From Planktothrix serta PCC 8927 (GTDB taxonomy: Bacteria; Cyanobacteriota; Cyanobacteriia; Cyanobacteriales; Microcoleaceae), in NCBI RefSeq assembly GCF_900010725.2, contig NZ_LR734877.1, positions 227,959-291,958 of the forward strand: 64,000 nt of DNA, written 5' to 3'. Under the pieces are notes generated by a model. That model saw only the letters and a list, made by a program, of their open reading frames with translations. It had not been told where the DNA came from and searched no databases. Positions 1 to 64,000 of the stretch are shown in pieces (the stretch's first letter is position 1; the number at the start of each line of letters is the position of its first letter). The translations under genes were made by a program, and so were the position numbers.

Positions 1-60
1 GACTTTGGGCGCGCCTCGCTCCTACAAATAGCTTGCGATCGCACCCTCTCTATTTATACA
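1..60. repeat. fragment of GC-rich dispersed repeat, then leader of the first gene
   Basis: The first bases contain GGGCGCGCCTCGCTCCTAC, which closely matches one arm of the perfect GC-rich palindrome at 6622-6649 (one base differs). It is probably a cut copy of that dispersed intergenic repeat. A HIP1-like GCGATCGC-type site (TGCGATCGCA) follows at about 37-46. No gene is visible upstream of 61. Confidence 0.4.
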
Positions 61-267
61 ATGCCATCTATGGATAACAAAATTACATTTCTACTCAAAG
101 TTCTACTCTTGTCCCTGGGAGTATCGGTTTTGATCAAGTTCGTTGGCCCATTGCTTTCGATTCCCGAATCCTCAACTCTTGCTGGAATTACCGTTTGCTT
201 ACCCTCCGTTATTCTAGCAGTGTTATTTAGTTGGCGGATGAGACAACAGCACCAACAACTGGAATAG
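61..267 (+). CDS. small two-helix membrane protein, unknown function
   Basis: A 68-residue protein starting ATG (MPSMDNK; a second Met at residue 4 is also possible). Two hydrophobic stretches, about residues 10-30 and 40-58, are separated by a short loop with Pro and Ser, and the tail is basic and Gln-rich (RMRQQHQQ). This suggests an integral membrane protein with two helices. I do not recognise a family with a known job. It lies tail to tail with the flavoprotein gene on the other strand. No ribosome binding site is obvious. It could be a real small conserved cyanobacterial protein; the well-formed membrane pattern makes chance less likely. Confidence 0.6.
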   Translation: MPSMDNKITFLLKVLLLSLGVSVLIKFVGPLLSIPESSTLAGITVCLPSVILAVLFSWRMRQQHQQLE

Positions 268-372
268 TGGGCTAAGAAATAGTAAAACACATCAAAGGTG
301 GGTGACACTCAATCGTTTGTGATCTCAACTGTTAAGTTATTAGTTGTCACCCCCCTAGAATTTAAAGCAATA

Positions 373-1638
373 TTATTTTCCTTTTAACTGCTTCAAACGA
401 TCAGCTTCAAAGGGAGCACCTTTTAACATCCGATTCCAATATAACCAAGGTAAAACATAAAGCTTGGCTAACCACATACTATAGCGTTCTTGGGTAGGAT
501 CAAAAGGAAAACTAGAGTCGGGTTTACTCTCGTAGGTAAACTCCGCCATAATCGTTTTTCCATAACCCGTAATTAACGGACAGCAGGTATAACCATCATA
601 ACTTCCGGTTAGTTTTTGCGACTGAATTAAACCATAGAGATTTTCTACTAACGCAGGCGCTTGTTTACGAATGGCCGCCGCCGTTTTAGAAGTGGGTAGG
701 GAAGACGCATCTCCTAATGCAAATACATTCGGATAAACATTATGTTGTAATGTTGTTTTATTCACATCCACCCATCCCCCAGGTTGCACTGCTAAGGGAC
801 TATTTTTAATAAAATCTGGGGGACTCATGGGCGGCGTGACGTGAATTAAATCATATTTAATCCTGACTTCCTCCACACCGTTACCCGTTGTCACAGAAAA
901 AATGGCTTCTTTTGTTTCCGGTTTAATTGCTTTGAGATTATGTTGATAATTAACCTCAATATTGCGACGTGCAACTACTTTTTCTAACGCTTCACAATAG
1001 CCCGGAATGGGGAACATTTTGCCAACAGCCGTACAATACATCACCCGGCTTTTTTCCCGTACCCCATTGTTGCGGAAAGTATCATCCGCTAAATACATAA
1101 TTTTTTGGGGTGCTCCTCCACATTTAATCGGTGTGGATGGAAAGGTAAAAATTGCTGTTCCCCCTTTAAAATTCTTCAACAATTCCCAAGTGTAGGGGGC
1201 ATATTCTAGGGAATAATTACTGGTGACACCATTTTTACCAATAGCATCTTTTAATCCTTCAACTAAATGCCAATCAATTTGAATTCCCGGACAAACCACT
1301 AAGTATTGATACTGAATCCGTTGACCCTCTTTAGTAATGACTACATTATTTTCAGGTTCAAATTGATCAGCATAAGCTTTAATCCATTTGACACCCGCCG
1401 GAATACAGTTTTTTTCATCCTTAATTGTATCTTCAATGTTATAAACACCCCCACCCACTAACGTCCAAGCGGGTTGATAGTAGTGTTTATCCGAGGGTTC
1501 AATAATAGCAATATCGAGGCTGGAATTTTTCCGCATCAGTTGGGCGGCGACGGTAATTCCTCCCGCTCCTCCCCCAACGATGACAATTTGATGGTAGGTT
1601 GTATCGGAATTTGATGCTTGTAGGTTTGTACTTGACAT
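373..1638 (-). CDS. sqr: sulfide:quinone oxidoreductase-like FAD flavoprotein
   Basis: 421 residues. The N-terminal dinucleotide fold has the FAD motif GGGAGG at residues 22-27 after a beta strand (QIVIVGG). A later FALGDASSLPTSK segment is the second FAD-contact motif of the glutathione-reductase-like fold. Length and pattern fit type II sulfide:quinone oxidoreductase, a membrane-peripheral enzyme that passes electrons from sulfide to quinone; several Cys (KNC, IKCGG, MYC, GYC) could serve in sulfide oxidation. The C-terminal amphipathic region (LAKLYVLPWLYWNRMLKG) would suit membrane attachment. The gene stands alone, with a 650-bp upstream gap. A type II NADH dehydrogenase is the alternative, but the C-terminus fits SQR better. 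Confidence 0.75.
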   Translation of the reverse strand: MSSTNLQASNSDTTYHQIVIVGGGAGGITVAAQLMRKNSSLDIAIIEPSDKHYYQPAWTLVGGGVYNIEDTIKDEKNCIPAGVKWIKAYADQFEPENNVVITKEGQRIQYQYLVVCPGIQIDWHLVEGLKDAIGKNGVTSNYSLEYAPYTWELLKNFKGGTAIFTFPSTPIKCGGAPQKIMYLADDTFRNNGVREKSRVMYCTAVGKMFPIPGYCEALEKVVARRNIEVNYQHNLKAIKPETKEAIFSVTTGNGVEEVRIKYDLIHVTPPMSPPDFIKNSPLAVQPGGWVDVNKTTLQHNVYPNVFALGDASSLPTSKTAAAIRKQAPALVENLYGLIQSQKLTGSYDGYTCCPLITGYGKTIMAEFTYESKPDSSFPFDPTQERYSMWLAKLYVLPWLYWNRMLKGAPFEADRLKQLKGK

Positions 1639-2294
1639 AATGGCTGGTCACTTTTGGACAGATCTCCTCTTTGAGTGTAGAGGGGAAGTAACCCCAGAGT
1701 ACAATCTATTAACAACTTTTAAGAATTCTGGCCAAAGGGTCTGTTTAAGGCTCTCAGGACTGCTTCATGGGTTTCCTGTGTTTTTAGGGTTGTTTTGAAC
1801 TGAATTAATTTCTAGGTGATTTTCTCAGGATTTCCTAATTGATTGTTAAAACTTATTTATTTTTTGGTTTTTAGTGAATTATTCGATTTAAACTGCTATT
1901 CTTGATTTAAAATCTCTTAAAAATTAACAATTAAAAATCTATCTTTGAGAAGACTTACAAAAATTAATAAATTCGTTATCTTTATTAATAGATCAGAGCG
2001 TCCGTATTTATACCTTGCTGAGATGATCTGCCCAGAATTTAGGATGATTTTTCTCAAAAACCTGTCTCATCGGTATTCAGGGAGTACGGATCACTAGAAA
2101 ACCATTGTAAAATATTTACCCTATTCAGAATTAAATTTTAGGATCAATATAGATTTGAGGACAAGTCTAAGCCCAAATCAACCGATACAATAGCAGTAAG
2201 GAAATACATATTAGTCTATCGGCTCTGCTTTTAGGTTGAATTCCTGATCCTTAAATTCTAAATTCACCTGTTAAAACCTCAAAAAAGTACAATT
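1639..2294. other. intergenic, no gene seen
   Basis: About 650 bases between two divergent genes. The sequence is AT-rich with many short T and A runs. I see no tRNA, no long hairpin and no open frame of note. It should hold the promoters of the flavoprotein (left) and of the small protein at 2295 (right), but I cannot pick out defensible -35/-10 pairs. Confidence 0.5.
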
Positions 2295-2735
2295 ATGGCT
2301 TCACAACATCAAGTTAAACAATATTTAGCCCACTGGTTTCAGTTAGGTAAAAAAGTGTTGATTCATAACGGTACAGAATTTCGCTTACCTCAATTTGTGG
2401 TTCAGGGGGAAAGGTATAGCCGAGAGTTTGAAGACTGTTGGAAAGAAATCCTATCTCCCGAATCTGGAGAGTGCTATTTGGAAGGAACAGAGGAAACCAT
2501 TCAAGACTTGCTCTCCTCAAAATGGGAAATCGAATCCTGTGCGCGGTGTTCCCTCCTGGTTCCGATCAAAACGGTCGGGATGCCTCCCACTTGCTGTCCC
2601 TGCTTCGATTTACCCACCTGGCCGAATATGGAAACACCCTTACCTCGTCTTCCGATCAGTACCCGTCTATATCTATTGAATATTTGCAACCGACTCACCG
2701 ACACGACAGAAACAGACAATTGTGAGTCAGGTTAA
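2295..2735 (+). CDS. cyanobacterial hypothetical protein, 146 residues
   Basis: Starts ATG (MASQHQVKQYLAHWFQLGKK). The N-terminal half is mixed and charged, with Glu-rich segments about residues 45-70. A Cys-rich patch follows (CARC about 82-85, then PPTCCPC about 98-104), which could bind a metal, and the end is polar. I do not recognise a characterised family. The gene lies just upstream of the UbiB-type kinase in the same direction. If the kinase starts at its ATG at 2872 there is a gap of about 136 bases; if it starts at the GTG at 2722 the two overlap by 14 bases. Confidence 0.65.
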   Translation: MASQHQVKQYLAHWFQLGKKVLIHNGTEFRLPQFVVQGERYSREFEDCWKEILSPESGECYLEGTEETIQDLLSSKWEIESCARCSLLVPIKTVGMPPTCCPCFDLPTWPNMETPLPRLPISTRLYLLNICNRLTDTTETDNCESG

Positions 2736-2871
2736 TTTTGAACCAAGAGAAAGGTCTTTTTGGGAATGTAAAGGACTGGCTGAGGATATTGTTACAATAG
2801 TTAACACAAACAAACTCCCACCTAAGTCTTTATCGCCTGCAAAGCCCCAGCTTGATTCAAATTTACCTAAT

Positions 2872-4935
2872 ATGACAATTACCCAACTCCAACCGATCAA
2901 CTCGGTTTCTCCTGCAACCATTGATGTTTCCTCAGAATTTGTGGAGGAGCATCACCCTTTGCCTCAACCGCCAGAGGGGACAACCCCTGATGAATCTAAT
3001 CAGCCCGCCTTACGCTACGATCCCGTTGCCATTGCCGATTATTACCGTTCCCGCGTCTTCCAAGTCTGGGGACGGCTGTTAAGCATTATGGTGAAATTTG
3101 GTTCCTTTGCCTTGGGCCTATGGTTAGATGGTAAACGAGGCAAAAAGGTTAAAACCGACCGCAAACGAGCGATTCAACTGCGAATCACCTTAACGGAACT
3201 TGGCCCTGCATTTATTAAAGTGGGACAGGCGTTATCAACCCGGCCCGATTTAGTTCCGCCTTTATATTTAGAAGAATTAACAAAATTACAAGATCAACTG
3301 CCTCCGTTTCCCAATGAACTCGCCTATCAATTTATTGAAGAAGAATTAGGCGATCGCCCGGAAAATATTTATGCAGAATTAAGTCCTGATCCCTTAGCTG
3401 CCGCTTCATTAGGACAGGTCTATAAAGGCAAATTAAAAACAGGCGAAATCGTGGCGGTCAAAGTTCAGCGTCCGGGGTTATCCGAAAATATTGCCCTGGA
3501 TATTTATCTGTTACGAACCTTAGCTCAGTGGGCGAAGAAAACCTTTAAGTTTATTCGCAGCGATTTAGTCGCCATCATGGATGAATTTGGGGGTCGAATT
3601 TATGAAGAAATGGACTACAACCATGAAGGACGAAATGCCGAACGATTTCGACAACTTTATGGCAATATTCAGGATATTTATGTGCCTCGAATTTATTGGG
3701 ATTATACGGGGCGTCGAGTGTTAACAATGGAGTGGATCAACGGTTCTAAATTAACGAATTTAGAAGAAGTTACCGCCCAAGGTATTGATGCGCGTTATTT
3801 AATTGAAGTTGGGGTGCAATGTTCCTTAAGACAATTATTAGAACATGGGTTTTTCCATGCTGATCCCCATCCGGGTAATTTATTAGCCAGTCCTGAAGGG
3901 AAATTAGTGTATCTGGATTTTGGCATGATGAGCGAGGTTAAACCCTATCAACGTTATGGGTTATTAGAAGCCGTTGTACATTTAGTCAATCGAGATTTTG
4001 AAGGGTTGGCGAAAGATTATGTCAAGTTGGAATTTTTAACCCCTGATACCGATTTAAGCCCAATTATTCCGGCTTTAGAAAAAGTGTTTAATAATGCGTT
4101 AGGGGCGAGTGTTGCCGAATTGAATTTTAAGAGTATTACGGATCAACTCTCAGATTTAATGTATGAATACCCGTTCCGAGTTCCGGCGTACTATGCGTTA
4201 ATTATTCGGTCTTTGGTGACATTAGAAGGCATTGCTATTAACGTTGATCCCAACTTTAAAGTCTTAAGTAAAGCCTATCCCTATGTGGCTAAACGATTGT
4301 TAACTGATCCTTCGGTTGAGTTAAGAACATCCTTGAAAGACTTATTATTTAAAGAGGGATCATTTCGCTGGAATCGGTTAGAAAATCTACTCAAAAACGC
4401 TCAACATAGTGATGATTATGATATTAACGAAGTCTTGAATCAAACCCTCGATTTCTTATTCTCAGAGCGGGGGGAATTTATTCGGGAACAGTTAGCTAAT
4501 GAATTTGTTAAAAGTATTGATACGGCTTCTCGTAATGCTTTGACAAAGGCTCAATCTAAAGTGGCTGAATGGATGGGAGTTAAAGTTGCCTCGACTTCGG
4601 CGAAAGAAGTTAAACTAACTCCCGATCAAAATAACTTAGAACACTTGCAACGGATTGTTAATATTCTCCAAGAAACCAAAGGGTTTGATCCGATGCTATT
4701 AGTGCAGCGTGTTCCCAGTTTAATTGTTAAACCCGAAGTGCAACATCTGAGTCAAAAAGTAGCCGGAGAATTAGCGCAACGGGCAGCAGCAAGACTGATT
4801 CGGGAATTATTTTTATCCTCTGATCCCCTAATTTCTGAGGATAATCAACTGGGGTCTAGTATTCAAGTAAACGGACATTCTGCTAATGGCAAATCAGTCT
4901 CCAAACAACCTTTATCTTTACCACCGAGTCGTTAA
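2872..4935 (+). CDS. ABC1/AarF/UbiB-family atypical kinase
   Basis: 687 residues from ATG 2872 (MTITQLQP); a GTG at 2722 in the same frame would add 50 low-complexity residues and overlap the previous gene. Family motifs: LGPAFIKVGQALSTRPDL (the KxGQ motif), AAASLGQVYKG (Ala-rich nucleotide loop), VAVKVQRPG (ATP-site Lys), HGFFHADPHPGNLL (catalytic loop) and YLDFGMM (metal-binding DFG). These define the UbiB/ABC1 group, atypical kinases/ATPases tied to quinone and lipid metabolism; cyanobacteria have several, related to plastid ABC1K proteins. The C-terminal 200 residues are less conserved. A hairpin at 4938-4973 ends the gene. A paralogue sits at 41687-43366. Confidence 0.9.
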   Translation: MTITQLQPINSVSPATIDVSSEFVEEHHPLPQPPEGTTPDESNQPALRYDPVAIADYYRSRVFQVWGRLLSIMVKFGSFALGLWLDGKRGKKVKTDRKRAIQLRITLTELGPAFIKVGQALSTRPDLVPPLYLEELTKLQDQLPPFPNELAYQFIEEELGDRPENIYAELSPDPLAAASLGQVYKGKLKTGEIVAVKVQRPGLSENIALDIYLLRTLAQWAKKTFKFIRSDLVAIMDEFGGRIYEEMDYNHEGRNAERFRQLYGNIQDIYVPRIYWDYTGRRVLTMEWINGSKLTNLEEVTAQGIDARYLIEVGVQCSLRQLLEHGFFHADPHPGNLLASPEGKLVYLDFGMMSEVKPYQRYGLLEAVVHLVNRDFEGLAKDYVKLEFLTPDTDLSPIIPALEKVFNNALGASVAELNFKSITDQLSDLMYEYPFRVPAYYALIIRSLVTLEGIAINVDPNFKVLSKAYPYVAKRLLTDPSVELRTSLKDLLFKEGSFRWNRLENLLKNAQHSDDYDINEVLNQTLDFLFSERGEFIREQLANEFVKSIDTASRNALTKAQSKVAEWMGVKVASTSAKEVKLTPDQNNLEHLQRIVNILQETKGFDPMLLVQRVPSLIVKPEVQHLSQKVAGELAQRAAARLIRELFLSSDPLISEDNQLGSSIQVNGHSANGKSVSKQPLSLPPSR

Positions 4936-4937
4936 CC

Positions 4938-4985
4938 TGTTGGGGCGTAAATGTTAAGTCCACGCCCCCAACAAATTAGGTTTTT
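4938..4985 (+). terminator. hairpin terminator between convergent genes
   Basis: TGTTGGGGCGT (4938-4948) pairs with ACGCCCCCAACA (4962-4973) with one bulged C, and TTTTT follows at 4980-4985. It lies between the convergent UbiB-type kinase and LON-domain genes, so it may serve as a terminator for the kinase and possibly for both. Confidence 0.65.
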
Positions 4986-5003
4986 GTAGGAGGTGCAGGT
5001 TGT

Positions 5004-5645
5004 TTACTTTAACGCATCCTTTAACGCACTGCGTGCGGCTAAATGGTTGCGAGTTGAAGTTAAAATCTCCACTTCCCGATCCAAACGGGTGACGGTATCC
5101 AACATTTCTAATAGGGTTTGTTGTTCCGTTGCGACTCCGTAGAGATTACTGGCCACCCAATAGGAGAGTTCTGTCGGTAAATCAGGAATATCATCAGGAA
5201 GTTCAATGTTTTGTTCCATCAACTTTCCTGATAGATGAACTACATCCCGCAACAAACGTTCTACTTCCGTTGCTAAAGGTCTTAAATCTTGTTGGGGGGG
5301 TTCATCTTCAATCCATTCGACCAAACCCACCAGATAAGGCTTTTCCCGAACCGCTTCTAATACCCGAAATCGTTGCTGTCCTAACGTCAGCATTTTGATC
5401 CGATCATCGGGTAAACGTTGGTATTGGACAATTTCTGCACAGCAACCCACAGAAGCGACTTGGCCTTGAGTCGGATCAAACATCAATACCCCAAAACGGC
5501 GATCCGTATTCAGGATAGTATTCATCATAATCCGATAGCGAAATTCAAAAATATGCAGGGGCAGGGGTCTACCCGGAAATAGAACCACTTCCGGTAGAGG
5601 AAATAGAGGAAGCTCTCGAACTGCAATTGAGGAAGATGATGCCAT
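5004..5645 (-). CDS. LON substrate-binding domain protein
   Basis: 213 residues, ATG start. The N-terminus ELPLFPLPEVVLFPGRPLPLHIFEFRYRIM is the hallmark of the Lon protease N-terminal (substrate-binding) domain; there is no AAA+ or Ser-Lys protease part, so it is a stand-alone LON-domain protein of the usual cyanobacterial length. Such proteins are thought to bind substrate or act as adaptors, and no catalytic role can be read here. The C-terminal third is helical and charged. It is transcribed alone toward the kinase terminator. The family call is secure, the role is not. Confidence 0.85.
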   Translation of the reverse strand: MASSSSIAVRELPLFPLPEVVLFPGRPLPLHIFEFRYRIMMNTILNTDRRFGVLMFDPTQGQVASVGCCAEIVQYQRLPDDRIKMLTLGQQRFRVLEAVREKPYLVGLVEWIEDEPPQQDLRPLATEVERLLRDVVHLSGKLMEQNIELPDDIPDLPTELSYWVASNLYGVATEQQTLLEMLDTVTRLDREVEILTSTRNHLAARSALKDALK

Positions 5646-5723
5646 TGTCCGTTAAATTAAGACCTATTCACAAGGAAGCATAATCCTTAATTGTGCCTCA
5701 CTTGAGAGAAAACTGCTAGACCC

Positions 5724-5830
5724 GAAAAAAAACCGGGTTTCTGTAATAACTTTGCTGCTTAATAGAAATCTTGTTGAAAAAATCCAATTTCTGAGAACCT
5801 TTAAACATACTGAGAAACCTAGTTTCTGAG
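5724..5830. repeat. palindromic AAACCGGGTTT repeat and degenerate copies
   Basis: A copy of the dispersed palindrome AAACCGGGTTTCT is at 5731-5743. Degenerate copies follow (AGAAATCTTG about 5764, CCAATTTCTGAGAA about 5783, GAGAAACCTAGTTTCTGAG about 5812-5830). The same family recurs at 8190, 27901, 28875, 35224 and 46998. Confidence 0.7.
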
Positions 5831-5903
5831 TTTCAGGTGAGGGTTGAACACAAATATAGATGACTACGCTATAATATTAAATCAAACCCTTAAAATAATA
5901 GCC

Positions 5904-6605
5904 ATGAATAATCACCCTGACAATGGCTCCCCAGACAACTTGGATTCTCTATTTAATAATTTAATCCAATCTTTAGAAATTGACTCCCATCAACAACAAA
6001 TTCCTGAACAGACACACAATATTATGTCTGTCCCTGATTTCCATAGCCACGACCCCCATCATCTTCATCTTGATGTCTCTAACTTCTCTGGAACTGGAGA
6101 ATATTATCAAGGTCTACACCCATCTTTTATCTCTGACCTGAACTTTCAAACCCCAGAATTACATCCTAATGGGACGGAGTTAGAACAGTTTAATCCTTAT
6201 CAACACCCCGAACAAACCGACTATTCAACCCCTGATCAATCCTATCACAATTCGGGAATAGAAGATCACTCGCAACAAATGTCTACCTTTTCCGCAATGC
6301 AAACACTTAATTATGTAGAAAAGGGAGATTCTAATAGCGTTCATATTTATCCAGATGGTGATGTTTATTGGGATAGTGGCGGACAAGCCGGACATATTGA
6401 TGGGCAAAAATTTTATAACAATGGCAACCATTATATGGGGCATTTAGGTGCTGATATGAAGGTCTATGATGCTCATGATAAATGTATTGGTTGGGTTGAT
6501 ACAAAAGGTCATGCTTATACCTTAGATGGGGCGGTTTTTGCTGAAGGAAAAACACCGATTTGGGCGGCGACGGTGTTGGTTTTTAATACCTCTAGTCCAG
6601 GTTGA
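5904..6605 (+). CDS. Asp/His/Asn-rich hypothetical protein
   Basis: 233 residues from ATG 5904 (MNNHPDNGS); an in-frame TTG at 5844 would add 20 residues and is less likely. The first 140 residues are polar, rich in Asn, Gln, His, Asp and Pro, and look disordered. The last 85 hold short beta-rich repeats with Tyr/Gly/Asp (HIYPDGDVYWDSGG, GQKFYNNGNHYMGHLG, VYDAHDKCIGWVDTKGH, YTLDG), which resemble small beta-flower or beta-propeller modules. No signal peptide. It lies 112 bases upstream of the DGR target gene in the same direction, separated by a perfect GC palindrome, so cotranscription is possible. Function unknown. Confidence 0.6.
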   Translation: MNNHPDNGSPDNLDSLFNNLIQSLEIDSHQQQIPEQTHNIMSVPDFHSHDPHHLHLDVSNFSGTGEYYQGLHPSFISDLNFQTPELHPNGTELEQFNPYQHPEQTDYSTPDQSYHNSGIEDHSQQMSTFSAMQTLNYVEKGDSNSVHIYPDGDVYWDSGGQAGHIDGQKFYNNGNHYMGHLGADMKVYDAHDKCIGWVDTKGHAYTLDGAVFAEGKTPIWAATVLVFNTSSPG

Positions 6606-6621
6606 TTTCAACAAAAACTCT

Positions 6622-6649
6622 GTAGGGGCGAGGCGCGCCTCGCCCCTAC
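6622..6649. repeat. perfect 28-bp GC-rich palindrome
   Basis: GTAGGGGCGAGGCG is followed directly by its exact reverse complement, a 14-bp inverted repeat with no spacer. It belongs to a family of GTAGGGGCG...CGCCCCTAC intergenic elements seen again near 9724, 17234, 19470, 28805 and 29157. It could act as a transcription attenuator between the two flanking genes. Confidence 0.8.
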
Positions 6650-6717
6650 GCCCGAAATTGATTTCAGGGGTTGATTATAGAGATCAACCTTATAATTTAT
6701 TAACCGGAGATGCGAAA

Positions 6718-9633
6718 ATGGAACCTTGGAAATGGTTGAATATGGGTTTAGAAGTGGTATCTCGATTTATGCTTCAAAAAACCCTAGTAGATGGCCAAAA
6801 GAGAAATACGGATATCGTTGTAGCTAACAATGCTGCGATGGAGGAAAAACGGCAACAAATTCAGTTAGCACAGTATAAATTACAATGTGTACAAGTTGCG
6901 AATAATGCTGTAATAGAGGAAAAAAAACAGGAAATTCAATTAGAACAAATTAAATTACAATATATCCAAAATCGAGAGAATCGAGAATTTCAAGCCCAAC
7001 AAACTGAACTCAATCATCAACGACAAAAGGAACTCCAAGAATATATCCAAAGCGTTAATTTAGCCATCCATAAAAGCAATATTGAGTTTCAACGCTGGCG
7101 TTTTGAACAGGAAAAAAGCCTACAATCAGAATTAGCAACTTATGGTCGAGAAACCCAATTAATTATCGCCGAATATCAACGAGAAACCGCGATAAAAGTT
7201 GCCCATAACCAAGCAGAAGTTCAGAAAATTTTTGCTAATTGGCCGTTAACATTGCCTCCGGCGCAAATTTTAGAATCCTACAATAATAATTTAATTCCCC
7301 TGCGAGTTTTTATTGCGCCGCCTAAAGTTCAGTTTGAAAAGTTTGCCACCACGCCGCAAAATTTCCCTGATATTGAATTAACTATAAATCAAAAAATGCG
7401 CGATTTTTTTGATCAGTATTCTCAACAGGGAAGACCGATAGAATTTTTAGCAGGTGCTTGGGAAAGTAAACGCTTTCATAGCGAAGCCAGTATTAAAGCC
7501 TTATTCGGGATGCTAAAATCAGAACCGACATTAATATTAGAGTCGGAATTTGATGGAGATTATCTCAATTTCCGAGTCGCCTATTGGACAATAGGACAAC
7601 TTAACTATTCCTATCAAACGATTATTTCTCAACTGTCCTATCGGGATATTTTATATGATTCTGCTAAAACTCGCGCCCGGAAATGGAAAGTTACAAAAGA
7701 CAAACTATTAGCACTGGGAAAAACCCAAGCTGATATTGATAAACGGGGCGGGGATAATGAAATTAATCTCAAAATTTGGGAGGAAGAACAAAGTTTACGA
7801 GAGGAGGGAATAGAGGATGACGAGTTAGAAATTCACTATAAAATTAATAGCAAGCATTTTGAAGATTTGTACCAGTTTTTAATCACCTGTCATTTTCTGG
7901 TCGCAGGTTGGATAGCTGACACTCATCATTTATTTCTCCATGATTTCACGCCTTTATTACCGCAACTCCTCCCAGATTTAACTCAGAATATCCCCGAAGG
8001 AGAAGTTGCAGATTCAGTCATAGGGATGGTCATTTCTGGCTATGAACAAATCTACAAAATCCTAGAAACAGAAAGTTCTCATCGTCTCCCTGAATTAATC
8101 CTAGAATTAGCCCAGGGTTTAGTCAATTTACCCAATAAATCTTGGGCTAAAAATCAATTAATTAATTCTGTAAAATCTTGGTTGAAGTTAAGAAACCCGG
8201 TTTCTCAAAGAAACCGGGTTTCTGAAGTTTCTGAATTATGGGATAGAGTTAATTCTGTCGTAATAGCTAAGGATTTAGACTATATTGAAAAAATCAATAA
8301 TTTGCTAGAATCCTTGGGAGAAACTCACCGGGTTAATATTGTTCAAGCCTGTTATCAACGGGGACAAAACCATTGTCAACAGGGAGAATATACGACCGCC
8401 ATTGATGATTTTACCCAAGTTTTGTTACTCGAACCTAATTCTCCCGATGCCAATTATAATCGCGGATTAGCCTATAGTAAATTAGGGGAATATCAAGCCG
8501 CCATCGAAGATTATAACCAAACCTTGCGACTGAATCCGAATTATGTCGAGGCTTACAATAATCGCGCTAATGCCTATTATAAATTAGGGCAATATGAAAA
8601 AGCGATCGCCGATTACAATTCCTGTCTCGCCCTTAATCCTAATTTACCCGATGTCGCCCATAATCGGGATGTTGCTCAAGGAGTTTGGGATGAAAAACGA
8701 CGTCAGCAACAAACGGAAGTAGAAACAAAACGCCGTCAGGAGGAAGAAAGAAAGCGTCAGGAAGAAGCAGAAAAACGCCGTCAGCAAAAGGAATTTGAGT
8801 TTGATGTCATTACTGTTAACGCCCAAGGAAAGGAAACCAAACGAGAACGCCGTCGGGCTGAATTTTTTAAACAAGATTTAGGCAATAATATCAGTTTAGA
8901 AATGGTATCCATTCCTGGGGGAACTTTTATGATGGGTGCGGCTCAAAATGAAGCCCATGCTAGTAGCGACGAATATCCCCAACATCCCGTTAATATTGCT
9001 GCATTTTCTATGGCAAAATATCCCATTACTCAAGCTCAATGGGAAGCCGTACTTGCATTACCTAAAATAAAAATAGACTTAAAGCGCGACCCCTCTGATT
9101 TTAAAGGCGCAAACCGACCTGTTGATAGTGTAACTTGGCATGAAGCGCAGGAATTCTGTCAGCGACTTTCCCAAAAAACAGGAAAAACCTATCGTTTACC
9201 TTCTGAGGCGGAATGGGAATACGCCTGTCGTGCTCAAACTACAAGTCCTTTCCATTTTGGCGAAACCATTACAGCCGATTTAGCTAATTATGAGGCAAGT
9301 AATACTTACGGCAATGGGCCAAAAGGAACCTATCGTCAACAAACCACCGATGTCGGTAGTTTCCCTCCAAATGCCTTTGGATTATACGATATGCACGGCA
9401 ACGTTTGGGAATGGTGCGCTGACCCTTGGCATGAAAATTATACTGGTGCGCCAGATGATGGTAGCGTTTGGGAGTCGGGCGGAAATACTCAATACCGGGT
9501 GATTCGCGGTGGTTCGTGGTTCAACTATCCCTGGGATTGTCGCAGTGCCAATCGTGGCAGGTACGTGCCGGGCGGTCGGTACTGGGACTACGGTTTTCGT
9601 GTTGTTTCCCTCCCGCCTGCGTGGACTCTTTAG
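6718..9633 (+). CDS. coiled-coil/TPR/FGE-sulfatase (CLec-fold) protein; DGR target
   Basis: 971 residues from ATG 6718 (MEPWKWLNMG), preceded by a GGAGA-like site; the frame is open further upstream but that part crosses the palindrome at 6622. Order: helical coiled coil rich in Gln/Glu (about 20-180); an unrecognised conserved-looking middle (about 180-540); three TPRs (about 545-645, e.g. DANYNRGLAYSKLGEYQAAIEDY); a Lys/Arg/Glu-rich helix; an FGE-sulfatase domain (about 723-971: MVSIPGGTFMMG, YRLPSEAEWEYACRA, GNVWEWCADPW, YRVIRGGSW). The catalytic Cys pair of true formylglycine-generating enzymes is not evident, so it is more likely a ligand-binding C-type-lectin fold. The end (CRSANR...YGFRVV) is a DGR variable region. 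No signal peptide. Inferred role: a variable recognition module on an intracellular scaffold. A palindromic repeat lies inside the coding sequence at 8190-8224. Confidence 0.88.
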   Translation: MEPWKWLNMGLEVVSRFMLQKTLVDGQKRNTDIVVANNAAMEEKRQQIQLAQYKLQCVQVANNAVIEEKKQEIQLEQIKLQYIQNRENREFQAQQTELNHQRQKELQEYIQSVNLAIHKSNIEFQRWRFEQEKSLQSELATYGRETQLIIAEYQRETAIKVAHNQAEVQKIFANWPLTLPPAQILESYNNNLIPLRVFIAPPKVQFEKFATTPQNFPDIELTINQKMRDFFDQYSQQGRPIEFLAGAWESKRFHSEASIKALFGMLKSEPTLILESEFDGDYLNFRVAYWTIGQLNYSYQTIISQLSYRDILYDSAKTRARKWKVTKDKLLALGKTQADIDKRGGDNEINLKIWEEEQSLREEGIEDDELEIHYKINSKHFEDLYQFLITCHFLVAGWIADTHHLFLHDFTPLLPQLLPDLTQNIPEGEVADSVIGMVISGYEQIYKILETESSHRLPELILELAQGLVNLPNKSWAKNQLINSVKSWLKLRNPVSQRNRVSEVSELWDRVNSVVIAKDLDYIEKINNLLESLGETHRVNIVQACYQRGQNHCQQGEYTTAIDDFTQVLLLEPNSPDANYNRGLAYSKLGEYQAAIEDYNQTLRLNPNYVEAYNNRANAYYKLGQYEKAIADYNSCLALNPNLPDVAHNRDVAQGVWDEKRRQQQTEVETKRRQEEERKRQEEAEKRRQQKEFEFDVITVNAQGKETKRERRRAEFFKQDLGNNISLEMVSIPGGTFMMGAAQNEAHASSDEYPQHPVNIAAFSMAKYPITQAQWEAVLALPKIKIDLKRDPSDFKGANRPVDSVTWHEAQEFCQRLSQKTGKTYRLPSEAEWEYACRAQTTSPFHFGETITADLANYEASNTYGNGPKGTYRQQTTDVGSFPPNAFGLYDMHGNVWEWCADPWHENYTGAPDDGSVWESGGNTQYRVIRGGSWFNYPWDCRSANRGRYVPGGRYWDYGFRVVSLPPAWTL
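8190..8224. repeat. double palindromic repeat inside a coding sequence
   Basis: AAGAAACCCGGTTTCT and AAAGAAACCGGGTTTCT stand back to back within the DGR target gene and are translated in frame as RNPVSQRNRVSE. The same palindrome is otherwise intergenic in this window, so an in-frame insertion into a linker between the middle region and the TPRs is likely. Confidence 0.75.
9508..9633 (+). other. DGR variable region (VR) of the FGE/CLec domain
   Basis: The last 42 codons begin GGSW and contain CRSANR and GFRVV, the frame of DGR variable regions in FGE-type targets. Where such proteins carry template-encoded Asn (AAC/AAT), this copy has F, Y, W, D, G, Y, V, G, G, Y, W, D and Y, all reachable by changing the two adenines of an AAY codon. 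Only 12 of 93 bases from 9508 to 9600 are A, far below the rest of the gene. The 3' end from about 9592 (GGTTTTCGTGTTGTTTCCC) is where the invariant initiation site would lie. The template repeat is not in this window, so this rests on pattern only. Confidence 0.8.
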
Positions 9634-9697
9634 CCCTTTGTCCTTTAGCCCTTTAGCCCTTTACCCTTCTTTCTTCTTTTCCCTTCTTCCCTTTTCG

Positions 9698-9732
9698 CGC
9701 GTCAGCGCGTTTAAAAATTTTTTTTTTCAGGG
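9698..9732 (+). other. hairpin just downstream of the DGR variable region
   Basis: CGCGC-GTCA-GCGCG forms a 5-bp GC stem with a four-base loop, and a run of T follows. DGR target genes often carry a short GC hairpin with a tetraloop downstream of the initiation-of-mutagenic-homing site, which this resembles in place and form. It would equally well serve as an intrinsic terminator for the target gene, because of the T tract at about 9718-9727. Confidence 0.55.
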
Positions 9733-9790
9733 GACGGGTTTTGTTAGAAAATTGTGTCAACCCACAATAATTTTAATAAACCCGCCCTCT
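9726..9790. repeat. GC-rich inverted repeat (GACGGGTTTT...AAACCCGCCC)
   Basis: GACGGGTTTTGTTAG and, further on, TAATAAACCCGCCC form imperfect arms of the dispersed GGGCGGGTT...AACCCGCCC element also found near 17234 and 28805. It separates the DGR target from the VapBC-like pair and may mark where DNA was inserted. Confidence 0.5.
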
Positions 9791-9813
9791 TGCTAAAATT
9801 CAGAGGAAAACCA

Positions 9814-10005
9814 ATGATTATGAAAGGTTATATCAAAGGAAAAAGCATTATTCTCATAGATTGCTTGCCCGAAAATGTCCAAGAGGGTGATCAAGTAGAG
9901 GTGTCTGTTTCCGTTATCCCCAAACCCAAATATTCCTTTCCGACTTTTCAGTTAGGAATTAAAGAAGATTACCTCAACCGAGAAAAAATTTATGAGTCTG
10001 ATTAA
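9814..10005 (+). CDS. VapB-like antitoxin
   Basis: 63 residues from ATG 9814, preceded by AGAGGAAA five bases upstream; an in-frame TTG at 9754 would lie in the repeat and is unlikely. The N-terminus (MKGYIKGKSIILIDCLPENVQEGDQVEVSV) is the small beta-rich pattern of AbrB-like or similar antitoxins that precede PIN toxins in cyanobacteria, and the tail is charged (GIKEDYLNREKIYESD). It overlaps the start of the PIN gene by 14 bases, the arrangement of an operon with translational coupling. Antitoxin function is inferred from partner and size. Confidence 0.7.
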   Translation: MIMKGYIKGKSIILIDCLPENVQEGDQVEVSVSVIPKPKYSFPTFQLGIKEDYLNREKIYESD

Positions 10006-10462
10006 GATATTTTTTGACACAAATGTTTTGGTCTACGCTCACGATGAATCTGCCAATTACCATACAGAATCGGCAGAATTACTGCAAATGACTTTAGAGG
10101 AAAAAGTTCAAGGTATCATCGCTGAACAAAACATCATTGAACTGTATAGAATTCTGACTAACCCTAGTGCTATGAAAGGTAATGCCTTAAACCCATCAAC
10201 CGCTAGAGATTTAATTGCTGGAACCTACCTAACGGGTACTTTGGAAATCCTTTATCCTAATCATTCTACCCTAGACAAAGTATTGGAATTAGCCGTCAAT
10301 GGTAATTTTATTTCAGCCAGAATTTTTGATATTAGACTAGCGGCTTTGATTTTAGATGCGGGCATTGATTTTTTTGCCACTTATAATATTAGTGATTTTC
10401 AGGGAATCCCTGGTTTAAACCCATTGAGACCACCACAAATTTTGACAGCTATACCAGATTAG
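9992..10462 (+). CDS. vapC: PIN-domain ribonuclease toxin (VapC-like)
   Basis: 156 residues, ATG start within the end of the antitoxin gene. FFDTNVLVYAHDES carries the first PIN acidic residue, IIELYRILT the Glu, and a later DIRLAALILDAGIDFFATYN segment the remaining Asp positions plus the ATYNISDF end typical of VapC. PIN proteins cut RNA (tRNA or rRNA) when freed from their antitoxin. This pair stands between the DGR target and its Avd protein, which is unusual, and the avd start codon follows after only three bases. All expected acidic residues seem to be present, so it should be intact. Confidence 0.88.
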   Translation: MSLIKIFFDTNVLVYAHDESANYHTESAELLQMTLEEKVQGIIAEQNIIELYRILTNPSAMKGNALNPSTARDLIAGTYLTGTLEILYPNHSTLDKVLELAVNGNFISARIFDIRLAALILDAGIDFFATYNISDFQGIPGLNPLRPPQILTAIPD

Positions 10463-10465
10463 ACA

Positions 10466-10861
10466 ATGACATCCTCCTATTTAGCTGAAAAAATTAACAA
10501 AATGAGTGAATTACCGATTATCCAGAAAACCTATGATTTAATTAAATGGTATGTACCCATATTAAATCGCCTACCGCGAGATCATAAATTTACATTAGGA
10601 GATAGAATCATTACCGGACTTTATGACCTTCTCGAAGGATTAATTTTAGCCCGTTATTCCCCAAATAAACTAAACCAATTAGAATTATTGAATGGCAAAT
10701 TAGATATTCTGCGCCATCAAACCAGAATATTATTAGATTTCGAGTTAATTAAAACTGAACGCTATGAGTATATCGCAAAATTGATTAATGAAATTGGCAC
10801 AGAGTTAGGAGGATGGATTAAACAACAACGAAAAAACACCGAAAAGTTGCCTAATCTATAA
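10466..10861 (+). CDS. avd: bAvd-family DGR accessory variability determinant
   Basis: 131 residues; ATG 10466, with an alternative ATG at 10502 (MSELPIIQK). The segment [18 protein letters not shown] followed by [15 protein letters not shown] is the diagnostic N-terminus of bAvd proteins, and the rest is long amphipathic helices with many Lys/Arg, fitting the four-helix-bundle pentamer. Avd binds the DGR reverse transcriptase and template RNA and is needed for mutagenic homing. Here it is 3 bases after the PIN gene and about 830 bases after the variable region, but no reverse transcriptase or template repeat follows: the next gene is rpsJ. The related S23/four-helix family (23S rRNA intervening-sequence proteins) is the alternative. 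Confidence 0.87.
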
Positions 10862-10890
10862 TTTTTATCGTGTGAGGATCAAAATAGAGA

Positions 10891-10936
10891 AAACCTACTC
10901 ACGCCTCCCAATTGAAAGGTCAGGTTGAGTAGGTTT
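10891..10936 (-). terminator. hairpin terminator downstream of rpsJ
   Basis: AAACCTACTCA (10891-10901) pairs with TGAGTAGGTTT (10926-10936), an 11-bp perfect stem with a 24-base loop. Read on the minus strand the stem is followed by a T-rich stretch (TTTTCTCTATTTT). It ends the str operon and may also stop transcripts from avd. Confidence 0.75.
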
Positions 10937-10950
10937 AAAACCGTTGGAGC

Positions 10951-11268
10951 TTAGAGTTTTACTTCAATATCAACTCCAGCAGGTAAATCCAATTTCATCA
11001 AAGCATCAATGGTTTTGGAAGAAGGCTGATAAATATCGATAATTCGACGATGGGTACGAGTCTCGAAGTGTTCGCGTGAATCTTTATCAACGTGGGGAGA
11101 ACGCAGTAAGCAGTAAATCCGGCGTCTTGTGGGTAAAGGAATCGGCCCAATGGCAGTAGCGCTAGTCCGATTGGCCGTATCTACAATTTTCTCGCAGGAG
11201 GTATCAAGTAAACGACGATCAAACGCTTTGAGACGAATCCGAATTTTTTGCTGTTGAATAGTGGCCAT
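10951..11268 (-). CDS. rpsJ: 30S ribosomal protein S10
   Basis: 105 residues, the usual length. [22 protein letters not shown], then [36 protein letters not shown] and the VDIEVKL end are the S10 signature. It belongs to the 30S head, and as NusE also joins antitermination complexes. In cyanobacteria rpsJ closes the str operon after tuf, as here (tuf is 146 bases upstream). Confidence 0.98.
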
Positions 11269-11414
11269 TTTGTGTTCAGTTGTCTAGGTTCAGGATAACG
11301 GATCTGATTAATGATTAATCAGTGCATCTTCACAGATAGAAGGTGCAGAAGAGGGGATCAAATTTCCACTTTTCCGCAACCTTACCATCAACTTTGAAGA
11401 TTTAATTCTGGAGC

Positions 11415-12644
11415 TTACTTAAGAATTTTGGATACAACGCCCGCACCAACGGTACGGCCACCTTCGCGGATAGCAAAGCGCATCCCTTGTTCAATGGCGA
11501 TCGGGTTGATCAGTGTCACCGTCATTTTAATCCGGTCACCGGGCATAATCATTTCTGCTGTACCCCCCTCATCATCCGTAAAGGCGCTGATGGTTCCAGT
11601 CACGTCTGTTGTCCGCACATAGAACTGAGGACGATAGCCGGGGAAGAACGGAGTGTGACGACCGCCTTCTTCTTTGGTCAGAATGTAAACTTCTGATTCA
11701 AATTCAGTGTGAGGAGTAATAGAACCGGGTTTGGCAATCACCATTCCCCGTTCAATATCCTCTTTTTGAATTCCCCGCAGCAGCAGACCTGCGTTGTCCC
11801 CTGCCATCCCTTCATCCAGACTCTTCTTGAACATTTCTATCCCGGTGACGGTGGTAGAACGAGTGTCTTTAATTCCAACCAACTGAACGGTGTCACCGAC
11901 TTTGACTTTACCCCGTTCAATCCGACCCGTGGCCACTGTCCCCCGTCCAGTAATGGAGAAGACATCTTCAACAGCCATCAGGAAAGGTTTATCAATATCA
12001 CGCTCAGGAGTGGGGATATAGGAATCCACTTCTTCCATCAGCTTGTAGATTTTATCAACCCAGTCATTTGTACCTTTGGTGGTTTTGGGATCTTTTACCA
12101 TTGCATCCAAGGCTTCTTTAGCAGATCCAGCCACAATGGGGATATTGTCACCATCGAAGTCGTAGGAGCTTAACAGTTCCCGCACTTCCAATTCCACCAG
12201 TTCTAATAGTTCCGCATCATCCACCATGTCTTCCTTGTTCAGGAACACAACAATATTGGGAACCCCAACCTGTTTGGCCAAAAGGATGTGTTCACGGGTT
12301 TGGGGCATGGGGCCGTCAGCCGCAGACACCACTAAAATTGCACCGTCCATTTGGGCGGCACCGGTGATCATGTTTTTCACATAGTCAGCGTGACCCGGGC
12401 AGTCAACGTGAGCATAGTGGCGCTCTTTGGTTTCATACTCAACGTGAGCCGTATTGATTGTGATCCCCCGTGCTTTTTCTTCGGGTGCTGCATCAATTTC
12501 ATCATATTTTTTAGCGGTGGCTTGACCCATAGCCGCCAAAGTCATGGTAATTGCAGCCGTTAAAGTCGTTTTACCGTGGTCAACGTGACCAATCGTACCG
12601 ATGTTAACGTGGGGTTTGTTCCGTTCAAATTTTGCGCGTGCCAT
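11415..12644 (-). CDS. tuf: translation elongation factor Tu
   Basis: 409 residues, full length. GTPase motifs: [10 protein letters not shown] (P loop), RGITI (switch I), DCPGH (G3), NKEDMVDD (G4) and SAKEAL (G5). The extra segment around [15 protein letters not shown] is typical of cyanobacterial and plastid EF-Tu. It delivers aminoacyl-tRNA to the ribosome. It is third from the end of the str operon, 134 bases after fusA. Confidence 0.98.
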
Positions 12645-12778
12645 TTTGAGTTAAAAATTGAAAGTTTTCAAGAAAAATAGTTGAGGGAAGAAGACAGGTA
12701 TCAGGTGTTGGCGGCTGGCTGTTAACCACCTGCCGTTAAGGACAACAGGCCAAAACCTGACGACCCGCAATTGTTAAT

Positions 12779-14854
12779 TTAGTTGCCTTTGTTCTTGGCA
12801 ACAATAGCTTCAGCAACGCTACGAGGAACTTCCTCATAGTGACTGAACTCCATTGTGAAAATGCCTCGACCTTGGGTTTTGGAACGAATGTCGGTTGCAT
12901 AACCAAACATTTCTGCTAAAGGAACCTTAGCGGTAACTTTGGCAATCCCTTGTTCAGTTCCTTGACCCTCGATTTGGCCTCGGCGAGAGTTGAGGTCTCC
13001 AATCACGTTACCAATAAAGTCTTCTGGTACTTCTACCTCAACCTTCATCATGGGCTCTAACAAGACGGGTTTAGCCTTATTAGCCGCTGCTTTCAACGCC
13101 ATAGAACCAGCGATCTTGAAAGCCATTTCTGAGGAGTCTACATCGTGGTAAGACCCATCCACCAGAGTCGCTTTCAAGTCAATCAGAGGATAACCCGCAA
13201 CCACACCTGTTTCACAGGCTTCTTTCATCCCTTGTTCCGCCGGGTTGATGTACTCTTTAGGTACAGTTCCGCCGACGATTTTGGAAACAAATTCAAACCC
13301 GCTACCCGGTTCACCGGGTTCGAGATTGATCACAACGTGACCGTATTGACCTTTACCACCACTTTGACGGATGAACTTGCCTTCAGCTTTAACCGATTCG
13401 CGGATGGTTTCCCGATAAGCCACCTGGGGCGCGCCCACATTCGCTTCAACTTTGAACTCCCGCAGCATCCGGTCAACCAGAATTTCTAAGTGGAGTTCAC
13501 CCATCCCCGCAATCACCGTTTGATTCGTCTCAGAATCAACGGAAACCCGGAAAGTGGGATCTTCCTCTGATAAAGATTGGAGAGCTTTGGACAGTTTTTC
13601 CATATCCTGTTTCGTTTTGGGTTCCACCGCCACGGAAATTACAGGTTCAGGGATAAACAGAGATTCCAAAATAATCGGCTTCGCGTCATCACAAAGGGTA
13701 TCACCGGTGAGGGTATCTTTCAAACCCAACGCCGCCCCTAAGTCTCCAGCCCGCAGTTCATCCACTTCAATCCGATCATCGGCTTTGAGAACGATCAAAC
13801 GGGAAATCCGTTCTTTCTTATCTTTCGAGGAGTTTAAAACATAGCTGCCCTTTTGCAGAACCCCGGAATAAACCCGAACAAAGGTCAAACGACCGTAGGG
13901 ATCAGCCATGATCTTAAAGGCTAGAGCCGATAAGGGAGCGTTATCATCAGCATAACGGACGTCAATTTCACCACTGGGTAAGGTTCCCTGAATCGGAGGA
14001 ACTTCCCCCGGAGCCGGGAGATAGTCAACTACCGCATCTAACAGTTGTTGTACCCCTTTGTTTTTGAAGGCCGAACCACACAGGAGCGGAATGATCGTCC
14101 CAGCAACTGTACCTTTGCGTAACTGCGTCCGAATTTCTTCGTTCGTCAGTTCTTCGCCTTCGAGGTACTTCTCCATCAGGTGATCATCAGTCTCAGCAAC
14201 GGATTCCACCAATTTCACGCGGTATTCTTCCGCGATCTCTCTGACCGCTTCTGGAATATCATCGGTGATTTCGATATCCGTTCCTTTGTCGTTGGTGTAG
14301 ATATAAGCTTTCATCTCCACCAAATCCACTAATCCTTGGAGGTTGTCTTCACTTCCTATCGGGATCTGGATCGGAACTGCATTGGCTCTTAAGCGATCGC
14401 GGATTTGCTCATAGACTTTGAAGAAATTCGCGCCTGTGCGATCCATCTTGTTCACAAAGACGATCCGAGGAACTTTATAGCGATCAGCTTGTCTCCAAAC
14501 GGTTTCAGACTGAGGTTGTACACCACCGACTGAACAAAAGACAGCAATCACACCGTCTAACACCCGCATGGAGCGCTCGACTTCAATGGTGAAGTCAACG
14601 TGACCGGGAGTGTCAATGATATTGATCTTATGATCTTTCCAACTGGTAGTAATCGCGGCAGCCGTGATGGTAATTCCACGCTCCCGCTCTTGAGCCATCC
14701 AGTCGGTTACTGCGGTTCCTTCATGGACTTCGCCCATTTTATGAACCATGCCAGAGTAGAATAAAATCCGCTCTGTTGTGGTTGTTTTGCCCGCATCAAT
14801 GTGGGCTGCAATACCAATATTCCGTACTCTCTCAAGCGGGACGGTACGTGCCAC
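12779..14854 (-). CDS. fusA: translation elongation factor G
   Basis: 691 residues, GTG start preceded by a near-perfect Shine-Dalgarno (AAGGAGGT, five bases before). GTPase motifs [36 protein letters not shown] and NKMDRTGAN are intact, and domains II-V follow to the standard C-terminus ([21 protein letters not shown]). It drives translocation on the ribosome. It lies between rpsG (68 bases upstream) and tuf. Confidence 0.98.
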
Positions 14855-14922
14855 AGCTACCTCCTTTTTAAACCTTTATTAAGATTTTATACGTTTACGG
14901 ATATCACTGCTATCCCCAATTT

Positions 14923-15393
14923 TTAGTACCGATAATGAGCAAAAGCTTTATTAGCTTCTGCCATCCGGTGGGTTTCTTCCCGTTTGCGAACTGCACTTCC
15001 GCTTTCGTTGGCGGCATCCATCAGTTCATTGGCTAATCGTACAGCCATGGAACGTCCGGTTCTAGCTCTAGCATATTGAATTAACCAACGTAGGGCTAAA
15101 GCTGTTCCTCGTTCTGAGCGGACTTCCATCGGAACTTGATAGGTTGCACCGCCAACCCGTCGTGCTTTCACTTCAACCAGGGGGGTAGCATTGCGAACGG
15201 CTTTTTCAAACACCTCTAAAGGCTCTGAACCCGTTCTTTCTTCGATTGTTTTCAGTGCCTGATAAATGATCCGGTAGGCAATGGATTTCTTTCCATGTTT
15301 CATGATGCGACGTACCATCATGCTAACTAAGCGACTGTTATAGACCGGATCAGCAGGGATCGGACGCTTCTGCACAACTCTGCGACGAGACAT
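14923..15393 (-). CDS. rpsG: 30S ribosomal protein S7
   Basis: 156 residues. [20 protein letters not shown] and [18 protein letters not shown], then [23 protein letters not shown] and [19 protein letters not shown] define bacterial S7, which binds the 3' major domain of 16S rRNA. Second gene of the str operon, 132 bases after rpsL. Confidence 0.98.
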
Positions 15394-15525
15394 ATTGTAT
15401 CTTCCTCAACACAATAGATGATTTTAGATTTTCAGCGATGAGTACAAGTCATCCGAAGCTAACGGCTGTTAGCCTTGAGCTAACAACACAAGTGCAACTT
15501 TTAACTTGACCGTGATTCAAAGTTC

Positions 15526-15897
15526 TTATTTAGGACGCTTGGCGCCATACTTCGAGCGTCCCTGACGACGATCTTTGACTCCCGCCGTATCTAATGTTCC
15601 CCGAATAATGTGATATCGAACTCCAGGCAAATCTTTCACCCGACCGCCTCGAATCATTACTACGGAGTGTTCTTGCAAGTTGTGACCAATACCCGGAATA
15701 TATGCTGTCACTTCATAGCCAGAGGTTAGCCGCACCCTTGCCACCTTACGCAGCGCGGAATTAGGTTTTTTGGGGGTGGTTGTATAAACCCGTGTGCAGA
15801 CTCCCCGCCGTTGAGGGCAACTCTTAAGGGCGGGCGATTTTGTTTTCTTCTGAGTCTGTTCCCGTGCAGAACGAATTAGTTGCTGGATAGTGGGCAT
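15526..15897 (-). CDS. rpsL: 30S ribosomal protein S12
   Basis: 123 residues, complete. [70 protein letters not shown] are the S12 decoding-centre loops; Lys at the KPNS position is the streptomycin-sensitive form. First gene of the str operon, so its promoter should lie in 15898-16065 just before the heptad array. Confidence 0.98.
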
Positions 15898-16185
15898 GAG
15901 TTACGACATACTGAAATAATTAGGCAATTTGAAGTTTTAAGGTATCTCCACTGAAATATCCCTCCCCTACCTGGGGACGGGACTTTCTTTCAAAAGTATG
16001 GTCAGATGTTGACACCCAAAAGATCATAATAACCCATCCAGGTACTTTTGGCAAACTTTCTCTAGTAGGGAACAGGGAACAGGGAACAGGGAACAGGGAA
16101 CAGGGAACAGGGAACAGGGAACAGGCAATAGGCAATAGGCAATAGGCAATAGGCAATGGGGAACAGGAAGAATAAAATATAGGGT
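15898..16185. repeat. rpsL upstream region with heptamer tandem array (16068-16165)
   Basis: From 16068 the sequence is a run of GGGAACA heptamers (about nine) that changes to GGCAATA heptamers (about five) up to roughly 16160. These are STRR-type heptameric tandem repeats as known from filamentous cyanobacteria. The rest of the interval is the likely str operon promoter region; no gene is seen. Open frames reading through the array (Leu/Phe/Pro/Cys/Ser repeats) are artefacts. Confidence 0.85.
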
Positions 16186-16515
16186 TTAGGGTTGAAGGAC
16201 GAAAGAATAGCTACAACTACAACATTGAGAGGCGTTGGGGTTTTGGAAGCGAAACCCACCCCCCATTAAATCTTCAGAATAGTCAATGGTTAAGTTTTCT
16301 AGGTACTTTAAATTTTCAGGCTCAATCACAATTTCAATCTGATTACACTGATAAACGACATCACTCGACTGGCGTGTGTGATCAAATCCCATTGTATAAG
16401 ACCAGTCGCAGCAGCCTCCCTTTTGAACTCCAAGACGAAAGAGGACATGAGGATGATTTTGCTTGGACTTAAGGCGCAGAACCTCACGAGTTGCTGCTGG
16501 ACTGAGAGAAATCAT
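16186..16515 (-). CDS. A-type Fe-S carrier (HesB/IscA/SufA family)
   Basis: 109 residues. MISLSPAATREVLRLKSK is the family N-terminus; the Cys ligands are the internal GGCCDWSYTMG and the C-terminal CCSCSYSF pair (family pattern CGCGxSF). These proteins hold a Fe-S cluster or iron and pass it to target proteins. The internal double Cys and the CSC rather than CGC tail fit the cyanobacterial IscA-like branch. It starts about 70 bases from the cupin gene's end, on the same strand. Confidence 0.85.
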   Translation of the reverse strand: MISLSPAATREVLRLKSKQNHPHVLFRLGVQKGGCCDWSYTMGFDHTRQSSDVVYQCNQIEIVIEPENLKYLENLTIDYSEDLMGGGFRFQNPNASQCCSCSYSFVLQP

Positions 16516-16583
16516 GGAACACCTGCTTATAAAAACGTTAACCGATTTTTAGATTACCAGGGGGAATGTTGTTCTAGTTATTT

Positions 16584-17000
16584 TTAAGCAGGAGTCCGAG
16601 AGTAGTCATCTTGAAAGCGAATAATATCATCCTCTCCCAAATATTCTCCATTCTGGACTTCAATTAAGACAAGGGGAATCACACCGGGGTTTTCCAAGCG
16701 GTGAGACATACACTGAGGAACATAAGTAGATTGGTTCGAGAATAGAATTTCTTCACAATCCCCACACACAACCCTAGCAGTTCCGGCCACAACAATCCAG
16801 TGTTCACTGCGATGGTGGTGCATTTGTAAACTCAGCCGATGACCGGGTTGGACTTCTATCCGCTTAATTTTATATCCTGGCCCTTCTTCTAGTGTCGTAA
16901 ATGAACCCCAAGGTCTCAATTCCGTTGTGGCATTACATACATTGGGGATATTTTCACAGACGGGTGTAGAATTTTCAACAATTTCCTTGACTGCTACCAT
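16584..17000 (-). CDS. cupin, phosphomannose isomerase type II-like
   Basis: 138 residues, ATG start. RPWGSFTTLEEGPGYKIKRIEVQPGHRLSLQMHHHRSEHWIVVAGTARV is the C-terminal cupin of bifunctional mannose-1-phosphate guanylyltransferase/mannose-6-phosphate isomerase; the HHH-x-SEHW metal-binding residues and a later Gln/His pattern (PQCMSHRLENPG) are present. As a stand-alone cupin it could isomerise mannose-6-phosphate/fructose-6-phosphate for sugar nucleotide supply. No nucleotidyl transferase domain. It precedes the A-type carrier on the same strand. Confidence 0.85.
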   Translation of the reverse strand: MVAVKEIVENSTPVCENIPNVCNATTELRPWGSFTTLEEGPGYKIKRIEVQPGHRLSLQMHHHRSEHWIVVAGTARVVCGDCEEILFSNQSTYVPQCMSHRLENPGVIPLVLIEVQNGEYLGEDDIIRFQDDYSRTPA

Positions 17001-17233
17001 GACTCTATTTCCTTATCAAACGATTTGACGGAAGTTCAATTGCTGTTATTAAAATCTGGGGTGGCGTTAGTGAACACTTGGACGGCTGTTAACGTTTTCA
17101 AGGATAACCACTACAACCACCATAGCAAATGCACCTTGGTTGCTGTGATCTATCATAATCCCCTTTAACCCGGCACTGGTCAAATCTTTACACAACATTA
17201 AATTTAGAGGTTGACTGTTGGCTGTTAACGAGT

Positions 17234-17295
17234 ACGGGCGGGTTTAGTCAGATCTTTGTTAAATTAATCACTATCTTGATGAACCCGCCCCTACA
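17234..17295. repeat. GGGCGGGTTTA...GAACCCGCCCCTAC inverted repeat
   Basis: ACGGGCGGGTTTA near 17235 pairs with GAACCCGCCCC near 17281 across an AT-rich spacer. It is a member of the dispersed GC-arm family. The last codons and stop of the phosphodiester glycosidase gene are formed by its right arm. Confidence 0.6.
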
Positions 17296-19250
17296 CTGAT
17301 TCCTAAACCATTATGGACGGGTGCGGCTGTGGGGAAAGGACGGTCTAAATAGTATCCTCCTAGATAAAGACTGGTGGAACTTCCTCCGTCTAAATTTAAG
17401 GCGGTAACAGCGTCTAATTTTTGCAGAATTTGAGCGAGTTCGGCTAAACTAGGGCCAGAACCATTGGGACGGTTATGAACAGCTACTATTAGTAAAGTAT
17501 TATTATTGGTAATTGCAATTGCACTGCGGATGGCTTTTTGTTGTTGAAAGGCGGGATTAAATCGTTCTCGCGCTGCATCTAAAACAATTTGACGATTTTG
17601 AATTAATAACGGCCCTGCTCCTAAAATATTAGGATATTTTTCAAAGTCTGGGGGTTCAGTTTTACTTTCTAATTGTACACGAGTTCCTATCGGTAATAAA
17701 TTTAATAATTCGGGACGACTTCTGATCACTAATAAATAACCTTGAATGGGAATAGCAACAGCAGGTGATCCTAATTTCGGGGTTTCAAGATGACGGGTAA
17801 TTTGGTTGTTTTCAACAACAATAATTTTTTCTTGATTATTAATCGGGGTATAAGTTTTTCCCCAGTCGGAAGTATAACGAGAAATTCCGGTTTCAGCATA
17901 ACCACTATTTAGATATTGTAGGGGTAGGGTTTGACCCGAATTTGTTGTTATTGTTTCTTTTAAGATTAAACGATTCATAATCATAGGTTTATCCTGTCCC
18001 CAAGCGATCGCTCCTCGATTTAAAATTGGACTCGATAACCAGTTATTATTTAACCGAATAGCACCCAAAGGGTATTGATTATTGCGATTAAAAAATCCTC
18101 CATTAATCGCTGCCGAAACTCCTGCTTTTTGTGCTATATCCAATAAAGGTGAGGTTCCTTGACGAGAATTAATATTACTTAAAATAGGATTCAAGCTAAT
18201 TTGAGGTTGATTTAAGTCAACTTCTAGCCAATATACCGGAAATCGTTCAACAGTTGTTACTGTATTCTTTAAAATTCGATTCAGTAAAGATCCTAAAGAT
18301 ATCTCAGTTTTTGGGATTTCAATATATTCTTGTCTCCACCTAAGTCCCGGTTGCCATAAAATATTTTTAGACTCTAAAAAATCCGGTTTAATATCAATAA
18401 TTAAACGATAGGGAGAATCTAAAGTTGTTACAACGGGTCGCCAACCGGGAGGGACACTAAATTGTAGACGAGTTTGATAATTTTGGGATTGTAATTTTAT
18501 GTTATAATCGTTATTAGATAAAAGTTTTGGATCAGCCTTGGCTTCTAAAGTTAAACTCCAATCTTGTAAAATTGGGAGAGAAGGTTGAGAAGGTTTAGGT
18601 TGATTTAGAGTTGTGGGATCATCGGTTAGAGGAGGCGGTGAAGGTTGAGGAGAAGGAGATGGCGATCGCTTTTGAATATCAGGAGTAGGTTGTTGCCAAA
18701 ACGTCGGTTTATCGAGTTCAATAATAATTTTATTTGGGGAAAAAGTAGATTTTGTTTGGAGAGAATTGCTTTCTAATAATAAGGGTTCAATACGAATAGA
18801 TTGAATCTTTGATGGAGGGATTGTAATTTTTAAAGTTGTTCCATTCGGTTGAATTTCCCATTGAGAACTAGCCGGAAAATTAGATAAATCTAAATAGCGA
18901 TAGGGGCGAATATATTCAGCCGATAAAACAACAGAATCAGAAAACCATTGAATGGGTTGTTGCGAACTATTATTCGTATCTAGTAGATTAATCCCTAGAT
19001 TCTGCATTAATCCAATATCACTCATTTTTACAGAATTTGTTGATTTTCTGTTAGATGGATCAATCCGCCAAGGAACGTTAATTAAATTATTGTTTAATTC
19101 AATAATATTTCCGTATTGTGAAGAAGAGTTTGTTCTGGGTAAAGCTAGAGTGTCAATTGGGAAGGTACTTAAACCAATTACACTTAACAATAGAATAATA
19201 TTTTTTTTCGGTCGAGTCAGATTAAAATTAAGCATATTTTGACTAAACAA
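17271..19250 (-). CDS. secreted phosphodiester glycosidase (NAGPA-like) protein
   Basis: 659 residues. A signal peptide-like N-terminus (basic RPKKN, then ILLLSVIGLSTFPIDTLALP) suggests export. A beta-rich middle resembling an AMIN-type or similar domain (about 50-300) includes a Pro-rich linker with PQPSPPPLTDDPT near residue 205. The C-terminal ~300 residues contain AINGGFFNRNN, PLGAIRLNN, GAIAWGQDK, AIAITNNNTLLIVAVHNRPNGS and TALNLDGGSSTSLYLGG, the motif set of phosphodiester glycosidase domains, which in other families uncover mannose-6-phosphate or act on glycans. The substrate here is unknown. Start at Met1; Met6 is also possible. The final codons come from a dispersed repeat. Confidence 0.8.
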   Translation of the reverse strand: MFSQNMLNFNLTRPKKNIILLLSVIGLSTFPIDTLALPRTNSSSQYGNIIELNNNLINVPWRIDPSNRKSTNSVKMSDIGLMQNLGINLLDTNNSSQQPIQWFSDSVVLSAEYIRPYRYLDLSNFPASSQWEIQPNGTTLKITIPPSKIQSIRIEPLLLESNSLQTKSTFSPNKIIIELDKPTFWQQPTPDIQKRSPSPSPQPSPPPLTDDPTTLNQPKPSQPSLPILQDWSLTLEAKADPKLLSNNDYNIKLQSQNYQTRLQFSVPPGWRPVVTTLDSPYRLIIDIKPDFLESKNILWQPGLRWRQEYIEIPKTEISLGSLLNRILKNTVTTVERFPVYWLEVDLNQPQISLNPILSNINSRQGTSPLLDIAQKAGVSAAINGGFFNRNNQYPLGAIRLNNNWLSSPILNRGAIAWGQDKPMIMNRLILKETITTNSGQTLPLQYLNSGYAETGISRYTSDWGKTYTPINNQEKIIVVENNQITRHLETPKLGSPAVAIPIQGYLLVIRSRPELLNLLPIGTRVQLESKTEPPDFEKYPNILGAGPLLIQNRQIVLDAARERFNPAFQQQKAIRSAIAITNNNTLLIVAVHNRPNGSGPSLAELAQILQKLDAVTALNLDGGSSTSLYLGGYYLDRPFPTAAPVHNGLGISVGAGSSR

Positions 19251-19631
19251 ATAATACAGATACTATCAAACGATGAACTTGTATCAGCCAACCGTTAACA
19301 GCCAACCGTCAACCGTCAACCCGGTAATTTGTCATCAGATCCTCAAATTGTTTAACAGTGTGACCCAATTCAGTGTATGCTAATAAGGAAGGGGCTTTTT
19401 CGCCATAATGTAAATTTTGGCTACAATTTAATTCTTAATGTAAAGAACGTAACGCTTGCAGGAAAAACGTAGGGGCGGGGTTTTCCCGCCCGGTATTTCA
19501 TTGGTTTTCCCGCCCGGTATTGTATAATTGTTAACCCGCCCCATCCATTCATCCCGCGCTGCAACATTTTTCTGTAGAGACGTTGCATCCAACGTCTGTA
19601 CACATCTACCCTCACTCGATAAAATCAAGAC
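19251..19631. repeat. intergenic with CAACCGT repeats and GGCGGG elements
   Basis: CCAACCGTTAACAGCCAACCGTCAACCGTCAACCC (about 19288-19321) is a short heptamer-like array. At 19470-19543 there are two tandem TTTTCCCGCCCGGTAT units bounded by GTAGGGGCGG and AACCCGCCCC, a GC-arm element. This gap holds the divergent promoters of the glycosidase gene and Fd-GOGAT. I found no GTA-N8-TAC NtcA site near the Fd-GOGAT start. Confidence 0.6.
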
Positions 19632-22600
19632 ATGGATAACAAGAGAGTCAATTACAACCAACAACAGAATCAACAAGAGCTTATGTCAGGGAGTATGGGC
19701 TACCCCTATGGGGGTCAACGCTGGTTAGTCGAAGAAAGAGATGCGTGCGGAGTCGGTTTTATTGCTAACCCATCCGGGGGTGCGAGTCATTCTATTATTC
19801 AAAAAGCCTTACCTGCTTTAACTTGCTTAGAACATCGGGGCGGCTGTAGTGCAGATCAAGACTCTGGGGATGGCGCCGGGATCATGACTGCTATTCCTTG
19901 GGAATTGTTAGCGCCTTGGTTTGCGGAACGAAAGATTGATATTCTGCAAGAACCGGAATGTAAATTTGGGGTGGGGATGGTGTTTTTACCCCAAGATAGT
20001 GATTTAGCAGCTAAAGCGCGTGAAATTATTGAAGCTGACCTTAAACAAGAAGAATTAGTTCTAGTGGGTTGGCGGGAAGTCCCTGTAAAACCGGAAGTTC
20101 TGGGAGAACAAGCCAGAGAAAATCAACCCCGGATTGAACAAGTTATTGTATATTCAGCTAAGGGTAATACTGGGGATGATTTAGATCGACAACTGTTTTT
20201 AGCCCGTCGTTCTTCTGGGGTGGCGTTAAAACAGGATGGGTTAGTCTGGGGTGAGGATATTTATATTTGTTCTTTTTCTTGCCGTACCATTGTCTATAAA
20301 GGCATGGTGCGCTCGGCGATTTTAGGAGAATTTTATTTAGATTTAATTAACCCAGCCTATAAGAGTAATTTCGCAGTTTATCATCGACGCTTCAGTACGA
20401 ATACGATGCCGCGCTGGCCTTTAGCCCAACCGATGCGACTGTTAGGGCATAATGGCGAAATTAATACTTTATTGGGTAATATTAACTGGATGCGAGCCAG
20501 GGAAGGAATTCTTTCTCATCCGGTTTGGGGCGATCGCTTAAAAACCTTAATTCCCTTTGTCGATGCTAACAATAGTGATTCGGCTAATTTAGATAATGTC
20601 ATGGAGTTGCTGGTGAGAACCGGGCGCTGTCCGTTGGAAGCGTTGATGATTATGGTTCCTGAAGCTTATAAAAACCAGCCAAACCTCAAAGATCTGCCCG
20701 AAATTACCGATTTCTATGAATATTATAGTGGGATTCAAGAACCTTGGGATGGCCCTGCATTATTAGTGTTTAGTGATGGGAAACAAATTGGCGCCTGTTT
20801 AGACCGTAACGGTTTACGTCCCGCCCGCTATTGTATTACTAAAGATGGCGTGATCATGGTTTCCTCCGAAGCTGGGGTGGTAGATATTCCCGAAGATGAA
20901 ATTCAGGAAAAAGGCCGTTTAGGGCCAGGACAAATGATTGCGGTAGATTTGAGTACCCATGAGGTTCTGAAAAATTGGCAGATTAAACAACGAGTCGCCC
21001 ATGAACACCCTTATCGGGAATGGTTACAACAATATCGTAAAGACGCGCAACCCCAACCCTTTGTCAGCGAAAAACAATTAGCAGCCAACGTTCTGCTAGA
21101 ACAGCAAACCGCCTTTGGCTATGGGGCGGAAGATTTAGATATCCAAATTGCGGATATGGCGAGTACAGCCAAAGAAGCGACGTTCTGTATGGGAGATGAT
21201 ATTCCCTTGGCGGTGCTTTCCGATAAACCTCATTTGTTATATGACTACTTTAAACAACGGTTTGCTCAGGTAACAAACCCTCCGATTGACCCATTGCGGG
21301 AACGGATTGTCATGTCCTTGTGTATGCGGTTGGGGAAACGGGGGAATTTGTTAGACGCAAAACCTGAAGATGCTCGACTGTTTAAAATTGACTCTCCCCT
21401 GCTGAATGAGGCAGAATTAGAAGCTTTGCGTCAGTCGGATTTTCCCAGTGCAACGCTCTCAACGCTTTATGGGTTAGAAAGTGGGCCTAATGGTTGTGCG
21501 ATCGCTCTCACCCGACTTTGTGAGAAAGCCGCCGAAGCGGTGGATCAAGGCAAAGAAATCATTATTCTGTCGGATCAAGGGTTAACGGCTGAACAGACCT
21601 ATATTCCGCCCTTGTTAGCGGTGGGGGCTGTTCACCACTATTTAATTAAAACCGGGAAACGGTTAAACGCTTCAATTGTGGTAGAAACGGCTCAATGTTG
21701 GAATACCCATCATTTTGCTTGTTTAGTGGGTTATGGAGCTTCGTCTATTTGTCCTTATCTGGCGCTGGAAAGTGTGCGCCATTGGTGGTCTATTCCCCTA
21801 ATTCAGAGCAATATGGAGAAGGGGAAATTACCCGCTATGACCATCGAAGATGCCCAAAATAACTATCGCAAGGCGGTAGAAGATGGGTTGCTGAAGATCT
21901 TATCGAAAATGGGGATCTCGCTGTTGTCTTCCTATCAAGGGGCGCAAATCTTTGAAGCCATTGGTATTGGAGAAGATCTGCTAGACGTTGGTTTCCGAGG
22001 TACGGTGTCTCGTATGGGCGGGTTAACGATTTCTGAGTTAAGCCAAGAGGTGTATCAATTCCATGCCAAAGCCTTCCCCGTAGAAGGGAAAAAGTTAGAA
22101 AACTTTGGATTTGTCAACGCCATGAAGCGGGGTGAATATCACTTAAATACCCCAGAAATGACAAAACTGTTACATCAAGCCGTTCGTTCTACGGAGGGAA
22201 ATGGATTTGACTTGTATGAAATGTATCGCAAATTCATGGAAAGTCGCCCTGTAACAGCATTACGGGATTTGTTAGATTTTAAGAGCGATCGCACTTCCAT
22301 TCCTTTAGATGAGGTTGAACCCGTTGAAGAGATTGTTAAACGCTTCTGTACTGGGGGGATGTCCTTGGGAGCTTTATCTCCCGAAGCCCATGAAGTCTTA
22401 GCCATTGCTATGAACCGTTTAGGGGGTAAATCCAATTCAGGCGAAGGTGGAGAAGATCCCGCCCGCTTCAAAATGTTTAACGATGTTGATGAAAATGGGA
22501 TTTCCCTGGGTCGTCCTTATTTAAAAGGATTGCAAAATGGAGATAGCGCCAGTTCTGCAATTAAACAGGTGGCGTCGGGACGGTTTGGAGTCACACCCGA

Positions 22601-24278
22601 ATATTTGATGAGCGCTCAGTCCATTGAGATTAAAGTCGCTCAAGGGGCTAAACCAGGGGAAGGGGGACAGTTACCGGGTAAAAAAGTTAGTCCCTATATT
22701 GCCATGTTGCGGCGGTCTAAACCCGGAGTTACCTTAATTTCGCCTCCTCCTCACCATGATATTTATTCTATTGAGGACTTAGCCCAATTAATTTTTGACC
22801 TGCACCAAATTAACCCGAAAGCGACGGTTTCGGTGAAATTAGTAGCAGAAGTCGGTATTGGGACTATTGCGGCGGGGGTTGCTAAAGCCAACGCAGACTA
22901 TATTCAAATTTCCGGTCACGACGGCGGGACAGGTGCGTCTCCCCTGTCTTCCATTAAACACGCGGGAGGCCCTTGGGAATTGGGGTTAACGGAAGTGCAT
23001 CGGGTGTTGATGGGAAATAAACTCCGCGATCGCGTGCGTTTGCGCGTTGATGGCGGTTTCAAAACCGGATGGGATGTGGTAATGGGAGCGTTAATGGGGG
23101 CTGAAGAGTTCGGCTTCGGAACGGTGGCGATGATCGCTGAAGGCTGTGTAATGGCCCGGATTTGCCATACTAATAGTTGTCCGGTGGGTGTTACCTCTCA
23201 ACAGGAACGTTTGCGGGAGCGCTTCCCCGGAACTCCGGGTCATGTCGTGAATTTCTTCTATTTTGTCGCCGAGGAAGTCCGCCATATTTTAGCCGCGTTG
23301 GGATATCGCAAATTAGTGGATTTAGTCGGACGGTCAGACCTGTTGAAACGTCGGGATAACGTAACTGTGGCGAAAACTCAACACCTGAATGTAGAGGTAT
23401 TGACCCAGACGCCTGTTAGCAGCGATCGCAATTGGTTAAACCATGAACCCATCCATAGTAACGGCCCAGTTTTAGATGATGTGTTATTAGAAGATGCGGA
23501 AATTGCTACGGCTATTCAAAATCAGGGGACGGTGACGAAAACCGTGCGTGTCGTTAATACTGACCGGACAGTGGGAACCCGCATTGCAGGTAAAATCGCC
23601 TCGCTGTATGGAGATAAAGGCTTTGCAGGACAAATCAACCTCAATTTTACAGGTTCGGCGGGTCAAAGTTTTGGGGCGTTCAATTTACCGGGAATGAAGT
23701 TAACTCTAACCGGGGAAGCCAATGATTATGTTGGGAAGGGAATGCACGGGGGAGAGATTATTATTAAACCTCCGGCGGCTGTAACCTACGACCCTTCTGA
23801 GAATGTGATTATTGGGAATACCTGTTTATATGGGGCGACGGGGGGAACGTTATACGCCTATGGAAAAGCCGGAGAACGGTTTGCGGTGCGGAACTCCTTG
23901 GGTAAAGCCGTCATTGAAGGTGCTGGCGACCACTGTTGTGAATATATGACGGGCGGTGTCGTGGTGGTGCTGGGTAAAGTCGGGCGGAATGTGGGTGCTG
24001 GACAAACGGGCGGTTTAGGGTATTTCCTCGATGAAGATGGGGAGTTTCCTGAAATGATTAACCCGGAAATTGTCAAAATTCAACGGGTGAGTACGCCGAT
24101 GGGTGAACAGCAGTTGAAAGAGTTGATTGAACAGCACGCTGAACGCACGGGAAGCGAGAAGGCTAAGGCAATTCTAGCGAACTGGTCGGAATATTTACCG
24201 AAGTTCTGGCAAGTTGTTCCTCCTTCGGAGAAAGATAGTCCTGAAGCGTCGGTTGCGGAATTGGCGATCGCGATTTAG
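19632..24278 (+). CDS. glsF: ferredoxin-dependent glutamate synthase
   Basis: 1548 residues, ATG start. The propeptide ends before Cys39 ([10 protein letters not shown]), which becomes the N-terminal nucleophile of the class II glutaminase domain. The synthase domain binds FMN ([13 protein letters not shown], later [22 protein letters not shown]). The 3Fe-4S ligands are Cys1172, 1178 and 1183 in [15 protein letters not shown]. The C-terminal beta-helix ([19 protein letters not shown]) is complete. Length and lack of a nearby small subunit gene gltD support the ferredoxin form. It makes two glutamates from glutamine and 2-oxoglutarate, paired with glutamine synthetase (glnA at 62000). Confidence 0.96.
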
Positions 24279-24304
24279 GAGAGTCAGTTTTAAGAGCTAA
24301 CTTC

Positions 24305-24347
24305 TCAGCCCCCTTCTCAATTGAGAAAGGGGCTGATTTAATATTTT
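24305..24347 (+). terminator. hairpin terminator after Fd-GOGAT
   Basis: TCAGCCCC and GGGGCTGA (24329-24336) enclose CTTCTCAATTGAGAAA, itself a stem; T-rich sequence (TTTAATATTTTT) follows. A rho-independent terminator for the Fd-GOGAT transcript is likely. Confidence 0.7.
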
Positions 24348-24414
24348 TGAGGTTTAATCATAGATTAATCGATCATTACGTATAGCATAACTCCAACCCC
24401 TATGAATATATTCC

Positions 24415-25131
24415 TTAGTAGCCATTAGATAAAATATAATTCAAACGCTTTAAAAGCTTTTTTTGTTTTTGTTTAGGAAAATGGAGAATACTCAATTTAT
24501 ATATCTTAGATTGATTTTTATTAATTATTTCTGAGATAGCCTCATTTCCGAATTCTCGATAGGCTGAGAACTGATTACCAAAATCAATAATTATTTTATC
24601 TGTTCGATGATGACCCCTGCTCGCATATTTAGGATTTTTAAAGTGATCACGATCACTACAAGGGTATCTAGCTGGATGAAGAACATAGTAGTTAGGTTTT
24701 TCTGAGTTTTTGGACTGTACCTCTAAAAACTCATTAGCCGTAATTGATGAAATTGCAAAATCTTGACTATAAATGTCTTTCTCAACATTTTTAAATCGGT
24801 ATGACAATACTTGTGTATCAACCATCATATCTACATTTTTATTGGTTAAGTTAGATTTAATTGGTTGTTCAAATTCTTCTAATGAATTAACGCTAATAGT
24901 GGGTAAAAGTAAATCTTCTACCGGGTGATTCAATTTCCGCGAGGCATACAAAAGAGATGCTTTCAAATCATCTGCTTCAAGATCAGGCATTTCTTCTAAT
25001 ATATCTTCAGCACTGAGCCCAGCCGCAAACAAGTCTAACACATCTGACACCCGAATTCTCATCCCTCGAATACAGGGACGACCACCACATTGCCTGGGAT
25101 TAATTGTGATTCTTTCCAGCAGGGTTGACAT
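24415..25131 (-). CDS. DUF433 antitoxin-like domain fused to a PIN-like domain
   Basis: 238 residues. Residues 1-75 are a DUF433 domain (RITINPRQCGGRPCIRGMRI, SAEDILEEMPDLEADDLKASLLYASRKLN), usually a separate antitoxin. After a linker, about 105-238 resemble a PIN-type fold: MMVDTQVLSYRFKN with an early Asp, SITANEFLEVQ with Glu, and DKIIIDFGNQF with later Asp. The fusion of DUF433 with its toxin-like part in one frame is unusual, since the two are normally adjacent genes. The N-terminal part and its upstream region are duplicated at 27348-27657. Function: probable toxin-antitoxin derived protein; the C-terminal assignment is less certain. Confidence 0.65.
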   Translation of the reverse strand: MSTLLERITINPRQCGGRPCIRGMRIRVSDVLDLFAAGLSAEDILEEMPDLEADDLKASLLYASRKLNHPVEDLLLPTISVNSLEEFEQPIKSNLTNKNVDMMVDTQVLSYRFKNVEKDIYSQDFAISSITANEFLEVQSKNSEKPNYYVLHPARYPCSDRDHFKNPKYASRGHHRTDKIIIDFGNQFSAYREFGNEAISEIINKNQSKIYKLSILHFPKQKQKKLLKRLNYILSNGY

Positions 25132-25243
25132 TCAAAACGGCTCCATAATCGGTTTCTTCTAGTATGCACTTTTGTTTGCCGTTTAAACAAGAAAACAATG
25201 GTATTGCCATATAATCTTAGCATCAAATTAGATAAAAATTGAT
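24934..25243. repeat. 310-bp duplicated segment, copy 1
   Basis: This stretch (5' half of the DUF433-PIN gene plus its upstream region) matches 27348-27657 over the same length of 310 bases with only scattered substitutions and no visible gaps. Confidence 0.9.
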
Positions 25244-25283
25244 CAGGAGTTTGATTAATTTATGATTATTAACAATAATTAGG

Positions 25284-25667
25284 TTAAGGATAAGGAAGTA
25301 AATTGATTTCAGGGATAAAGCGATAATCACTTTGATTCTTTGTCAGTAAAGGAAAATTATTAATCATAGAGGTAGCAGCAATCAAAGCATCTGGAATTAA
25401 TAATCCATGACTTAAACGGTAGGTTTTGATTAATTCCACAGTAAAACTTGATATATGGTCATTGATTTGACTAATGTGATAACGGGACAAAAATTTATTC
25501 AAATGCTGTAATTCTAGTTTATTCCTACAGCCGACTATTAATTCCATTTGGGTAATCACACTAATGGTAATTTGATTCTTTTGTTCTTCCAAATCAAGGC
25601 GATTAATAGATATTTCAATATTACGGCTAACATCTATTAAGATATCTGTATCTACTAAAATCATCAT
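25284..25667 (-). CDS. vapC: PIN-domain toxin (VapC)
   Basis: 127 residues (or one less from the second Met). MILVDTDILIDVSR has the first Asp pair, ISVITQMELIVGCRN the Glu, and HGLLIPDALIAATSMINNFPLLTKNQSDYRFI the later Asp and the typical C-terminal NxxDYxxI. All PIN acidic positions appear intact, so an active ribonuclease is likely. It begins right after the antitoxin gene (25668-25886) stops, with no spacing, as an operon pair. Confidence 0.92.
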   Translation of the reverse strand: MMILVDTDILIDVSRNIEISINRLDLEEQKNQITISVITQMELIVGCRNKLELQHLNKFLSRYHISQINDHISSFTVELIKTYRLSHGLLIPDALIAATSMINNFPLLTKNQSDYRFIPEINLLPYP

Positions 25668-25886
25668 TTAACTCCACTCCTTCTCTCTAATATTTTTAAC
25701 CCATTTACTGCTATTTTCCATGTCTTTTTTGTCAGACCACATCCCAATAAAAGGTTCTTTTTTTAAGGGAGTCAATTCTTCTTTTAACAAAGTAATTGGG
25801 ATAATTTTTGTTTGTAAAATTTGTCTTTCTTCTGGAGTTAAATTATTAATGATTTTAGCAAGAGAATCAACTAATTGTAAGTTCAT
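25668..25886 (-). CDS. VapB-type antitoxin
   Basis: 72 residues. A helical N-terminus (LVDSLAKIINNLTPEERQILQTKI) is followed by a short acidic/basic tail containing PFIGMWSDKKDMENSSKWVKNIREKEW, the toxin-neutralising C-terminus typical of cyanobacterial partners of this VapC class. Its stop codon abuts the toxin start. Upstream lies the broken toxin remnant at 25916. Confidence 0.82.
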   Translation of the reverse strand: MNLQLVDSLAKIINNLTPEERQILQTKIIPITLLKEELTPLKKEPFIGMWSDKKDMENSSKWVKNIREKEWS

Positions 25887-25915
25887 AAAAAACTCCTTTA
25901 GATTTTGGACTGAGT

Positions 25916-26065
25916 TTAACTACCCAGAAAGATAACATTTATTTCTGTGACTCGATGTAAGGGTTTAGTTGTCTTTTCTGTAGTAATAAATTCATCAGCA
26001 TTTACTGAAATAGCAGCAGCAATTAAAACTCCAGAATCTAAATAAGTTGTTATAATAATTGTCAT
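25916..26065 (-). pseudogene. internally deleted PIN toxin remnant
   Basis: A 49-codon frame from ATG 26065, overlapping the stop of the antitoxin gene by ATGA. It begins like a PIN protein (ITTYLDSGVLIAAA) and jumps directly to a PIN C-terminus (NADEFITTEKTTKPLHRV...VIFLGS), so about 80 central residues, including catalytic positions, are missing. It should be inactive. It sits exactly where the toxin partner of the antitoxin at 26062-26328 belongs. Confidence 0.75.
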
Positions 26066-26328
26066 TGATTTTTACTTCTAATTTCATCTAACTCAGCTTT
26101 TATATCATCCAAATCTAATAATTTAATATTTGGATCGTTAATTATTCTTTGTCTAATTTGCCAAAGCTTTTTACCTAATTCTGTCTGAGGTTGGTAAACA
26201 ATTTCAGTCGTTTCAGATAATTGTTCTTCTGACTTTTCTGGGTCAATAGCATCTATAAAAGCTAAAACTTTTTCTTGATCTTCTAATTTTAATTTGTGCC
26301 ATTTATTAAGTAGTAATTGTTCGTTCAT
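26062..26328 (-). CDS. VapB-like antitoxin, partner of a broken toxin
   Basis: 88 residues: NEQLLLNKWHKLKLEDQEKVLAFIDAI is the helical dimer part, and a tail with TELGKKLWQIRQRIINDPNIKLLDLDDIKAELDEIRSKNQ is typical of antitoxins that precede PIN toxins. The toxin it would neutralise is reduced to the 49-codon remnant at 25916-26065, so this is now an orphan antitoxin. Confidence 0.75.
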   Translation of the reverse strand: MNEQLLLNKWHKLKLEDQEKVLAFIDAIDPEKSEEQLSETTEIVYQPQTELGKKLWQIRQRIINDPNIKLLDLDDIKAELDEIRSKNQ

Positions 26329-26389
26329 TTTGTTTTATCCTATTCAAAGTTTCTGCTGCAATGAAGTGTTAGCTTGTGCTGTTATAGCG

Positions 26390-26971
26390 CTACGCGCATA
26401 CGTTAGGACAATTTCTAAATGCAGCATCCACGCATTCTCTGACGGTTTGAAATTCGTTTAATCTCTGTTTCATCCATGTCTTTAAAACAGCCCACCAGTT
26501 TTCAATCTTGTTCAAGTCGGGAGAATATGGGGGCAAATACCAAATTTTACATCCGGCTTCTTCGACGAGTTCTTTGATATATTCCCCTTGATGAAAGCTG
26601 GCATTATCAATAATAATAATGTCTCCTGGTTCTAGCACTGGCAGCAAACAATTCTTTAACCAGGTTTCAAATAAATCTTTATTACATGACCCCTCAAAGG
26701 TTAAAGGAGCCAATAATTTACCTTCTTTCAATGCTGATAGCCAACTGACTCTTTCTCTTCTTTTACCGGACTTGAGTGCATAACATCTTTCCCCTATCGG
26801 GCTGTAGCCATACGGGTAATCCTCTCTATTATCAAATCCCGCTTCATCTACATAAACTTTTCTGCTCCTTTCTATTCCCTCTAGTTTTTGAAGAAATTCT
26901 CGTCTTTTTTCTTCATCTCTTTCTCGATACCCATAAGTTTTTTTTTTCGACTTATACCCAGTTTTCGACAA
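26390..26971 (-). CDS. IS630 transposase, C-terminal DDE part (frame 2)
   Basis: The 193-residue frame holds the DDE catalytic residues: Asp in VYVDEAGFDNRED, Asp in GDIIIIDNASFHQG and Glu in YSPDLNKIENWWAVLK. The true N-terminus of this frame is within an A10 run (26938-26947, minus strand), where frame 1 would shift to KTYGYRERDEEK. The stop codon lies in the terminal inverted repeat. With frame 1 it makes a transposase of about 294 residues. Confidence 0.9.
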   Translation of the reverse strand: MSKTGYKSKKKTYGYRERDEEKRREFLQKLEGIERSRKVYVDEAGFDNREDYPYGYSPIGERCYALKSGKRRERVSWLSALKEGKLLAPLTFEGSCNKDLFETWLKNCLLPVLEPGDIIIIDNASFHQGEYIKELVEEAGCKIWYLPPYSPDLNKIENWWAVLKTWMKQRLNEFQTVRECVDAAFRNCPNVCA

Positions 26972-27273
26972 GCATAACTAATATTCTGTTGCGTCGCCTC
27001 ACACCCCCATAATTGGGCCATTTGTTTTTGAGTCTTGTCACTATTTTTTTTCACGAATTCTTTAAATTTTTCTAACTCCTGAATTTTCGGTTGAGTTCCT
27101 ACTCCTACCTGTCGGCTAGCCTGATAGTCTCCTGTTTCTCTTTCTTTTTTCAGCCACAGATCTAATGTGTTGCGACTTATTTTAAAGAAACGACTTACCT
27201 CTATTTTCTTTTCTCCTCTTTTCACGGCTGCGATCGCCTTGGAGCGTAAATCGTAACTATAAGGTGCCGGCAT
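26881..27273 (-). CDS. IS630 transposase, N-terminal DNA-binding part (frame 1)
   Basis: 130 residues. MPAPYSYDLRSKAIAAVKRGEKKIEVSRFFKISRNTLDLWLKKERE is the helix-turn-helix of IS630 transposases, followed by a second HTH (KTQKQMAQLWGCEATQQNISYACRKLGISRK). The frame continues past the A10 tract into short non-homologous sequence, so a shift at the A run is needed to join the catalytic domain, as is common for this family. Confidence 0.88.
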   Translation of the reverse strand: MPAPYSYDLRSKAIAAVKRGEKKIEVSRFFKISRNTLDLWLKKERETGDYQASRQVGVGTQPKIQELEKFKEFVKKNSDKTQKQMAQLWGCEATQQNISYACRKLGISRKKKLMGIEKEMKKKDENFFKN

Positions 27274-27344
27274 AACTATTTTCCGATATTGAGGTATTAC
27301 TGCATCTTATCATACTTTTGTCCTAACCATAGCGCGTAGCGCTA

Positions 27345-27545
27345 TAGTTTCCGCGAGGCATACAAAAGAGATGCTTTCAAATCATCTGCTTCGAGATCAG
27401 GCATTTCTTCCAATATATCTTCAGCAGTTAGTCCAGCCGCAAACAAGTCTAACACATCTGACACCCGAATTCTCATACCTCGAATACAGGGACGACCCCC
27501 ACATTGCCTAGGATTAATTGTGATTCTTTCCAGCAGGGTTGACAT
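27345..27545 (-). pseudogene. truncated DUF433 gene, second copy
   Basis: 67 codons identical but for one residue (Thr for Ser) to the start of the DUF433-PIN gene at 24415. The frame then runs into the IS630 end and stops at once (RKL then TAG). The remaining gene is absent from the other side of the IS, so the truncation came with a deletion or the duplication was partial. Confidence 0.85.
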
Positions 27546-27657
27546 TCAAAACGGCTCCATAATCCCTTTCCTCTAGTATGCACTCTTGTTTACCGTTTAA
27601 ATAAGAAAACAATGGTATTGCCATATAATCTTAGCATTAAATCAGATAAAAATTGAT
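27348..27657. repeat. 310-bp duplicated segment, copy 2
   Basis: Matches 24934-25243 over the whole length (start of DUF433, start codon and about 110 bases upstream). The IS630 element abuts its left edge and a vapB-like gene its right edge. Confidence 0.9.
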
Positions 27658-27658
27658 A

Positions 27659-27871
27659 ATGATTGAATCAGATATCCTCGAAAAACTGCAAGGAACATCA
27701 ATCGAAGAACGTATCCTAATCATTGAAGCCATTTTACAAACTGTCAAAAATGATATGCGCTCAACTTCCTTACCACAGCTTACCTCTGAACATCCCCTGC
27801 GAGGAAAAGTCATTCACTATGAACATCCCTACGAACCCGTAGCTGTAGAAGACTGGGAGGCGCTAACATGA
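27659..27871 (+). CDS. VapB-type antitoxin, partner of a broken toxin
   Basis: 70 residues from ATG 27659 (MIESDILEKL); an upstream TTG at 27653 is possible. EDILEKLQGTSIEERILIIEAILQTVKND-like helices and a tail RGKVIHYEHPYEPVAVEDWEALT match the antitoxin group whose toxin partner starts MIILDTH. Its stop overlaps the next start (ATGA). The promoter side comes from the duplicated segment. Confidence 0.75.
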   Translation: MIESDILEKLQGTSIEERILIIEAILQTVKNDMRSTSLPQLTSEHPLRGKVIHYEHPYEPVAVEDWEALT

Positions 27872-28017
27872 TCATCCTAGACACTCATATATCGCAAATA
27901 TCCAAAGAAACCGGGTTTCTAATTAAGTTAATTGCAATAAATCCAGATATCTACAGAAACCCGGTTTCTGATGGCGATCGCAAATACCCCAAAAAACCGG
28001 GTTTTAAAAATTCGTAA
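27868..28017 (+). pseudogene. VapC toxin truncated by palindromic repeats
   Basis: Begins MIILDTHI, the canonical PIN N-terminus, then at about codon 12 reads into AAAGAAACCGGGTTTCT repeat DNA (translated SKETGFL...RNPVSDGDR...KKPGF) and stops at 28015. Everything after the first Asp is lost, so no toxin is made. Confidence 0.8.
27901..28008. repeat. palindromic repeat unit (GAAACCGGGTTTC), first block
   Basis: Three palindromes: AAGAAACCGGGTTTCT (27902), AGAAACCCGGTTTCT (27955) and AAAAACCGGGTTTT (27990), with the shared spacer TAATTAAGTTAATTGCAATAAATCCAGATATCT and a HIP1 site. The same composite unit of about 85 bases is repeated at 28875-29000. Confidence 0.85.
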
Positions 28018-28024
28018 CACTGCC

Positions 28025-28243
28025 TTATCGATGTCTATAATTATCGTTTGCTTTTTCTGCACGAAGGGTTGCCACATCTTGCCAAAAGCTTTCCCGTGTC
28101 ACCTGTTTTAATAAGGTTTCTCTGTCTTTTGTATAGTCACCTCGCCCCCAATTAAATTCTTGTAGAAAACGAAGGGTAGCAACTTGACCTAAGTGTTCAA
28201 CTAGAATTTGATAGCCTTTTTCTCGAAGTTCAAGGGATGTCAT
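28025..28243 (-). CDS. small conserved-looking protein, possible antitoxin
   Basis: 72 residues: MTSLELREKGYQILVEHLGQVATLRFLQEFNWGRGDYTKDRETLL, then a short basic tail. A fold of helices with FNWGRGDYTKDR in the middle. I do not recognise a named family. The size and place among toxin-antitoxin genes suggest an antitoxin or a PIN partner, but the partner gene is not beside it. Confidence 0.55.
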   Translation of the reverse strand: MTSLELREKGYQILVEHLGQVATLRFLQEFNWGRGDYTKDRETLLKQVTRESFWQDVATLRAEKANDNYRHR

Positions 28244-28308
28244 CGTTCGATTCTCCTTTGGTTTGAAAAACAGACATTAGCCAAATGACAGGATTTGAGA
28301 TAGTAACA

Positions 28309-28530
28309 TTACAATAATTGTATAAAATCATCAACACTTAATCCAGCACCTCTAATAATTGATCTTAAAGTTCCTTTATCCAGTTCGGAATGATTGGGAA
28401 CAACCACTTGTGTTAAAGGTTCATTACGTCTGAGAATCAGATGGCTACCTTGTTGTCGTCTCAAATAAAAACCCACTTTCTCTAAAGCCTTAACACATTC
28501 CTTACCTGAAATTCTAGGCAATTTACTCAT
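28309..28530 (-). CDS. hicA: HicA mRNA interferase toxin
   Basis: 73 residues. LPRISGKECVKALEKVGFYLRRQQGSHLILRR is the HicA double-stranded-RNA-binding-like fold with the catalytic His (GSH). VVVPNHSELDKGTLRSIIRGAGLSVDDFI is the standard end. Overlaps hicB by ATGA, so the pair is translationally coupled. Confidence 0.92.
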   Translation of the reverse strand: MSKLPRISGKECVKALEKVGFYLRRQQGSHLILRRNEPLTQVVVPNHSELDKGTLRSIIRGAGLSVDDFIQLL

Positions 28531-28745
28531 ACCACTAACAGCACATTTTCTAAAGTCTCAACATTTTCCAGGGGTACAGGTAAACCATCTTCTTCTAAAG
28601 CTAAAATATAGCCTTGAATTGCTTCTTTAATATTGATTAATGCTTCTTCTTGAGTTTTCCCCTGACTCACACAACCGGGTAAACTCGGACATTCAACGAC
28701 CCAGTAACCATCCTCGCCGGAATAAATTGTTATTCGTCTAATCAT
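28527..28745 (-). CDS. hicB: HicB-type antitoxin
   Basis: 72 residues from ATG 28745 (MIRRITIYSGEDGYW); the frame is open to 28826 but the added residues come from intergenic DNA. GEDGYWVVECPSLPGCVSQGKTQEEALINIKEAI is the HicB partial RNase-H fold. No C-terminal DNA-binding domain, as in short HicB proteins. It lies upstream of hicA. Confidence 0.9.
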   Translation of the reverse strand: MIRRITIYSGEDGYWVVECPSLPGCVSQGKTQEEALINIKEAIQGYILALEEDGLPVPLENVETLENVLLVV

Positions 28746-28804
28746 AATCACAGTAATTAATAATATTGTTTCCGTTTTTAGAATAACAGAAATTTTTCTA
28801 TATT

Positions 28805-29175
28805 GTAGGGGCGGGTTCGCGTTCATCTCTGTTAATTAGCAAAAATCTGGCTAAACCCGCCCCGAATGCGATCGCAAATACCCCAAGAAACCGGGTTTCT
28901 AATTAAGTTAATTACCACAAATCCAGATATCTTGAGAAACCCGGTTTCTGAATGCGATCGCAAACACCAAAAGAAACCGGGTTTCTAATTAAGTTAATTG
29001 CTATTTACCCAGGTTAGCCCTGAACTAAAGTTCGGGCTAAAAGCTAAAGTCATCTAAAGATGACTAAAACTGATCTTCCTCAACCCGTTTTAACGGGTTT
29101 TAGCTTTGAGCCTGAAATTTATTTCAAGGCTTTTAGCGCGATTGTTAACACCGATTAACGCGAACCCGCCCCTAC
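28805..29175. repeat. 371-bp repeat block with 19-bp perfect terminal inverted repeats
   Basis: GTAGGGGCGGGTTCGCGTT (28805-28823) is repeated as its exact reverse complement at 29157-29175. Inside are three GAAACCGGGTTTC palindromes (28889, 28941, 28973), then other nested stems (AGCCCTGAACTAAAGTTCGGGCT, CCGTTTTAACGG). The right arm overlaps the stop of the kinase gene. It explains the whole gap between hicBA and the kinase gene; no other gene is seen. Confidence 0.8.
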
Positions 29176-30980
29176 CGTGCCTCCCACAATTTAATCGTGT
29201 TCTTACTCCCACTGGCTAACGTCTTACCATCGGGACTGAAGGCTACAGAGTAGACATCCTTTGAATGGTCGGTGAAAGTAGCAATTTGCCGTTGGTGCTG
29301 CACATCCCACAATTTAATCATGTTATGATTCACACTCGCTAACGTCCGACCATCAGGACTGAAGGCTACAGAGTAGACATACCATGAATGTCCGGTGAGA
29401 GTGGCAATTTGCCTATGGCTCTGCACATCCCACAATTTAATTGTCTTGTCCGCACTCCCACTAGCTAACGTCCGACCATCGGGACTGAAAGCTACAGAAT
29501 AGAGAACATCTGAATGTCCGGTGAGAGTAGCAATTTTCTCTTGGCTCTGCACATCCCACAATTTAATCGTACTGTCAAAACTCCCACTGGCTAACGTCCG
29601 ACCATCGGGACTGAAAGCTACAGATGTGACAAATTTTGAATGTCCGGTGAGAGTAGTAATTTCCCATTGGCTCTGCACATTCCACAATTTAATCGTGTTC
29701 TCCCCACTCCCACTAGCTAACGTTCGACCATCGGGACTGAAGGCTACAGATGTGACCCAAGTTGAATGTCCGTTGAAAGTAGCAATTTCCCGTTGACTGT
29801 GCACATCCCACAATTTAATCGTCTTGTCCCTACTCCCACTAGCTAACGTCCGACCATCGGGACTGAAGGCTACAGACGTGAAATCATTTGAATGTACGGC
29901 GAGAGTAGCAATTTCCTGTTGGCTCTGTACATCCCACAATTTAATCGTCTTGTCCTTACTCCCACTAGCTAACGTCCGACTATCGGGACTGAAGGCTACA
30001 GATGTGACCCAAATTGAATGTCCGGTGAGAGTAGCAACCAGGGTGGGGTTTTCCCAGGAAACTTGGGGTGATGGTGTAGGTTGTAGTGTTGACGGTATCT
30101 GTAAATCCTGTAAGGCCTGATCAGCAGAGGAATAACGATCTCCAATATCTTTTTTTAATAGCTGATCAAGAACTTTCTTTAATTGTGGACTAAGATTTTG
30201 CTTGACATATTTTTGCCAATTTGTCGTCCAACTGTAACCGTCATCTAACCATAATTCCAGAGGTGAAATTTTAGTTAATAGATAAAAACAAGTCACTCCT
30301 AAACTATATAAATCACTGGCGGCGTAGGCTTCCCCCCCTTGCATTTGTTCCCGACTTGCATATCCATGGGAACCAACACGGGTTCCGATTTGGGTATATA
30401 CCACCGTTGCGGATAAATCTTTTGCTACGCCAAAATCAATTAACACATATTCCCCATTTCCACGACGCATAATATTATCCGGTTTGAGGTCACGGTGAAT
30501 CACTTTTTGCTGGTGAATAAATTTGAGAACAGGTAACAAACTGGTTAATAATTCCTTAACTTGCTGTTCTGTCCAAACCCCTTGTTTTTGTAAAATCTTA
30601 TCTAAAGTTTCCCCTTCAATATATTGCTGAATTAAATAGAGTTGATTGTTTTCTGAAAAATAGGCTGATAACGCCGGAATTTGGGGATGTTGTCCCAGTT
30701 GTTGTAGTTGTCTCGCTTCCCGTTCAAATAATTCTAAAGCTTTTTGTAGTCCTGCTGTTCCTTGCATCATGGGAACAAACTGTTTAACTACACATTTCTC
30801 ATTCAATTTGTCGATATCTTCCGCTAAATAAGTCCGACCAAACCCCCCTTGTCCTAACAGTTTGATCATCCGAAACCGTCCCCGCAGCAAGTCGGGTATG
30901 GGGACACCGCAGCTTTGACAATAAACCGTATTATCGGGGTTGTCTGGGTTCGGACATTGGGGGTTGATGCAGCATTTCAT
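29172..30980 (-). CDS. Ser/Thr protein kinase with zinc ribbon and seven WD40 repeats
   Basis: 602 residues from ATG 30980 (MKCCINPQC). The frame continues upstream but that part is hydrophobic intergenic DNA. Order: four-Cys ribbon (CCINPQCPNP...YCQSC); kinase (LGQGGFGRTYLAED, VIHRDLKPDNIM, LIDFGVAKDL) about 35-300; WD40 domain about 320-602 with seven SVAFSPDG repeats (LASGSxDxTIKLWDV). No membrane segment. WD40 suggests a scaffold for protein binding, so it probably phosphorylates partners held there. Targets unknown. A second such kinase lies at 38225. Confidence 0.92.
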   Translation of the reverse strand: MKCCINPQCPNPDNPDNTVYCQSCGVPIPDLLRGRFRMIKLLGQGGFGRTYLAEDIDKLNEKCVVKQFVPMMQGTAGLQKALELFEREARQLQQLGQHPQIPALSAYFSENNQLYLIQQYIEGETLDKILQKQGVWTEQQVKELLTSLLPVLKFIHQQKVIHRDLKPDNIMRRGNGEYVLIDFGVAKDLSATVVYTQIGTRVGSHGYASREQMQGGEAYAASDLYSLGVTCFYLLTKISPLELWLDDGYSWTTNWQKYVKQNLSPQLKKVLDQLLKKDIGDRYSSADQALQDLQIPSTLQPTPSPQVSWENPTLVATLTGHSIWVTSVAFSPDSRTLASGSKDKTIKLWDVQSQQEIATLAVHSNDFTSVAFSPDGRTLASGSRDKTIKLWDVHSQREIATFNGHSTWVTSVAFSPDGRTLASGSGENTIKLWNVQSQWEITTLTGHSKFVTSVAFSPDGRTLASGSFDSTIKLWDVQSQEKIATLTGHSDVLYSVAFSPDGRTLASGSADKTIKLWDVQSHRQIATLTGHSWYVYSVAFSPDGRTLASVNHNMIKLWDVQHQRQIATFTDHSKDVYSVAFSPDGKTLASGSKNTIKLWEAR

Positions 30981-31096
30981 TATCGTTGAGGGATAAAATT
31001 GTACTGGGATTTTATTTAATTTTATACAAGCCCTACAATTAATTTTAGCGGATTTATCCAATAATGACAAAAAAATTAGCCAAAAAACAGCTATTT

Positions 31097-31279
31097 CTGT
31101 CATTCTGAGCTTGCGAAGAATCTCTACTATTTCTCAAAACCCCATAGAGATACTTCGTTTCACTCAGTATGACATTAATTAATTATTATTCCTGTCATTC
31201 TGAGCACAGCGAAGAATCTCTACTATCTCTCAAAATTCTACAGAGATACTTCGTTTCACTCAGTATGACATTAATTAAT
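31097..31279. repeat. two tandem copies of an ~88-bp palindromic element
   Basis: Copy 1 at 31097-31184 and copy 2 at 31192-31279 share CTGTCATTCTGAGC...GAAGAATCTCTACTAT...CAGAGATACTTCGTTTCACTCAGTATGACATTAATTAAT. The two halves are inverted (GTCATTCTGAG against CTCAGTATGAC), so each forms a hairpin. Copy 2 ends in the truncated tnpB frame. Confidence 0.85.
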
Positions 31280-31565
31280 AGGATGCGAAAAAGTTTGAGT
31301 AAGCTTGTTCTAAATCATTCAAGCTTTGTTGCAAGGGAACTGCTGATACTTCTGATAACCACTGTCGTTCTTCTAATTTCTTGGCTTGAGTGATAAATTG
31401 TTTTTGCAGTTCAGCGTTTTTAGGTTTCTTTTTACCTCCTTTGTACTCGGAAACACAGAAAGCCAGAGTATCATTCCACACGACCCGTACACACCCAAAT
31501 AATTTGGCTAATGCCAATTTTTGGGAGGGTCTTGGGTAGCATCTGAAACGATATCTGGCTTTCAT
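31275..31565 (-). pseudogene. tnpB N-terminal fragment (IS200/IS605-type)
   Basis: 96 codons: KARYRFRCYPRPSQKLALAKLFGCVRVVWNDTLAF is the TnpB helix-turn-helix, then LSEVSAVPLQQSLNDLEQAYSNFFASY, after which the gene is cut by the palindromic element. RuvC and zinc finger parts are missing, so it is a remnant. The left-end-like hairpin (31611-31647) lies just upstream. Confidence 0.88.
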
Positions 31566-31610
31566 ACTTTTGTTGATTTAACTTATTTTATTATACATTA
31601 ATTTAAAATA

Positions 31611-31647
31611 AAAAGCCGTCCTCCGCTTCGCTAAAGGACGGGGCTTT
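31611..31647. repeat. IS200/IS605-type end hairpin
   Basis: AAAGCC-GTCCT and AGGAC-GGGGCTTT arms enclose CCGCTTCGCTA. Such stem-loops mark the ends of IS200/IS605-type elements, and this one is next to the tnpB fragment at 31275. Confidence 0.55.
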
Positions 31648-31676
31648 AAACCCAGAATTTTCGGTAACGGGTGAGG

Positions 31677-32078
31677 TTAATCTTCAGATTTCTCGAAATC
31701 TAAAGCCGCAGAATTCATACAATAACGTTGTCCGGTGGGTTTAGGGCCATCATCAAAAACATGACCTAAATGGGCATCACAAGCCGCACAAAGAACTTCA
31801 GTTCGCCGCATGAAGAAACTAACATCACTTTTGCAACTAATATTATCTTCTTTGAGCGGTTGCCAAAAACTCGGCCATCCAGTTCCTGAATCAAATTTTG
31901 TCTCGGAACTAAATAACTCGGTTCCACAACAAACGCATTTATAAATACCCTTTTCTTTATTATTATGGTATTTTCCAGTAAATGCGCGTTCGGTGCCTTT
32001 TTTGCGAGTTACAGAGAACTGTTCATCAGTTAATTGTTGCTTCCATTCTGCATCAGTTTTCTTGATTTTGTCTACCAT
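31677..32078 (-). CDS. msrB: peptide methionine-R-sulfoxide reductase
   Basis: 133 residues. The zinc ligands are CVCC and [41 protein letters not shown] carry the substrate site and the catalytic Cys near residue 121. It reduces the R form of methionine sulfoxide in proteins. A DUF2996 gene follows upstream on the same strand with 60 bases between, perhaps an operon. Confidence 0.95.
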
Positions 32079-32137
32079 AAAACCTCTAGTAAAGTAAGCT
32101 TTTTCCTGTTTCCCGTTCCCTACTATAAATATTAGGG

Positions 32138-32599
32138 TTAGTTACGAGTTAACCATTTTTGTGCATTCAGACGTTGAACAACTCCAAACACTAATAAGTC
32201 GAGGGTAATCTTTCGTTCATCCACTAAAAATGATTCAATCGTAGAGGGTTTATTCCCATTTAAAGCACAGGTAAATAGCTTTTGAGATTTGATATCTTCA
32301 GTGGGAAAATAGAGATTAAACTGTCGTTTTCCAGCGTTCCATTTACCGACCACTTGCCAACAATCTTGATTTACGCCTAACCCCGAAGGCAGTTGTTCTT
32401 TAGCAAATTTGAGGTCTAAATCCTCAACCCCTTGACTATTTAATGCTTTTTGTAATGCCGGAATATAGTCCTGTTGGATAAACTCAACGAAAGGTTTATC
32501 TTCTAATGCAGGCGCTTTGGGTTTTTTCTCCGCAGCAGGTTTTTTTTCCTCTTTTTCCGGGGGAGCGGCTTCAGCCTTGGGTTTTGTTTCCTCAGACAT
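32138..32599 (-). CDS. DUF2996 protein
   Basis: 153 residues. The first 38 are Lys/Glu/Pro/Ala-rich and disordered; then a compact domain ([63 protein letters not shown]) matches the cyanobacterial/plastid DUF2996 family, proposed in plants to help photosystem assembly. Function here is unproven. Genes on the same strand downstream: msrB. Confidence 0.8.
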
Positions 32600-32661
32600 G
32601 GATACTTCCTTGTTTTAATTTGAACAACAATTTACTGGAATATTTAAGCTATTTTAACAGT

Positions 32662-32712
32662 TTGTGAGCGAGAAGTCCCCACACTCAGATAGCGGTGTGG
32701 GGATGAAAGCGA
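32662..32712. repeat. IS605-type end-like hairpin
   Basis: TCCCCACAC (about 32676) and GTGTGGGGA (about 32694) form a perfect 9-bp stem with a 10-base loop, set in GAGCGAGAAG...TGAAAGCG context that resembles the right end of TnpB elements in cyanobacteria. No tnpB is next to it; the structured RNA-like region follows. Confidence 0.5.
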
Positions 32713-32769
32713 ACACATTTTTAAACTTTATGCTTGACTAAATTACCCCAATCAAAGGATAATAAAGAT

Positions 32770-33092
32770 GTTCTTGATCACCACGACCCAACCTGTACTT
32801 ACCCGGTGATCAGGCTCTCAGAAGTGTGCCAGGGGACTCGCTCTCGATCTCAGTCTGAGAAGGTGACTAGGGCAATGGCAATAAAAGCGTATCCTGAGTC
32901 AGGTCAAAACAAAAACTATATAGGTCTTAGGAACTAGGACTTCTGCGTGGGTCTAGTCTTGTACTGGTAAAGGTAGCAATACTAGAGATGCTAAGTAAGA
33001 CCAAAGTTAGCTTACTAACAGAGGCATTGGCAAATGATACACGAAGCTACTAGCTTAGGCGAAAAGCTAGGAGTAGTTCACCGGATGATTGA
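32770..33092 (+). ncRNA. structured RNA, possible HEARO/omega RNA of an IscB/IsrB-type element, orphan
   Basis: The region has no convincing gene but many stems: GATCACC/GGTGATC (32777/32806), CTCAGTCTGAG (about 32852), a long-range GGTCTTA/TAAGACC (about 32921/32996), GTAAG/CTTAC (about 32995/33010), and CTACT-AGCTT/AAGCT-AGTAG (about 33048/33073). The overall layout, about 300 bases with an end in GGAGTAGTTCAC, resembles HNH-endonuclease-associated (HEARO/omega) RNAs from cyanobacteria, from memory. ATGA follows at 33085, the kind of site (NTGA) that such elements precede. No IscB or IsrB gene follows; rather the convergent gene at 33146. The small frame 32734-32937 through it is taken as chance. 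Confidence 0.5.
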
Positions 33093-33145
33093 TTTCTGTG
33101 CAGGGGTGGGAAAACCCTACCCCTGAATTTATGACCCAACCTGCG

Positions 33146-34039
33146 TTAAATTTCGGCGGAGGCTCGTTCGATTAAACGACGGGCTAAGGTTTGAGTTCCC
33201 GTATGGGTATAATAGTTAGTCGTCATGTCTAAAAATGCGGCGACATAATCTAACTTATCATTGGTAATATCGACAAACCCTTGCAGATTTTTAACCACTT
33301 TTTCGGGGGTTAAATCATGTTGAGAAACAAAATCACCCATCCAACCCTTGACAGAATCAAAACTTCCTTGAATAAATTGTAATTTTCCTTCAGAAGTTTT
33401 CCCAGGAATGACATCATTAATTCGTTTAAAGCCTTCATTTTGTTCTAATTCTTTCGGAGTTAAGTTTCCAATAGTTGATAACGCCGAACTAATAAAATCT
33501 GGCCCTAACGGAATTAAACCATCTAAACAAACTAACGCCGTCATCCGCATTAAAGATTCTCCACCATAATCTCCTAACGCAGCTAAAAAATCTCCAATAC
33601 TATCACCGGGAATTCCATTAATTAAACAAAATCCCACTAATTCAGCCACTAATTTTAGAGATAAATCAATGGCTTGAGCTTTATTTGCTTTGGGGGTTAA
33701 TTTATTTAAAAACCCTAAAAAACTAACATTTTCTCCAATTTTATTGGCTAAAGCTGCTGTCCCTAAAGCGGTTCCAGCGCTATCAATGGTTTGATATAAC
33801 CACAATGCCCGTTGATAATCTTGTTCTTGTTTTTTGTCATTATATAGCCATAACGCCCGTTCACTGACTTGTTGAATATAGGCGGGGTCATTTTCTCCTG
33901 TAATGGTTTTAACTGTATTTTCAAACCCAACTAAATTATTCCATTGACCGGGAATTACAAAGTCTAACCCGCGTAAAACCATGACGGTAACGCCGCCTGT
34001 CGGTAATTCATCAACTAATTCAATAATCGATTTGCTCAC
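33146..34039 (-). CDS. cyanobacterial hypothetical protein, 297 residues
   Basis: Starts MSKSIIELVDELPTGGVTVMVLRGLDF. Mostly helical with hydrophobic stretches (GTAALANKIGENVSFLGFLNKL, KLVAELVGFCLINGIPGDSIGDFLAALGDYGGESLMRM), no signal peptide and no catalytic motif that I recognise. The length and regular helices suggest a soluble or peripheral membrane helical protein found in cyanobacteria. A clear AGGAGGA site lies before the start on the minus strand (TCCTCC at 34046). The lipoprotein gene lies 60 bases upstream on the same strand. Confidence 0.65.
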   Translation of the reverse strand: MSKSIIELVDELPTGGVTVMVLRGLDFVIPGQWNNLVGFENTVKTITGENDPAYIQQVSERALWLYNDKKQEQDYQRALWLYQTIDSAGTALGTAALANKIGENVSFLGFLNKLTPKANKAQAIDLSLKLVAELVGFCLINGIPGDSIGDFLAALGDYGGESLMRMTALVCLDGLIPLGPDFISSALSTIGNLTPKELEQNEGFKRINDVIPGKTSEGKLQFIQGSFDSVKGWMGDFVSQHDLTPEKVVKNLQGFVDITNDKLDYVAAFLDMTTNYYTHTGTQTLARRLIERASAEI

Positions 34040-34099
34040 AATCGTCCTCCTAAAAAACTATTGTTTAAAAAAAAGCTGATAATATCGAATTTAACGATA

Positions 34100-34606
34100 T
34101 TATTTTAGTCTTGATAACCCATTTAAGTCAAATTTTTCGATCCATTCCTCTCGATTATTAGCCCCAAAAGAGGCTGAACGAGATTGAACTTTAACTTGAT
34201 AGCGGTTAGCGACTAAAATCGCTGTGGTATTCGTGCCTTGAGTTACAGCCGGAAAGCCTTCAATGGTTTGGCTACTGCTTTTATATTTTGTAGCTGCACT
34301 AGGATTATTAGCAACATCATTAATCGAAAGCATTGCCACATTTTGTCCGCCTTCGTTCAATTTTGCTTCAGCAAAACCTGTTTTTTCCTGAGTAAAAACA
34401 ACGTTATATCCATCTTGACTTTTTGGGAAAAATTTATTAAAACTTCCCCCCGAAACAGGTTTCTGTGCAACAGCAGGTTTTGCTGGACTACTAACAGATT
34501 GATTCCCCTGCGGCGGTGCGGAAGTTGTTCCTGCACAAGCGGAGACAAATAACGACATTGCCAGGGCGAAAGCAATTAAAATTTTAGGGTATCGTTTGAA
34601 ATTCAT
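34100..34606 (-). CDS. putative lipoprotein
   Basis: 168 residues. The N-terminus MNFKRYPKILIAFALAMSLFVSACAG is a lipoprotein signal with lipobox FVSAC, Cys24 the lipid-anchored residue. A Pro/Ser/Gln-rich linker (about 27-52) leads to a mixed domain with GYNVVFTQEKTGFAEAKLN, AMLSINDV, RYQVKVQSRSASFG. No named family. Likely anchored on the outer face of the inner membrane or in the outer membrane. Same strand as the helical protein downstream. Confidence 0.75.
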   Translation of the reverse strand: MNFKRYPKILIAFALAMSLFVSACAGTTSAPPQGNQSVSSPAKPAVAQKPVSGGSFNKFFPKSQDGYNVVFTQEKTGFAEAKLNEGGQNVAMLSINDVANNPSAATKYKSSSQTIEGFPAVTQGTNTTAILVANRYQVKVQSRSASFGANNREEWIEKFDLNGLSRLK

Positions 34607-34718
34607 ACGTTTAATTAAACAAAAGGTAAAAATAACCCATTATTCCCCTAGGATTGAGGAAAATAACCGTTATTTTCCCTAGTATACGCTTTTTACACAA
34701 ACCGAGAAGCCAAAAGTT

Positions 34719-35138
34719 CTATAAAGTTGATTGCATTAAAGATTGAAGATAGTTATACCATCGGACAGCCAGAGGAATTTCAGTAAAGGGAATTTGGACA
34801 ATTTTAGCAGTATCTTTGAATCTAAATTCTAACGCGATCGCTTTTCCTTTCTCCGGGGGAATATTGGGGTCAATGACTTGATTATCCACTAATAGCCCCA
34901 AAGATATCACATCATTGAGGGAAAAGGTTTGTAAATTAATTGGCCCTTTGCGGGTGGGTTTTCCCCAGGTTAAGTCTGTTTCCTTTAACCCCAAGACCGC
35001 ATAAATATCATATTTAGCTTTATCAAAATTAGTCGCCCAAGTTTGATAGGCTTCCAGTTTTTGGTATTCATTCCAACCCGACCCAGCTAAACCAATAAAC
35101 ACCGCCAGTAGAGGAAGCCACAATAAACCCCGTTCCAT
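34719..35138 (-). CDS. membrane-anchored hypothetical protein
   Basis: 139 residues. The N-terminal stretch LLWLPLLAVFIGLAGSGWNEYQKL is one membrane anchor or signal; the rest is a soluble beta-rich domain (DLTWGKPTRKGPINLQTFSLNDVISLGLLVDN, ALEFRFKDTAKIVQIPFTEIPLAVRWYNYL). I do not recognise the family. A single-gene unit opposite the subtilase gene, with the palindromic repeats at 35224-35345 between. Confidence 0.6.
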   Translation of the reverse strand: MERGLLWLPLLAVFIGLAGSGWNEYQKLEAYQTWATNFDKAKYDIYAVLGLKETDLTWGKPTRKGPINLQTFSLNDVISLGLLVDNQVIDPNIPPEKGKAIALEFRFKDTAKIVQIPFTEIPLAVRWYNYLQSLMQSTL

Positions 35139-35223
35139 TGCTATTTTTACTCCGTATAAATTTATTTACTATGATGCTTTATTTTGAGAACACTAGATAG
35201 AATAGAAACACGATGTTTGTTCA

Positions 35224-35345
35224 GACCCCCGAAACCAGGTTTCTATCCTTGTCTTTAGGGTGTAATCAAGATTTATCCTTCAGAAACCGGGTTTCTGTCA
35301 ACAATCTAGCATCTAGTCACTAAGCCCAAAGAAACCCGGTTTCTC
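35224..35345. repeat. three GAAACCGGGTTTC palindromes upstream of the subtilase gene
   Basis: CGAAACCAGGTTTCT (35230), CAGAAACCGGGTTTCTG (35281) and AGAAACCCGGTTTCTC (35330) are members of the dispersed palindrome family, spaced about 50 bases apart and covering most of the region between two divergent genes. Confidence 0.8.
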
Positions 35346-35352
35346 ACGTTTG

Positions 35353-37221
35353 ATGCCAACCTCTCATCAACCCCAAGCGTTGAAAACGATGAAAAAATTT
35401 TTCCTCTTCTGCTTATTTTTAATTGGCTTAGGCTGGGCAATTTCTAACTTTTCCGGTCTGGCTAATCAAGGCAGTTATGACAGTATTGTACTCGATTTTC
35501 GAGAATCAATAGGAGAACAAGAAATTGCCAACCAAGTTCGGACAATAGCCGAAAAATATCAAATTGTTCCCTATCTCAATAGTGAATTTTCTCAAGCGGA
35601 TAACGTTTATGTTGTTCGTGGGGATGAAAAACTACTCAAATCCTTGAGAAAATCCCTAGGAAAACAAACGGAATTTATTGAACCCAATTACATTTATCGG
35701 GTTGATGAAATTCCAGATAAAAATTCTCAAGCTGCGATTATTTATGATACTGTTAATACCATTCCCAATGATCCGTTATACGGTCAACAATGGAACTTTC
35801 GCAGTATTAATATTGAAGGAGCTTGGAGTGAAACCCAAGGGGAAGGCGTTACCGTTGCGGTTATTGATACCGGAGTTAGTCGAGTTCCTGATTTAGAACA
35901 AACCCAATTTGTTGAAGGTTACGATTTTGTCAATGATAAAATTGAAGCCTTTGATGATAACGGACATGGAACCCATGTCGCCGGAACTATTGCCCAATCT
36001 ACGAATAATAATTATGGCGTAACCGGAATTGCTTACAAAGCCAAAATTATGCCCTTAAAAGTATTAAGTGCAGGCGGGGGTGGCACGATTTCTGATATTG
36101 CGGAAGCGATTAAATTTGCTGCTGATAATAACGCCGATGTAATTAATATGAGTTTAGGCGGGGGTGGCGAAAGTCATTTAATGCAAGAAGCCATTGATTA
36201 TGCCTATTCTCAGGGAGTTGTGATTATTGGCGCGGCGGGAAATTCAGGGGAAAATTGCGCCGGATATCCCGCCCGTTATCCTAAAGTTTTAGGTGTGGCG
36301 GCGTTAGATGCGGCTGGGAATAAAACCCCCTATTCTAACTTTGGGGCTGGGGTTGATATTGCTGCACCTGGAGGATTAATTCAAGGAGAAAATCAAGTCG
36401 GAGGGATATTACAAAATACCATTGACCCTTCAACAGGTGAAGCGGTATTTGTAGCCTTTCAAGGAACCAGTATGGCGGCGCCGCACGTTGCGGGAGTAGC
36501 GGCATTAATTAAAGCCAGTGGCGTAACAGAACCAAATCAAGTAATTAATCTTCTCAAAGAATCTGCTCGCAAAGTTGCAGAAGATCCCTTAAATCATTTT
36601 GGCGCCGGTCATTTAGATGCAACAAATGCCGTCCATAAAGCATTACAAGGACAAATTACTTTCCGTGATTTCTTCCGATGGTTACGCGATAATGGCTATC
36701 TAAATCCTCGGTTTTGGATTGATGGTGGCGCAGTGGCATTATTACCTAAATTAGCAATGGTTTTAGGTTCCTATTTATTAGCTTGGTTTTTGCGAAATTA
36801 TTTCCCGTTTCAATGGGGTTTGTCGTTTACCGGAGGATTAATTGCTGGGAGTAGTGGTTTATTCTTTTTACGGGGTTTTTATATCTTTGATTTACCCCAA
36901 TGGCCGATGCGAATTATGGGCAGTTCTGTCCCCGAATTAGGAAGTGCAATTCAGGGAAATACTGTATTAAATCCCATTTTTGCCAGTGTACTGATTCCAG
37001 CAATTTTAATTGTATTATTGCTTGGGCATCCGCAATGGAAATGGATTGCAATTGGGATGACAATTGGAACCGCGAGTTGTTTAGGAATTAATGCGATAGT
37101 GTCTCCTACTGTTTGGGGATTAGGAACAGGTTGGGTTTCTCAACTGTTCCTAATTTTCAATGCTTTATTATGTTTTGGTTTAGCTCGTTTAGCAATTAAA
37201 ACTCAAGTGAAAACCGTATGA
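35353..37221 (+). CDS. membrane-anchored S8 subtilisin-like protease
   Basis: 622 residues from ATG 35353; an internal ATG at 35389 (MKKFFLFCLFLIGLGW) gives a cleaner signal peptide and may be the true start. A propeptide-like part (about 30-150) is followed by the catalytic domain: Asp in VAVIDTGVS, His in DDNGHGTHVAGTIAQ, Asn in IIGAAGNSGENCAGYP and Ser in FQGTSMAAPHVAGVAAL. The C-terminal 170 residues hold four or five membrane helices (LLPKLAMVLGSYLLAWFLRNYF, GLSFTGGLIAGSSGLFFL, FASVLIPAILIVLLL, IFNALLCFGLARLAI). A protease with such a tail is less usual; the catalytic domain is inferred to face the periplasm. The next gene overlaps by ATGA. Confidence 0.93.
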   Translation: MPTSHQPQALKTMKKFFLFCLFLIGLGWAISNFSGLANQGSYDSIVLDFRESIGEQEIANQVRTIAEKYQIVPYLNSEFSQADNVYVVRGDEKLLKSLRKSLGKQTEFIEPNYIYRVDEIPDKNSQAAIIYDTVNTIPNDPLYGQQWNFRSINIEGAWSETQGEGVTVAVIDTGVSRVPDLEQTQFVEGYDFVNDKIEAFDDNGHGTHVAGTIAQSTNNNYGVTGIAYKAKIMPLKVLSAGGGGTISDIAEAIKFAADNNADVINMSLGGGGESHLMQEAIDYAYSQGVVIIGAAGNSGENCAGYPARYPKVLGVAALDAAGNKTPYSNFGAGVDIAAPGGLIQGENQVGGILQNTIDPSTGEAVFVAFQGTSMAAPHVAGVAALIKASGVTEPNQVINLLKESARKVAEDPLNHFGAGHLDATNAVHKALQGQITFRDFFRWLRDNGYLNPRFWIDGGAVALLPKLAMVLGSYLLAWFLRNYFPFQWGLSFTGGLIAGSSGLFFLRGFYIFDLPQWPMRIMGSSVPELGSAIQGNTVLNPIFASVLIPAILIVLLLGHPQWKWIAIGMTIGTASCLGINAIVSPTVWGLGTGWVSQLFLIFNALLCFGLARLAIKTQVKTV

Positions 37222-37436
37222 CTATCACAGTAACAGGCACAATTGAACGCAAAGGATTTGGTTTTGGAACCTGGGCATTAGTCAGTGATAACAAAACCTA
37301 TGAACTGCATAATCCTCCTTCGGATTTGCAAAAATCGGGGTTAAGAGTAACCGTTCAAGGTCAGGTTAGAGATGACGTTATGACCTTAGCAATGGTTGGC
37401 CCGGTTTTACAAATAGAATCCTTTGAAACCGCTTAA
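37218..37436 (+). CDS. small OB-like protein coupled to the subtilase gene
   Basis: 72 residues starting in the stop of the protease gene (ATGA). MTITVTGTIERKGFGFGTWALVSDNKTYELHNP then RVTVQGQVRDDVMTLAMVGPVLQIESF looks like a five-stranded beta-barrel of the OB type. No known family. The overlap suggests co-production with the protease. Confidence 0.7.
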   Translation: MTITVTGTIERKGFGFGTWALVSDNKTYELHNPPSDLQKSGLRVTVQGQVRDDVMTLAMVGPVLQIESFETA

Positions 37437-37507
37437 TTCCCCTGATCAATAAGGAATAGGAAGTCGGGAATAGATGATTTTTTCTCTATTCCCAATTCCC
37501 AATTCCC

Positions 37508-37560
37508 CATTCGTAATTCGTAATTCGTAATTCGTAATTCGTAATTCGTAATTCGTAATT
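37508..37560. repeat. ATTCGTA heptamer tandem array
   Basis: About seven copies of ATTCGTA (37510-37560), flanked by ATTCCC variants (CCCAATTCCCAATTCCCC just before). A heptameric short tandem repeat array between two convergent genes. Confidence 0.9.
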
Positions 37561-37581
37561 CCCAATTTCCTGCTATACCTG

Positions 37582-38181
37582 TTAACTATGAATTCTTGCT
37601 TCTGGATATAAAGTTGATAATAATTGACTTTCTACCGTTGCTAATTCCTCTAATCGTTCTCTAACAATCTCTTGATCAAAATAGGTTGTTGCTAAGACCC
37701 AATAAATGCCATAATGTCTAGCTTCCGATGCCATTAACCCGCGATAAAATTTAGCAAGTTCAGGATCAGGACAATATTGAGATAATAACCCTAAACGTTC
37801 ATGACTTCTGGCTTCAATTAATCCTGAAACTAATAATAAATCTAACATTCTTTGGGGTTCATCCCGTCGTACTTGTTGATTTAAACTAGCGCCATAGGGT
37901 GGGGCGGATAGGGGTGCTAAAGCAACGCCTCGCCGTTCTAACCATTGATTCACTTGTTCAAAATGTTCTAATTCTTCTTTAGCAATCGCAGTTAATTCTT
38001 TAATTAATTTTACACTAGAAGGATAGCGAAACATTAAATTAATTGCCACTCCGGCGGCTTTGCGTTCACAGTGGGAATGATCGAGTAAGATGGTGTCTAA
38101 ATGTGCGATCGCTTGTTCAACCCAAGCTTGAGAAGTGGGGGTTTTCAGAAATTTTATTTTAGGTAAATTTGCAGCCGTCAT
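37582..38181 (-). CDS. miaE: MiaE-like tRNA hydroxylase
   Basis: 199 residues. LLDHSHCERKAAGVAINLMFRYP, AKEELEHFEQVNQWLERRG, GLIEARSHERLGLLSQY and MASEARHYGIYW carry the ferritin-like diiron ligands (E, ExxH, E, ExxH). MiaE hydroxylates ms2i6A-modified tRNA (position 37). The length is typical. No other gene of the pathway is next to it. Confidence 0.88.
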   Translation of the reverse strand: MTAANLPKIKFLKTPTSQAWVEQAIAHLDTILLDHSHCERKAAGVAINLMFRYPSSVKLIKELTAIAKEELEHFEQVNQWLERRGVALAPLSAPPYGASLNQQVRRDEPQRMLDLLLVSGLIEARSHERLGLLSQYCPDPELAKFYRGLMASEARHYGIYWVLATTYFDQEIVRERLEELATVESQLLSTLYPEARIHS

Positions 38182-38224
38182 AATTATTTTTAGGTAAAAA
38201 ATTTAATTGTAATTATTACAGATT

Positions 38225-40540
38225 TTATTGATCTTGCCAAACGTTTATTTTTTCCATTTCCCCAGCCGCTACAAGTTTGCCATCAGGGCTAAAACTAATG
38301 AATGAACTATTAGCACTAAACTCGGCAATTCCCTTTTGAGTTGCCAGGTTCCACAGTTTAATACCTCCAGGAAGACTGGCTGCTGCTAAAGTTGTGCCAT
38401 CTGGACTAAAAGCAATATCGAAAATTTGTTTTTGATTCGGAAGTGAAGCCAGAATTTTCCCAGTTGCTACATCCCAAATTTGAATAGTTGAACCAGAACC
38501 ACCACTCGCTAAAATTTTACCATCGGGACTAAAAGCAATACTATTAACCTCTCTTGATCCAGTTAAATTGGCTTGAAGTTTTCCGGTGCTAACTTCCCAA
38601 AGTTTAACATTTCCATCTTTACTGCCACTGGCTAAAGTGTTACCATCTGGACTAAAAGCAACTGATGTCACTGGGGCTAAATGTCCTGTAAAAGTAGCCA
38701 CTTGTTTCCCCGTCGTCATATCAAACAATTTGATGGTGCTATCTCCAATTCCAGCCGCTAAAATTTTACCATCTGGGCTAAATTTGACAGAAAGAACCCA
38801 ATTAGTTGTTGTTAAAGTCGTGATTAATTGTCCTGTCCCAACTTCCCAAAGTTTGATAGTTTTATCCTGACTGCCACTGGCTAATATTTTGCTATCCGGG
38901 CTAAACGCTACAGAGTAAACATAAGATGAATGTCCTTTCAAAGTCATCCGTTCTTGTCCAATCACATCCCAAAGTTTGACAGTTGTATCATTACTACCAC
39001 TGGCTAAGGTTTTAGCATCGGGACTGAATGCAACAGAATGAACCCATTCTGAATGACCAATGAAGGAATGAATTTTACTCGGTTTCGCCCAAGAAACAGA
39101 GGTGACTGGGGCTGGAACTGGTGATGGGTTTGTAGTGGGAGGAGGAGCAACAGCAGGGGTCGGGGGTGTGGTGGCGATGGGGGAGACAGTGACAGCAGGG
39201 GAAGCTAAGGGCGTGGGTTCTAGCGTTGGAGTGACGACAGTAGGGGAAGCTAAGGGCGTGGGTTCTAGTATGGGAGGGGGAGGGTTCGTAACGGCTACAG
39301 AAGGTTCTACGGGGGAAGGATTAGAAGTTGTTAAGTTCCCCTGAGACAGTATATTAGCCATAGCATCGATATATTTCCATAATTGAAATTTCCATACTAG
39401 ATATAAACTGCTTCCCATTCCTATAAAAGATCCGACTAAAAATAAGCTAATAAATAACTTAAATCCTGATTTTTTAGGGGTTGGTTGAGGAGGAGAAGTA
39501 ATCGGTTTAACAGGGGTTTTGCTTTTTTGGGGTTGGATAACCGTTGTATTAATTTTTGGAGGTGGGGGAAGGGGTTTAGATTTAGATTTAGAGGGAGATT
39601 TAACCACAGTTGACTGAGGGGGGGAAACTGTTTTCTGGTTTAAAGTTTCTAATGCCGCTTCAGCAGATAAATAACGAGCTTGCCAATCTTCTTTTAAAAA
39701 CTGATTTAAGACTTGTTTTAATTGAGGATCTTTTAAAGGTTGCTTTAAATAGTCTTGCCATTTTTCTGTCCAGCTATAACCTTGTTTTAACCAGAGTTCA
39801 TGGGGGACAATTCCGGTTAATAAATGAAAACAAGTAGCGCCCAAACTAAATAAATCACTGGCTGGATAGGCTTCTCCGGCTTGTATTTGCTCAAAAGGTG
39901 CGTATCCAAAGGAACCTAAACGAGTCCCGATTTGGGTTGTTACTTTGGCGGTGGCTGATAGCTGTTTAGAAACACCAAAATCGATTAATACAAATTCTCC
40001 TTTGCCTCCTGAACGAGAACGTCGCATAATATTTTCAGGTTTGATATCCCGATGAATTACCTGTTTACTATGAATATTCTGAAGGATGGGAAGCAGTTCT
40101 AGCAGCAAATTTTTAATCTGTTTTTCATTCCAAAGTCCTTGGCTTTGTAATTCCTGTAATAAGTTTTGACCTTCAATATATTCTTGAACTAAATAGAGTT
40201 GTTGATCTTCTTCAAAATAAGCATAAAGTGTAGGAATATGGGGGTTATTTTCACCTAATGCTTGCATTCGTTGAGCTTCTTGCTGAAATAATTCAATTGC
40301 TTTTTTTAACGCCCAGGTTCCTTGTACTTTCGCGGCTAACTGTTTAATCACACAAGACGCATTTAACCGATCTATATCTTCCCCTCGATAAGTACGACCA
40401 AACCCTCCTTCTCCGAGAAAATTAGTGGGTCTGTAACGGTCTCGTAATCGTTCAATTAATTTTGTACCACAACTTTGACAATGGGTTATTCCTTCTGGGT
40501 TTTCCGGTTGATCGCAGGTTGGATTTAAACAGCAAACCAT
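38225..40540 (-). CDS. membrane-spanning Ser/Thr kinase with WD40 repeats
   Basis: 771 residues. Zinc ribbon (CCLNPTCDQPENPEGITHCQSC), kinase (LGEGGFGRTYRGED, VIHRDIKPENIMRR, LIDFGVSKQL) about 37-300, a single membrane helix near 365-385 (LFISLFLVGSFIGMGSSLYLVW), a Pro/Thr/Ala-rich linker (400-480), and a seven-bladed WD40 domain (SVAFSPD repeats, about 490-771). The WD40 part is probably across the membrane. It shares ribbon, kinase and WD40 with the kinase at 29172 but has the added helix. Ligand unknown. Confidence 0.9.
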   Translation of the reverse strand: MVCCLNPTCDQPENPEGITHCQSCGTKLIERLRDRYRPTNFLGEGGFGRTYRGEDIDRLNASCVIKQLAAKVQGTWALKKAIELFQQEAQRMQALGENNPHIPTLYAYFEEDQQLYLVQEYIEGQNLLQELQSQGLWNEKQIKNLLLELLPILQNIHSKQVIHRDIKPENIMRRSRSGGKGEFVLIDFGVSKQLSATAKVTTQIGTRLGSFGYAPFEQIQAGEAYPASDLFSLGATCFHLLTGIVPHELWLKQGYSWTEKWQDYLKQPLKDPQLKQVLNQFLKEDWQARYLSAEAALETLNQKTVSPPQSTVVKSPSKSKSKPLPPPPKINTTVIQPQKSKTPVKPITSPPQPTPKKSGFKLFISLFLVGSFIGMGSSLYLVWKFQLWKYIDAMANILSQGNLTTSNPSPVEPSVAVTNPPPPILEPTPLASPTVVTPTLEPTPLASPAVTVSPIATTPPTPAVAPPPTTNPSPVPAPVTSVSWAKPSKIHSFIGHSEWVHSVAFSPDAKTLASGSNDTTVKLWDVIGQERMTLKGHSSYVYSVAFSPDSKILASGSQDKTIKLWEVGTGQLITTLTTTNWVLSVKFSPDGKILAAGIGDSTIKLFDMTTGKQVATFTGHLAPVTSVAFSPDGNTLASGSKDGNVKLWEVSTGKLQANLTGSREVNSIAFSPDGKILASGGSGSTIQIWDVATGKILASLPNQKQIFDIAFSPDGTTLAAASLPGGIKLWNLATQKGIAEFSANSSFISFSPDGKLVAAGEMEKINVWQDQ

Positions 40541-40916
40541 AATTTTAGCCCTGGCATTAACGTTGATTATCCCTCAAAAGGAGTCTGGTCTCCTCTGCTA
40601 TAATTATACATACAATTTGTTAACTTGATGCCATTCGCTTCAACCGTTTTCAAACATCAAGGTTAAAGAGCAATCACCCATTCTCAACACAATAATAAGC
40701 CGGGAGCGTGTTTACAACTTTTTTGTGTCTTTGTGTCTTTGTGGTTAAATTAGGCTTAACCCTTGTCAAGATACCAGCAAAAACTGCTATAACCCTTAAC
40801 TTTCTGCAATGCGATCTAAGCGTTCTCGAATCGCCAAATTAAACAGCGATCGCTGATTCTTGACTAACTTCAATAAAATTGTTAAAATCAAAATAGTATT
40901 GAGGTTAAATTAAATA
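40541..40916. other. intergenic with a duplicated gene 3' end
   Basis: Near 40725 a short TTTGTGTCT repeat occurs. At 40791-40852 the sequence closely matches the last 62 bases of the UbiB-family gene at 41687, including its stop codon region, so a 3'-end fragment is left here (see the direct repeat entry). The rest would hold the promoters of the kinase and vapB. Confidence 0.7.
40791..40852. repeat. direct repeat, copy 1: fragment of the UbiB-family gene 3' end
   Basis: AACCCTTAACTTTCTGCAAT...GAGCGATCGC-type sequence; nearly all positions match 41682-41745 (which codes for LFNLAIRERLDRIAES and stop on the minus strand). The two copies bracket the vapBC pair. Confidence 0.8.
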
Positions 40917-41255
40917 ATGGTAACTAACTCTCCTTCCCTAATCAGTCCGGTTAATAAAGTTAATTATGAAGTAGGTATTAAAAAACTGAAAAATGGTAAA
41001 TATCAAACCTTTGTTTTAGAATATCCCAGTTTAAAAGCATCAGCTAATAGCAAAGATGAAGCGATTAAAAAATTATCTAAACGGATTCAGAATTTCTTAC
41101 AAGAGACAGAAATTATTCAATTAGAAATAGAAGTTCCTAAAACTGAGCATCCTTGGTTAAAGTTTGCAGGAATATTTGAAAATGATCCTCAGTTTGATGA
41201 ATTTTTGCAAGCTATTCAAGATTATCGTAACGAAATTGATGCAGAGGAGGAATAA
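40917..41255 (+). CDS. VapB-like antitoxin
   Basis: 112 residues. A HicB-like strand pattern (KVNYEVGIKKLKNGKYQTFVLEYPSLKASANSKDEAIKKLSKRI) is followed by an acidic helix tail (HPWLKFAGIFENDPQFDEFLQAIQDYRNEIDAEEE). The tail PWLKFAGIFENDP is the toxin-contact type seen in VapB partners of cyanobacterial PIN proteins. Its stop shares a base with the toxin start, as in an operon. Confidence 0.8.
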   Translation: MVTNSPSLISPVNKVNYEVGIKKLKNGKYQTFVLEYPSLKASANSKDEAIKKLSKRIQNFLQETEIIQLEIEVPKTEHPWLKFAGIFENDPQFDEFLQAIQDYRNEIDAEEE

Positions 41256-41683
41256 TGATGAGTTTATGGATATTAGATACGGATCATATCTCTGAATTGC
41301 AAAGAAGAAATCCCAGAGTGATACAGCGTATTGATGGAATTAATCCTGAACATTTAGCCGTCACAATTATTACAGTAGAAGAACAAGTTAGAGGACGACT
41401 TGATGTAATTAGACGCGCGGAACAAGCCAATAATGTACTATTAATACAAAGTTATGCAAGGTTGCGAGAAACTATCAACTTTTTTAAAAATCTTTGTGTC
41501 CTTGATTTTGATCAACAAGCTTTCCTTTATTATACAGAATTAAAACGTCAAAAAATTAAAATAGGAACACAAGATTTAAAAATTGCTTCTATTGTTCTCT
41601 CTCAACAAGCAATTTTAGTTACTCGTAACCGAAAAGATTTTGAAAAAATACCCAATTTATTAATAGAAGATTGGACGATTTAA
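41255..41683 (+). CDS. vapC: PIN-domain toxin (VapC)
   Basis: 142 residues (MMSLWILDTDHISELQRRNPRVIQR). LDTDH, the Glu of TIITVEEQVRGRL, and IGTQDLKIASIVLSQQAILVTRNRKDFEKIPNL place the acidic residues and the TRNxxDF end of PIN toxins. It looks intact. The gene ends only three bases from the converging UbiB-family gene, inside the second direct-repeat copy. Confidence 0.92.
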   Translation: MMSLWILDTDHISELQRRNPRVIQRIDGINPEHLAVTIITVEEQVRGRLDVIRRAEQANNVLLIQSYARLRETINFFKNLCVLDFDQQAFLYYTELKRQKIKIGTQDLKIASIVLSQQAILVTRNRKDFEKIPNLLIEDWTI

Positions 41684-41745
41684 CCTTTAACTTTCTGCAA
41701 TTCGGTCTAAACGTTCTCGAATAGCCAGATTAAAGAGCGATCGCA
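41682..41745. repeat. direct repeat, copy 2: 3' end of the UbiB-family gene
   Basis: The native 3' end, matching 40791-40852. It bounds the vapBC pair on the right side. It carries a GCGATCGC (HIP1) site at its edge. Confidence 0.8.
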
Positions 41746-43366
41746 CCGACATCCATAACCCAAATAATGATAAAACTAACACAAAAACCGCCCATCCTTG
41801 ATAATTTCCAATTAATAAAATCGCCCCCGCAATTAAAGTAAATCCTGTCCAACAGATATAAATTAAAGTTTTAATCGCTAAATTAATCCGTCTTAAGGCG
41901 CGATCGCTTTCCACAGACCGAACTCTAATTTGTAACTCTCCTTCTTCTAAACGTTCTTCTAAACGACGAATTAACACCTCTGTTTTACTGGGTTGTTGTA
42001 ATCTAAATTTAATAAAATCTCGCGCCTGTTTTGCTAATTCTCCGACTAAATTACCCCGTTGTTGAGAAATCGTTAAACTCTTGACAAAGGGTTGAGCACA
42101 AGCGACTAAACTATATTTAGGGTCTAATGTTCTGGCTAGACCATCTAAGGTGGTTAAAGACTTTAAAATAAACATCATTTGAGCAGGTAAACGGAAAGGT
42201 TGCTGCTCAAACATGATATAAATTTCTTCTTTAATTTGATTAAACATCTGAAAATCAACGGGTTTTTCCGTAAATTCTTCTAATAAAAACTTTACCATTT
42301 TTCTGACAGGTTTCATATCAGATACAGATTCAATTAATCCAATATCAATTAAAGTATCTAACACGACATCCGTATCTTTTTTTAACACCGCAAAAAAGGC
42401 TTTAATCATTTGATCTTTAGCTAACGCTTTGACTTCAGCCATCATGCCAAAATCATAAAAAATTAAATTCCCCTCGACACTAACCGCAATATTTCCAGGG
42501 TGAGGGTCAGCTTGGAAAAATCCATCTTGAAGAATTTGTTTTAAATAACAACAAATGCCCAATTGATTGACCCGTTTTAAATCAATTCCATAGGCTAATA
42601 ATTGGTTGCGATCATCAGCTTTAATACCAGGTAAATATTGCATTGTCAGAACTGTATGGGTGGTATATTTCCAATAGACTTTAGGAACTAAAATCCCTGG
42701 ATAATTTTTAAAATTCTCTCGAAATCGGTCGGCATTTTTCCCTTCTTTAATATAATCAATCTCTTGATATAAAATCATAAAAAATTCATTATATAATTCA
42801 TCAAGATTATAAAACTTTGACCAACTAAAATTCCGTTGACAAAACTGAATCATTCGCCGGACTGCTTGCATATCTAAATCAAACAATTGTTTTAACCCTG
42901 GACGCTGGACTTTGACAATTACATCTTCTCCGGTATGCAGTCTAGCTTTATGTACTTGTCCTAAACTAGCGGCGGCTAAAGGTTGTTCATCAAAATCTCG
43001 ATATAATGTAAATAAAGAATTGCCTAATTCTGCTTCAATAATAGCGACAGCTTGATCGGTACTAAAGGGAGGAACTTTATCCTGTAATTTCTCTAATTCT
43101 TCAACATATTCTAAGGGTAAAATATCGGCTCGTGTTGATAACGCTTGCCCAATTTTAATAAAAGTCGGCCCTAAATCCAACATGGTTTTAACTAACCAAA
43201 TTGCCCGTTTTCGTTTCTGTCCAGAGGTATTATTAGCAAGGCTTCTATCCCACCATAAAAAGAACATAAACAGTCCGCAGGCAGTGAACACATCCAATTG
43301 TCGAGTCAAGGGAGAATATCGAGTTCGCTGCCAACGAAGCGGTTTAGAATCAATTTGAGTGAGCAT
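41687..43366 (-). CDS. ABC1/UbiB-family atypical kinase, membrane-anchored
   Basis: 559 residues. LGPTFIKIGQALSTRADILP (KxGQ), AAASLGQVHKARLHTGEDVIVKVQRPG, DGFFQADPHPGNIAV and FYDFGMM are the family motifs. The C-terminus has two membrane helices (INLAIKTLIYICWTGFTLIAGAILLIG, WAVFVLVLSLFGLWMSV), as in membrane-bound ABC1 kinases linked to quinone or tocopherol metabolism. Paralogue at 2872. Its 3' end was duplicated around an inserted vapBC pair. Confidence 0.9.
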   Translation of the reverse strand: MLTQIDSKPLRWQRTRYSPLTRQLDVFTACGLFMFFLWWDRSLANNTSGQKRKRAIWLVKTMLDLGPTFIKIGQALSTRADILPLEYVEELEKLQDKVPPFSTDQAVAIIEAELGNSLFTLYRDFDEQPLAAASLGQVHKARLHTGEDVIVKVQRPGLKQLFDLDMQAVRRMIQFCQRNFSWSKFYNLDELYNEFFMILYQEIDYIKEGKNADRFRENFKNYPGILVPKVYWKYTTHTVLTMQYLPGIKADDRNQLLAYGIDLKRVNQLGICCYLKQILQDGFFQADPHPGNIAVSVEGNLIFYDFGMMAEVKALAKDQMIKAFFAVLKKDTDVVLDTLIDIGLIESVSDMKPVRKMVKFLLEEFTEKPVDFQMFNQIKEEIYIMFEQQPFRLPAQMMFILKSLTTLDGLARTLDPKYSLVACAQPFVKSLTISQQRGNLVGELAKQARDFIKFRLQQPSKTEVLIRRLEERLEEGELQIRVRSVESDRALRRINLAIKTLIYICWTGFTLIAGAILLIGNYQGWAVFVLVLSLFGLWMSVRSLFNLAIRERLDRIAES

Positions 43367-43432
43367 GGGAAATAATAAGATGAGAATGAATAAAATTAAA
43401 ATTTTTAAAAGTAGGCTTTTATGTTCCGACTC

Positions 43433-45079
43433 TTAAGTCTTAATTGAGAATTTTCGAGTTAAGGCACTCCGGGGTAATACACGCTGAACTTCTGCAACAG
43501 TTGTTGCTCCAGTGGTTACTTTTTCTATCGCGGCAATTCGGAAGGATAAAAAGCCTATTTCATACAAATAACGATGTAATTCTGTCAAGGTGCCTTCATA
43601 AATAATTTGGCGAATTCGATCATCAACGGTTAATAATTCTACAATTGCTTCTCGCCCTGAATAGCCTGAATAAAAACAGTTAGAACAGCCTCGACCTTTG
43701 CGCCAACTGTCGGGATTTGCCTGTTTTAATTCTAACCCTAAAACGTCTAAATCCATCGCTGTTGGTGTATAAGGTTCGGCACAGTGGGGACACACGCGGC
43801 GGGTTAACCGTTGTCCGACAATTCCTAATAAGGCATCACTAATTAACCCGGTATCAGGGCCAATATCTTTTAACCGGGGAATTGCACCAATAGCATCATT
43901 TGTATGCAGGGTGGTTAACACTAAATGACCGGTTAATGCAGCACGAACAGCCGTATCTGCGGTATCTCGATCGCGGATTTCTCCTACCATAATAATATCA
44001 GGATCTTGTCGCAAAATAGCGCGTAATCCCGCAGCAAATGTCATCCCTGCGCGTTCATGAACTTGAGTTTGAGTAATCCCTGGTAAAACATATTCAACGG
44101 GATCTTCAACCGTTACAACATTAACATTTTCTGTAGCAACGGCTAACAAACTATTATAAAGGGTACTGGTTTTTCCTGACCCTGTTGGCCCTGTAAAAAT
44201 AATCATTCCTTGGGGTTGACACAGCCAACTTTTATAGATATTTAATGTGGTTTCTGAAAAGCCTAAATCTTGTAATCCTGAGAAGGGATTTTCTTGGGGT
44301 AATAATCGAATTACGGCTTTTTCTCCCCCCACACAAGGCAGGGTACTAACCCGCATATCGAGGGAAACTTCTAAGTCTTGTTCGGAGACATAATTCTCTC
44401 CAATTCTACCATCTTGGGGGCGACGACTTTCGGCAATATCCATATTAGACATAACTTTAATTGCCACAATCACTTTCCGTCCAATATCCGAGGGGAGTAG
44501 GGTAATATTGCGAAGTAAACCATCAATTCGATAGCGAACTCTTAAGCCATCTTGAGAAGGTTCTAAATGAATATCACTGGCACGATTTCTTAAGGCTCCT
44601 GAAATTAAGGTTTTAATTCGAGTCAGTTGATCGGCTGCTTTTGATAAATATAATTCTGTAGTTTCACTAACATTTTCTGATTCGATTTCCCCCGTTAACG
44701 GGTTAATTAAGGGACTAGAGGTAATTCGATGAGGATCAAGATTTTGGGCATGATACCAAGCTCGATAACTTTTATCATCAATGGGGATAATTTTAATATC
44801 AGAAAAAGTGCGATCGCCCATCATTCTCATCGCATCCATCGAGACTTCTACCGGACATCCTAAATAATAACAATTTCGCCATAATAATAAGGGAATAACT
44901 GGAGGTAAAATATTCCGTTCTGGAAATTCTCGGAAAAATCGGAAACTAACCTCTCGATCTAATAATTTTAGATTTAAAATTTTCTGTTCATCGACTAAAT
45001 TTTTTAAGGCTTGCTCACAGGTAATACTCTGATTTCTCAGTTGTTGCCAAGCGGATAAAACGGGTGTTGTTGCAGTCAT
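43433..45079 (-). CDS. GspE/PilB-type secretion ATPase
   Basis: 548 residues. The N-terminal GspE-II-like part (about 1-130) is followed by the ATPase: DIHLEPSQDGLRVRYRIDG, Walker A GPTGSGKTSTLYNSL, DPDIIMVGEIRDRDTADTA (Walker B/Asp box), LTTLHTNDAIGAIPRL (His box) and a tetra-Cys zinc site (CPHC...CSNC). These ATPases drive pilus extension or type II secretion. It is shorter than typical cyanobacterial PilB and no pil or gsp genes are next to it, so its machine is unknown. Confidence 0.9.
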   Translation of the reverse strand: MTATTPVLSAWQQLRNQSITCEQALKNLVDEQKILNLKLLDREVSFRFFREFPERNILPPVIPLLLWRNCYYLGCPVEVSMDAMRMMGDRTFSDIKIIPIDDKSYRAWYHAQNLDPHRITSSPLINPLTGEIESENVSETTELYLSKAADQLTRIKTLISGALRNRASDIHLEPSQDGLRVRYRIDGLLRNITLLPSDIGRKVIVAIKVMSNMDIAESRRPQDGRIGENYVSEQDLEVSLDMRVSTLPCVGGEKAVIRLLPQENPFSGLQDLGFSETTLNIYKSWLCQPQGMIIFTGPTGSGKTSTLYNSLLAVATENVNVVTVEDPVEYVLPGITQTQVHERAGMTFAAGLRAILRQDPDIIMVGEIRDRDTADTAVRAALTGHLVLTTLHTNDAIGAIPRLKDIGPDTGLISDALLGIVGQRLTRRVCPHCAEPYTPTAMDLDVLGLELKQANPDSWRKGRGCSNCFYSGYSGREAIVELLTVDDRIRQIIYEGTLTELHRYLYEIGFLSFRIAAIEKVTTGATTVAEVQRVLPRSALTRKFSIKT

Positions 45080-45292
45080 GGGGTTAGCAGTGGAATGAGT
45101 GTGATGAGATTGAAAGTTGAGTTGAGAAATCTGGGGACATAAATTGATCCTCTACAATAATTATAGAGGGAAGGAATATTTTTTAACCTTTTTTAACTCT
45201 AATCGTTCTTATCTGTATCAAGACGACAAAATTAACGCATAATAGAGAATGAACTCCCATCTGGCAATGTTATTCGCTCAACGGTTCAGCTT

Positions 45293-46981
45293 ATGAAAAA
45301 ACGCTCATTTCCTAAAATTTTGGTCATTGGTCTAGTCGTTTTGGGACTCCTGGGAATTGGGGGGTTTTATGGGTTGTCGGGCCGAAACCCTGCCTCCTTA
45401 GTAACAGGTAGCACAAAAACAGCGCCAGAGGCGGCGATGTTTGTGCCTCGGACTGCACCCGCAATGGTTTCATTATTAGTAAATCCAGATCGGTTAGAAT
45501 CAGTTGGGAAGATTTTAACCTTTTCCCAAAAAAGTAATAATAATCGCATTCAACTCAACCCAATTAAAGAAAGTCTGTTAACAAATACGGGGTTAAATTA
45601 TGGGCGAGATATTCAACCTTGGTTAGGAAATGAAATCACTTGGGCATTAGTTACCCCTGATCTGGATCGTTCCTCGAATAATGGTCAACAACCGGGGTAT
45701 TTTGTCGCTTTATCAACAAAAAATTCTCAAAAAAGTCAAGAGGTTTTAGATCAGTTTTGGCAGAAACAAGTCAATGCTGGTTTAGATATTATTTCTGATC
45801 AATATCGCGGAGTTAAATTAGTTTATCGTAGACCCTTTGAAGGGGATGTTAACGATACACCTAGTTTAGTCACGGCTACTATTGGCGATCGCTTTGTGTT
45901 ATTTGCTAACTATCCCAAAGTGATGAAAGAAGCCTTAAATACTGTACAAGCTAATCTGAATTTAAGTCAATCTGAATCCTATCAAAAAGCCTTAAAAGAA
46001 TTAAAACCAGGAGGAGTTGGGTTTGGATTTTTTAATTTAGGAAATTGGCAATTAGTGACTGATCAACCGGAAGAATTTATCGGTCAACAACCCAGTTTGG
46101 CTGTATCTTTAGGAATTAATTCTAAGGGACTTTTAGCAGAAACCGCGTTAATTGCGACCTTAGAGGAAGATACAATAAACCCATCTCCAGCATTTTCCAA
46201 ACCTGTAGAAGCATTAAACTATATTAGTTCCAATAGTCCGTTATTAATTGCCGGAAAAGACTTAAAACAACTGTGGACAGACTTCTCTAAAATTGCTGCG
46301 GTCAATACGGCTTTAGAACAATTTATTGAGCAACCAATAGCCGGAATTAAAAGCTTATGGGGGTTAGATTTACCTCAAAATATTTTCAGTTGGGTGACAG
46401 GAGAATATGCCTTAGCAGTTGTTCCTCATGGGGATGAACAATGGGACTGGATTTTTGTGGCCGAACGTTCAGAAAATGCGAATTCAGCAATTGAAAATTT
46501 AGATAAAATTGCTACAGAACAAGGCTATAGTGTGGGATCATTTAATCTCAATAATAATACTCTATCAGCTTGGACAAAATTAACTCCTGTGGTTTTGCAG
46601 AAAAAGGATAAAGCTAAAACTCAAACCCGGTTAATTCAAGCGAATGCAAAAGGGGTACATTCAACGGTGGGGAAATATGAAATTTTTACGACTTCTGTTG
46701 AAGCGATGGATGAAGCTTTAGAAGTGGCAAAAACAGCTAATTTGATTACTGAAGATCCCGATTTTAAAGCCAGTCTTGAAGTTTTACCGCAAATCAATGA
46801 TGGTTATTTCTATCTGAATTGGCTAACCAGTCGAGACTTTTTGAATCAACAATTACCGTTGTTTAAATTAGTGGAACTTTCCGCTAAACCGTTTTTTGAT
46901 AATTTGCGATCGTTTACAATTAGTAGTAGCGATCGCGTCGGAAATGTTCAACACGCAACGGTATTTTTAAGACTGCGTTAG
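45293..46981 (+). CDS. DUF3352 membrane-anchored protein
   Basis: 562 residues. One anchor at about 8-29 (FPKILVIGLVVLGLLGIGGFYGL), then a long beta/alpha periplasmic-type domain of the DUF3352 family (AAMFVPRTAPAMVSLLVNPDRLESVG, SYQKALKELKPGGVGFGFFNLGNW, FSWVTGEYALAVVPHGDEQWDWIFVAERS). Function unknown. Downstream lie a palindromic repeat and ParDE. Confidence 0.85.
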   Translation: MKKRSFPKILVIGLVVLGLLGIGGFYGLSGRNPASLVTGSTKTAPEAAMFVPRTAPAMVSLLVNPDRLESVGKILTFSQKSNNNRIQLNPIKESLLTNTGLNYGRDIQPWLGNEITWALVTPDLDRSSNNGQQPGYFVALSTKNSQKSQEVLDQFWQKQVNAGLDIISDQYRGVKLVYRRPFEGDVNDTPSLVTATIGDRFVLFANYPKVMKEALNTVQANLNLSQSESYQKALKELKPGGVGFGFFNLGNWQLVTDQPEEFIGQQPSLAVSLGINSKGLLAETALIATLEEDTINPSPAFSKPVEALNYISSNSPLLIAGKDLKQLWTDFSKIAAVNTALEQFIEQPIAGIKSLWGLDLPQNIFSWVTGEYALAVVPHGDEQWDWIFVAERSENANSAIENLDKIATEQGYSVGSFNLNNNTLSAWTKLTPVVLQKKDKAKTQTRLIQANAKGVHSTVGKYEIFTTSVEAMDEALEVAKTANLITEDPDFKASLEVLPQINDGYFYLNWLTSRDFLNQQLPLFKLVELSAKPFFDNLRSFTISSSDRVGNVQHATVFLRLR

Positions 46982-46997
46982 TTAATCCAATAAACTC

Positions 46998-47024
46998 GGT
47001 TTCTTAGAAACCGGGTTTCTGTCT
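46998..47024. repeat. GAAACCGGGTTTC palindrome pair
   Basis: ACTCGGTTTCTTAGAAACCGGGTTTCTG contains two members of the dispersed palindrome family just after the DUF3352 stop codon; they could act as a terminator hairpin. Confidence 0.75.
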
Positions 47025-47055
47025 AAACTGTAAATCTAAAATCAGAGGTTAAACG

Positions 47056-47304
47056 ATGATGAACTTACTCAATCTTTCTCTCCCTGAGTCAATTCAAACT
47101 TTTGTTGAACACCAAGTTGTTAAAGGAGGTTATGCTAATGCTAACGAATATATCCTAGATTTGCTGCGTCAAGAACAAGTAAAAATAGAACGAGTTGAAT
47201 CTTTATTATTAGAAGGGTTAGAAAGTGGTGAACCGATAGAGTTAACAGATGAATGGTGGGATCAAAAACGTTCTCAATTAATACAACATTTTCAACCAGA
47301 GTAA
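47056..47304 (+). CDS. parD: ParD-like antitoxin
   Basis: 82 residues. LNLSLPESIQTFVEHQVVKGGYANANEYILDLLRQEQ is the ribbon-helix-helix of the ParD/CC2985 family, and the C-terminal VESLLLEGLESGEPIELTDEWWDQKRSQL binds the toxin. The stop TAA shares a base with the toxin ATG, as in an operon. Confidence 0.92.
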   Translation: MMNLLNLSLPESIQTFVEHQVVKGGYANANEYILDLLRQEQVKIERVESLLLEGLESGEPIELTDEWWDQKRSQLIQHFQPE

Positions 47305-47621
47305 TGACTAAAAGAATTATAATCACTCCTAAAGCCAGCCAAGATATTGATGATCATTTTATGTATATTTCTTCGAGAAATCAGAATGCAGCATTACGTT
47401 TTTTTGATGCAGTCCGTGAAACCTTAGCAAACTTGGCTAGAATGTCAGAAATAGGGGGTTTGTATCCTATTAATAATGTTCGTTTAGAAAAGTTAAGGAG
47501 ATGGTCAGTTAAAGGATTTGAAAAGTATTTAATCTTTTATTTATCCTTTGAAGATCGGATTTTAATTGTTCGCATTCTTCACTCGGCTAGAGATATTGAA
47601 AGAATTTTAACAGAAGAATAA
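47304..47621 (+). CDS. parE: ParE-like toxin
   Basis: 105 residues from ATG 47304 (MTKRIIITPKASQDIDDHFMYI); the frame is open further up inside parD but that start is poor. The RelE/ParE fold: DIDDHFMYISSRNQNAALRFFDAVRETLANLA, then RRWSVKGFEKYLIFYLSFEDRILIVRILHSARD. ParE toxins poison DNA gyrase, and others of the superfamily cut mRNA. Confidence 0.92.
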   Translation: MTKRIIITPKASQDIDDHFMYISSRNQNAALRFFDAVRETLANLARMSEIGGLYPINNVRLEKLRRWSVKGFEKYLIFYLSFEDRILIVRILHSARDIERILTEE

Positions 47622-47676
47622 CGGTTGACTATTCTTGATAAAAGCAAGCGAGCGAGGACGCTCGCACTACTACAAT

Positions 47677-48828
47677 TTAACGATTTAAAACCCGTTTTAA
47701 CGCCGATAAGAATAACAGAACATTTTCAGGACGGCTATTATATCCCATTAACCCAATTCGCCAAACTTGACCCGCTAATTCTCCTAAACCGTTGCCGATT
47801 TCAATATTATATTCGGTCAATAATTGACGAGAAATCGCTTTTCCATCCACCCCTTCAGGAATGCGAACCGTTGTTAATGTAGGTAAACGATAATCTTCGT
47901 GAACATGACAAACTAATCCCAAATCGTTTAACCCCTCCCATAATAATTTAGCATTAGTTAGATGACGATTCCAACTAGCTTCTAATCCTTCTTGGGCTAA
48001 AATTCTGAGAGCTTCTCGCAAGGCATAATTCATATTAACGGGGGCAGTATGGTGATAGACTCGATCCTGACCCCAATATTGAGACAGAAGCGATACATCT
48101 AAATACCAATTCGCCACTTTTGTTGAACGATTTTTTAATTTTTCAACAGCGCGAGGACTCATGGTAAACGGCCCTAAACCGGGGGGACAACCTAACCCTT
48201 TTTGACTACAACTATAAGATAAATCCACACCCCAACTATCCAAAAATAAGGGCACACCGCCTAAACTGGTAACGGTATCAACTAATAGCAAACAATCAAA
48301 TTCTCGACACAATGCGCCCAACCCTTCCAACGGTTGACAAGCGCCTGTAGACGTTTCCGCATGAACTATTGCTAACACCTTGGGACGATGGGTTTCCAGC
48401 CCTTGCCGCAGTTCTTCCAAACTAAACACCCGACCCCAGGGTTTGACTAATTTTCGCACATCGGCCCCATAACGGCCCGCCATATCGACTAACCGATAGC
48501 CAAAATATCCCATTATCCCCACTAAAACCACGTCTCCAGGTTCAACAATATTCGCCAGAGTCGCCTCCATTGCAGCGCTTCCCGTCCCACTTATGGGGAT
48601 AGTCATGGGGTTATCGGTTTGCCAAGCATAGCGCAACAGGGTTTGTACCTCGTTCATCAGTTGCAGAAAATAGGGGTCAAGGTGTCCGATGGGAGACATC
48701 GCCAGCGCTTGTAATACACGGGGGTTGGCATTGGATGGCCCCGGCCCTAATAACAGACGGGGAGGAACATTCAACTCTGGGGGAATAACTCGATTTTTAT
48801 CATTAACCGCAGGTGAAACTAAACTCAT
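47677..48828 (-). CDS. class V aminotransferase (alanine/serine-glyoxylate type)
   Basis: 383 residues. RLLLGPGPSNANPRVLQALAMSPIGHLDP, ISGTGSAAMEATLAN, VHAETSTGACQPLEGLG, LLVDTVTSLGG and CSQKGLGCPPGLG (Schiff-base Lys) are the alanine-glyoxylate/serine-glyoxylate aminotransferase signature. Expected role: photorespiratory glyoxylate to glycine. The substrate preference cannot be read directly. It stands alone, head to head with the RM enzyme gene. Confidence 0.9.
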   Translation of the reverse strand: MSLVSPAVNDKNRVIPPELNVPPRLLLGPGPSNANPRVLQALAMSPIGHLDPYFLQLMNEVQTLLRYAWQTDNPMTIPISGTGSAAMEATLANIVEPGDVVLVGIMGYFGYRLVDMAGRYGADVRKLVKPWGRVFSLEELRQGLETHRPKVLAIVHAETSTGACQPLEGLGALCREFDCLLLVDTVTSLGGVPLFLDSWGVDLSYSCSQKGLGCPPGLGPFTMSPRAVEKLKNRSTKVANWYLDVSLLSQYWGQDRVYHHTAPVNMNYALREALRILAQEGLEASWNRHLTNAKLLWEGLNDLGLVCHVHEDYRLPTLTTVRIPEGVDGKAISRQLLTEYNIEIGNGLGELAGQVWRIGLMGYNSRPENVLLFLSALKRVLNR

Positions 48829-48879
48829 AAATCATTTTTGACTCAATACTATTATTATGCTGTAGAATGATCTTAATTG

Positions 48880-51800
48880 ATGTTAAGAAGATTGACATTT
48901 TTCTATTCAAGAAAACCGATGCAAGTCACTAAAACCTTATTTCAAAATAAAATCCTCAATAATGCTATTCGCAATTTTACCTTTCCTGATGATTTGCTAG
49001 ACCGTCATGAAATTCTTCAACGTTGGATTAATACCTTAAAAGCAGGAACACTAGAAAAAGTTAAAGAAACGTCTTTACAAGGGGATTTTTTAAAAGATAT
49101 TTTTCAGGATATTTTAGGATATCGGTCTGTGATTTCAGGAGAGGGGAAAACCTGGGAAATTCACGCCGAACAAACGATTTCTGATGGGGGTGGATTTGCT
49201 GATGGTGCGTTAGGATTATTTACAGCAATTGAAGGGAAAGCGGGAAAGGTTAAACTTCAGGGTAAAATTATTGCACCGATTGAATTAAAAAGTGCTAAAA
49301 ACGATTTAGATCGACCTGCACCCGGACGCAAACTTTCTGCGGTTGAACAAGGTTGGCAATATGCGAATTATACTGAAAATTGTCGTTGGGTGATTGTCTC
49401 TAATTATCGAGAATTACGTCTTTATCAACTTACTAAGACACCCGCTTACTTTGAACGTTTTTTATTAACTGACTTAGAAGCGATCGCTAATTTCAAAAAG
49501 CTTTATTATTTACTCTGTCGGACTAACTTTTTACCCAAAACCGGACAACAACAATCTATTATAGATCGGTTATTGGCTGATTCCGATACCGCACAACAAG
49601 AAATTACAGAACAACTCTATCAAGATTATTATAATGTCCGAATTAATCTCGTTAATCATTTTTGCTTCACCGGGCCTAAAAATCTCCCAAATCGAGATAA
49701 TATTTTAATTGAGAAAGCTCAAAAAACCTTAGATAGAATTTTATTTTTAGCCTTTTGTCAAGATAGAGGGTTATTACCTAAAAACACCCTAAATAATGCT
49801 CATGATTACAAAGATCCTTATCATACTAAATTAATTTGGGATAATTATAAATCAGTATTTTCTTGGGTCGATAAAGGAAATGAAGATCCGCCAATTCCAG
49901 GTTATAATGGGGGATTATTTGAACATGATCCGTTATTAGATGAACAGTTAACGGTTCCTGACCCGCTTTGTACACAACTCAAAAATTTAACTAAATATGA
50001 CTTTGAAACTGAGGTTTCTGTTGATATTTTAGGACATATTTTTGAACAATCAATTACAGATTTAGAAGCCTTAAAAGCTAAAACTCAAAACCAAGATTTT
50101 AATCAAAAATCAGGGAAACGCAAAACCCAAGGAATTTTTTATACTCCAGCGTTTATTACTCAATATATTGTGCAGGTAGCCTTGGGAGCTTATCTCAAAC
50201 AAAAAGAAGATGAATTGCGCGATCGCTTTCAATTAAATATTACCACAAAAACACCTAAAAAGCAACAAAAATCGGCAGAAATTGAATTTTGGCAAACCTA
50301 TCGAGATCAAATTTTAAAACAAACCAAAGTTTGTGATCCCGCTTGCGGCTCTGGGGCATTTTTAATCGCGGCTTTTGATTATTTATTCCAAGATTATCAA
50401 CGAGTTAATCAAGCCTTATCTTCCCTATTAATAACGCCAGAAACAGAGTTAGAACGTTTAGATACAATGATTTTAACTCAAAACTTATATGGAGTTGATT
50501 TATCGGCGGAGTCGGTCGAAATTACTAAATTATCCCTGTGGTTAAAAACGGCTGAACCTGGAAAATCCTTAACGGATTTAGATGATAATATTAAACAAGG
50601 TAATTCTATTATTGCTGATGCTGACTTTACCGATAAACCCTTTAACTGGGAAACAGAATTTCCAGAAGTCTTTGCTAAGGGTGGGTTTGATGTGGTGATC
50701 GGAAATCCTCCCTATGTCCGACAAGAATTATTATCTCCAATTAAACCCTATTTAAAAGATCATTATCAATCCTATAATGGGGTAGCTGATTTATACGCTT
50801 ATTTCTATGAAAAAGGGTTAAATATCCTCAAACCTGCTGGAAAATTATCTTATATTGTTACGAATAAATGGTTAAAAGCGGGTTATGGTGAACCCTTGCG
50901 TCGGTTTTTTATTGAAAATAGCACTTTTGAGCAAATTATTGATTTTGGACACGCCCCAATTTTTGAGGATGCAGATACTTTTCCCTGTATTATATCGGTT
51001 TATAAACTATCTCCCTCTCAAGTTGAAACCACTGAACTCAAAACCTCTATTCCTTCTGAATTTAATGTTAAACTTTGTCCAATTCCAAAAGAAAAATTAG
51101 TTAATATTAACTTAACTCAATATGTCCAAAATCAAGGTTATGATGTGGCTTGGTCAAGGTTTACAAGTGAATCTTGGAATTTAGAACGTCCAGACGTTGA
51201 GGAGTTAATGAATAAAATTCAGCGTGTGGGAATTCCTCTTAAAGATTTCGCCGGAGTTAAACCGTTATATGGAATTAAAACTGGGTTAAATGAAGCCTTT
51301 TTAATTGATGATGAGACTAAAAATAAAATTGTTCAAGCTGACCCAAAATCCGCCGAAATTATTAAACCTTTACTCCGAGGTCAGGATATTAAACGGTGGT
51401 ATTCTACATCAGAAAATTTATGGATAATTTTTACTAGACGAGGGTTAGAAATTGATGATTATCCGGCTATTAAAAATCATCTCAATTCCTATCGCCAAAA
51501 ATTAGAACCTTGTCCTAAAAATTGGAATAAAAACCAAGAGGGGGAATGGTTGGGACGCAAAGCCGGTCATTATCAATGGTATGAAATTCAAGATGCAGTA
51601 GATTATTGGGAAATTTTGGAACAACCCAAAATCCTTTATCAAGAAATTAATACCTATCCAGCTTATACAATAGATAGGAACAATTACTATGTCAATAATA
51701 AAGTTTTTATTTTACCGAAGGCAGATTTTTATATTTGCGGTTGTCTTAACTCGCCTTTAGGTTGGTGGATAGCTTATCAATTATTTCCCAAAATGATCGG

Positions 51801-52272
51801 AGATTCTGTTACACCGCGTGGAGATTTAATGATTAATTTTCCTATCGGAGAACCTACAGATCAAATTCGTGATGAAGTTGAATCAATTGTTACTCGCTTA
51901 ATTGAAATCACAAAAACAAATCAAACCGCTAATGATGATGTTTTAACTTGGTTACAAATTCAATATAAAGTTAAAAAAATTAGTCGAAAATTAGAAAGTT
52001 TTGCCGACCTGAGTTTTGAAGAATTAATCGAAGAAGTGATCAAACAATTACCAAAAAGTAAATCATCTGATCCTTTAGGAGTCAAAGGATTAAAATCAAT
52101 ACGAGAAGCTTATAACGAATATGTACCCGCCATTCAAACTCGCAAACAAGAAGCACTAAACTTAGAAAAACGGTTATCGGATTTAGTCAATCAAGCCTAT
52201 CAATTAACCCCAGAAGAAATAGAATTAATCTGGAAAACAGCACCCCCTAGAATGCCCTTTTATCCCAGTTAA
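48880..52272 (+). CDS. type IIG restriction-modification enzyme (Eco57I-type)
   Basis: About 1130 residues from ATG 48880; an ATG at 48919 (MQVTKTLFQ) is a plausible shorter start. Order: nuclease part with PIELKSAKND (E-x-K) around residue 130, helical linker, methyltransferase (VCDPACGSGAFLIAAFDYLF, then NLYGVDLSAESVEITKLSLW and DVVIGNPPYVRQE), then a long C-terminal target-recognition domain (LLRGQDIKRWY, PKILYQEI, NSPLGWWIAYQLFPKM). N6-adenine methylation is implied by NPPY. A single polypeptide both cutting and modifying is the type IIG plan; no separate R, M or S genes are nearby. Confidence 0.9.
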   Translation: MLRRLTFFYSRKPMQVTKTLFQNKILNNAIRNFTFPDDLLDRHEILQRWINTLKAGTLEKVKETSLQGDFLKDIFQDILGYRSVISGEGKTWEIHAEQTISDGGGFADGALGLFTAIEGKAGKVKLQGKIIAPIELKSAKNDLDRPAPGRKLSAVEQGWQYANYTENCRWVIVSNYRELRLYQLTKTPAYFERFLLTDLEAIANFKKLYYLLCRTNFLPKTGQQQSIIDRLLADSDTAQQEITEQLYQDYYNVRINLVNHFCFTGPKNLPNRDNILIEKAQKTLDRILFLAFCQDRGLLPKNTLNNAHDYKDPYHTKLIWDNYKSVFSWVDKGNEDPPIPGYNGGLFEHDPLLDEQLTVPDPLCTQLKNLTKYDFETEVSVDILGHIFEQSITDLEALKAKTQNQDFNQKSGKRKTQGIFYTPAFITQYIVQVALGAYLKQKEDELRDRFQLNITTKTPKKQQKSAEIEFWQTYRDQILKQTKVCDPACGSGAFLIAAFDYLFQDYQRVNQALSSLLITPETELERLDTMILTQNLYGVDLSAESVEITKLSLWLKTAEPGKSLTDLDDNIKQGNSIIADADFTDKPFNWETEFPEVFAKGGFDVVIGNPPYVRQELLSPIKPYLKDHYQSYNGVADLYAYFYEKGLNILKPAGKLSYIVTNKWLKAGYGEPLRRFFIENSTFEQIIDFGHAPIFEDADTFPCIISVYKLSPSQVETTELKTSIPSEFNVKLCPIPKEKLVNINLTQYVQNQGYDVAWSRFTSESWNLERPDVEELMNKIQRVGIPLKDFAGVKPLYGIKTGLNEAFLIDDETKNKIVQADPKSAEIIKPLLRGQDIKRWYSTSENLWIIFTRRGLEIDDYPAIKNHLNSYRQKLEPCPKNWNKNQEGEWLGRKAGHYQWYEIQDAVDYWEILEQPKILYQEINTYPAYTIDRNNYYVNNKVFILPKADFYICGCLNSPLGWWIAYQLFPKMIGDSVTPRGDLMINFPIGEPTDQIRDEVESIVTRLIEITKTNQTANDDVLTWLQIQYKVKKISRKLESFADLSFEELIEEVIKQLPKSKSSDPLGVKGLKSIREAYNEYVPAIQTRKQEALNLEKRLSDLVNQAYQLTPEEIELIWKTAPPRMPFYPS

Positions 52273-52297
52273 TTTAACAGAAGATCCCTTTCTAGGG

Positions 52298-52340
52298 TAT
52301 AGCACTACGCATTACAGTTAGGACACTTCTAAATCCAGCA
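52298..52340. mobile_element. solo IS630 end
   Basis: TATAGCACTACGC...AGTTAGGACA...TCTAAATCCAGCA matches the left end of the IS630 element at 26383-26425 with few changes. No transposase follows; instead a heptamer array begins at 52347. It is a remnant left by deletion or a MITE end. Confidence 0.75.
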
Positions 52341-52346
52341 AACTCA

Positions 52347-52409
52347 TTCCCTGTTCCCTGTTCCCTGTTCCCTATTCCCTATTCCCTATTCCCTGTTCCC
52401 TGTTCCCTG
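52347..52409. repeat. TTCCCTG/TTCCCTA heptamer array
   Basis: About nine tandem copies, reverse complement of the GGGAACA heptamer seen near 16068, 59600 and 63493, with CCCTATT variants in the middle. It lies between the RM gene and exbB, next to the IS630 end. Confidence 0.9.
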
Positions 52410-52502
52410 CTATAAAAACACTAGCGATTCACCCCGGAGAATGGCAAAATTGAAAGGGTTTGGCTTTATATTAGCCAAGTAGCCTGTACATCTAATACAG
52501 TT

Positions 52503-53306
52503 ATGAATATTCAAGAGATTTTTGCTAAGGGTGGGCCAGCAATGTGGCCGTTGCTGATTTTGTCCATCTTGTCGATGAGTGTGATCTTAGAACGCATTTG
52601 GTTTTGGATGACGACCCTCACCAAAGAAAAACAAATCGTTAACCGAGTTATTGACTCAGCGCGACGAGGACAATGGGGGAAGGCGCATCAAATTGCGAAA
52701 CAATCTAGTAATCAACCTATGGGACGGTTTCTCTATGCACCCCTGCGGTTACAGTCTCCAGACCCGGAAGTGTTTCGTTTAGCGCTAGAAGCTGGAGCGG
52801 ATGAAGAGTTAGCGTCCATGCGGCGTGGAGACAAAATTTTTGAGGCGGTAATTGCAATGGCGCCTCTATTGGGACTCTTGGGAACAGTATTAGGGTTAAT
52901 TAACTCCTTGGGTTCGATTCGTTTGGGGGATATTGGGACTTCATCGGCTTCAGATGTTACCTTGGGGATTGCAGAAGCTTTAATTACAACAGCAACGGGA
53001 TTAATTGTTGCGATTATAAGTTTGGCGTTTTATCGCTTGTTTCAGGGGTTAATGTTTAATCAAGCTAAAATATTCCGTAAAGCCGGAAATGAATTAGAAT
53101 TGTTGTATCGTCAGAATTGGCCCTATGCCAAATCTCAGTTACAAATTCCTGACACTGAAGAAGAAGAGGAAGAAGAAACCGAAGAACCGATTCTGAAGCA
53201 TTTACTGGTAGACCGAGAAAATAATAACTCGTCCGTAGAACCGGAAAAACCGATTAAACCCGCAGAACGATCTGAGTTTTTGGAGAAGGAAGACGATGGA
53301 AAATAA
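52503..53306 (+). CDS. exbB: ExbB/TolQ/MotA-type proton channel protein
   Basis: 267 residues. Three membrane helices: near 12-32 ([23 protein letters not shown]), [21 protein letters not shown], and [19 protein letters not shown]; the latter two carry the ExbB/TolQ signature. The C-terminal tail is long and acidic ([10 protein letters not shown]). With ExbD it forms a channel that uses the proton motive force to energise TonB-type transport or the Tol system. exbD starts 71 bases after it. Confidence 0.93.
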
Positions 53307-53377
53307 ACGATTTTCAGGGCTAATATTCCGATTTATTCCTCGAAAAACTCCTAGAAATTAATTACAAAAAAACTGTT

Positions 53378-54073
53378 ATGAAAATTAGAACAGATTCTCA
53401 AATTGATGAAGCTAGAATAGAATTAATTCCCTTAATTGATGTGGTGTTTTGTATTCTGACGTTCTTTATTTTGGCATCCCTACAATTAACTCGTCAACAG
53501 GCGATTAATGTGGATTTGCCAAAAGCAAGTACAGGGGAAACCCAAATGCAAAAAATGTTAATTGTGGGGATTGATCAAGCCGGACGAACCTATATTGAAC
53601 AACAACTGGTTAACCTCGATCAATTAGACCGAGCATTATTACGATTTCGTCGTTGGAATCCGAATGGATTAATTGTATTATATGCCCCGAAAGAAGCCCT
53701 TTATAATGATGTTGTTAGCATTTTAGACCGTTTAAGAGCCATTGGCGGCGAACGAGTCGCCCTCGCTACCTTACCCAGTTCTCAGGAAATTCAACCCCCC
53801 ACAAACCCTTTAAACCCCACCTTAACCCCTCCTAATCCCTCTAATCTTACCCCGCCTTTTGCCCCGACAACACCCAATTCCGGGGATACACTTCCCTCCA
53901 TTTCTCCGATTTCTCCCACCCTTCCTAACAGTCCTAACCGTCTTCCTTCACAGAATAGTCCGGTCTTAACCCCTTCAATTCCTGAACCTGATAACACTAA
54001 TCCTTTACTTCCTCAACTCCCTTCTTCTGATAATACTTTTCCCTCTGAAGGTGAAGGACAAAAAGGATTTTAA
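53378..54073 (+). CDS. exbD: ExbD/TolR-type protein with long Pro-rich tail
   Basis: 231 residues. One membrane helix (IELIPLIDVVFCILTFFILAS) with the conserved Asp (LIDVVF) that carries protons, then the periplasmic ExbD domain to about residue 135 (VSILDRLRAIGGERVALATLPS). The C-terminal 95 residues are unusual: very rich in Pro, Asn, Ser, Thr (PTNPLNPTLTPPNPSN...), perhaps spanning peptidoglycan like TonB. A hairpin at 54097 follows. No tonB is visible beside it. Confidence 0.9.
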   Translation: MKIRTDSQIDEARIELIPLIDVVFCILTFFILASLQLTRQQAINVDLPKASTGETQMQKMLIVGIDQAGRTYIEQQLVNLDQLDRALLRFRRWNPNGLIVLYAPKEALYNDVVSILDRLRAIGGERVALATLPSSQEIQPPTNPLNPTLTPPNPSNLTPPFAPTTPNSGDTLPSISPISPTLPNSPNRLPSQNSPVLTPSIPEPDNTNPLLPQLPSSDNTFPSEGEGQKGF

Positions 54074-54096
54074 AACCCACCATCAACCTACAAAAA

Positions 54097-54133
54097 AGAC
54101 CAGCGCAAAATTTAAGTTGCTGGTCTATATTTA
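54097..54133 (+). terminator. hairpin terminator after exbD
   Basis: AGACCAGC (54097-54104) pairs with GCTGGTCT (54119-54126); ATATTTATGG follows. A moderate terminator for the exbB-exbD unit. Confidence 0.6.
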
Positions 54134-54270
54134 TGGATACCGTTGTTGTTTTGATTTGAAGAAACCTAAACGCCGCGTTCTTCATCTGCCTGCGGGTAGA
54201 AATTTTCAAATCTCACATTAACTATTGTATCAAGAGTGACTCATTTTTTTTACAAAAATTCATTTTTATC

Positions 54271-54867
54271 TTATCCCCGATTAGCTTGTTGAATTTGTTG
54301 ATTGTACATCGAGCGTAACACACGCGCGGGATCAACCCAACGGCCACTATGTTTTAAACCCCAATGCAGGTGAGGGCCTGTTGTTCGTCCCGTCATCCCG
54401 ACTCTAGCAATTCTCGTCCCCGAAGGAATTTGTTGACCTTCCCAGAGTTGAATTCCGCCTGCTCGGTCAATAAAATAAGTCCCTTGACTGGTTTTTTCCA
54501 CGCTGCCTTGAACATGACAATAAATATGTTCCCATTGACCGGACTGAATTGCAATTCCCGTCCCACAACGGCCATCTTGCCAAACTTCTACCACTGTCCC
54601 TTGCCACCAGTTGCGAATATAACTGCCTTGAGGTGCTGCTAAATCTAAACCATAATGAAAACCTTCACCCCGATATCCAAAAGCAGAGGTATATTCTTGA
54701 AAGCTTTCCACAGGAAAGGATGCTCCTGACCAGTTTATACCCGTCGCCACTTCAGTATTTTGAGCTTTAGCGAACTGTTGTTTCCATCCCAGTCCCAGAA
54801 AACTTAGACCCATTAATCCTGCGAGTAAAACAAGTTTATGGGGACGCGATAATTTAGATTTTGCCAT
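54271..54867 (-). CDS. M23 family metallopeptidase
   Basis: 198 residues. A signal peptide-like start (KLVLLAGLMGLSFLGLGWKQQFAKA) suggests export. GYRGEGFHYGLDLAAPQG gives the His/Asp zinc ligands and TGPHLHWGLK the HxH motif of the LytM/M23 fold. Such enzymes cut peptidoglycan cross-links and may act on cell separation. No LysM or other domain. It reads toward the exbB-exbD unit. Confidence 0.9.
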   Translation of the reverse strand: MAKSKLSRPHKLVLLAGLMGLSFLGLGWKQQFAKAQNTEVATGINWSGASFPVESFQEYTSAFGYRGEGFHYGLDLAAPQGSYIRNWWQGTVVEVWQDGRCGTGIAIQSGQWEHIYCHVQGSVEKTSQGTYFIDRAGGIQLWEGQQIPSGTRIARVGMTGRTTGPHLHWGLKHSGRWVDPARVLRSMYNQQIQQANRG

Positions 54868-55032
54868 TCAGGTTTGACTCCTCGATCACCAAAAAGGGTT
54901 GTTAGTCGAATTTTTTATAACTTTTCAGTACAGAACACCCAGGCATCAGGGTGTATTGTACTCGATTTTGGTTAATTGTTAACCTGATCGACACCCAGCA
55001 CCCGATACCCAGTTTAAATGCCTAGCAATTAA

Positions 55033-55974
55033 TTAAGCATTGGCCCCTTTGCCAAAGAATTTTGGAGGTTCAGCTAAGGTATAAATTTCGGTTTCGGCTG
55101 CGATCGCAGCCCGCAGATGTTTAGGGACTTGTAACATTCCTAACATTGTTGTTCCATCAAACATCCGTAACCCTCCGACGGTTTGGTCTTGCAAAATTTG
55201 ATCCACCGTCTCCGGTTCAGGACGGGTATTAATCGGTTGGTTGGAAACGATAATAAAACTCCAAGGACTTCCGTAAGTTGAAATATAACTGGTATAGGAA
55301 TGAACATGGGGAAAAACCGTTTTCAGGGTATTCACCAGGCGGACGTGGAGTTTCATTTCATTGGGAGAAACGGGGCCAGCTTGAATTACCCCATAGCCAT
55401 CGGGAGTCAAAATTTGACGAATTTTTTCAAAATATTCTTTAGTGAAAAGTTTGAATGAGGGCCCATCTTCAATCGGATCGGATAAATCCGAAATCACAAT
55501 ATCCCATTTTTCTTGAGTCTGATCTAAAAAGTCGATGGCATCCCCGATAATTAGTTGTGTGCGCGGATCATCAAAGGCATTTTGGTGCATTTCTGGGAGA
55601 TGTTCTTTACAAGCTTCGACCACCTCCCCATCCAAGTCAATCATCGCTACACATTCAATAGTTTTCCAGCGTAATACCTCCCGAATGGTCGCGCCTTCTC
55701 CCCCACCCAAAACCGCAACTTTTTGGGGAGAACCATGATAAACCGAGGCGACATGGACTAAGGGTTCGTGGTAGAGAAATTCATCTCCAGTACAAGATTG
55801 CCATTTCCCATCAAGAACTAAGGCTTTTCCGTAAGCGCCTGTTTCGACGACATACATATCTTGATAAGGCGTTTTTTTATAGGCTAATACTTTGGTAATT
55901 CCATGAACATAAATATCCCAAGGTGTGATATACTCACTCACCCAAAAATCGGCTTGGAGTTCGCTACCCGACAT
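55033..55974 (-). CDS. speE: spermidine synthase-like aminopropyltransferase
   Basis: 313 residues from ATG 55974 (MSGSELQADF), preceded by AGGAGA; the longer open frame to 56037 is less likely. KTPYQDMYVVETGAYGKALVLDGKWQSCTGDEFLYHEPLVH, VLGGGEGATIREVLRW, VEACKEHLPEMHQNAFDDPR and DVIISDLSDPI-like IVISDLSDPI carry the decarboxylated-SAM and putrescine site (Asp pair) of SpeE. It makes spermidine; substrate variants (thermospermine or spermine-type) cannot be excluded. Confidence 0.9.
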   Translation of the reverse strand: MSGSELQADFWVSEYITPWDIYVHGITKVLAYKKTPYQDMYVVETGAYGKALVLDGKWQSCTGDEFLYHEPLVHVASVYHGSPQKVAVLGGGEGATIREVLRWKTIECVAMIDLDGEVVEACKEHLPEMHQNAFDDPRTQLIIGDAIDFLDQTQEKWDIVISDLSDPIEDGPSFKLFTKEYFEKIRQILTPDGYGVIQAGPVSPNEMKLHVRLVNTLKTVFPHVHSYTSYISTYGSPWSFIIVSNQPINTRPEPETVDQILQDQTVGGLRMFDGTTMLGMLQVPKHLRAAIAAETEIYTLAEPPKFFGKGANA

Positions 55975-56645
55975 AATCACTTCTCCTACAAATATACAGA
56001 TCCAATGTTCCAGGGTAGAACATTCTGTACTGATCACAAAATGTTATCCGATTTTAAGCACACACAACCCTTAAACCGTTCTGCTTTAACTGTTTTAATT
56101 TTAAATTAAAAAAAATTTAATCATAGATTAATAAAAGGTTAAAAATCGGTCATTTTTATTCCTAAGCGGATAGCGGTTTAAACTTTATCACCTCAAATGT
56201 CTGATCGTCGATACCCGACACCCAAAAACCATCTTCACCTTGCAGTAGAAAGGGGTCAGAGGGTATAAATTTTAACTCACGATTTTAATCTGGAGTTCTA
56301 CCCTGCTCCGTTTTGTTTGTCAACTCTGTTTTGTCCTAGAAAAATGATAGGAGGGATCGTCAGTTTTTCTGGGGTTTGAAAAGTTTTTATAGAAGTAAAA
56401 TAATGGAGTTGACAAAATCTCTATCTTCAGAAAGATGACTTGATTTATACTAGGACTTAGTGAAACAACCTCTATTGATAAAACAGAACGAGTTGAAATG
56501 CAATTCTCAGGAGTTGATTACACTTTTCAGTAATAGGAATAAATTACCTCTGTTGAATAAGTCTAAACTTTCCTTAATTTTTAGACAATCATGAACATAA
56601 TGCTGCATACTAAAAAATGACAAACAAATTCTGCCTGACTGCCTA
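55975..56645. other. intergenic, no gene seen
   Basis: About 670 bases between divergent genes. AT-rich with no clear hairpin, repeat array or RNA gene. It includes the speE promoter and that of the methyltransferase. No feature could be supported beyond that. Confidence 0.45.
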
Positions 56646-57449
56646 ATGAACACTAAGACCGTAAACTATGCTCCTATGGCTCCTGTGCCCCATTGGGATG
56701 CAAAACTCTACGACAGTCATCATAGCTTTGTCTCTAACTTAGCGGTGGATCTCTTGGAATTGCTTGATCCCCGTGCAGGAGAACACATCCTCGATCTCGG
56801 TTGTGGCACAGGTCATCTGAGTTACAAAATTACAAATACTGGGGCTGAAGTTATCGGAATTGACAAAGCCTCAACCCAGATTAAACGAGCCAATCAAACT
56901 TACCCCAATCTAAATTTATGGGTGGCGGATGGATCGAACTTAGTCTGGACTGAACAGTTTGATGCAGTTTTCTCCAACGCGGTTTTACATTGGATTCAAC
57001 AACCTGAAAAAGTCATCGCTGGGGTTTGGCGAGCATTGAAACCAGGAGGGCGTTTTGTTGCAGAATTTGGAGGAAAGGGGAATGTTGATACAATTATTAC
57101 GGCAATTTATGCGGCTTTAGATGCAGCCGGATACCCGGAAAACAAAACGCTGAATCCTTGGTATTTTCCCAGTATTTCTGAATATGGAACGCTCTTAGAA
57201 GCAACAGGATTTCAGTTAAAGTTGGCAACTTTGATGGAGCGTCCCACCCCATTAAATGATAGCGAAAAAGGGTTAAGACATTGGCTGAGAATGTTTGCAG
57301 ATAGCTTTTTTCAGGGAATTCCGGCATCGGAACAACTGCATATTATTACTGATATCGAAACGCATTTGCGCCCCAAATTATTCAAGAATGGGACATGGAT
57401 TGCTGACTATAAGCGGATTCGGATTGTAGCCACTAAAATTAAGGATTGA
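56646..57449 (+). CDS. class I SAM-dependent methyltransferase
   Basis: 267 residues. ILDLGCGTGHLSYKI is the SAM motif I, VIGIDKASTQI motif II, and NAVLHWIQQPEKVIAGVWRALKPGGRFVAEFGGKGN the motif V/VI region. The pattern resembles trans-aconitate methyltransferase-like and ubiquinone-type enzymes of the Methyltransf_11/25 group. Substrate unknown. No operon partner. Confidence 0.87.
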   Translation: MNTKTVNYAPMAPVPHWDAKLYDSHHSFVSNLAVDLLELLDPRAGEHILDLGCGTGHLSYKITNTGAEVIGIDKASTQIKRANQTYPNLNLWVADGSNLVWTEQFDAVFSNAVLHWIQQPEKVIAGVWRALKPGGRFVAEFGGKGNVDTIITAIYAALDAAGYPENKTLNPWYFPSISEYGTLLEATGFQLKLATLMERPTPLNDSEKGLRHWLRMFADSFFQGIPASEQLHIITDIETHLRPKLFKNGTWIADYKRIRIVATKIKD

Positions 57450-57609
57450 ACCCAATATCTAATGGAAAAGGGGGAATTGAGTTGAGTGTTTCCCCCTTCT
57501 GATCCCTTGAATTTTTAGAACTGATTAATATGCGGCTATTCTGGAAAATCCGGCAAAATCCAGGTAGGAAGTGGCGTTCTTTTCTTCAGTCAACAGTCAA
57601 CAGTTAACA

Positions 57610-58023
57610 ATGAATAATTTTATACAACGTTTAAAAAATTTACCCTGGTCATCTTTATTGCAAAGTGTCGCCCTGACTTATTTAATTGTTGCGATCGCAG
57701 AAATTCTGATGATTTGGGGAATTACTCAATCAAAAGCTTTGCAAAAAATGATGGCAATTTTATATGCCCCTCCCTTGGGGTTGTTAATTTTATTCGGTGT
57801 GGGTGTTGGGGTAGGAGCTTTGGTAATTTATTTAATCGAAATTCGTCCTTCTAAAGTTTTCCTCAATACAACTTGTATTTGGGTACTTTTCCCTTGCTTA
57901 TTAGTAACTTTATTTATCTATAAATCCATCTTCCCGCCCGTTCTTTTATTAAGTACATCTCAAATCACGATTATGGGAATTTTAATTGGTTTGTTTTGGA
58001 AAGGAAGACCCTACTGGCGATAA
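57610..58023 (+). CDS. small membrane protein, unknown
   Basis: 137 residues from ATG 57610 (MNNFIQRLKN); the frame begins earlier with a GTG in a CAACAGT repeat. Four hydrophobic segments (ALTYLIVAIAEILMIWGI, LGLLILFGVGVGVGALVIYLI, WVLFPCLLVTLFIYKSIF, TIMGILIGLFW) suggest a polytopic inner-membrane protein. No family recognised. It nearly abuts the convergent gene at 58032. Confidence 0.6.
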   Translation: MNNFIQRLKNLPWSSLLQSVALTYLIVAIAEILMIWGITQSKALQKMMAILYAPPLGLLILFGVGVGVGALVIYLIEIRPSKVFLNTTCIWVLFPCLLVTLFIYKSIFPPVLLLSTSQITIMGILIGLFWKGRPYWR

Positions 58024-58031
58024 TTCTTTGA

Positions 58032-58721
58032 TTACTCTCCCACAATTCTTAATCCTTCTCGATAATGAGCGATCGCTGTAATCACAGCAATGGCAAAATA
58101 AAATAGCCGAATTCCCCAAAAACAAATTCCCATAATTAAGGTAATTAAAGTTGGGGGAATTCCACTCACCCGAACAAATTTAGAGTTAACTTGTTTCTCT
58201 AAACGTTCTAATTCCTGCATTTGAACTTGTCGCGTCGGAATCATGGGAAATCGTCCGGTATATAAATAAAAACCGAAGATCCCCTCCTGATTAATCCGGC
58301 GTTTTAGAAAGGTATCCGCAACCATTTTTGCTTGAGAAACCGGGATTTCATCATCATGAGCAATATCCTCCACCCAAAGATTGTATTTCACAATTTGAGG
58401 AACAGCTAAAATAATCGGGATTAAAATAATCAGAAAAAATGTACTAATTTTTCGCGCATTTTGAATGGGTAATAAACGGGTTGCTAATCCTAATCCCATA
58501 CCCACAATCGCAAATACCAAAATATTAAGTAAATCAATAATTTCTAAACCCCGAAGCAAATCACCAAACATGAAAATGGGGTAAATAAATTGATGGGCGA
58601 GTTTCAGGACTAAAACCTTGATGGTAATCGCTACAACCGCGAGAACGACTACACAGGAGACAAACATGAAGGCGCATAAGATATAAACCGTAATGCGCTT
58701 CAGCAGTTTGAAAAACTTCAT
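58032..58721 (-). CDS. membrane protein, unknown
   Basis: 229 residues. Hydrophobic segments near 8-37 (VYILCAFMFVSCVVVLAVVAITI), 55-85 (IDLLNILVFAIVGMGLGLATRLL), 92-110 (FFLIILIPIILAVPQIV) and 185-215 (LITLIMGICFWGIRLFYFAIAVITA), separated by one soluble loop (VEDIAHDDEIPVSQAKMVADTFLKRR). Unknown family. Same strand and 16 bases after the TlyA-type gene, so they may be cotranscribed. Confidence 0.6.
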   Translation of the reverse strand: MKFFKLLKRITVYILCAFMFVSCVVVLAVVAITIKVLVLKLAHQFIYPIFMFGDLLRGLEIIDLLNILVFAIVGMGLGLATRLLPIQNARKISTFFLIILIPIILAVPQIVKYNLWVEDIAHDDEIPVSQAKMVADTFLKRRINQEGIFGFYLYTGRFPMIPTRQVQMQELERLEKQVNSKFVRVSGIPPTLITLIMGICFWGIRLFYFAIAVITAIAHYREGLRIVGE

Positions 58722-58737
58722 TGAACCGATTTATGAA

Positions 58738-59586
58738 TTAGGGTTGAGAGGGGGATTGAGTTAGGTTTTGTTGGGCTAGTTGGGTGATTTGGGCGATCGC
58801 CATTTCTGAAGGAAGGGGTTGACCTTCCGGGTGTAACCACAACAGGTACTCAATATTCCCTGCTGGGCCTTGAATCGGCGACCACGTTAAACCTCGATAT
58901 TGCCATCCTAATGTTAGGGCAGCACAACCTACTTGAAAGATAGCATGGGCTTGATCGCCAGCATCTCGGACAACGCCTTTTTTGCCCACCTTTTCTTTGC
59001 CCACTTCAAATTGAGGTTTTACTAACAGTACCACTTCTCGATTCGGCTTTAACAGTTGCCACAACGGGGACAAAATTTTGGTTAAGGAAATAAATGATAC
59101 ATCTACAACGGCAAACTCCGCATAAGCTTCTGGAGGTGTATCCGATTCAATGGCTAAATCTCCGTACAATTGACTAGGGGTTAAATAGCGCAGATTTGTG
59201 CGTTCTTTCAAACGGACTCTGGGATCATTTCTGATTCCCCAGTCACATTGTCCATAACCGACATCAACGCCATAAACTTGTTTCGCCCCCGCTTGTAATA
59301 AACAATCGGTAAACCCCCCCGTGGAAATTCCCCCATCCAGACAAATGCGATCGCGCACATCAATATTAAATTCTGCCAGGGCTTTAGCCAGTTTTTCTCC
59401 TCCTCTGGAGACAAAACGCGATCGCTGTTTAACTTGAATCTCGGCTTCTGTATTAACTTCTGTTCCCGGTTTATCAATTACCTGTCGATTGACTAAAACT
59501 GATCCCGCCCGGATAAAGCGTTGAGCTTGTTGGCGAGACTCACATAAATTGCGATCTACTAATAAAGTATCGAGTCGTTGTTTCAC
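58738..59586 (-). CDS. tlyA: TlyA-type 16S/23S rRNA 2'-O-methyltransferase
   Basis: 282 residues from GTG 59586 (codons then KQRLDTLLVDRNL). N-terminal S4 RNA-binding domain (RLDTLLVDRNLCESRQQAQRFIRAGSVLVN); then an FtsJ-like SAM domain (ICLDGGISTGGFTDCLLQAGAKQVYGVDVGYGQ, AVVDVSFISLTKIL, LLVKPQFEVG, VVRDAGDQAHA). The open frame runs further upstream, but that part is encoded by a GGGAACA heptamer array and gives Leu/Phe/Pro/Cys/Ser repeats, so it is probably not translated. Length then fits the family. TlyA methylates 16S C1409 and 23S C1920. Confidence 0.88.
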   Translation of the reverse strand: MKQRLDTLLVDRNLCESRQQAQRFIRAGSVLVNRQVIDKPGTEVNTEAEIQVKQRSRFVSRGGEKLAKALAEFNIDVRDRICLDGGISTGGFTDCLLQAGAKQVYGVDVGYGQCDWGIRNDPRVRLKERTNLRYLTPSQLYGDLAIESDTPPEAYAEFAVVDVSFISLTKILSPLWQLLKPNREVVLLVKPQFEVGKEKVGKKGVVRDAGDQAHAIFQVGCAALTLGWQYRGLTWSPIQGPAGNIEYLLWLHPEGQPLPSEMAIAQITQLAQQNLTQSPSQP

Positions 59587-59599
59587 GCTTGGTTTTAGA

Positions 59600-59689
59600 A
59601 CAGGGAACAGGGAACAGGGAACAGGGAACAGGGAACAGGGAATAGGAGGGAATAGGGAATAGGAGGGAATAGGGAATAGGAGGGAATAG
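59600..59689. repeat. GGGAACA/GGGAATA heptamer array next to the tlyA start
   Basis: About six GGGAACA units and then GGGAATA/GGAGGGAATA variants. It begins 14 bases upstream of the chosen tlyA start codon, in the place of the leader or promoter. Confidence 0.9.
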
Positions 59690-60171
59690 AAAAAAGTTAT
59701 TACCCACCCGATCAAGTATTTGTAGCAAACATTAAAGGATGGAATATTACTATCCAATTTTACGATTTGACGCTGTGATCGCTATCACTTGATTTGTTGA
59801 GATTAATCTCAATTAAACCGTAAAAATATCACTGTTTATAATTAAAATCCAGAGGTTAATGGAGTTAAAGGTTGTGTTAGATTAAACAGGAGAAACCCCT
59901 AACTTTTAGTTAGGCTGGTCAACTATTATGTCATGTGAGGCATAAAGCCCCGCCACTTCAGTACGGGGTGCTGACATTATTTATCCAAATGGCACAGTAG
60001 AAATGACGACAACAGAAAATATCCATCATAACCCGACTCAACACAATCTGAAAACCTGTGTAGTTTGGGGCCGATTTGAAGAATTCTAATTTTCCGTCCT
60101 AGACAATAGGAAATGAATTAAGGCGATGCTCCTAAGAGTGAAATGCGATCGCCCTATATCTATGTGAACTA
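59690..60171. other. intergenic with an IS605-like stem and a possible broken gene start
   Basis: GCCCCG-CCACTTCAGTA-CGGGG near 59948-59974 forms a stem typical of IS200/IS605 ends. From ATG 60002 a 28-codon frame (MTTTENIHHNPTQHNLKTC...) stops just before the tnpB element and could be the 5' remnant of a gene split by it. Nothing else seen. Confidence 0.4.
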
Positions 60172-60199
60172 CCCACACTTCTCTACGAGTAAGTGTGGG
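60172..60199. repeat. perfect 9-bp hairpin, right end of the tnpB element
   Basis: CCCACACTT (60172-60180) and AAGTGTGGG (60191-60199) flank CTCTACGAGT. It overlaps the tnpB stop codon. In IS200/IS605-type elements the right end plus the 3' part of tnpB give the omega RNA, so this may be its hairpin. Confidence 0.65.
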
Positions 60200-61052
60200 C
60201 TTCTGATTTCTCAGCCCGATGCCCTTTCACCGTTCGGCTGAGGCTCACGGCTGAAGCCTTGCGGTTATCCGGTCTTACACAGGCTCTATCAGCAGAGACG
60301 GGGTTCCCTCCGCCTTTATTCTTAATTCTGATCCCCTCATTCCTGATGTTAAGCGCAGCGTTACCGTCACGGTCATGATGAGTATTGCAATTTGGACAAT
60401 CCCATTCTCTGATATTCAGAGGTAGCACATCCACTATATGACCACAACTCGAACAAGTTTTGGAACTGGGGAAGAAGCGATGAATCTCTATAAGTTCACC
60501 GTCTTTTTGTTGAAGTTTGTAGTCTATAAAATTAACAAAGATTCCCCATCCCACATCAGATATTGATTTTGATAGCTTCCGGTTCTTAACCATCCCCTTA
60601 ACGTTGAGGTTTTCAACGACAATAATTTGGCTTTCATCTACCAAATTTCTTGATAATTTATGCAAGAAATCTTGGCGGGAATTGGCGATTTTCTCATGAA
60701 CCTTAGCTACAATTTTTCTAAATTTCTCCCTGGATTTACTTCCTTTGTTTTTTCGAGAGAGTTTTTTCTGTTTTCGGGCTAGATTTTTCTGGTGACGATA
60801 TAAATGTTTAGGGTTAGTATATTTAGTTGCGCTATCTCCGTCATGAACAATTGCAAAATCTTTTAACCCCAGATCAATAGGGAGCATTCCTTTGTAAGTT
60901 ACCAACTTTAAGCTTTTTCCTGTTTCTTGATAGTGCTGAATACAGGCATTTAAGGCAAAGTTCCAATACCACCTTGCACAACCAAATGACTTAGCTAATG
61001 CTAATTCCTGTTCGGATGTCGGGTAGAGTCTAACCTTTACTGCCTTAAGCAC
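60183..61052 (-). pseudogene. internally deleted tnpB (IS200/IS605-type)
   Basis: 289 codons against about 400 in a whole TnpB. The N-terminus (KAVKVRLYPTSEQELALAKSFGCARWYWNFALNA...LKLVTYKG) jumps straight to MLPIDLGLKDFAIVHDG, so about 110 residues of the wedge and recognition lobe are missing. The RuvC residues (Asp in IDLGLKDF, Glu in IIVVENLNVKGM, Asp in HDRDGNAALNI) and the zinc finger (CSSCG, CPNC) are kept. It ends within the right-end hairpin. It is probably inactive as a nuclease, though still translated in frame. Confidence 0.85.
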
Positions 61053-61314
61053 TTTAAATCACCTCCTTTTTTTAATGATCACCAATTATTGAACATTCTA
61101 GTCCCTGACCGCAATTCATCCCACGCTGCCCTAACGGGTCAGACGTGGGGCACTCTTTGCGGAAGAAGCTAAAATCTAAAAATGGCATCACCCCAGAAAC
61201 CCTTAACCAACAAAAAACTGAGGTTAATCTAATAGTCGGGGTTGCCGAGATGAGTTTGCCAAAAAGGAATCAGCGTTCGTGAATGCAATCGCTTGAAAAA
61301 AATTGAGTAAAGGA
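61053..61314. other. left end of the tnpB element and 3' remnant of a gene
   Basis: CCCACG (61120) and CGTGGG (61144) form the left-end stem. From about 61157 an open frame on the plus strand (ends ...PETLNQQKTEVNLIVGVAEMSLPKRNQRS, stop near 61281) reads like the C-terminus of a protein and may be the right half of the gene broken by the element (see 60002). This is weak evidence. Confidence 0.35.
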
Positions 61315-61824
61315 TTAAATATCCTGTTCACCCAATTCCCGAATTAAATGATCAAAAGGCTGTTCTAAATAGTCTCCGGTAGGGAGTCCGGCGGCGGCAA
61401 CCTGTTCAGCGACTAAATCTTTGAGAATACCGATACCAGCAACGGTAGGGCCAACAGGAACATTTAAAGAATTGTAAGTTTCGCGTAACCCTTGGAGTAC
61501 CCGTTCATCTAAAACATCCATATCGCCTGCCACCAAAGCATAGCTGGCATAACGCAGATAATAGTCCATATCGCGTAAACAGGCTGCATAACGACGGGTG
61601 GTGTAAGCATAACCACCGGGACGAATCAACTCAGGGACTTGACTGAACAAATCAGAACCCGCTTGTTTGACCAAAGCCGCTGCGTTGCTATTAATCACAG
61701 CAGCCGCTTGCACTCGTACCGTACCGGTTGAAAAATAGGACTTGAGTTGATCGAGAGCATCCCGATCTAAATACCGACCCGTTCTGTCGTAATTTTTTAT
61801 TAAGCTTGTAACGGCATCTCGCAT
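61315..61824 (-). CDS. apcF: allophycocyanin beta-18 type subunit
   Basis: 169 residues, the full length. MRDAVTSLIKNYDRTGRYLD, NSNAAALVKQAG and the chromophore Cys82 in RRYAACLRDMDYYLRYA fit ApcF, the minor beta subunit near the terminal emitter of the phycobilisome core. Its GPTVAGIGILKDL C-terminus separates it from ApcB. Residue 72, where most beta subunits carry the N-methylated Asn (PGGN), is Tyr here (PGGY). Divergent from glnA with 175 bases between. Confidence 0.92.
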   Translation of the reverse strand: MRDAVTSLIKNYDRTGRYLDRDALDQLKSYFSTGTVRVQAAAVINSNAAALVKQAGSDLFSQVPELIRPGGYAYTTRRYAACLRDMDYYLRYASYALVAGDMDVLDERVLQGLRETYNSLNVPVGPTVAGIGILKDLVAEQVAAAGLPTGDYLEQPFDHLIRELGEQDI

Positions 61825-61883
61825 GATGGCTATCTCCTTTATAATATCATTTCAATTATTCTGAAGCCGCGACGTGCTGTATT

Positions 61884-61926
61884 GTAGCACTCAATACAAA
61901 ACTTAATCAATCTGAGTCACTATGAT
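61884..61926 (+). promoter_or_regulatory. NtcA-activated glnA promoter
   Basis: GTA-GCACTCAA-TAC (61884-61897) is a perfect GTAN8TAC NtcA box. TATGAT (61921-61926) lies 23 bases downstream as the -10. This is the class II NtcA-activated arrangement known for glnA of cyanobacteria, so expression should rise under nitrogen limitation with 2-oxoglutarate. An AGGAG-like site (GAGGAG near 61984) precedes the start codon. Confidence 0.88.
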
Positions 61927-61999
61927 CAGCCAGATGCTTTGTCAGCCCAACGGCCAAGCCTTTCAGAGATAATCAAGATTTTTGAGGAGATATTCATTC

Positions 62000-63421
62000 A
62001 TGCCTGAGACTGCCCAAGAGGTTTTATCGATCATCGAAGACCAAAAGATTCAAATGATTGACCTGAAATTCGTGGATATGCTAGGAACCTGGCAGCATCT
62101 AACGGTACACAACAGCCAAATCGATGAATCCTCCTTTACAGATGGTGTACCGTTTGATGGTTCCAGCATTCGCGGTTGGAAAGCCATTAATGAATCTGAT
62201 ATGTCAATGGTATTAGATCCAAAAACAGCTTGGATCGATCCCTTCATGGCAGAACCGACTCTCAGCATCATTTGTAGTATTCAAGAACCGCGTACTGGGG
62301 AACCCTACAACCGTTGTCCCCGTGTTATTGCCCAGAAAGCCGTAGATTATTTAGTGTCCACAGGGATTGGTGATACGGCATTCTTTGGCCCGGAAGCGGA
62401 ATTTTTCATTTTTGATGATGTTCGCTACGATCAAACTCAACATTGTGGCTATTACTATGTTGATTCGGTTGAAGGTCGTTGGAATTCGGGAAGGGAAGAA
62501 GCAGGTGGAAATTTAGCTTACAAACCGGGCTACAAAGAAGGGTATTTCCCTGTAGCGCCGACGGATACTTTCCAAGATATCCGTACTGAAATGCTGTTAA
62601 CAATGGCCAAATGTGGAGTTCCCATTGAAAAACATCACCATGAAGTGGCTACGGGTGGACAGTGCGAACTGGGTTTCAAATTTGGAACTCTAATTGAAGC
62701 CGCCGATAACTTGATGATCTACAAATATGTGATCAAAAACGTCGGTAAAAAATACGGCAGAACTGTCACTTTCATGCCTAAACCCGTTTTTGCGGATAAT
62801 GGCTCTGGGATGCACACCCACCAATCGATTTGGAAAGATGGTCAACCTCTGTTTGCTGGCGATAAATATGCCGGATTCAGCGAAATGGGGCTGTGGTACA
62901 TCGGCGGTATTCTCAAACACGCTCCGGCGTTGTTAGCTTTGACCAACCCCAGCACCAATTCCTACAAACGCTTAGTTCCTGGGTATGAAGCTCCGGTGAA
63001 CTTGGCTTACTCTCAAGGAAACCGTTCGGCTTCTGTGAGGATTCCTCTGGCTGGAAACAACCCCAAAGCCAAGCGTTTAGAGTTCCGGTGTCCTGATGCT
63101 ACTGCTAACCCCTATATGGCGTTTGCAGCGATGCTCTGTGCTGGAATCGATGGGATTAAGAACCAAATTGATCCAGGGGAACCCTTGGATGTGGATATTT
63201 ATGATCTCAGTCCTGAAGAACTGCGGAAGATTCCTTCCACTCCAGGTTCTTTAGAATTGGCGTTGGAAGCGTTGGAGAATGATCACGCCTTCTTAACTGA
63301 ACCCGGTGTGTTTACCGAAGACTTTATTGCCAACTGGATTTCCTACAAACTGGACAACGAAGTCAACCCCACCCGGTTACGTCCGACTCCCTACGAGTTT
63401 GCGCTCTATTACGATTGTTAA
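62000..63421 (+). CDS. glnA: glutamine synthetase, type I
   Basis: 473 residues from ATG 62000 ([17 protein letters not shown]); a longer frame from 61982 adds six residues and bypasses the ribosome binding site. Motifs: [11 protein letters not shown] (GS signature 1), [39 protein letters not shown] (ATP site), [10 protein letters not shown] and the Tyr-bearing end ([12 protein letters not shown]). It makes glutamine from glutamate and ammonia. In cyanobacteria it is controlled by the GifA/GifB inactivating factors rather than adenylylation. Pairs with Fd-GOGAT. Terminator follows at 63451. Confidence 0.97.
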
Positions 63422-63450
63422 TTTTTGTTAAACTCGTTTGAGTTATTGAC

Positions 63451-63476
63451 AGCCACCCTAGCGGTGGCTTTTTTTG
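63451..63476 (+). terminator. intrinsic terminator of glnA
   Basis: AGCCACC-CTAGC-GGTGGCT is followed at once by TTTTTTT. A strong rho-independent terminator 30 bases after the glnA stop codon. Confidence 0.92.
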
Positions 63477-63492
63477 ATTTATAGCAGGGGAG

Positions 63493-63618
63493 AGGGAACA
63501 GGGAACAGGGAACAGGGAACAGGGGAAGCAGGGGAGGCAGGGGAGGCAGGGGAGGCAGGGGGGAGCGTCCTCGCTCGCCAACAGTCAACAGTCAACAGTC
63601 AACAGTCAACAGTCAACA
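63493..63618. repeat. three heptamer arrays in series
   Basis: GGGAACA units (63494-63520) pass into GGGGAGGCA units of about nine bases (63521-63560) and, after GCGTCCTCGCTCGCC, into CAACAGT units (63579-63618, about five and a half). The last array contains the stop codon of the gene that follows on the minus strand. Confidence 0.88.
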
Positions 63619-64000
63619 ACGATAAATTCTTCTTGAAAATAAAGGCGATACAGTTCACAACTGGGTTCAATCTGATCACCCTTAAACGTAATTAAACCCA
63701 TACTGTCTAATTTGTAGGCTAAGGTTGAGTCGATTTTACCTGAACCTTCTGTGGTAATTACCTGTTCAAAGGCAGCTTTCAGTTGAGGGTCTTGATTCAG
63801 GGAAACCAACAGACGGCGGAGATGATTTCTATAAATTCCAGAGGTTGTGGGTGCTTGTTGCAGCAGTTGTTCGAGTTGGGCTTTGGGTGTTGCATTTAGA
63901 TCAAGTTCGGGTTCCAATACGAATGTAATATTGTCACGGGATGCAGAGATGAGATGATACATTGCCAATTGCACTAAATACGGATGTCCCCCGACCATTG
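63606..64000 (-). CDS. AAA-like ATPase domain protein, C-terminal part (cut by window end)
   Basis: About 130 residues are seen; the gene runs past the window. VGGHPYLVQLAMYHLISAS, LEQLLQQAPTTSGIYRNHLRRLLVSLNQDPQLKAAF and YKLDSMGLITFKGDQIEPSCELYRLYF are the typical C-terminal (winged-helix) part of cyanobacterial AAA-like domain proteins, which often have a TIR, Pentapeptide or other effector domain at the N-terminus. Nothing can be said of that domain here. The last four codons and stop come from CAACAGT repeat DNA. Confidence 0.75.
   Translation of the reverse strand, partial: MVGGHPYLVQLAMYHLISASRDNITFVLEPELDLNATPKAQLEQLLQQAPTTSGIYRNHLRRLLVSLNQDPQLKAAFEQVITTEGSGKIDSTLAYKLDSMGLITFKGDQIEPSCELYRLYFQEEFIVVDC

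Follow-up and report, generated by a model that had tools for sequence, protein, structure and literature searches.

The sequence analysed here, referred to as the window, is a 64-kb stretch of the Planktothrix serta PCC 8927 genome, and the locus of interest fills the spacer between a LON-domain gene and rpsJ. An island belonging to a diversity-generating retroelement (DGR) occupies this spacer in P. serta and in one congener (G002) and is absent from it in the 7 other Planktothrix genomes compared; G001 has a different insert of ~1.5 kb at the same position. The features of the locus are as follows.

5684..10889, no strand: DGR island in the spacer that separates the LON-domain gene from rpsJ, boundaries approximate
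5844..6605, plus strand: open reading frame of unassigned function (weak Bflower_2 match of 21.3 bits, under the cut-off of 38)
6718..9633, plus strand: DGR target with TPRs and a C-terminal FGE/CLec domain, the N-terminal part reading as coiled-coil-like
9505..9609, plus strand: variable region (VR), 105 nt aligned to the template repeat (TR) of Planktothrix sp. PCC 11201
9754..10005, plus strand: small open reading frame 5' of the PIN gene, with no family match and antitoxin-like solely in its placement
9992..10462, plus strand: PIN-domain protein, VapC-like, by profile match
10466..10861, plus strand: avd, intact across the whole family model
10834..10867, plus strand: 34-nt deletion scar with 91% identity to positions 7830-7863 of the G002 locus (L053)

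The target frame encodes 971 amino acids, or 1035 if counted from the first ATG at 6526, and the open reading frame at 5844..6605 accompanies this gene in several relatives. A preliminary description of the window had presented the product as a 971-residue TPR/FGE protein, and this was borne out by the presence of TPRs and by a profile match to the FGE-sulfatase family PF03781 at 197.9 bits. Based on the PF03781 match, and on an 81-bit match to TvpA (2y3c), the protein is predicted to have the CLec/FGE fold with its VR at the C-terminus. In formylglycine-generating enzymes the GGS motif is followed by two active-site cysteines. Alignment of the window protein to FGE 6s07 places an Asn at the first cysteine position and a Cys at the second, leaving the pair incomplete. 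A role as a recognition protein is plausible from the fold.

The same description had called the C-terminus a DGR-type VR on account of its GGSW, CRSANR and GFRVV motifs. PvdO, TvpA and FGE chains all align over this part of the target; the motifs are therefore general to the FGE fold and are alone no proof of a DGR. The VR itself stands at the level of the bases. Relative to the TR of PCC 11201 (G004), 16 of 28 template adenines are changed and only 2 of 77 other bases (Fisher 1.1e-9), so that the feature of functional DGRs, a VR differing from its TR almost solely at template adenines, is present when a congener's TR is used for the comparison. This VR was given in advance, unlike those found by scanning. 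Its two non-adenine differences, at columns 36 and 81, are common to all three VRs of the P. serta genome, and the column-81 base also occurs in the G002 TR; both are for these reasons best read as differences in the template.

The avd frame most likely starts at 10502, judging from relatives, and its last ~7 codons derive from the deletion junction. The product matches the equivalog model NF033474 at 140.8 bits (cut-off 80) over positions 1-104 of 104, and PF22296 at 70.3 bits (cut-off 40). It also matches the PHROG family annotated as Avd protein of DGR and, by profile, the solved Avd structures 4dwl and 8ub7. The earlier placement of a bAvd-family gene about 830 bases past the target is confirmed, the gap being 832 bp and containing the VapC-like gene and the small frame before it. 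The genes for ribosomal S10, EF-Tu and EF-G come next after avd on the opposite strand. One could regard the locus as no DGR relic at all, with an FGE-family gene that resembles a VR carrier standing by chance beside a four-helix protein. The general occurrence of the protein motifs agrees with such a reading, which is nonetheless the least probable of those considered here and very nearly negligible given the adenine-specific base pattern, the Avd equivalog score of 140.8 against 80, and the syntenic intact cassette and scar described below.

An RVT_1 profile search of the 64-kb window gave no match, and a degenerate VR/TR pattern (at most 3 mismatches) hit one site in the window, the VR itself, with no second VR/TR-like site and 0 hits in 100 shuffles. 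The claim that neither a reverse transcriptase (RT) nor a TR lies within the 64 kb therefore stands, and the label "orphan" fits the present state of the locus. The search was extended to the whole P. serta assembly, a 6.27-Mb draft of 155 contigs and 99.91% completeness. Five RVT_1 matches were recovered, four of them in frames of 542-605 amino acids that were judged group-II-intron-like by length only. The fifth, a 508-residue RT on contig C56, was considered as a DGR RT and rejected as being of AbiP2/DRT type. A search with DGR-RT proteins found no close match in the assembly, the best being 32% identity to a 542-residue RT; among 10 Planktothrix genomes, matches of 73-100% identity occurred only in G002, G004 and G009. 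The degenerate template pattern (at most 3 mismatches) recovered only the three VRs of the P. serta genome, and an adenine-rich TR pattern matched in G002 and G004 and had no match in P. serta.

These results bear on the suggestion that an RT elsewhere in the genome diversifies the target in trans, the RT and TR residing on another replicon, on a missed plasmid or in part of the population. In its favour, remote homing is seen in the genus (from the G002 TR to the target C11, see below), DGR cassettes of this kind exist on cyanobacterial plasmids, and the window VR is still near perfect at non-adenine positions. Against it, the genome-wide search proposed in the preliminary description, when run on the assembly, found neither a DGR RT nor a template repeat. 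Because neither was found in a 6.27-Mb draft that is 99.91% complete, diversification in trans is unsupported and we consider it very unlikely; with 155 contigs in the draft, a missing contig or a lost plasmid carrying RT and TR keeps a small probability.

The congener G002 retains a complete cassette at the same LON-domain gene/rpsJ site, in the order target, small open reading frames (HicB-like and ParE-like frames among them), avd, RT, TR, RT-14-like RNA, Uma2-family gene and rpsJ. The relevant coordinates in G002 are as follows.

6155-6505: avd
6502-7560: RT, 352 amino acids, with LPIGNLTSQ and YVDD
7578-7708: TR
7705-7853: RT-14-like RNA

Window positions 10502-10836 align with G002 positions 6155-6489 at 94% identity, and the 34-nt scar that follows consists of the last 24 nt of the RT-14 match and 10 nt past it, joined to the 3' end of avd. 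This two-segment alignment indicates that ~1.34 kb is missing in P. serta; the gap opens in the final codons of avd and closes within the last few bases of the RT-14 region. The missing segment spans the RT, the TR and most of the conserved downstream RNA (Rfam RT-14-like), and the current C-terminal tail of Avd is encoded by the RT-14 remnant. One may reverse the polarity and take the P. serta arrangement as ancestral, RT and TR having entered the avd-rpsJ interval of G002 at a later date. The patchiness of the island, which is missing from the spacer in 7 other Planktothrix genomes, would suit that order of events. It is countered by the RT-14-like tail fused to avd in P. serta and by the RT that stands beside avd in 78 of the 80 best named loci out of 184, and we regard it as highly improbable. 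Synonymous divergence between P. serta and G002 is 0.20-0.22 in the island genes against 0.375-0.57 in the flanking core genes; this lower value suggests that the cassette has probably moved or recombined.

Our preferred reading, to which we assign a probability of roughly 0.92, is that the locus is a disarmed DGR from which RT and TR have been deleted, leaving the VRs fixed and avd stranded. Its main basis is the VR signature, the syntenic intact cassette of the congener, the scar, and the lack of RT and TR in the assembly. A complete cassette of target, avd, RT, TR and RT-14-like RNA would once have occupied the spacer before rpsJ, and its mutagenic homing would have written the window VR, the same or a closely related template having written the VRs on contigs C13 and C58. 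A deletion of ~1.34 kb would then have removed RT, TR and almost the whole RT-14-like RNA, leaving the 3' end of avd joined to the 3' remnant of this RNA. With RT and template absent, the three VRs would be fixed and would evolve as ordinary coding sequence, with avd as a stranded accessory gene. The preliminary description had offered a deletion with frozen diversification as one option; the deletion is substantiated by the scar and the syntenic intact cassette, and the frozen state is what the gene content implies. From gene content the diversity of the three receptor-like proteins is probably no longer renewable, and we infer both an end to diversification and a continued function of the fixed proteins in binding or sensing. 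The reading frames of target and avd are still open, and their dN/dS values relative to G002 are ~0.11 in each case (0.0232/0.202 for the target), a sign of purifying selection that may date from before the loss of the machinery.

The P. serta genome contains five FGE genes, three of which have a VR signature, namely the window target and those on C13 and C58. When compared with the PCC 11201 TR, the C13 VR is changed at 16 of 28 adenines and 3 of 77 other bases. The C58 VR is changed at 9 of 28 adenines and 7 of 77 others (p 0.0064), a weaker fit, and p-values of scan-found VRs are biased because the scan admitted at most 22 non-adenine mismatches for the 17 type-I VRs and at most 14 for type-II VRs. 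Judging from these patterns, a related template had evidently produced both remote VRs before the machinery was lost, with less assurance for C58. In PADLOC the C58 target scored weakly against LmuB, and nothing was recovered for the C13 target, Avd, the PIN protein or the window target. Comparison of 15 VRs (two of the 17 being omitted) showed that the window VR and G006_C254 have 9 changed adenine columns in common and carry the same base in every one of them. Column shuffles yielded such an identical pair in 42 of 2000 cases. The agreement points to common descent or to one altered template having served both.

The rarity of avd without an RT was assessed in a wider sample. Over-cut-off Avd was present in 14 of 59 genomes, P. 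serta included, and a DGR RT accompanied it in 13 of the 14, P. serta being the exception; among those 13, the RT is in pieces or interrupted by stops in G015, G026 and G030. In the best 80 of 184 named avd loci, an RT match lies within 720 nt of avd in 78, and in the remaining two the contig ends 766 and 2 nt past avd. Planktothrix sp. PCC 11201 and G002 carry cassettes of avd, RT and TR, and G009 has a cassette of a second lineage that possesses a TR of its own. Relative to its close relative G009, G001 lacks 1,595 bp running from mid-avd to past the RNA, the 7.2 kb past the break being 97% identical. Three VRs of the G009 lineage persist in G001, changed at 14-16 of 26 adenines and 2-6 of 81 other bases, and the ~1.6-kb scar of this genome is independent of the one in P. 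serta. The relatives were paired by a single-gene fusA tree in which 4 of 7 inner branches are well supported; the pairs G001/G009 and G002/G003 are supported, and a close pairing of P. serta with G006 is not.

VRs are also present in G003, G006, G007 and G008, all of which lack a DGR RT, so that VRs without an RT occur in 6 of 9 near-complete Planktothrix genomes (G005, 73% complete, is excluded). A 372-residue RVT_1 frame on contig C4 of G006 was rejected as a DGR RT, its locus giving no DGR-RT match. Of 16 VRs examined in those six genomes, 15 are in open frames of 298-1035 amino acids, the degenerate one being on C100 of G008; another G008 VR, on C160, lies inside the first of two FGE modules in one frame. 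Loss is demonstrated by scars only in P. serta and G001, and in the other genomes the arrival of targets without machinery is also possible. The two independent scars, each with an intact relative (P. serta/G002 and G001/G009), constitute matched pairs within one genus, suited to asking if function is kept on freezing, if selection plays a part in the loss or the loss is neutral, and for how long a VR stays intact once its maintenance has ended.

The intact cassette of G002 has a damaged template. Its TR carries a 4-nt deletion relative to that of PCC 11201, and a remote G002 target on C11 carries the identical deletion and is frameshifted at that point, while two other G002 VRs are without it. 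The C11 VR is changed at 7 of 29 adenines, all A to G, and at 0 of 92 other bases. The C11 VR is best read as the product of homing in trans from the damaged template, and as such would provide natural evidence of that process and a tangible example of what a retained DGR can cost. A template indel of this kind suggests that a DGR can turn into a breaker of its own targets, which would favour its deletion. Tentatively, and with a probability of about one in four by our own estimate, Planktothrix may repeatedly delete the DGR machinery and keep the receptors, with template poisoning as one driver and with Avd having another role or not yet being lost. A frameshifted TR would break targets by homing, deletion of RT and TR would thereby be favoured, and the existing variants would become fixed, heritable receptors.

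Several of these features have parallels in known systems. As in the cyanobacterial DGRs covered by the available part of Vallota-Eastman et al. 2020 (PMC7517822), we observe CLec targets, a C-terminal VR, a shared RT clade and dispersed remote targets. That source already proposes removal of diversification components. It cites all3226 of Nostoc PCC 7120, a paralog in which TR-VR homology survives as a remnant and near which no RT lies, and mentions a lone RT in Anabaena sp. The Nostoc genome still has two DGRs, whereas the P. serta assembly has neither RT nor TR; unlike the Nostoc case as presented there, it has a scar-defined excision, an intact avd and a genus-wide recurrence of VRs without RT. 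The accessible text on PB-PSB1 (PMC10907252) likewise reports DGR targets with FGE domains, in a genome with several DGRs, whereas P. serta has none complete. Related literature, cited from the portions available, comprises PMC7159879, PMC8144416, PMC8867640 and PMC8143477. In open-licence literature we found no breakpoint of a removed DGR, no link between a DGR and "RT-14", and, in the text available for the combination of "Planktothrix" with "diversity-generating retroelement", a match that concerns Nodularia.

The DGR of Bordetella phage BPP-1 resembles the Planktothrix cassettes in its Avd relative (4dwl, 8ub7) and its VR-TR-RT logic. Its structured spacer RNA 3' of the TR, as described in the available part of PMC12875486, also has a counterpart, with the difference that BPP-1 has its TR and spacer placed between avd and RT and that TR and RT-14-like RNA follow the RT in the Planktothrix cassettes. 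A conserved RNA lies directly 3' of the TR in G002, G004 and G009. In blastn searches of the best 80 of 184 named avd loci, most of them cyanobacterial, it was detected at 67, three of which (L141, L145 and L167) match a query at 100% and look like query sources. It lies within 700 nt after the RT at 60 of the 80 loci, before avd at 3 and further downstream at 4. Double-sided compensatory changes were found for 29 of 42 predicted pairs in 30 sequences. Scores against Rfam RF02921 (RT-14) were 43.8 bits for the G002 locus, 46.5 for L145 and 49.4 for L195, the gathering score being 48.1; L195 alone of 9 sources exceeded it in an E-value search, and none of 10 sources searched at the gathering threshold gave a match. 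Assignment to the RT-14 family is for this reason of moderate confidence, and the blastn conservation and covariation hold independently of that assignment. Taking the BPP-1 spacer RNA as a model (PMC12875486, in the part available), we propose that this RNA forms the 3' portion of the template RNA, and its placement at 60 of 80 loci would give the RT-14 family a likely job. The RNA after the TR was matched to RF02921 in G002, and of this region the window keeps only a 34-nt piece from the end.

Comparison of the template repeat (TR) of the Planktothrix genome G002 with a remote variable region (VR) on contig C11 of the same genome revealed that a 4-nt deletion in the TR is also present in the VR. 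The features compared, together with the RNA that follows the TR, are:

L053 (cassette locus of G002), 7578-7708: TR
L135, from 7329: VR on contig C11
L053, 7705-7853: RNA after the TR, matching the Rfam family RT-14 (RF02921)

Between this VR and the TR, 7 of the 29 adenines are changed and none of the 92 other bases (0/92). The C11 VR is apparently the product of a recent homing event in trans, and its target is frameshifted by the deletion.

The window VR (9505-9609) and the VR on contig C254 of the Planktothrix genome G006 (L122) are identical at all nine adenine columns altered in both (9/9), and each of their nine differences has an A in one of the pair. This agreement may mean that the two VRs descend from one ancestor, or that both were written from the same altered template. 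A VR of the congener G009 (C1:3035262, L123) belongs to the other template lineage despite that genome's own reverse transcriptase (RT) and TR, and a pattern search of G009 for the TR of this other lineage returned no match.

The structured, RT-14-like RNA of L053 was also seen in 67 of the 80 named avd loci (L141-L220, the best 80 of 184), and in 60 of these best 80 it lies within 700 nt 3' of the RT. It probably forms the 3' portion of the template RNA of the DGR.

In the window's own genome, an avd remnant of 19 residues lies directly 3' of the target on contig C13 (L131 8051-8107). It resembles the avd type of G001 and G008 and reads as the trace of a second dead DGR. Contig C56 encodes an AbiP2/DRT-type RT of 508 aa (L005 1060-2586; PADLOC, 684.8 bits), which has no relation to the DGR and is a candidate for phage defence. 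Additional avd 5' fragments are located downstream of the intact cassettes of G002 (L053 8692-8736) and G004 (L052 7522-7632), and these second fragments read as traces of a former tandem cassette.

Five avd genes are truncated at almost one position, around residues 65-74 of the window Avd, a possible breakpoint hotspot:

L064, 8809-8982: G001, cut by a deletion
L065, 8309-8500: G008, cut adjoining a short repeat
L066, 8313-8471: G027
L067, 95-271: G058
L255, 2501-2695: Anabaena cylindrica plasmid, cut adjoining an ISL3 transposase gene
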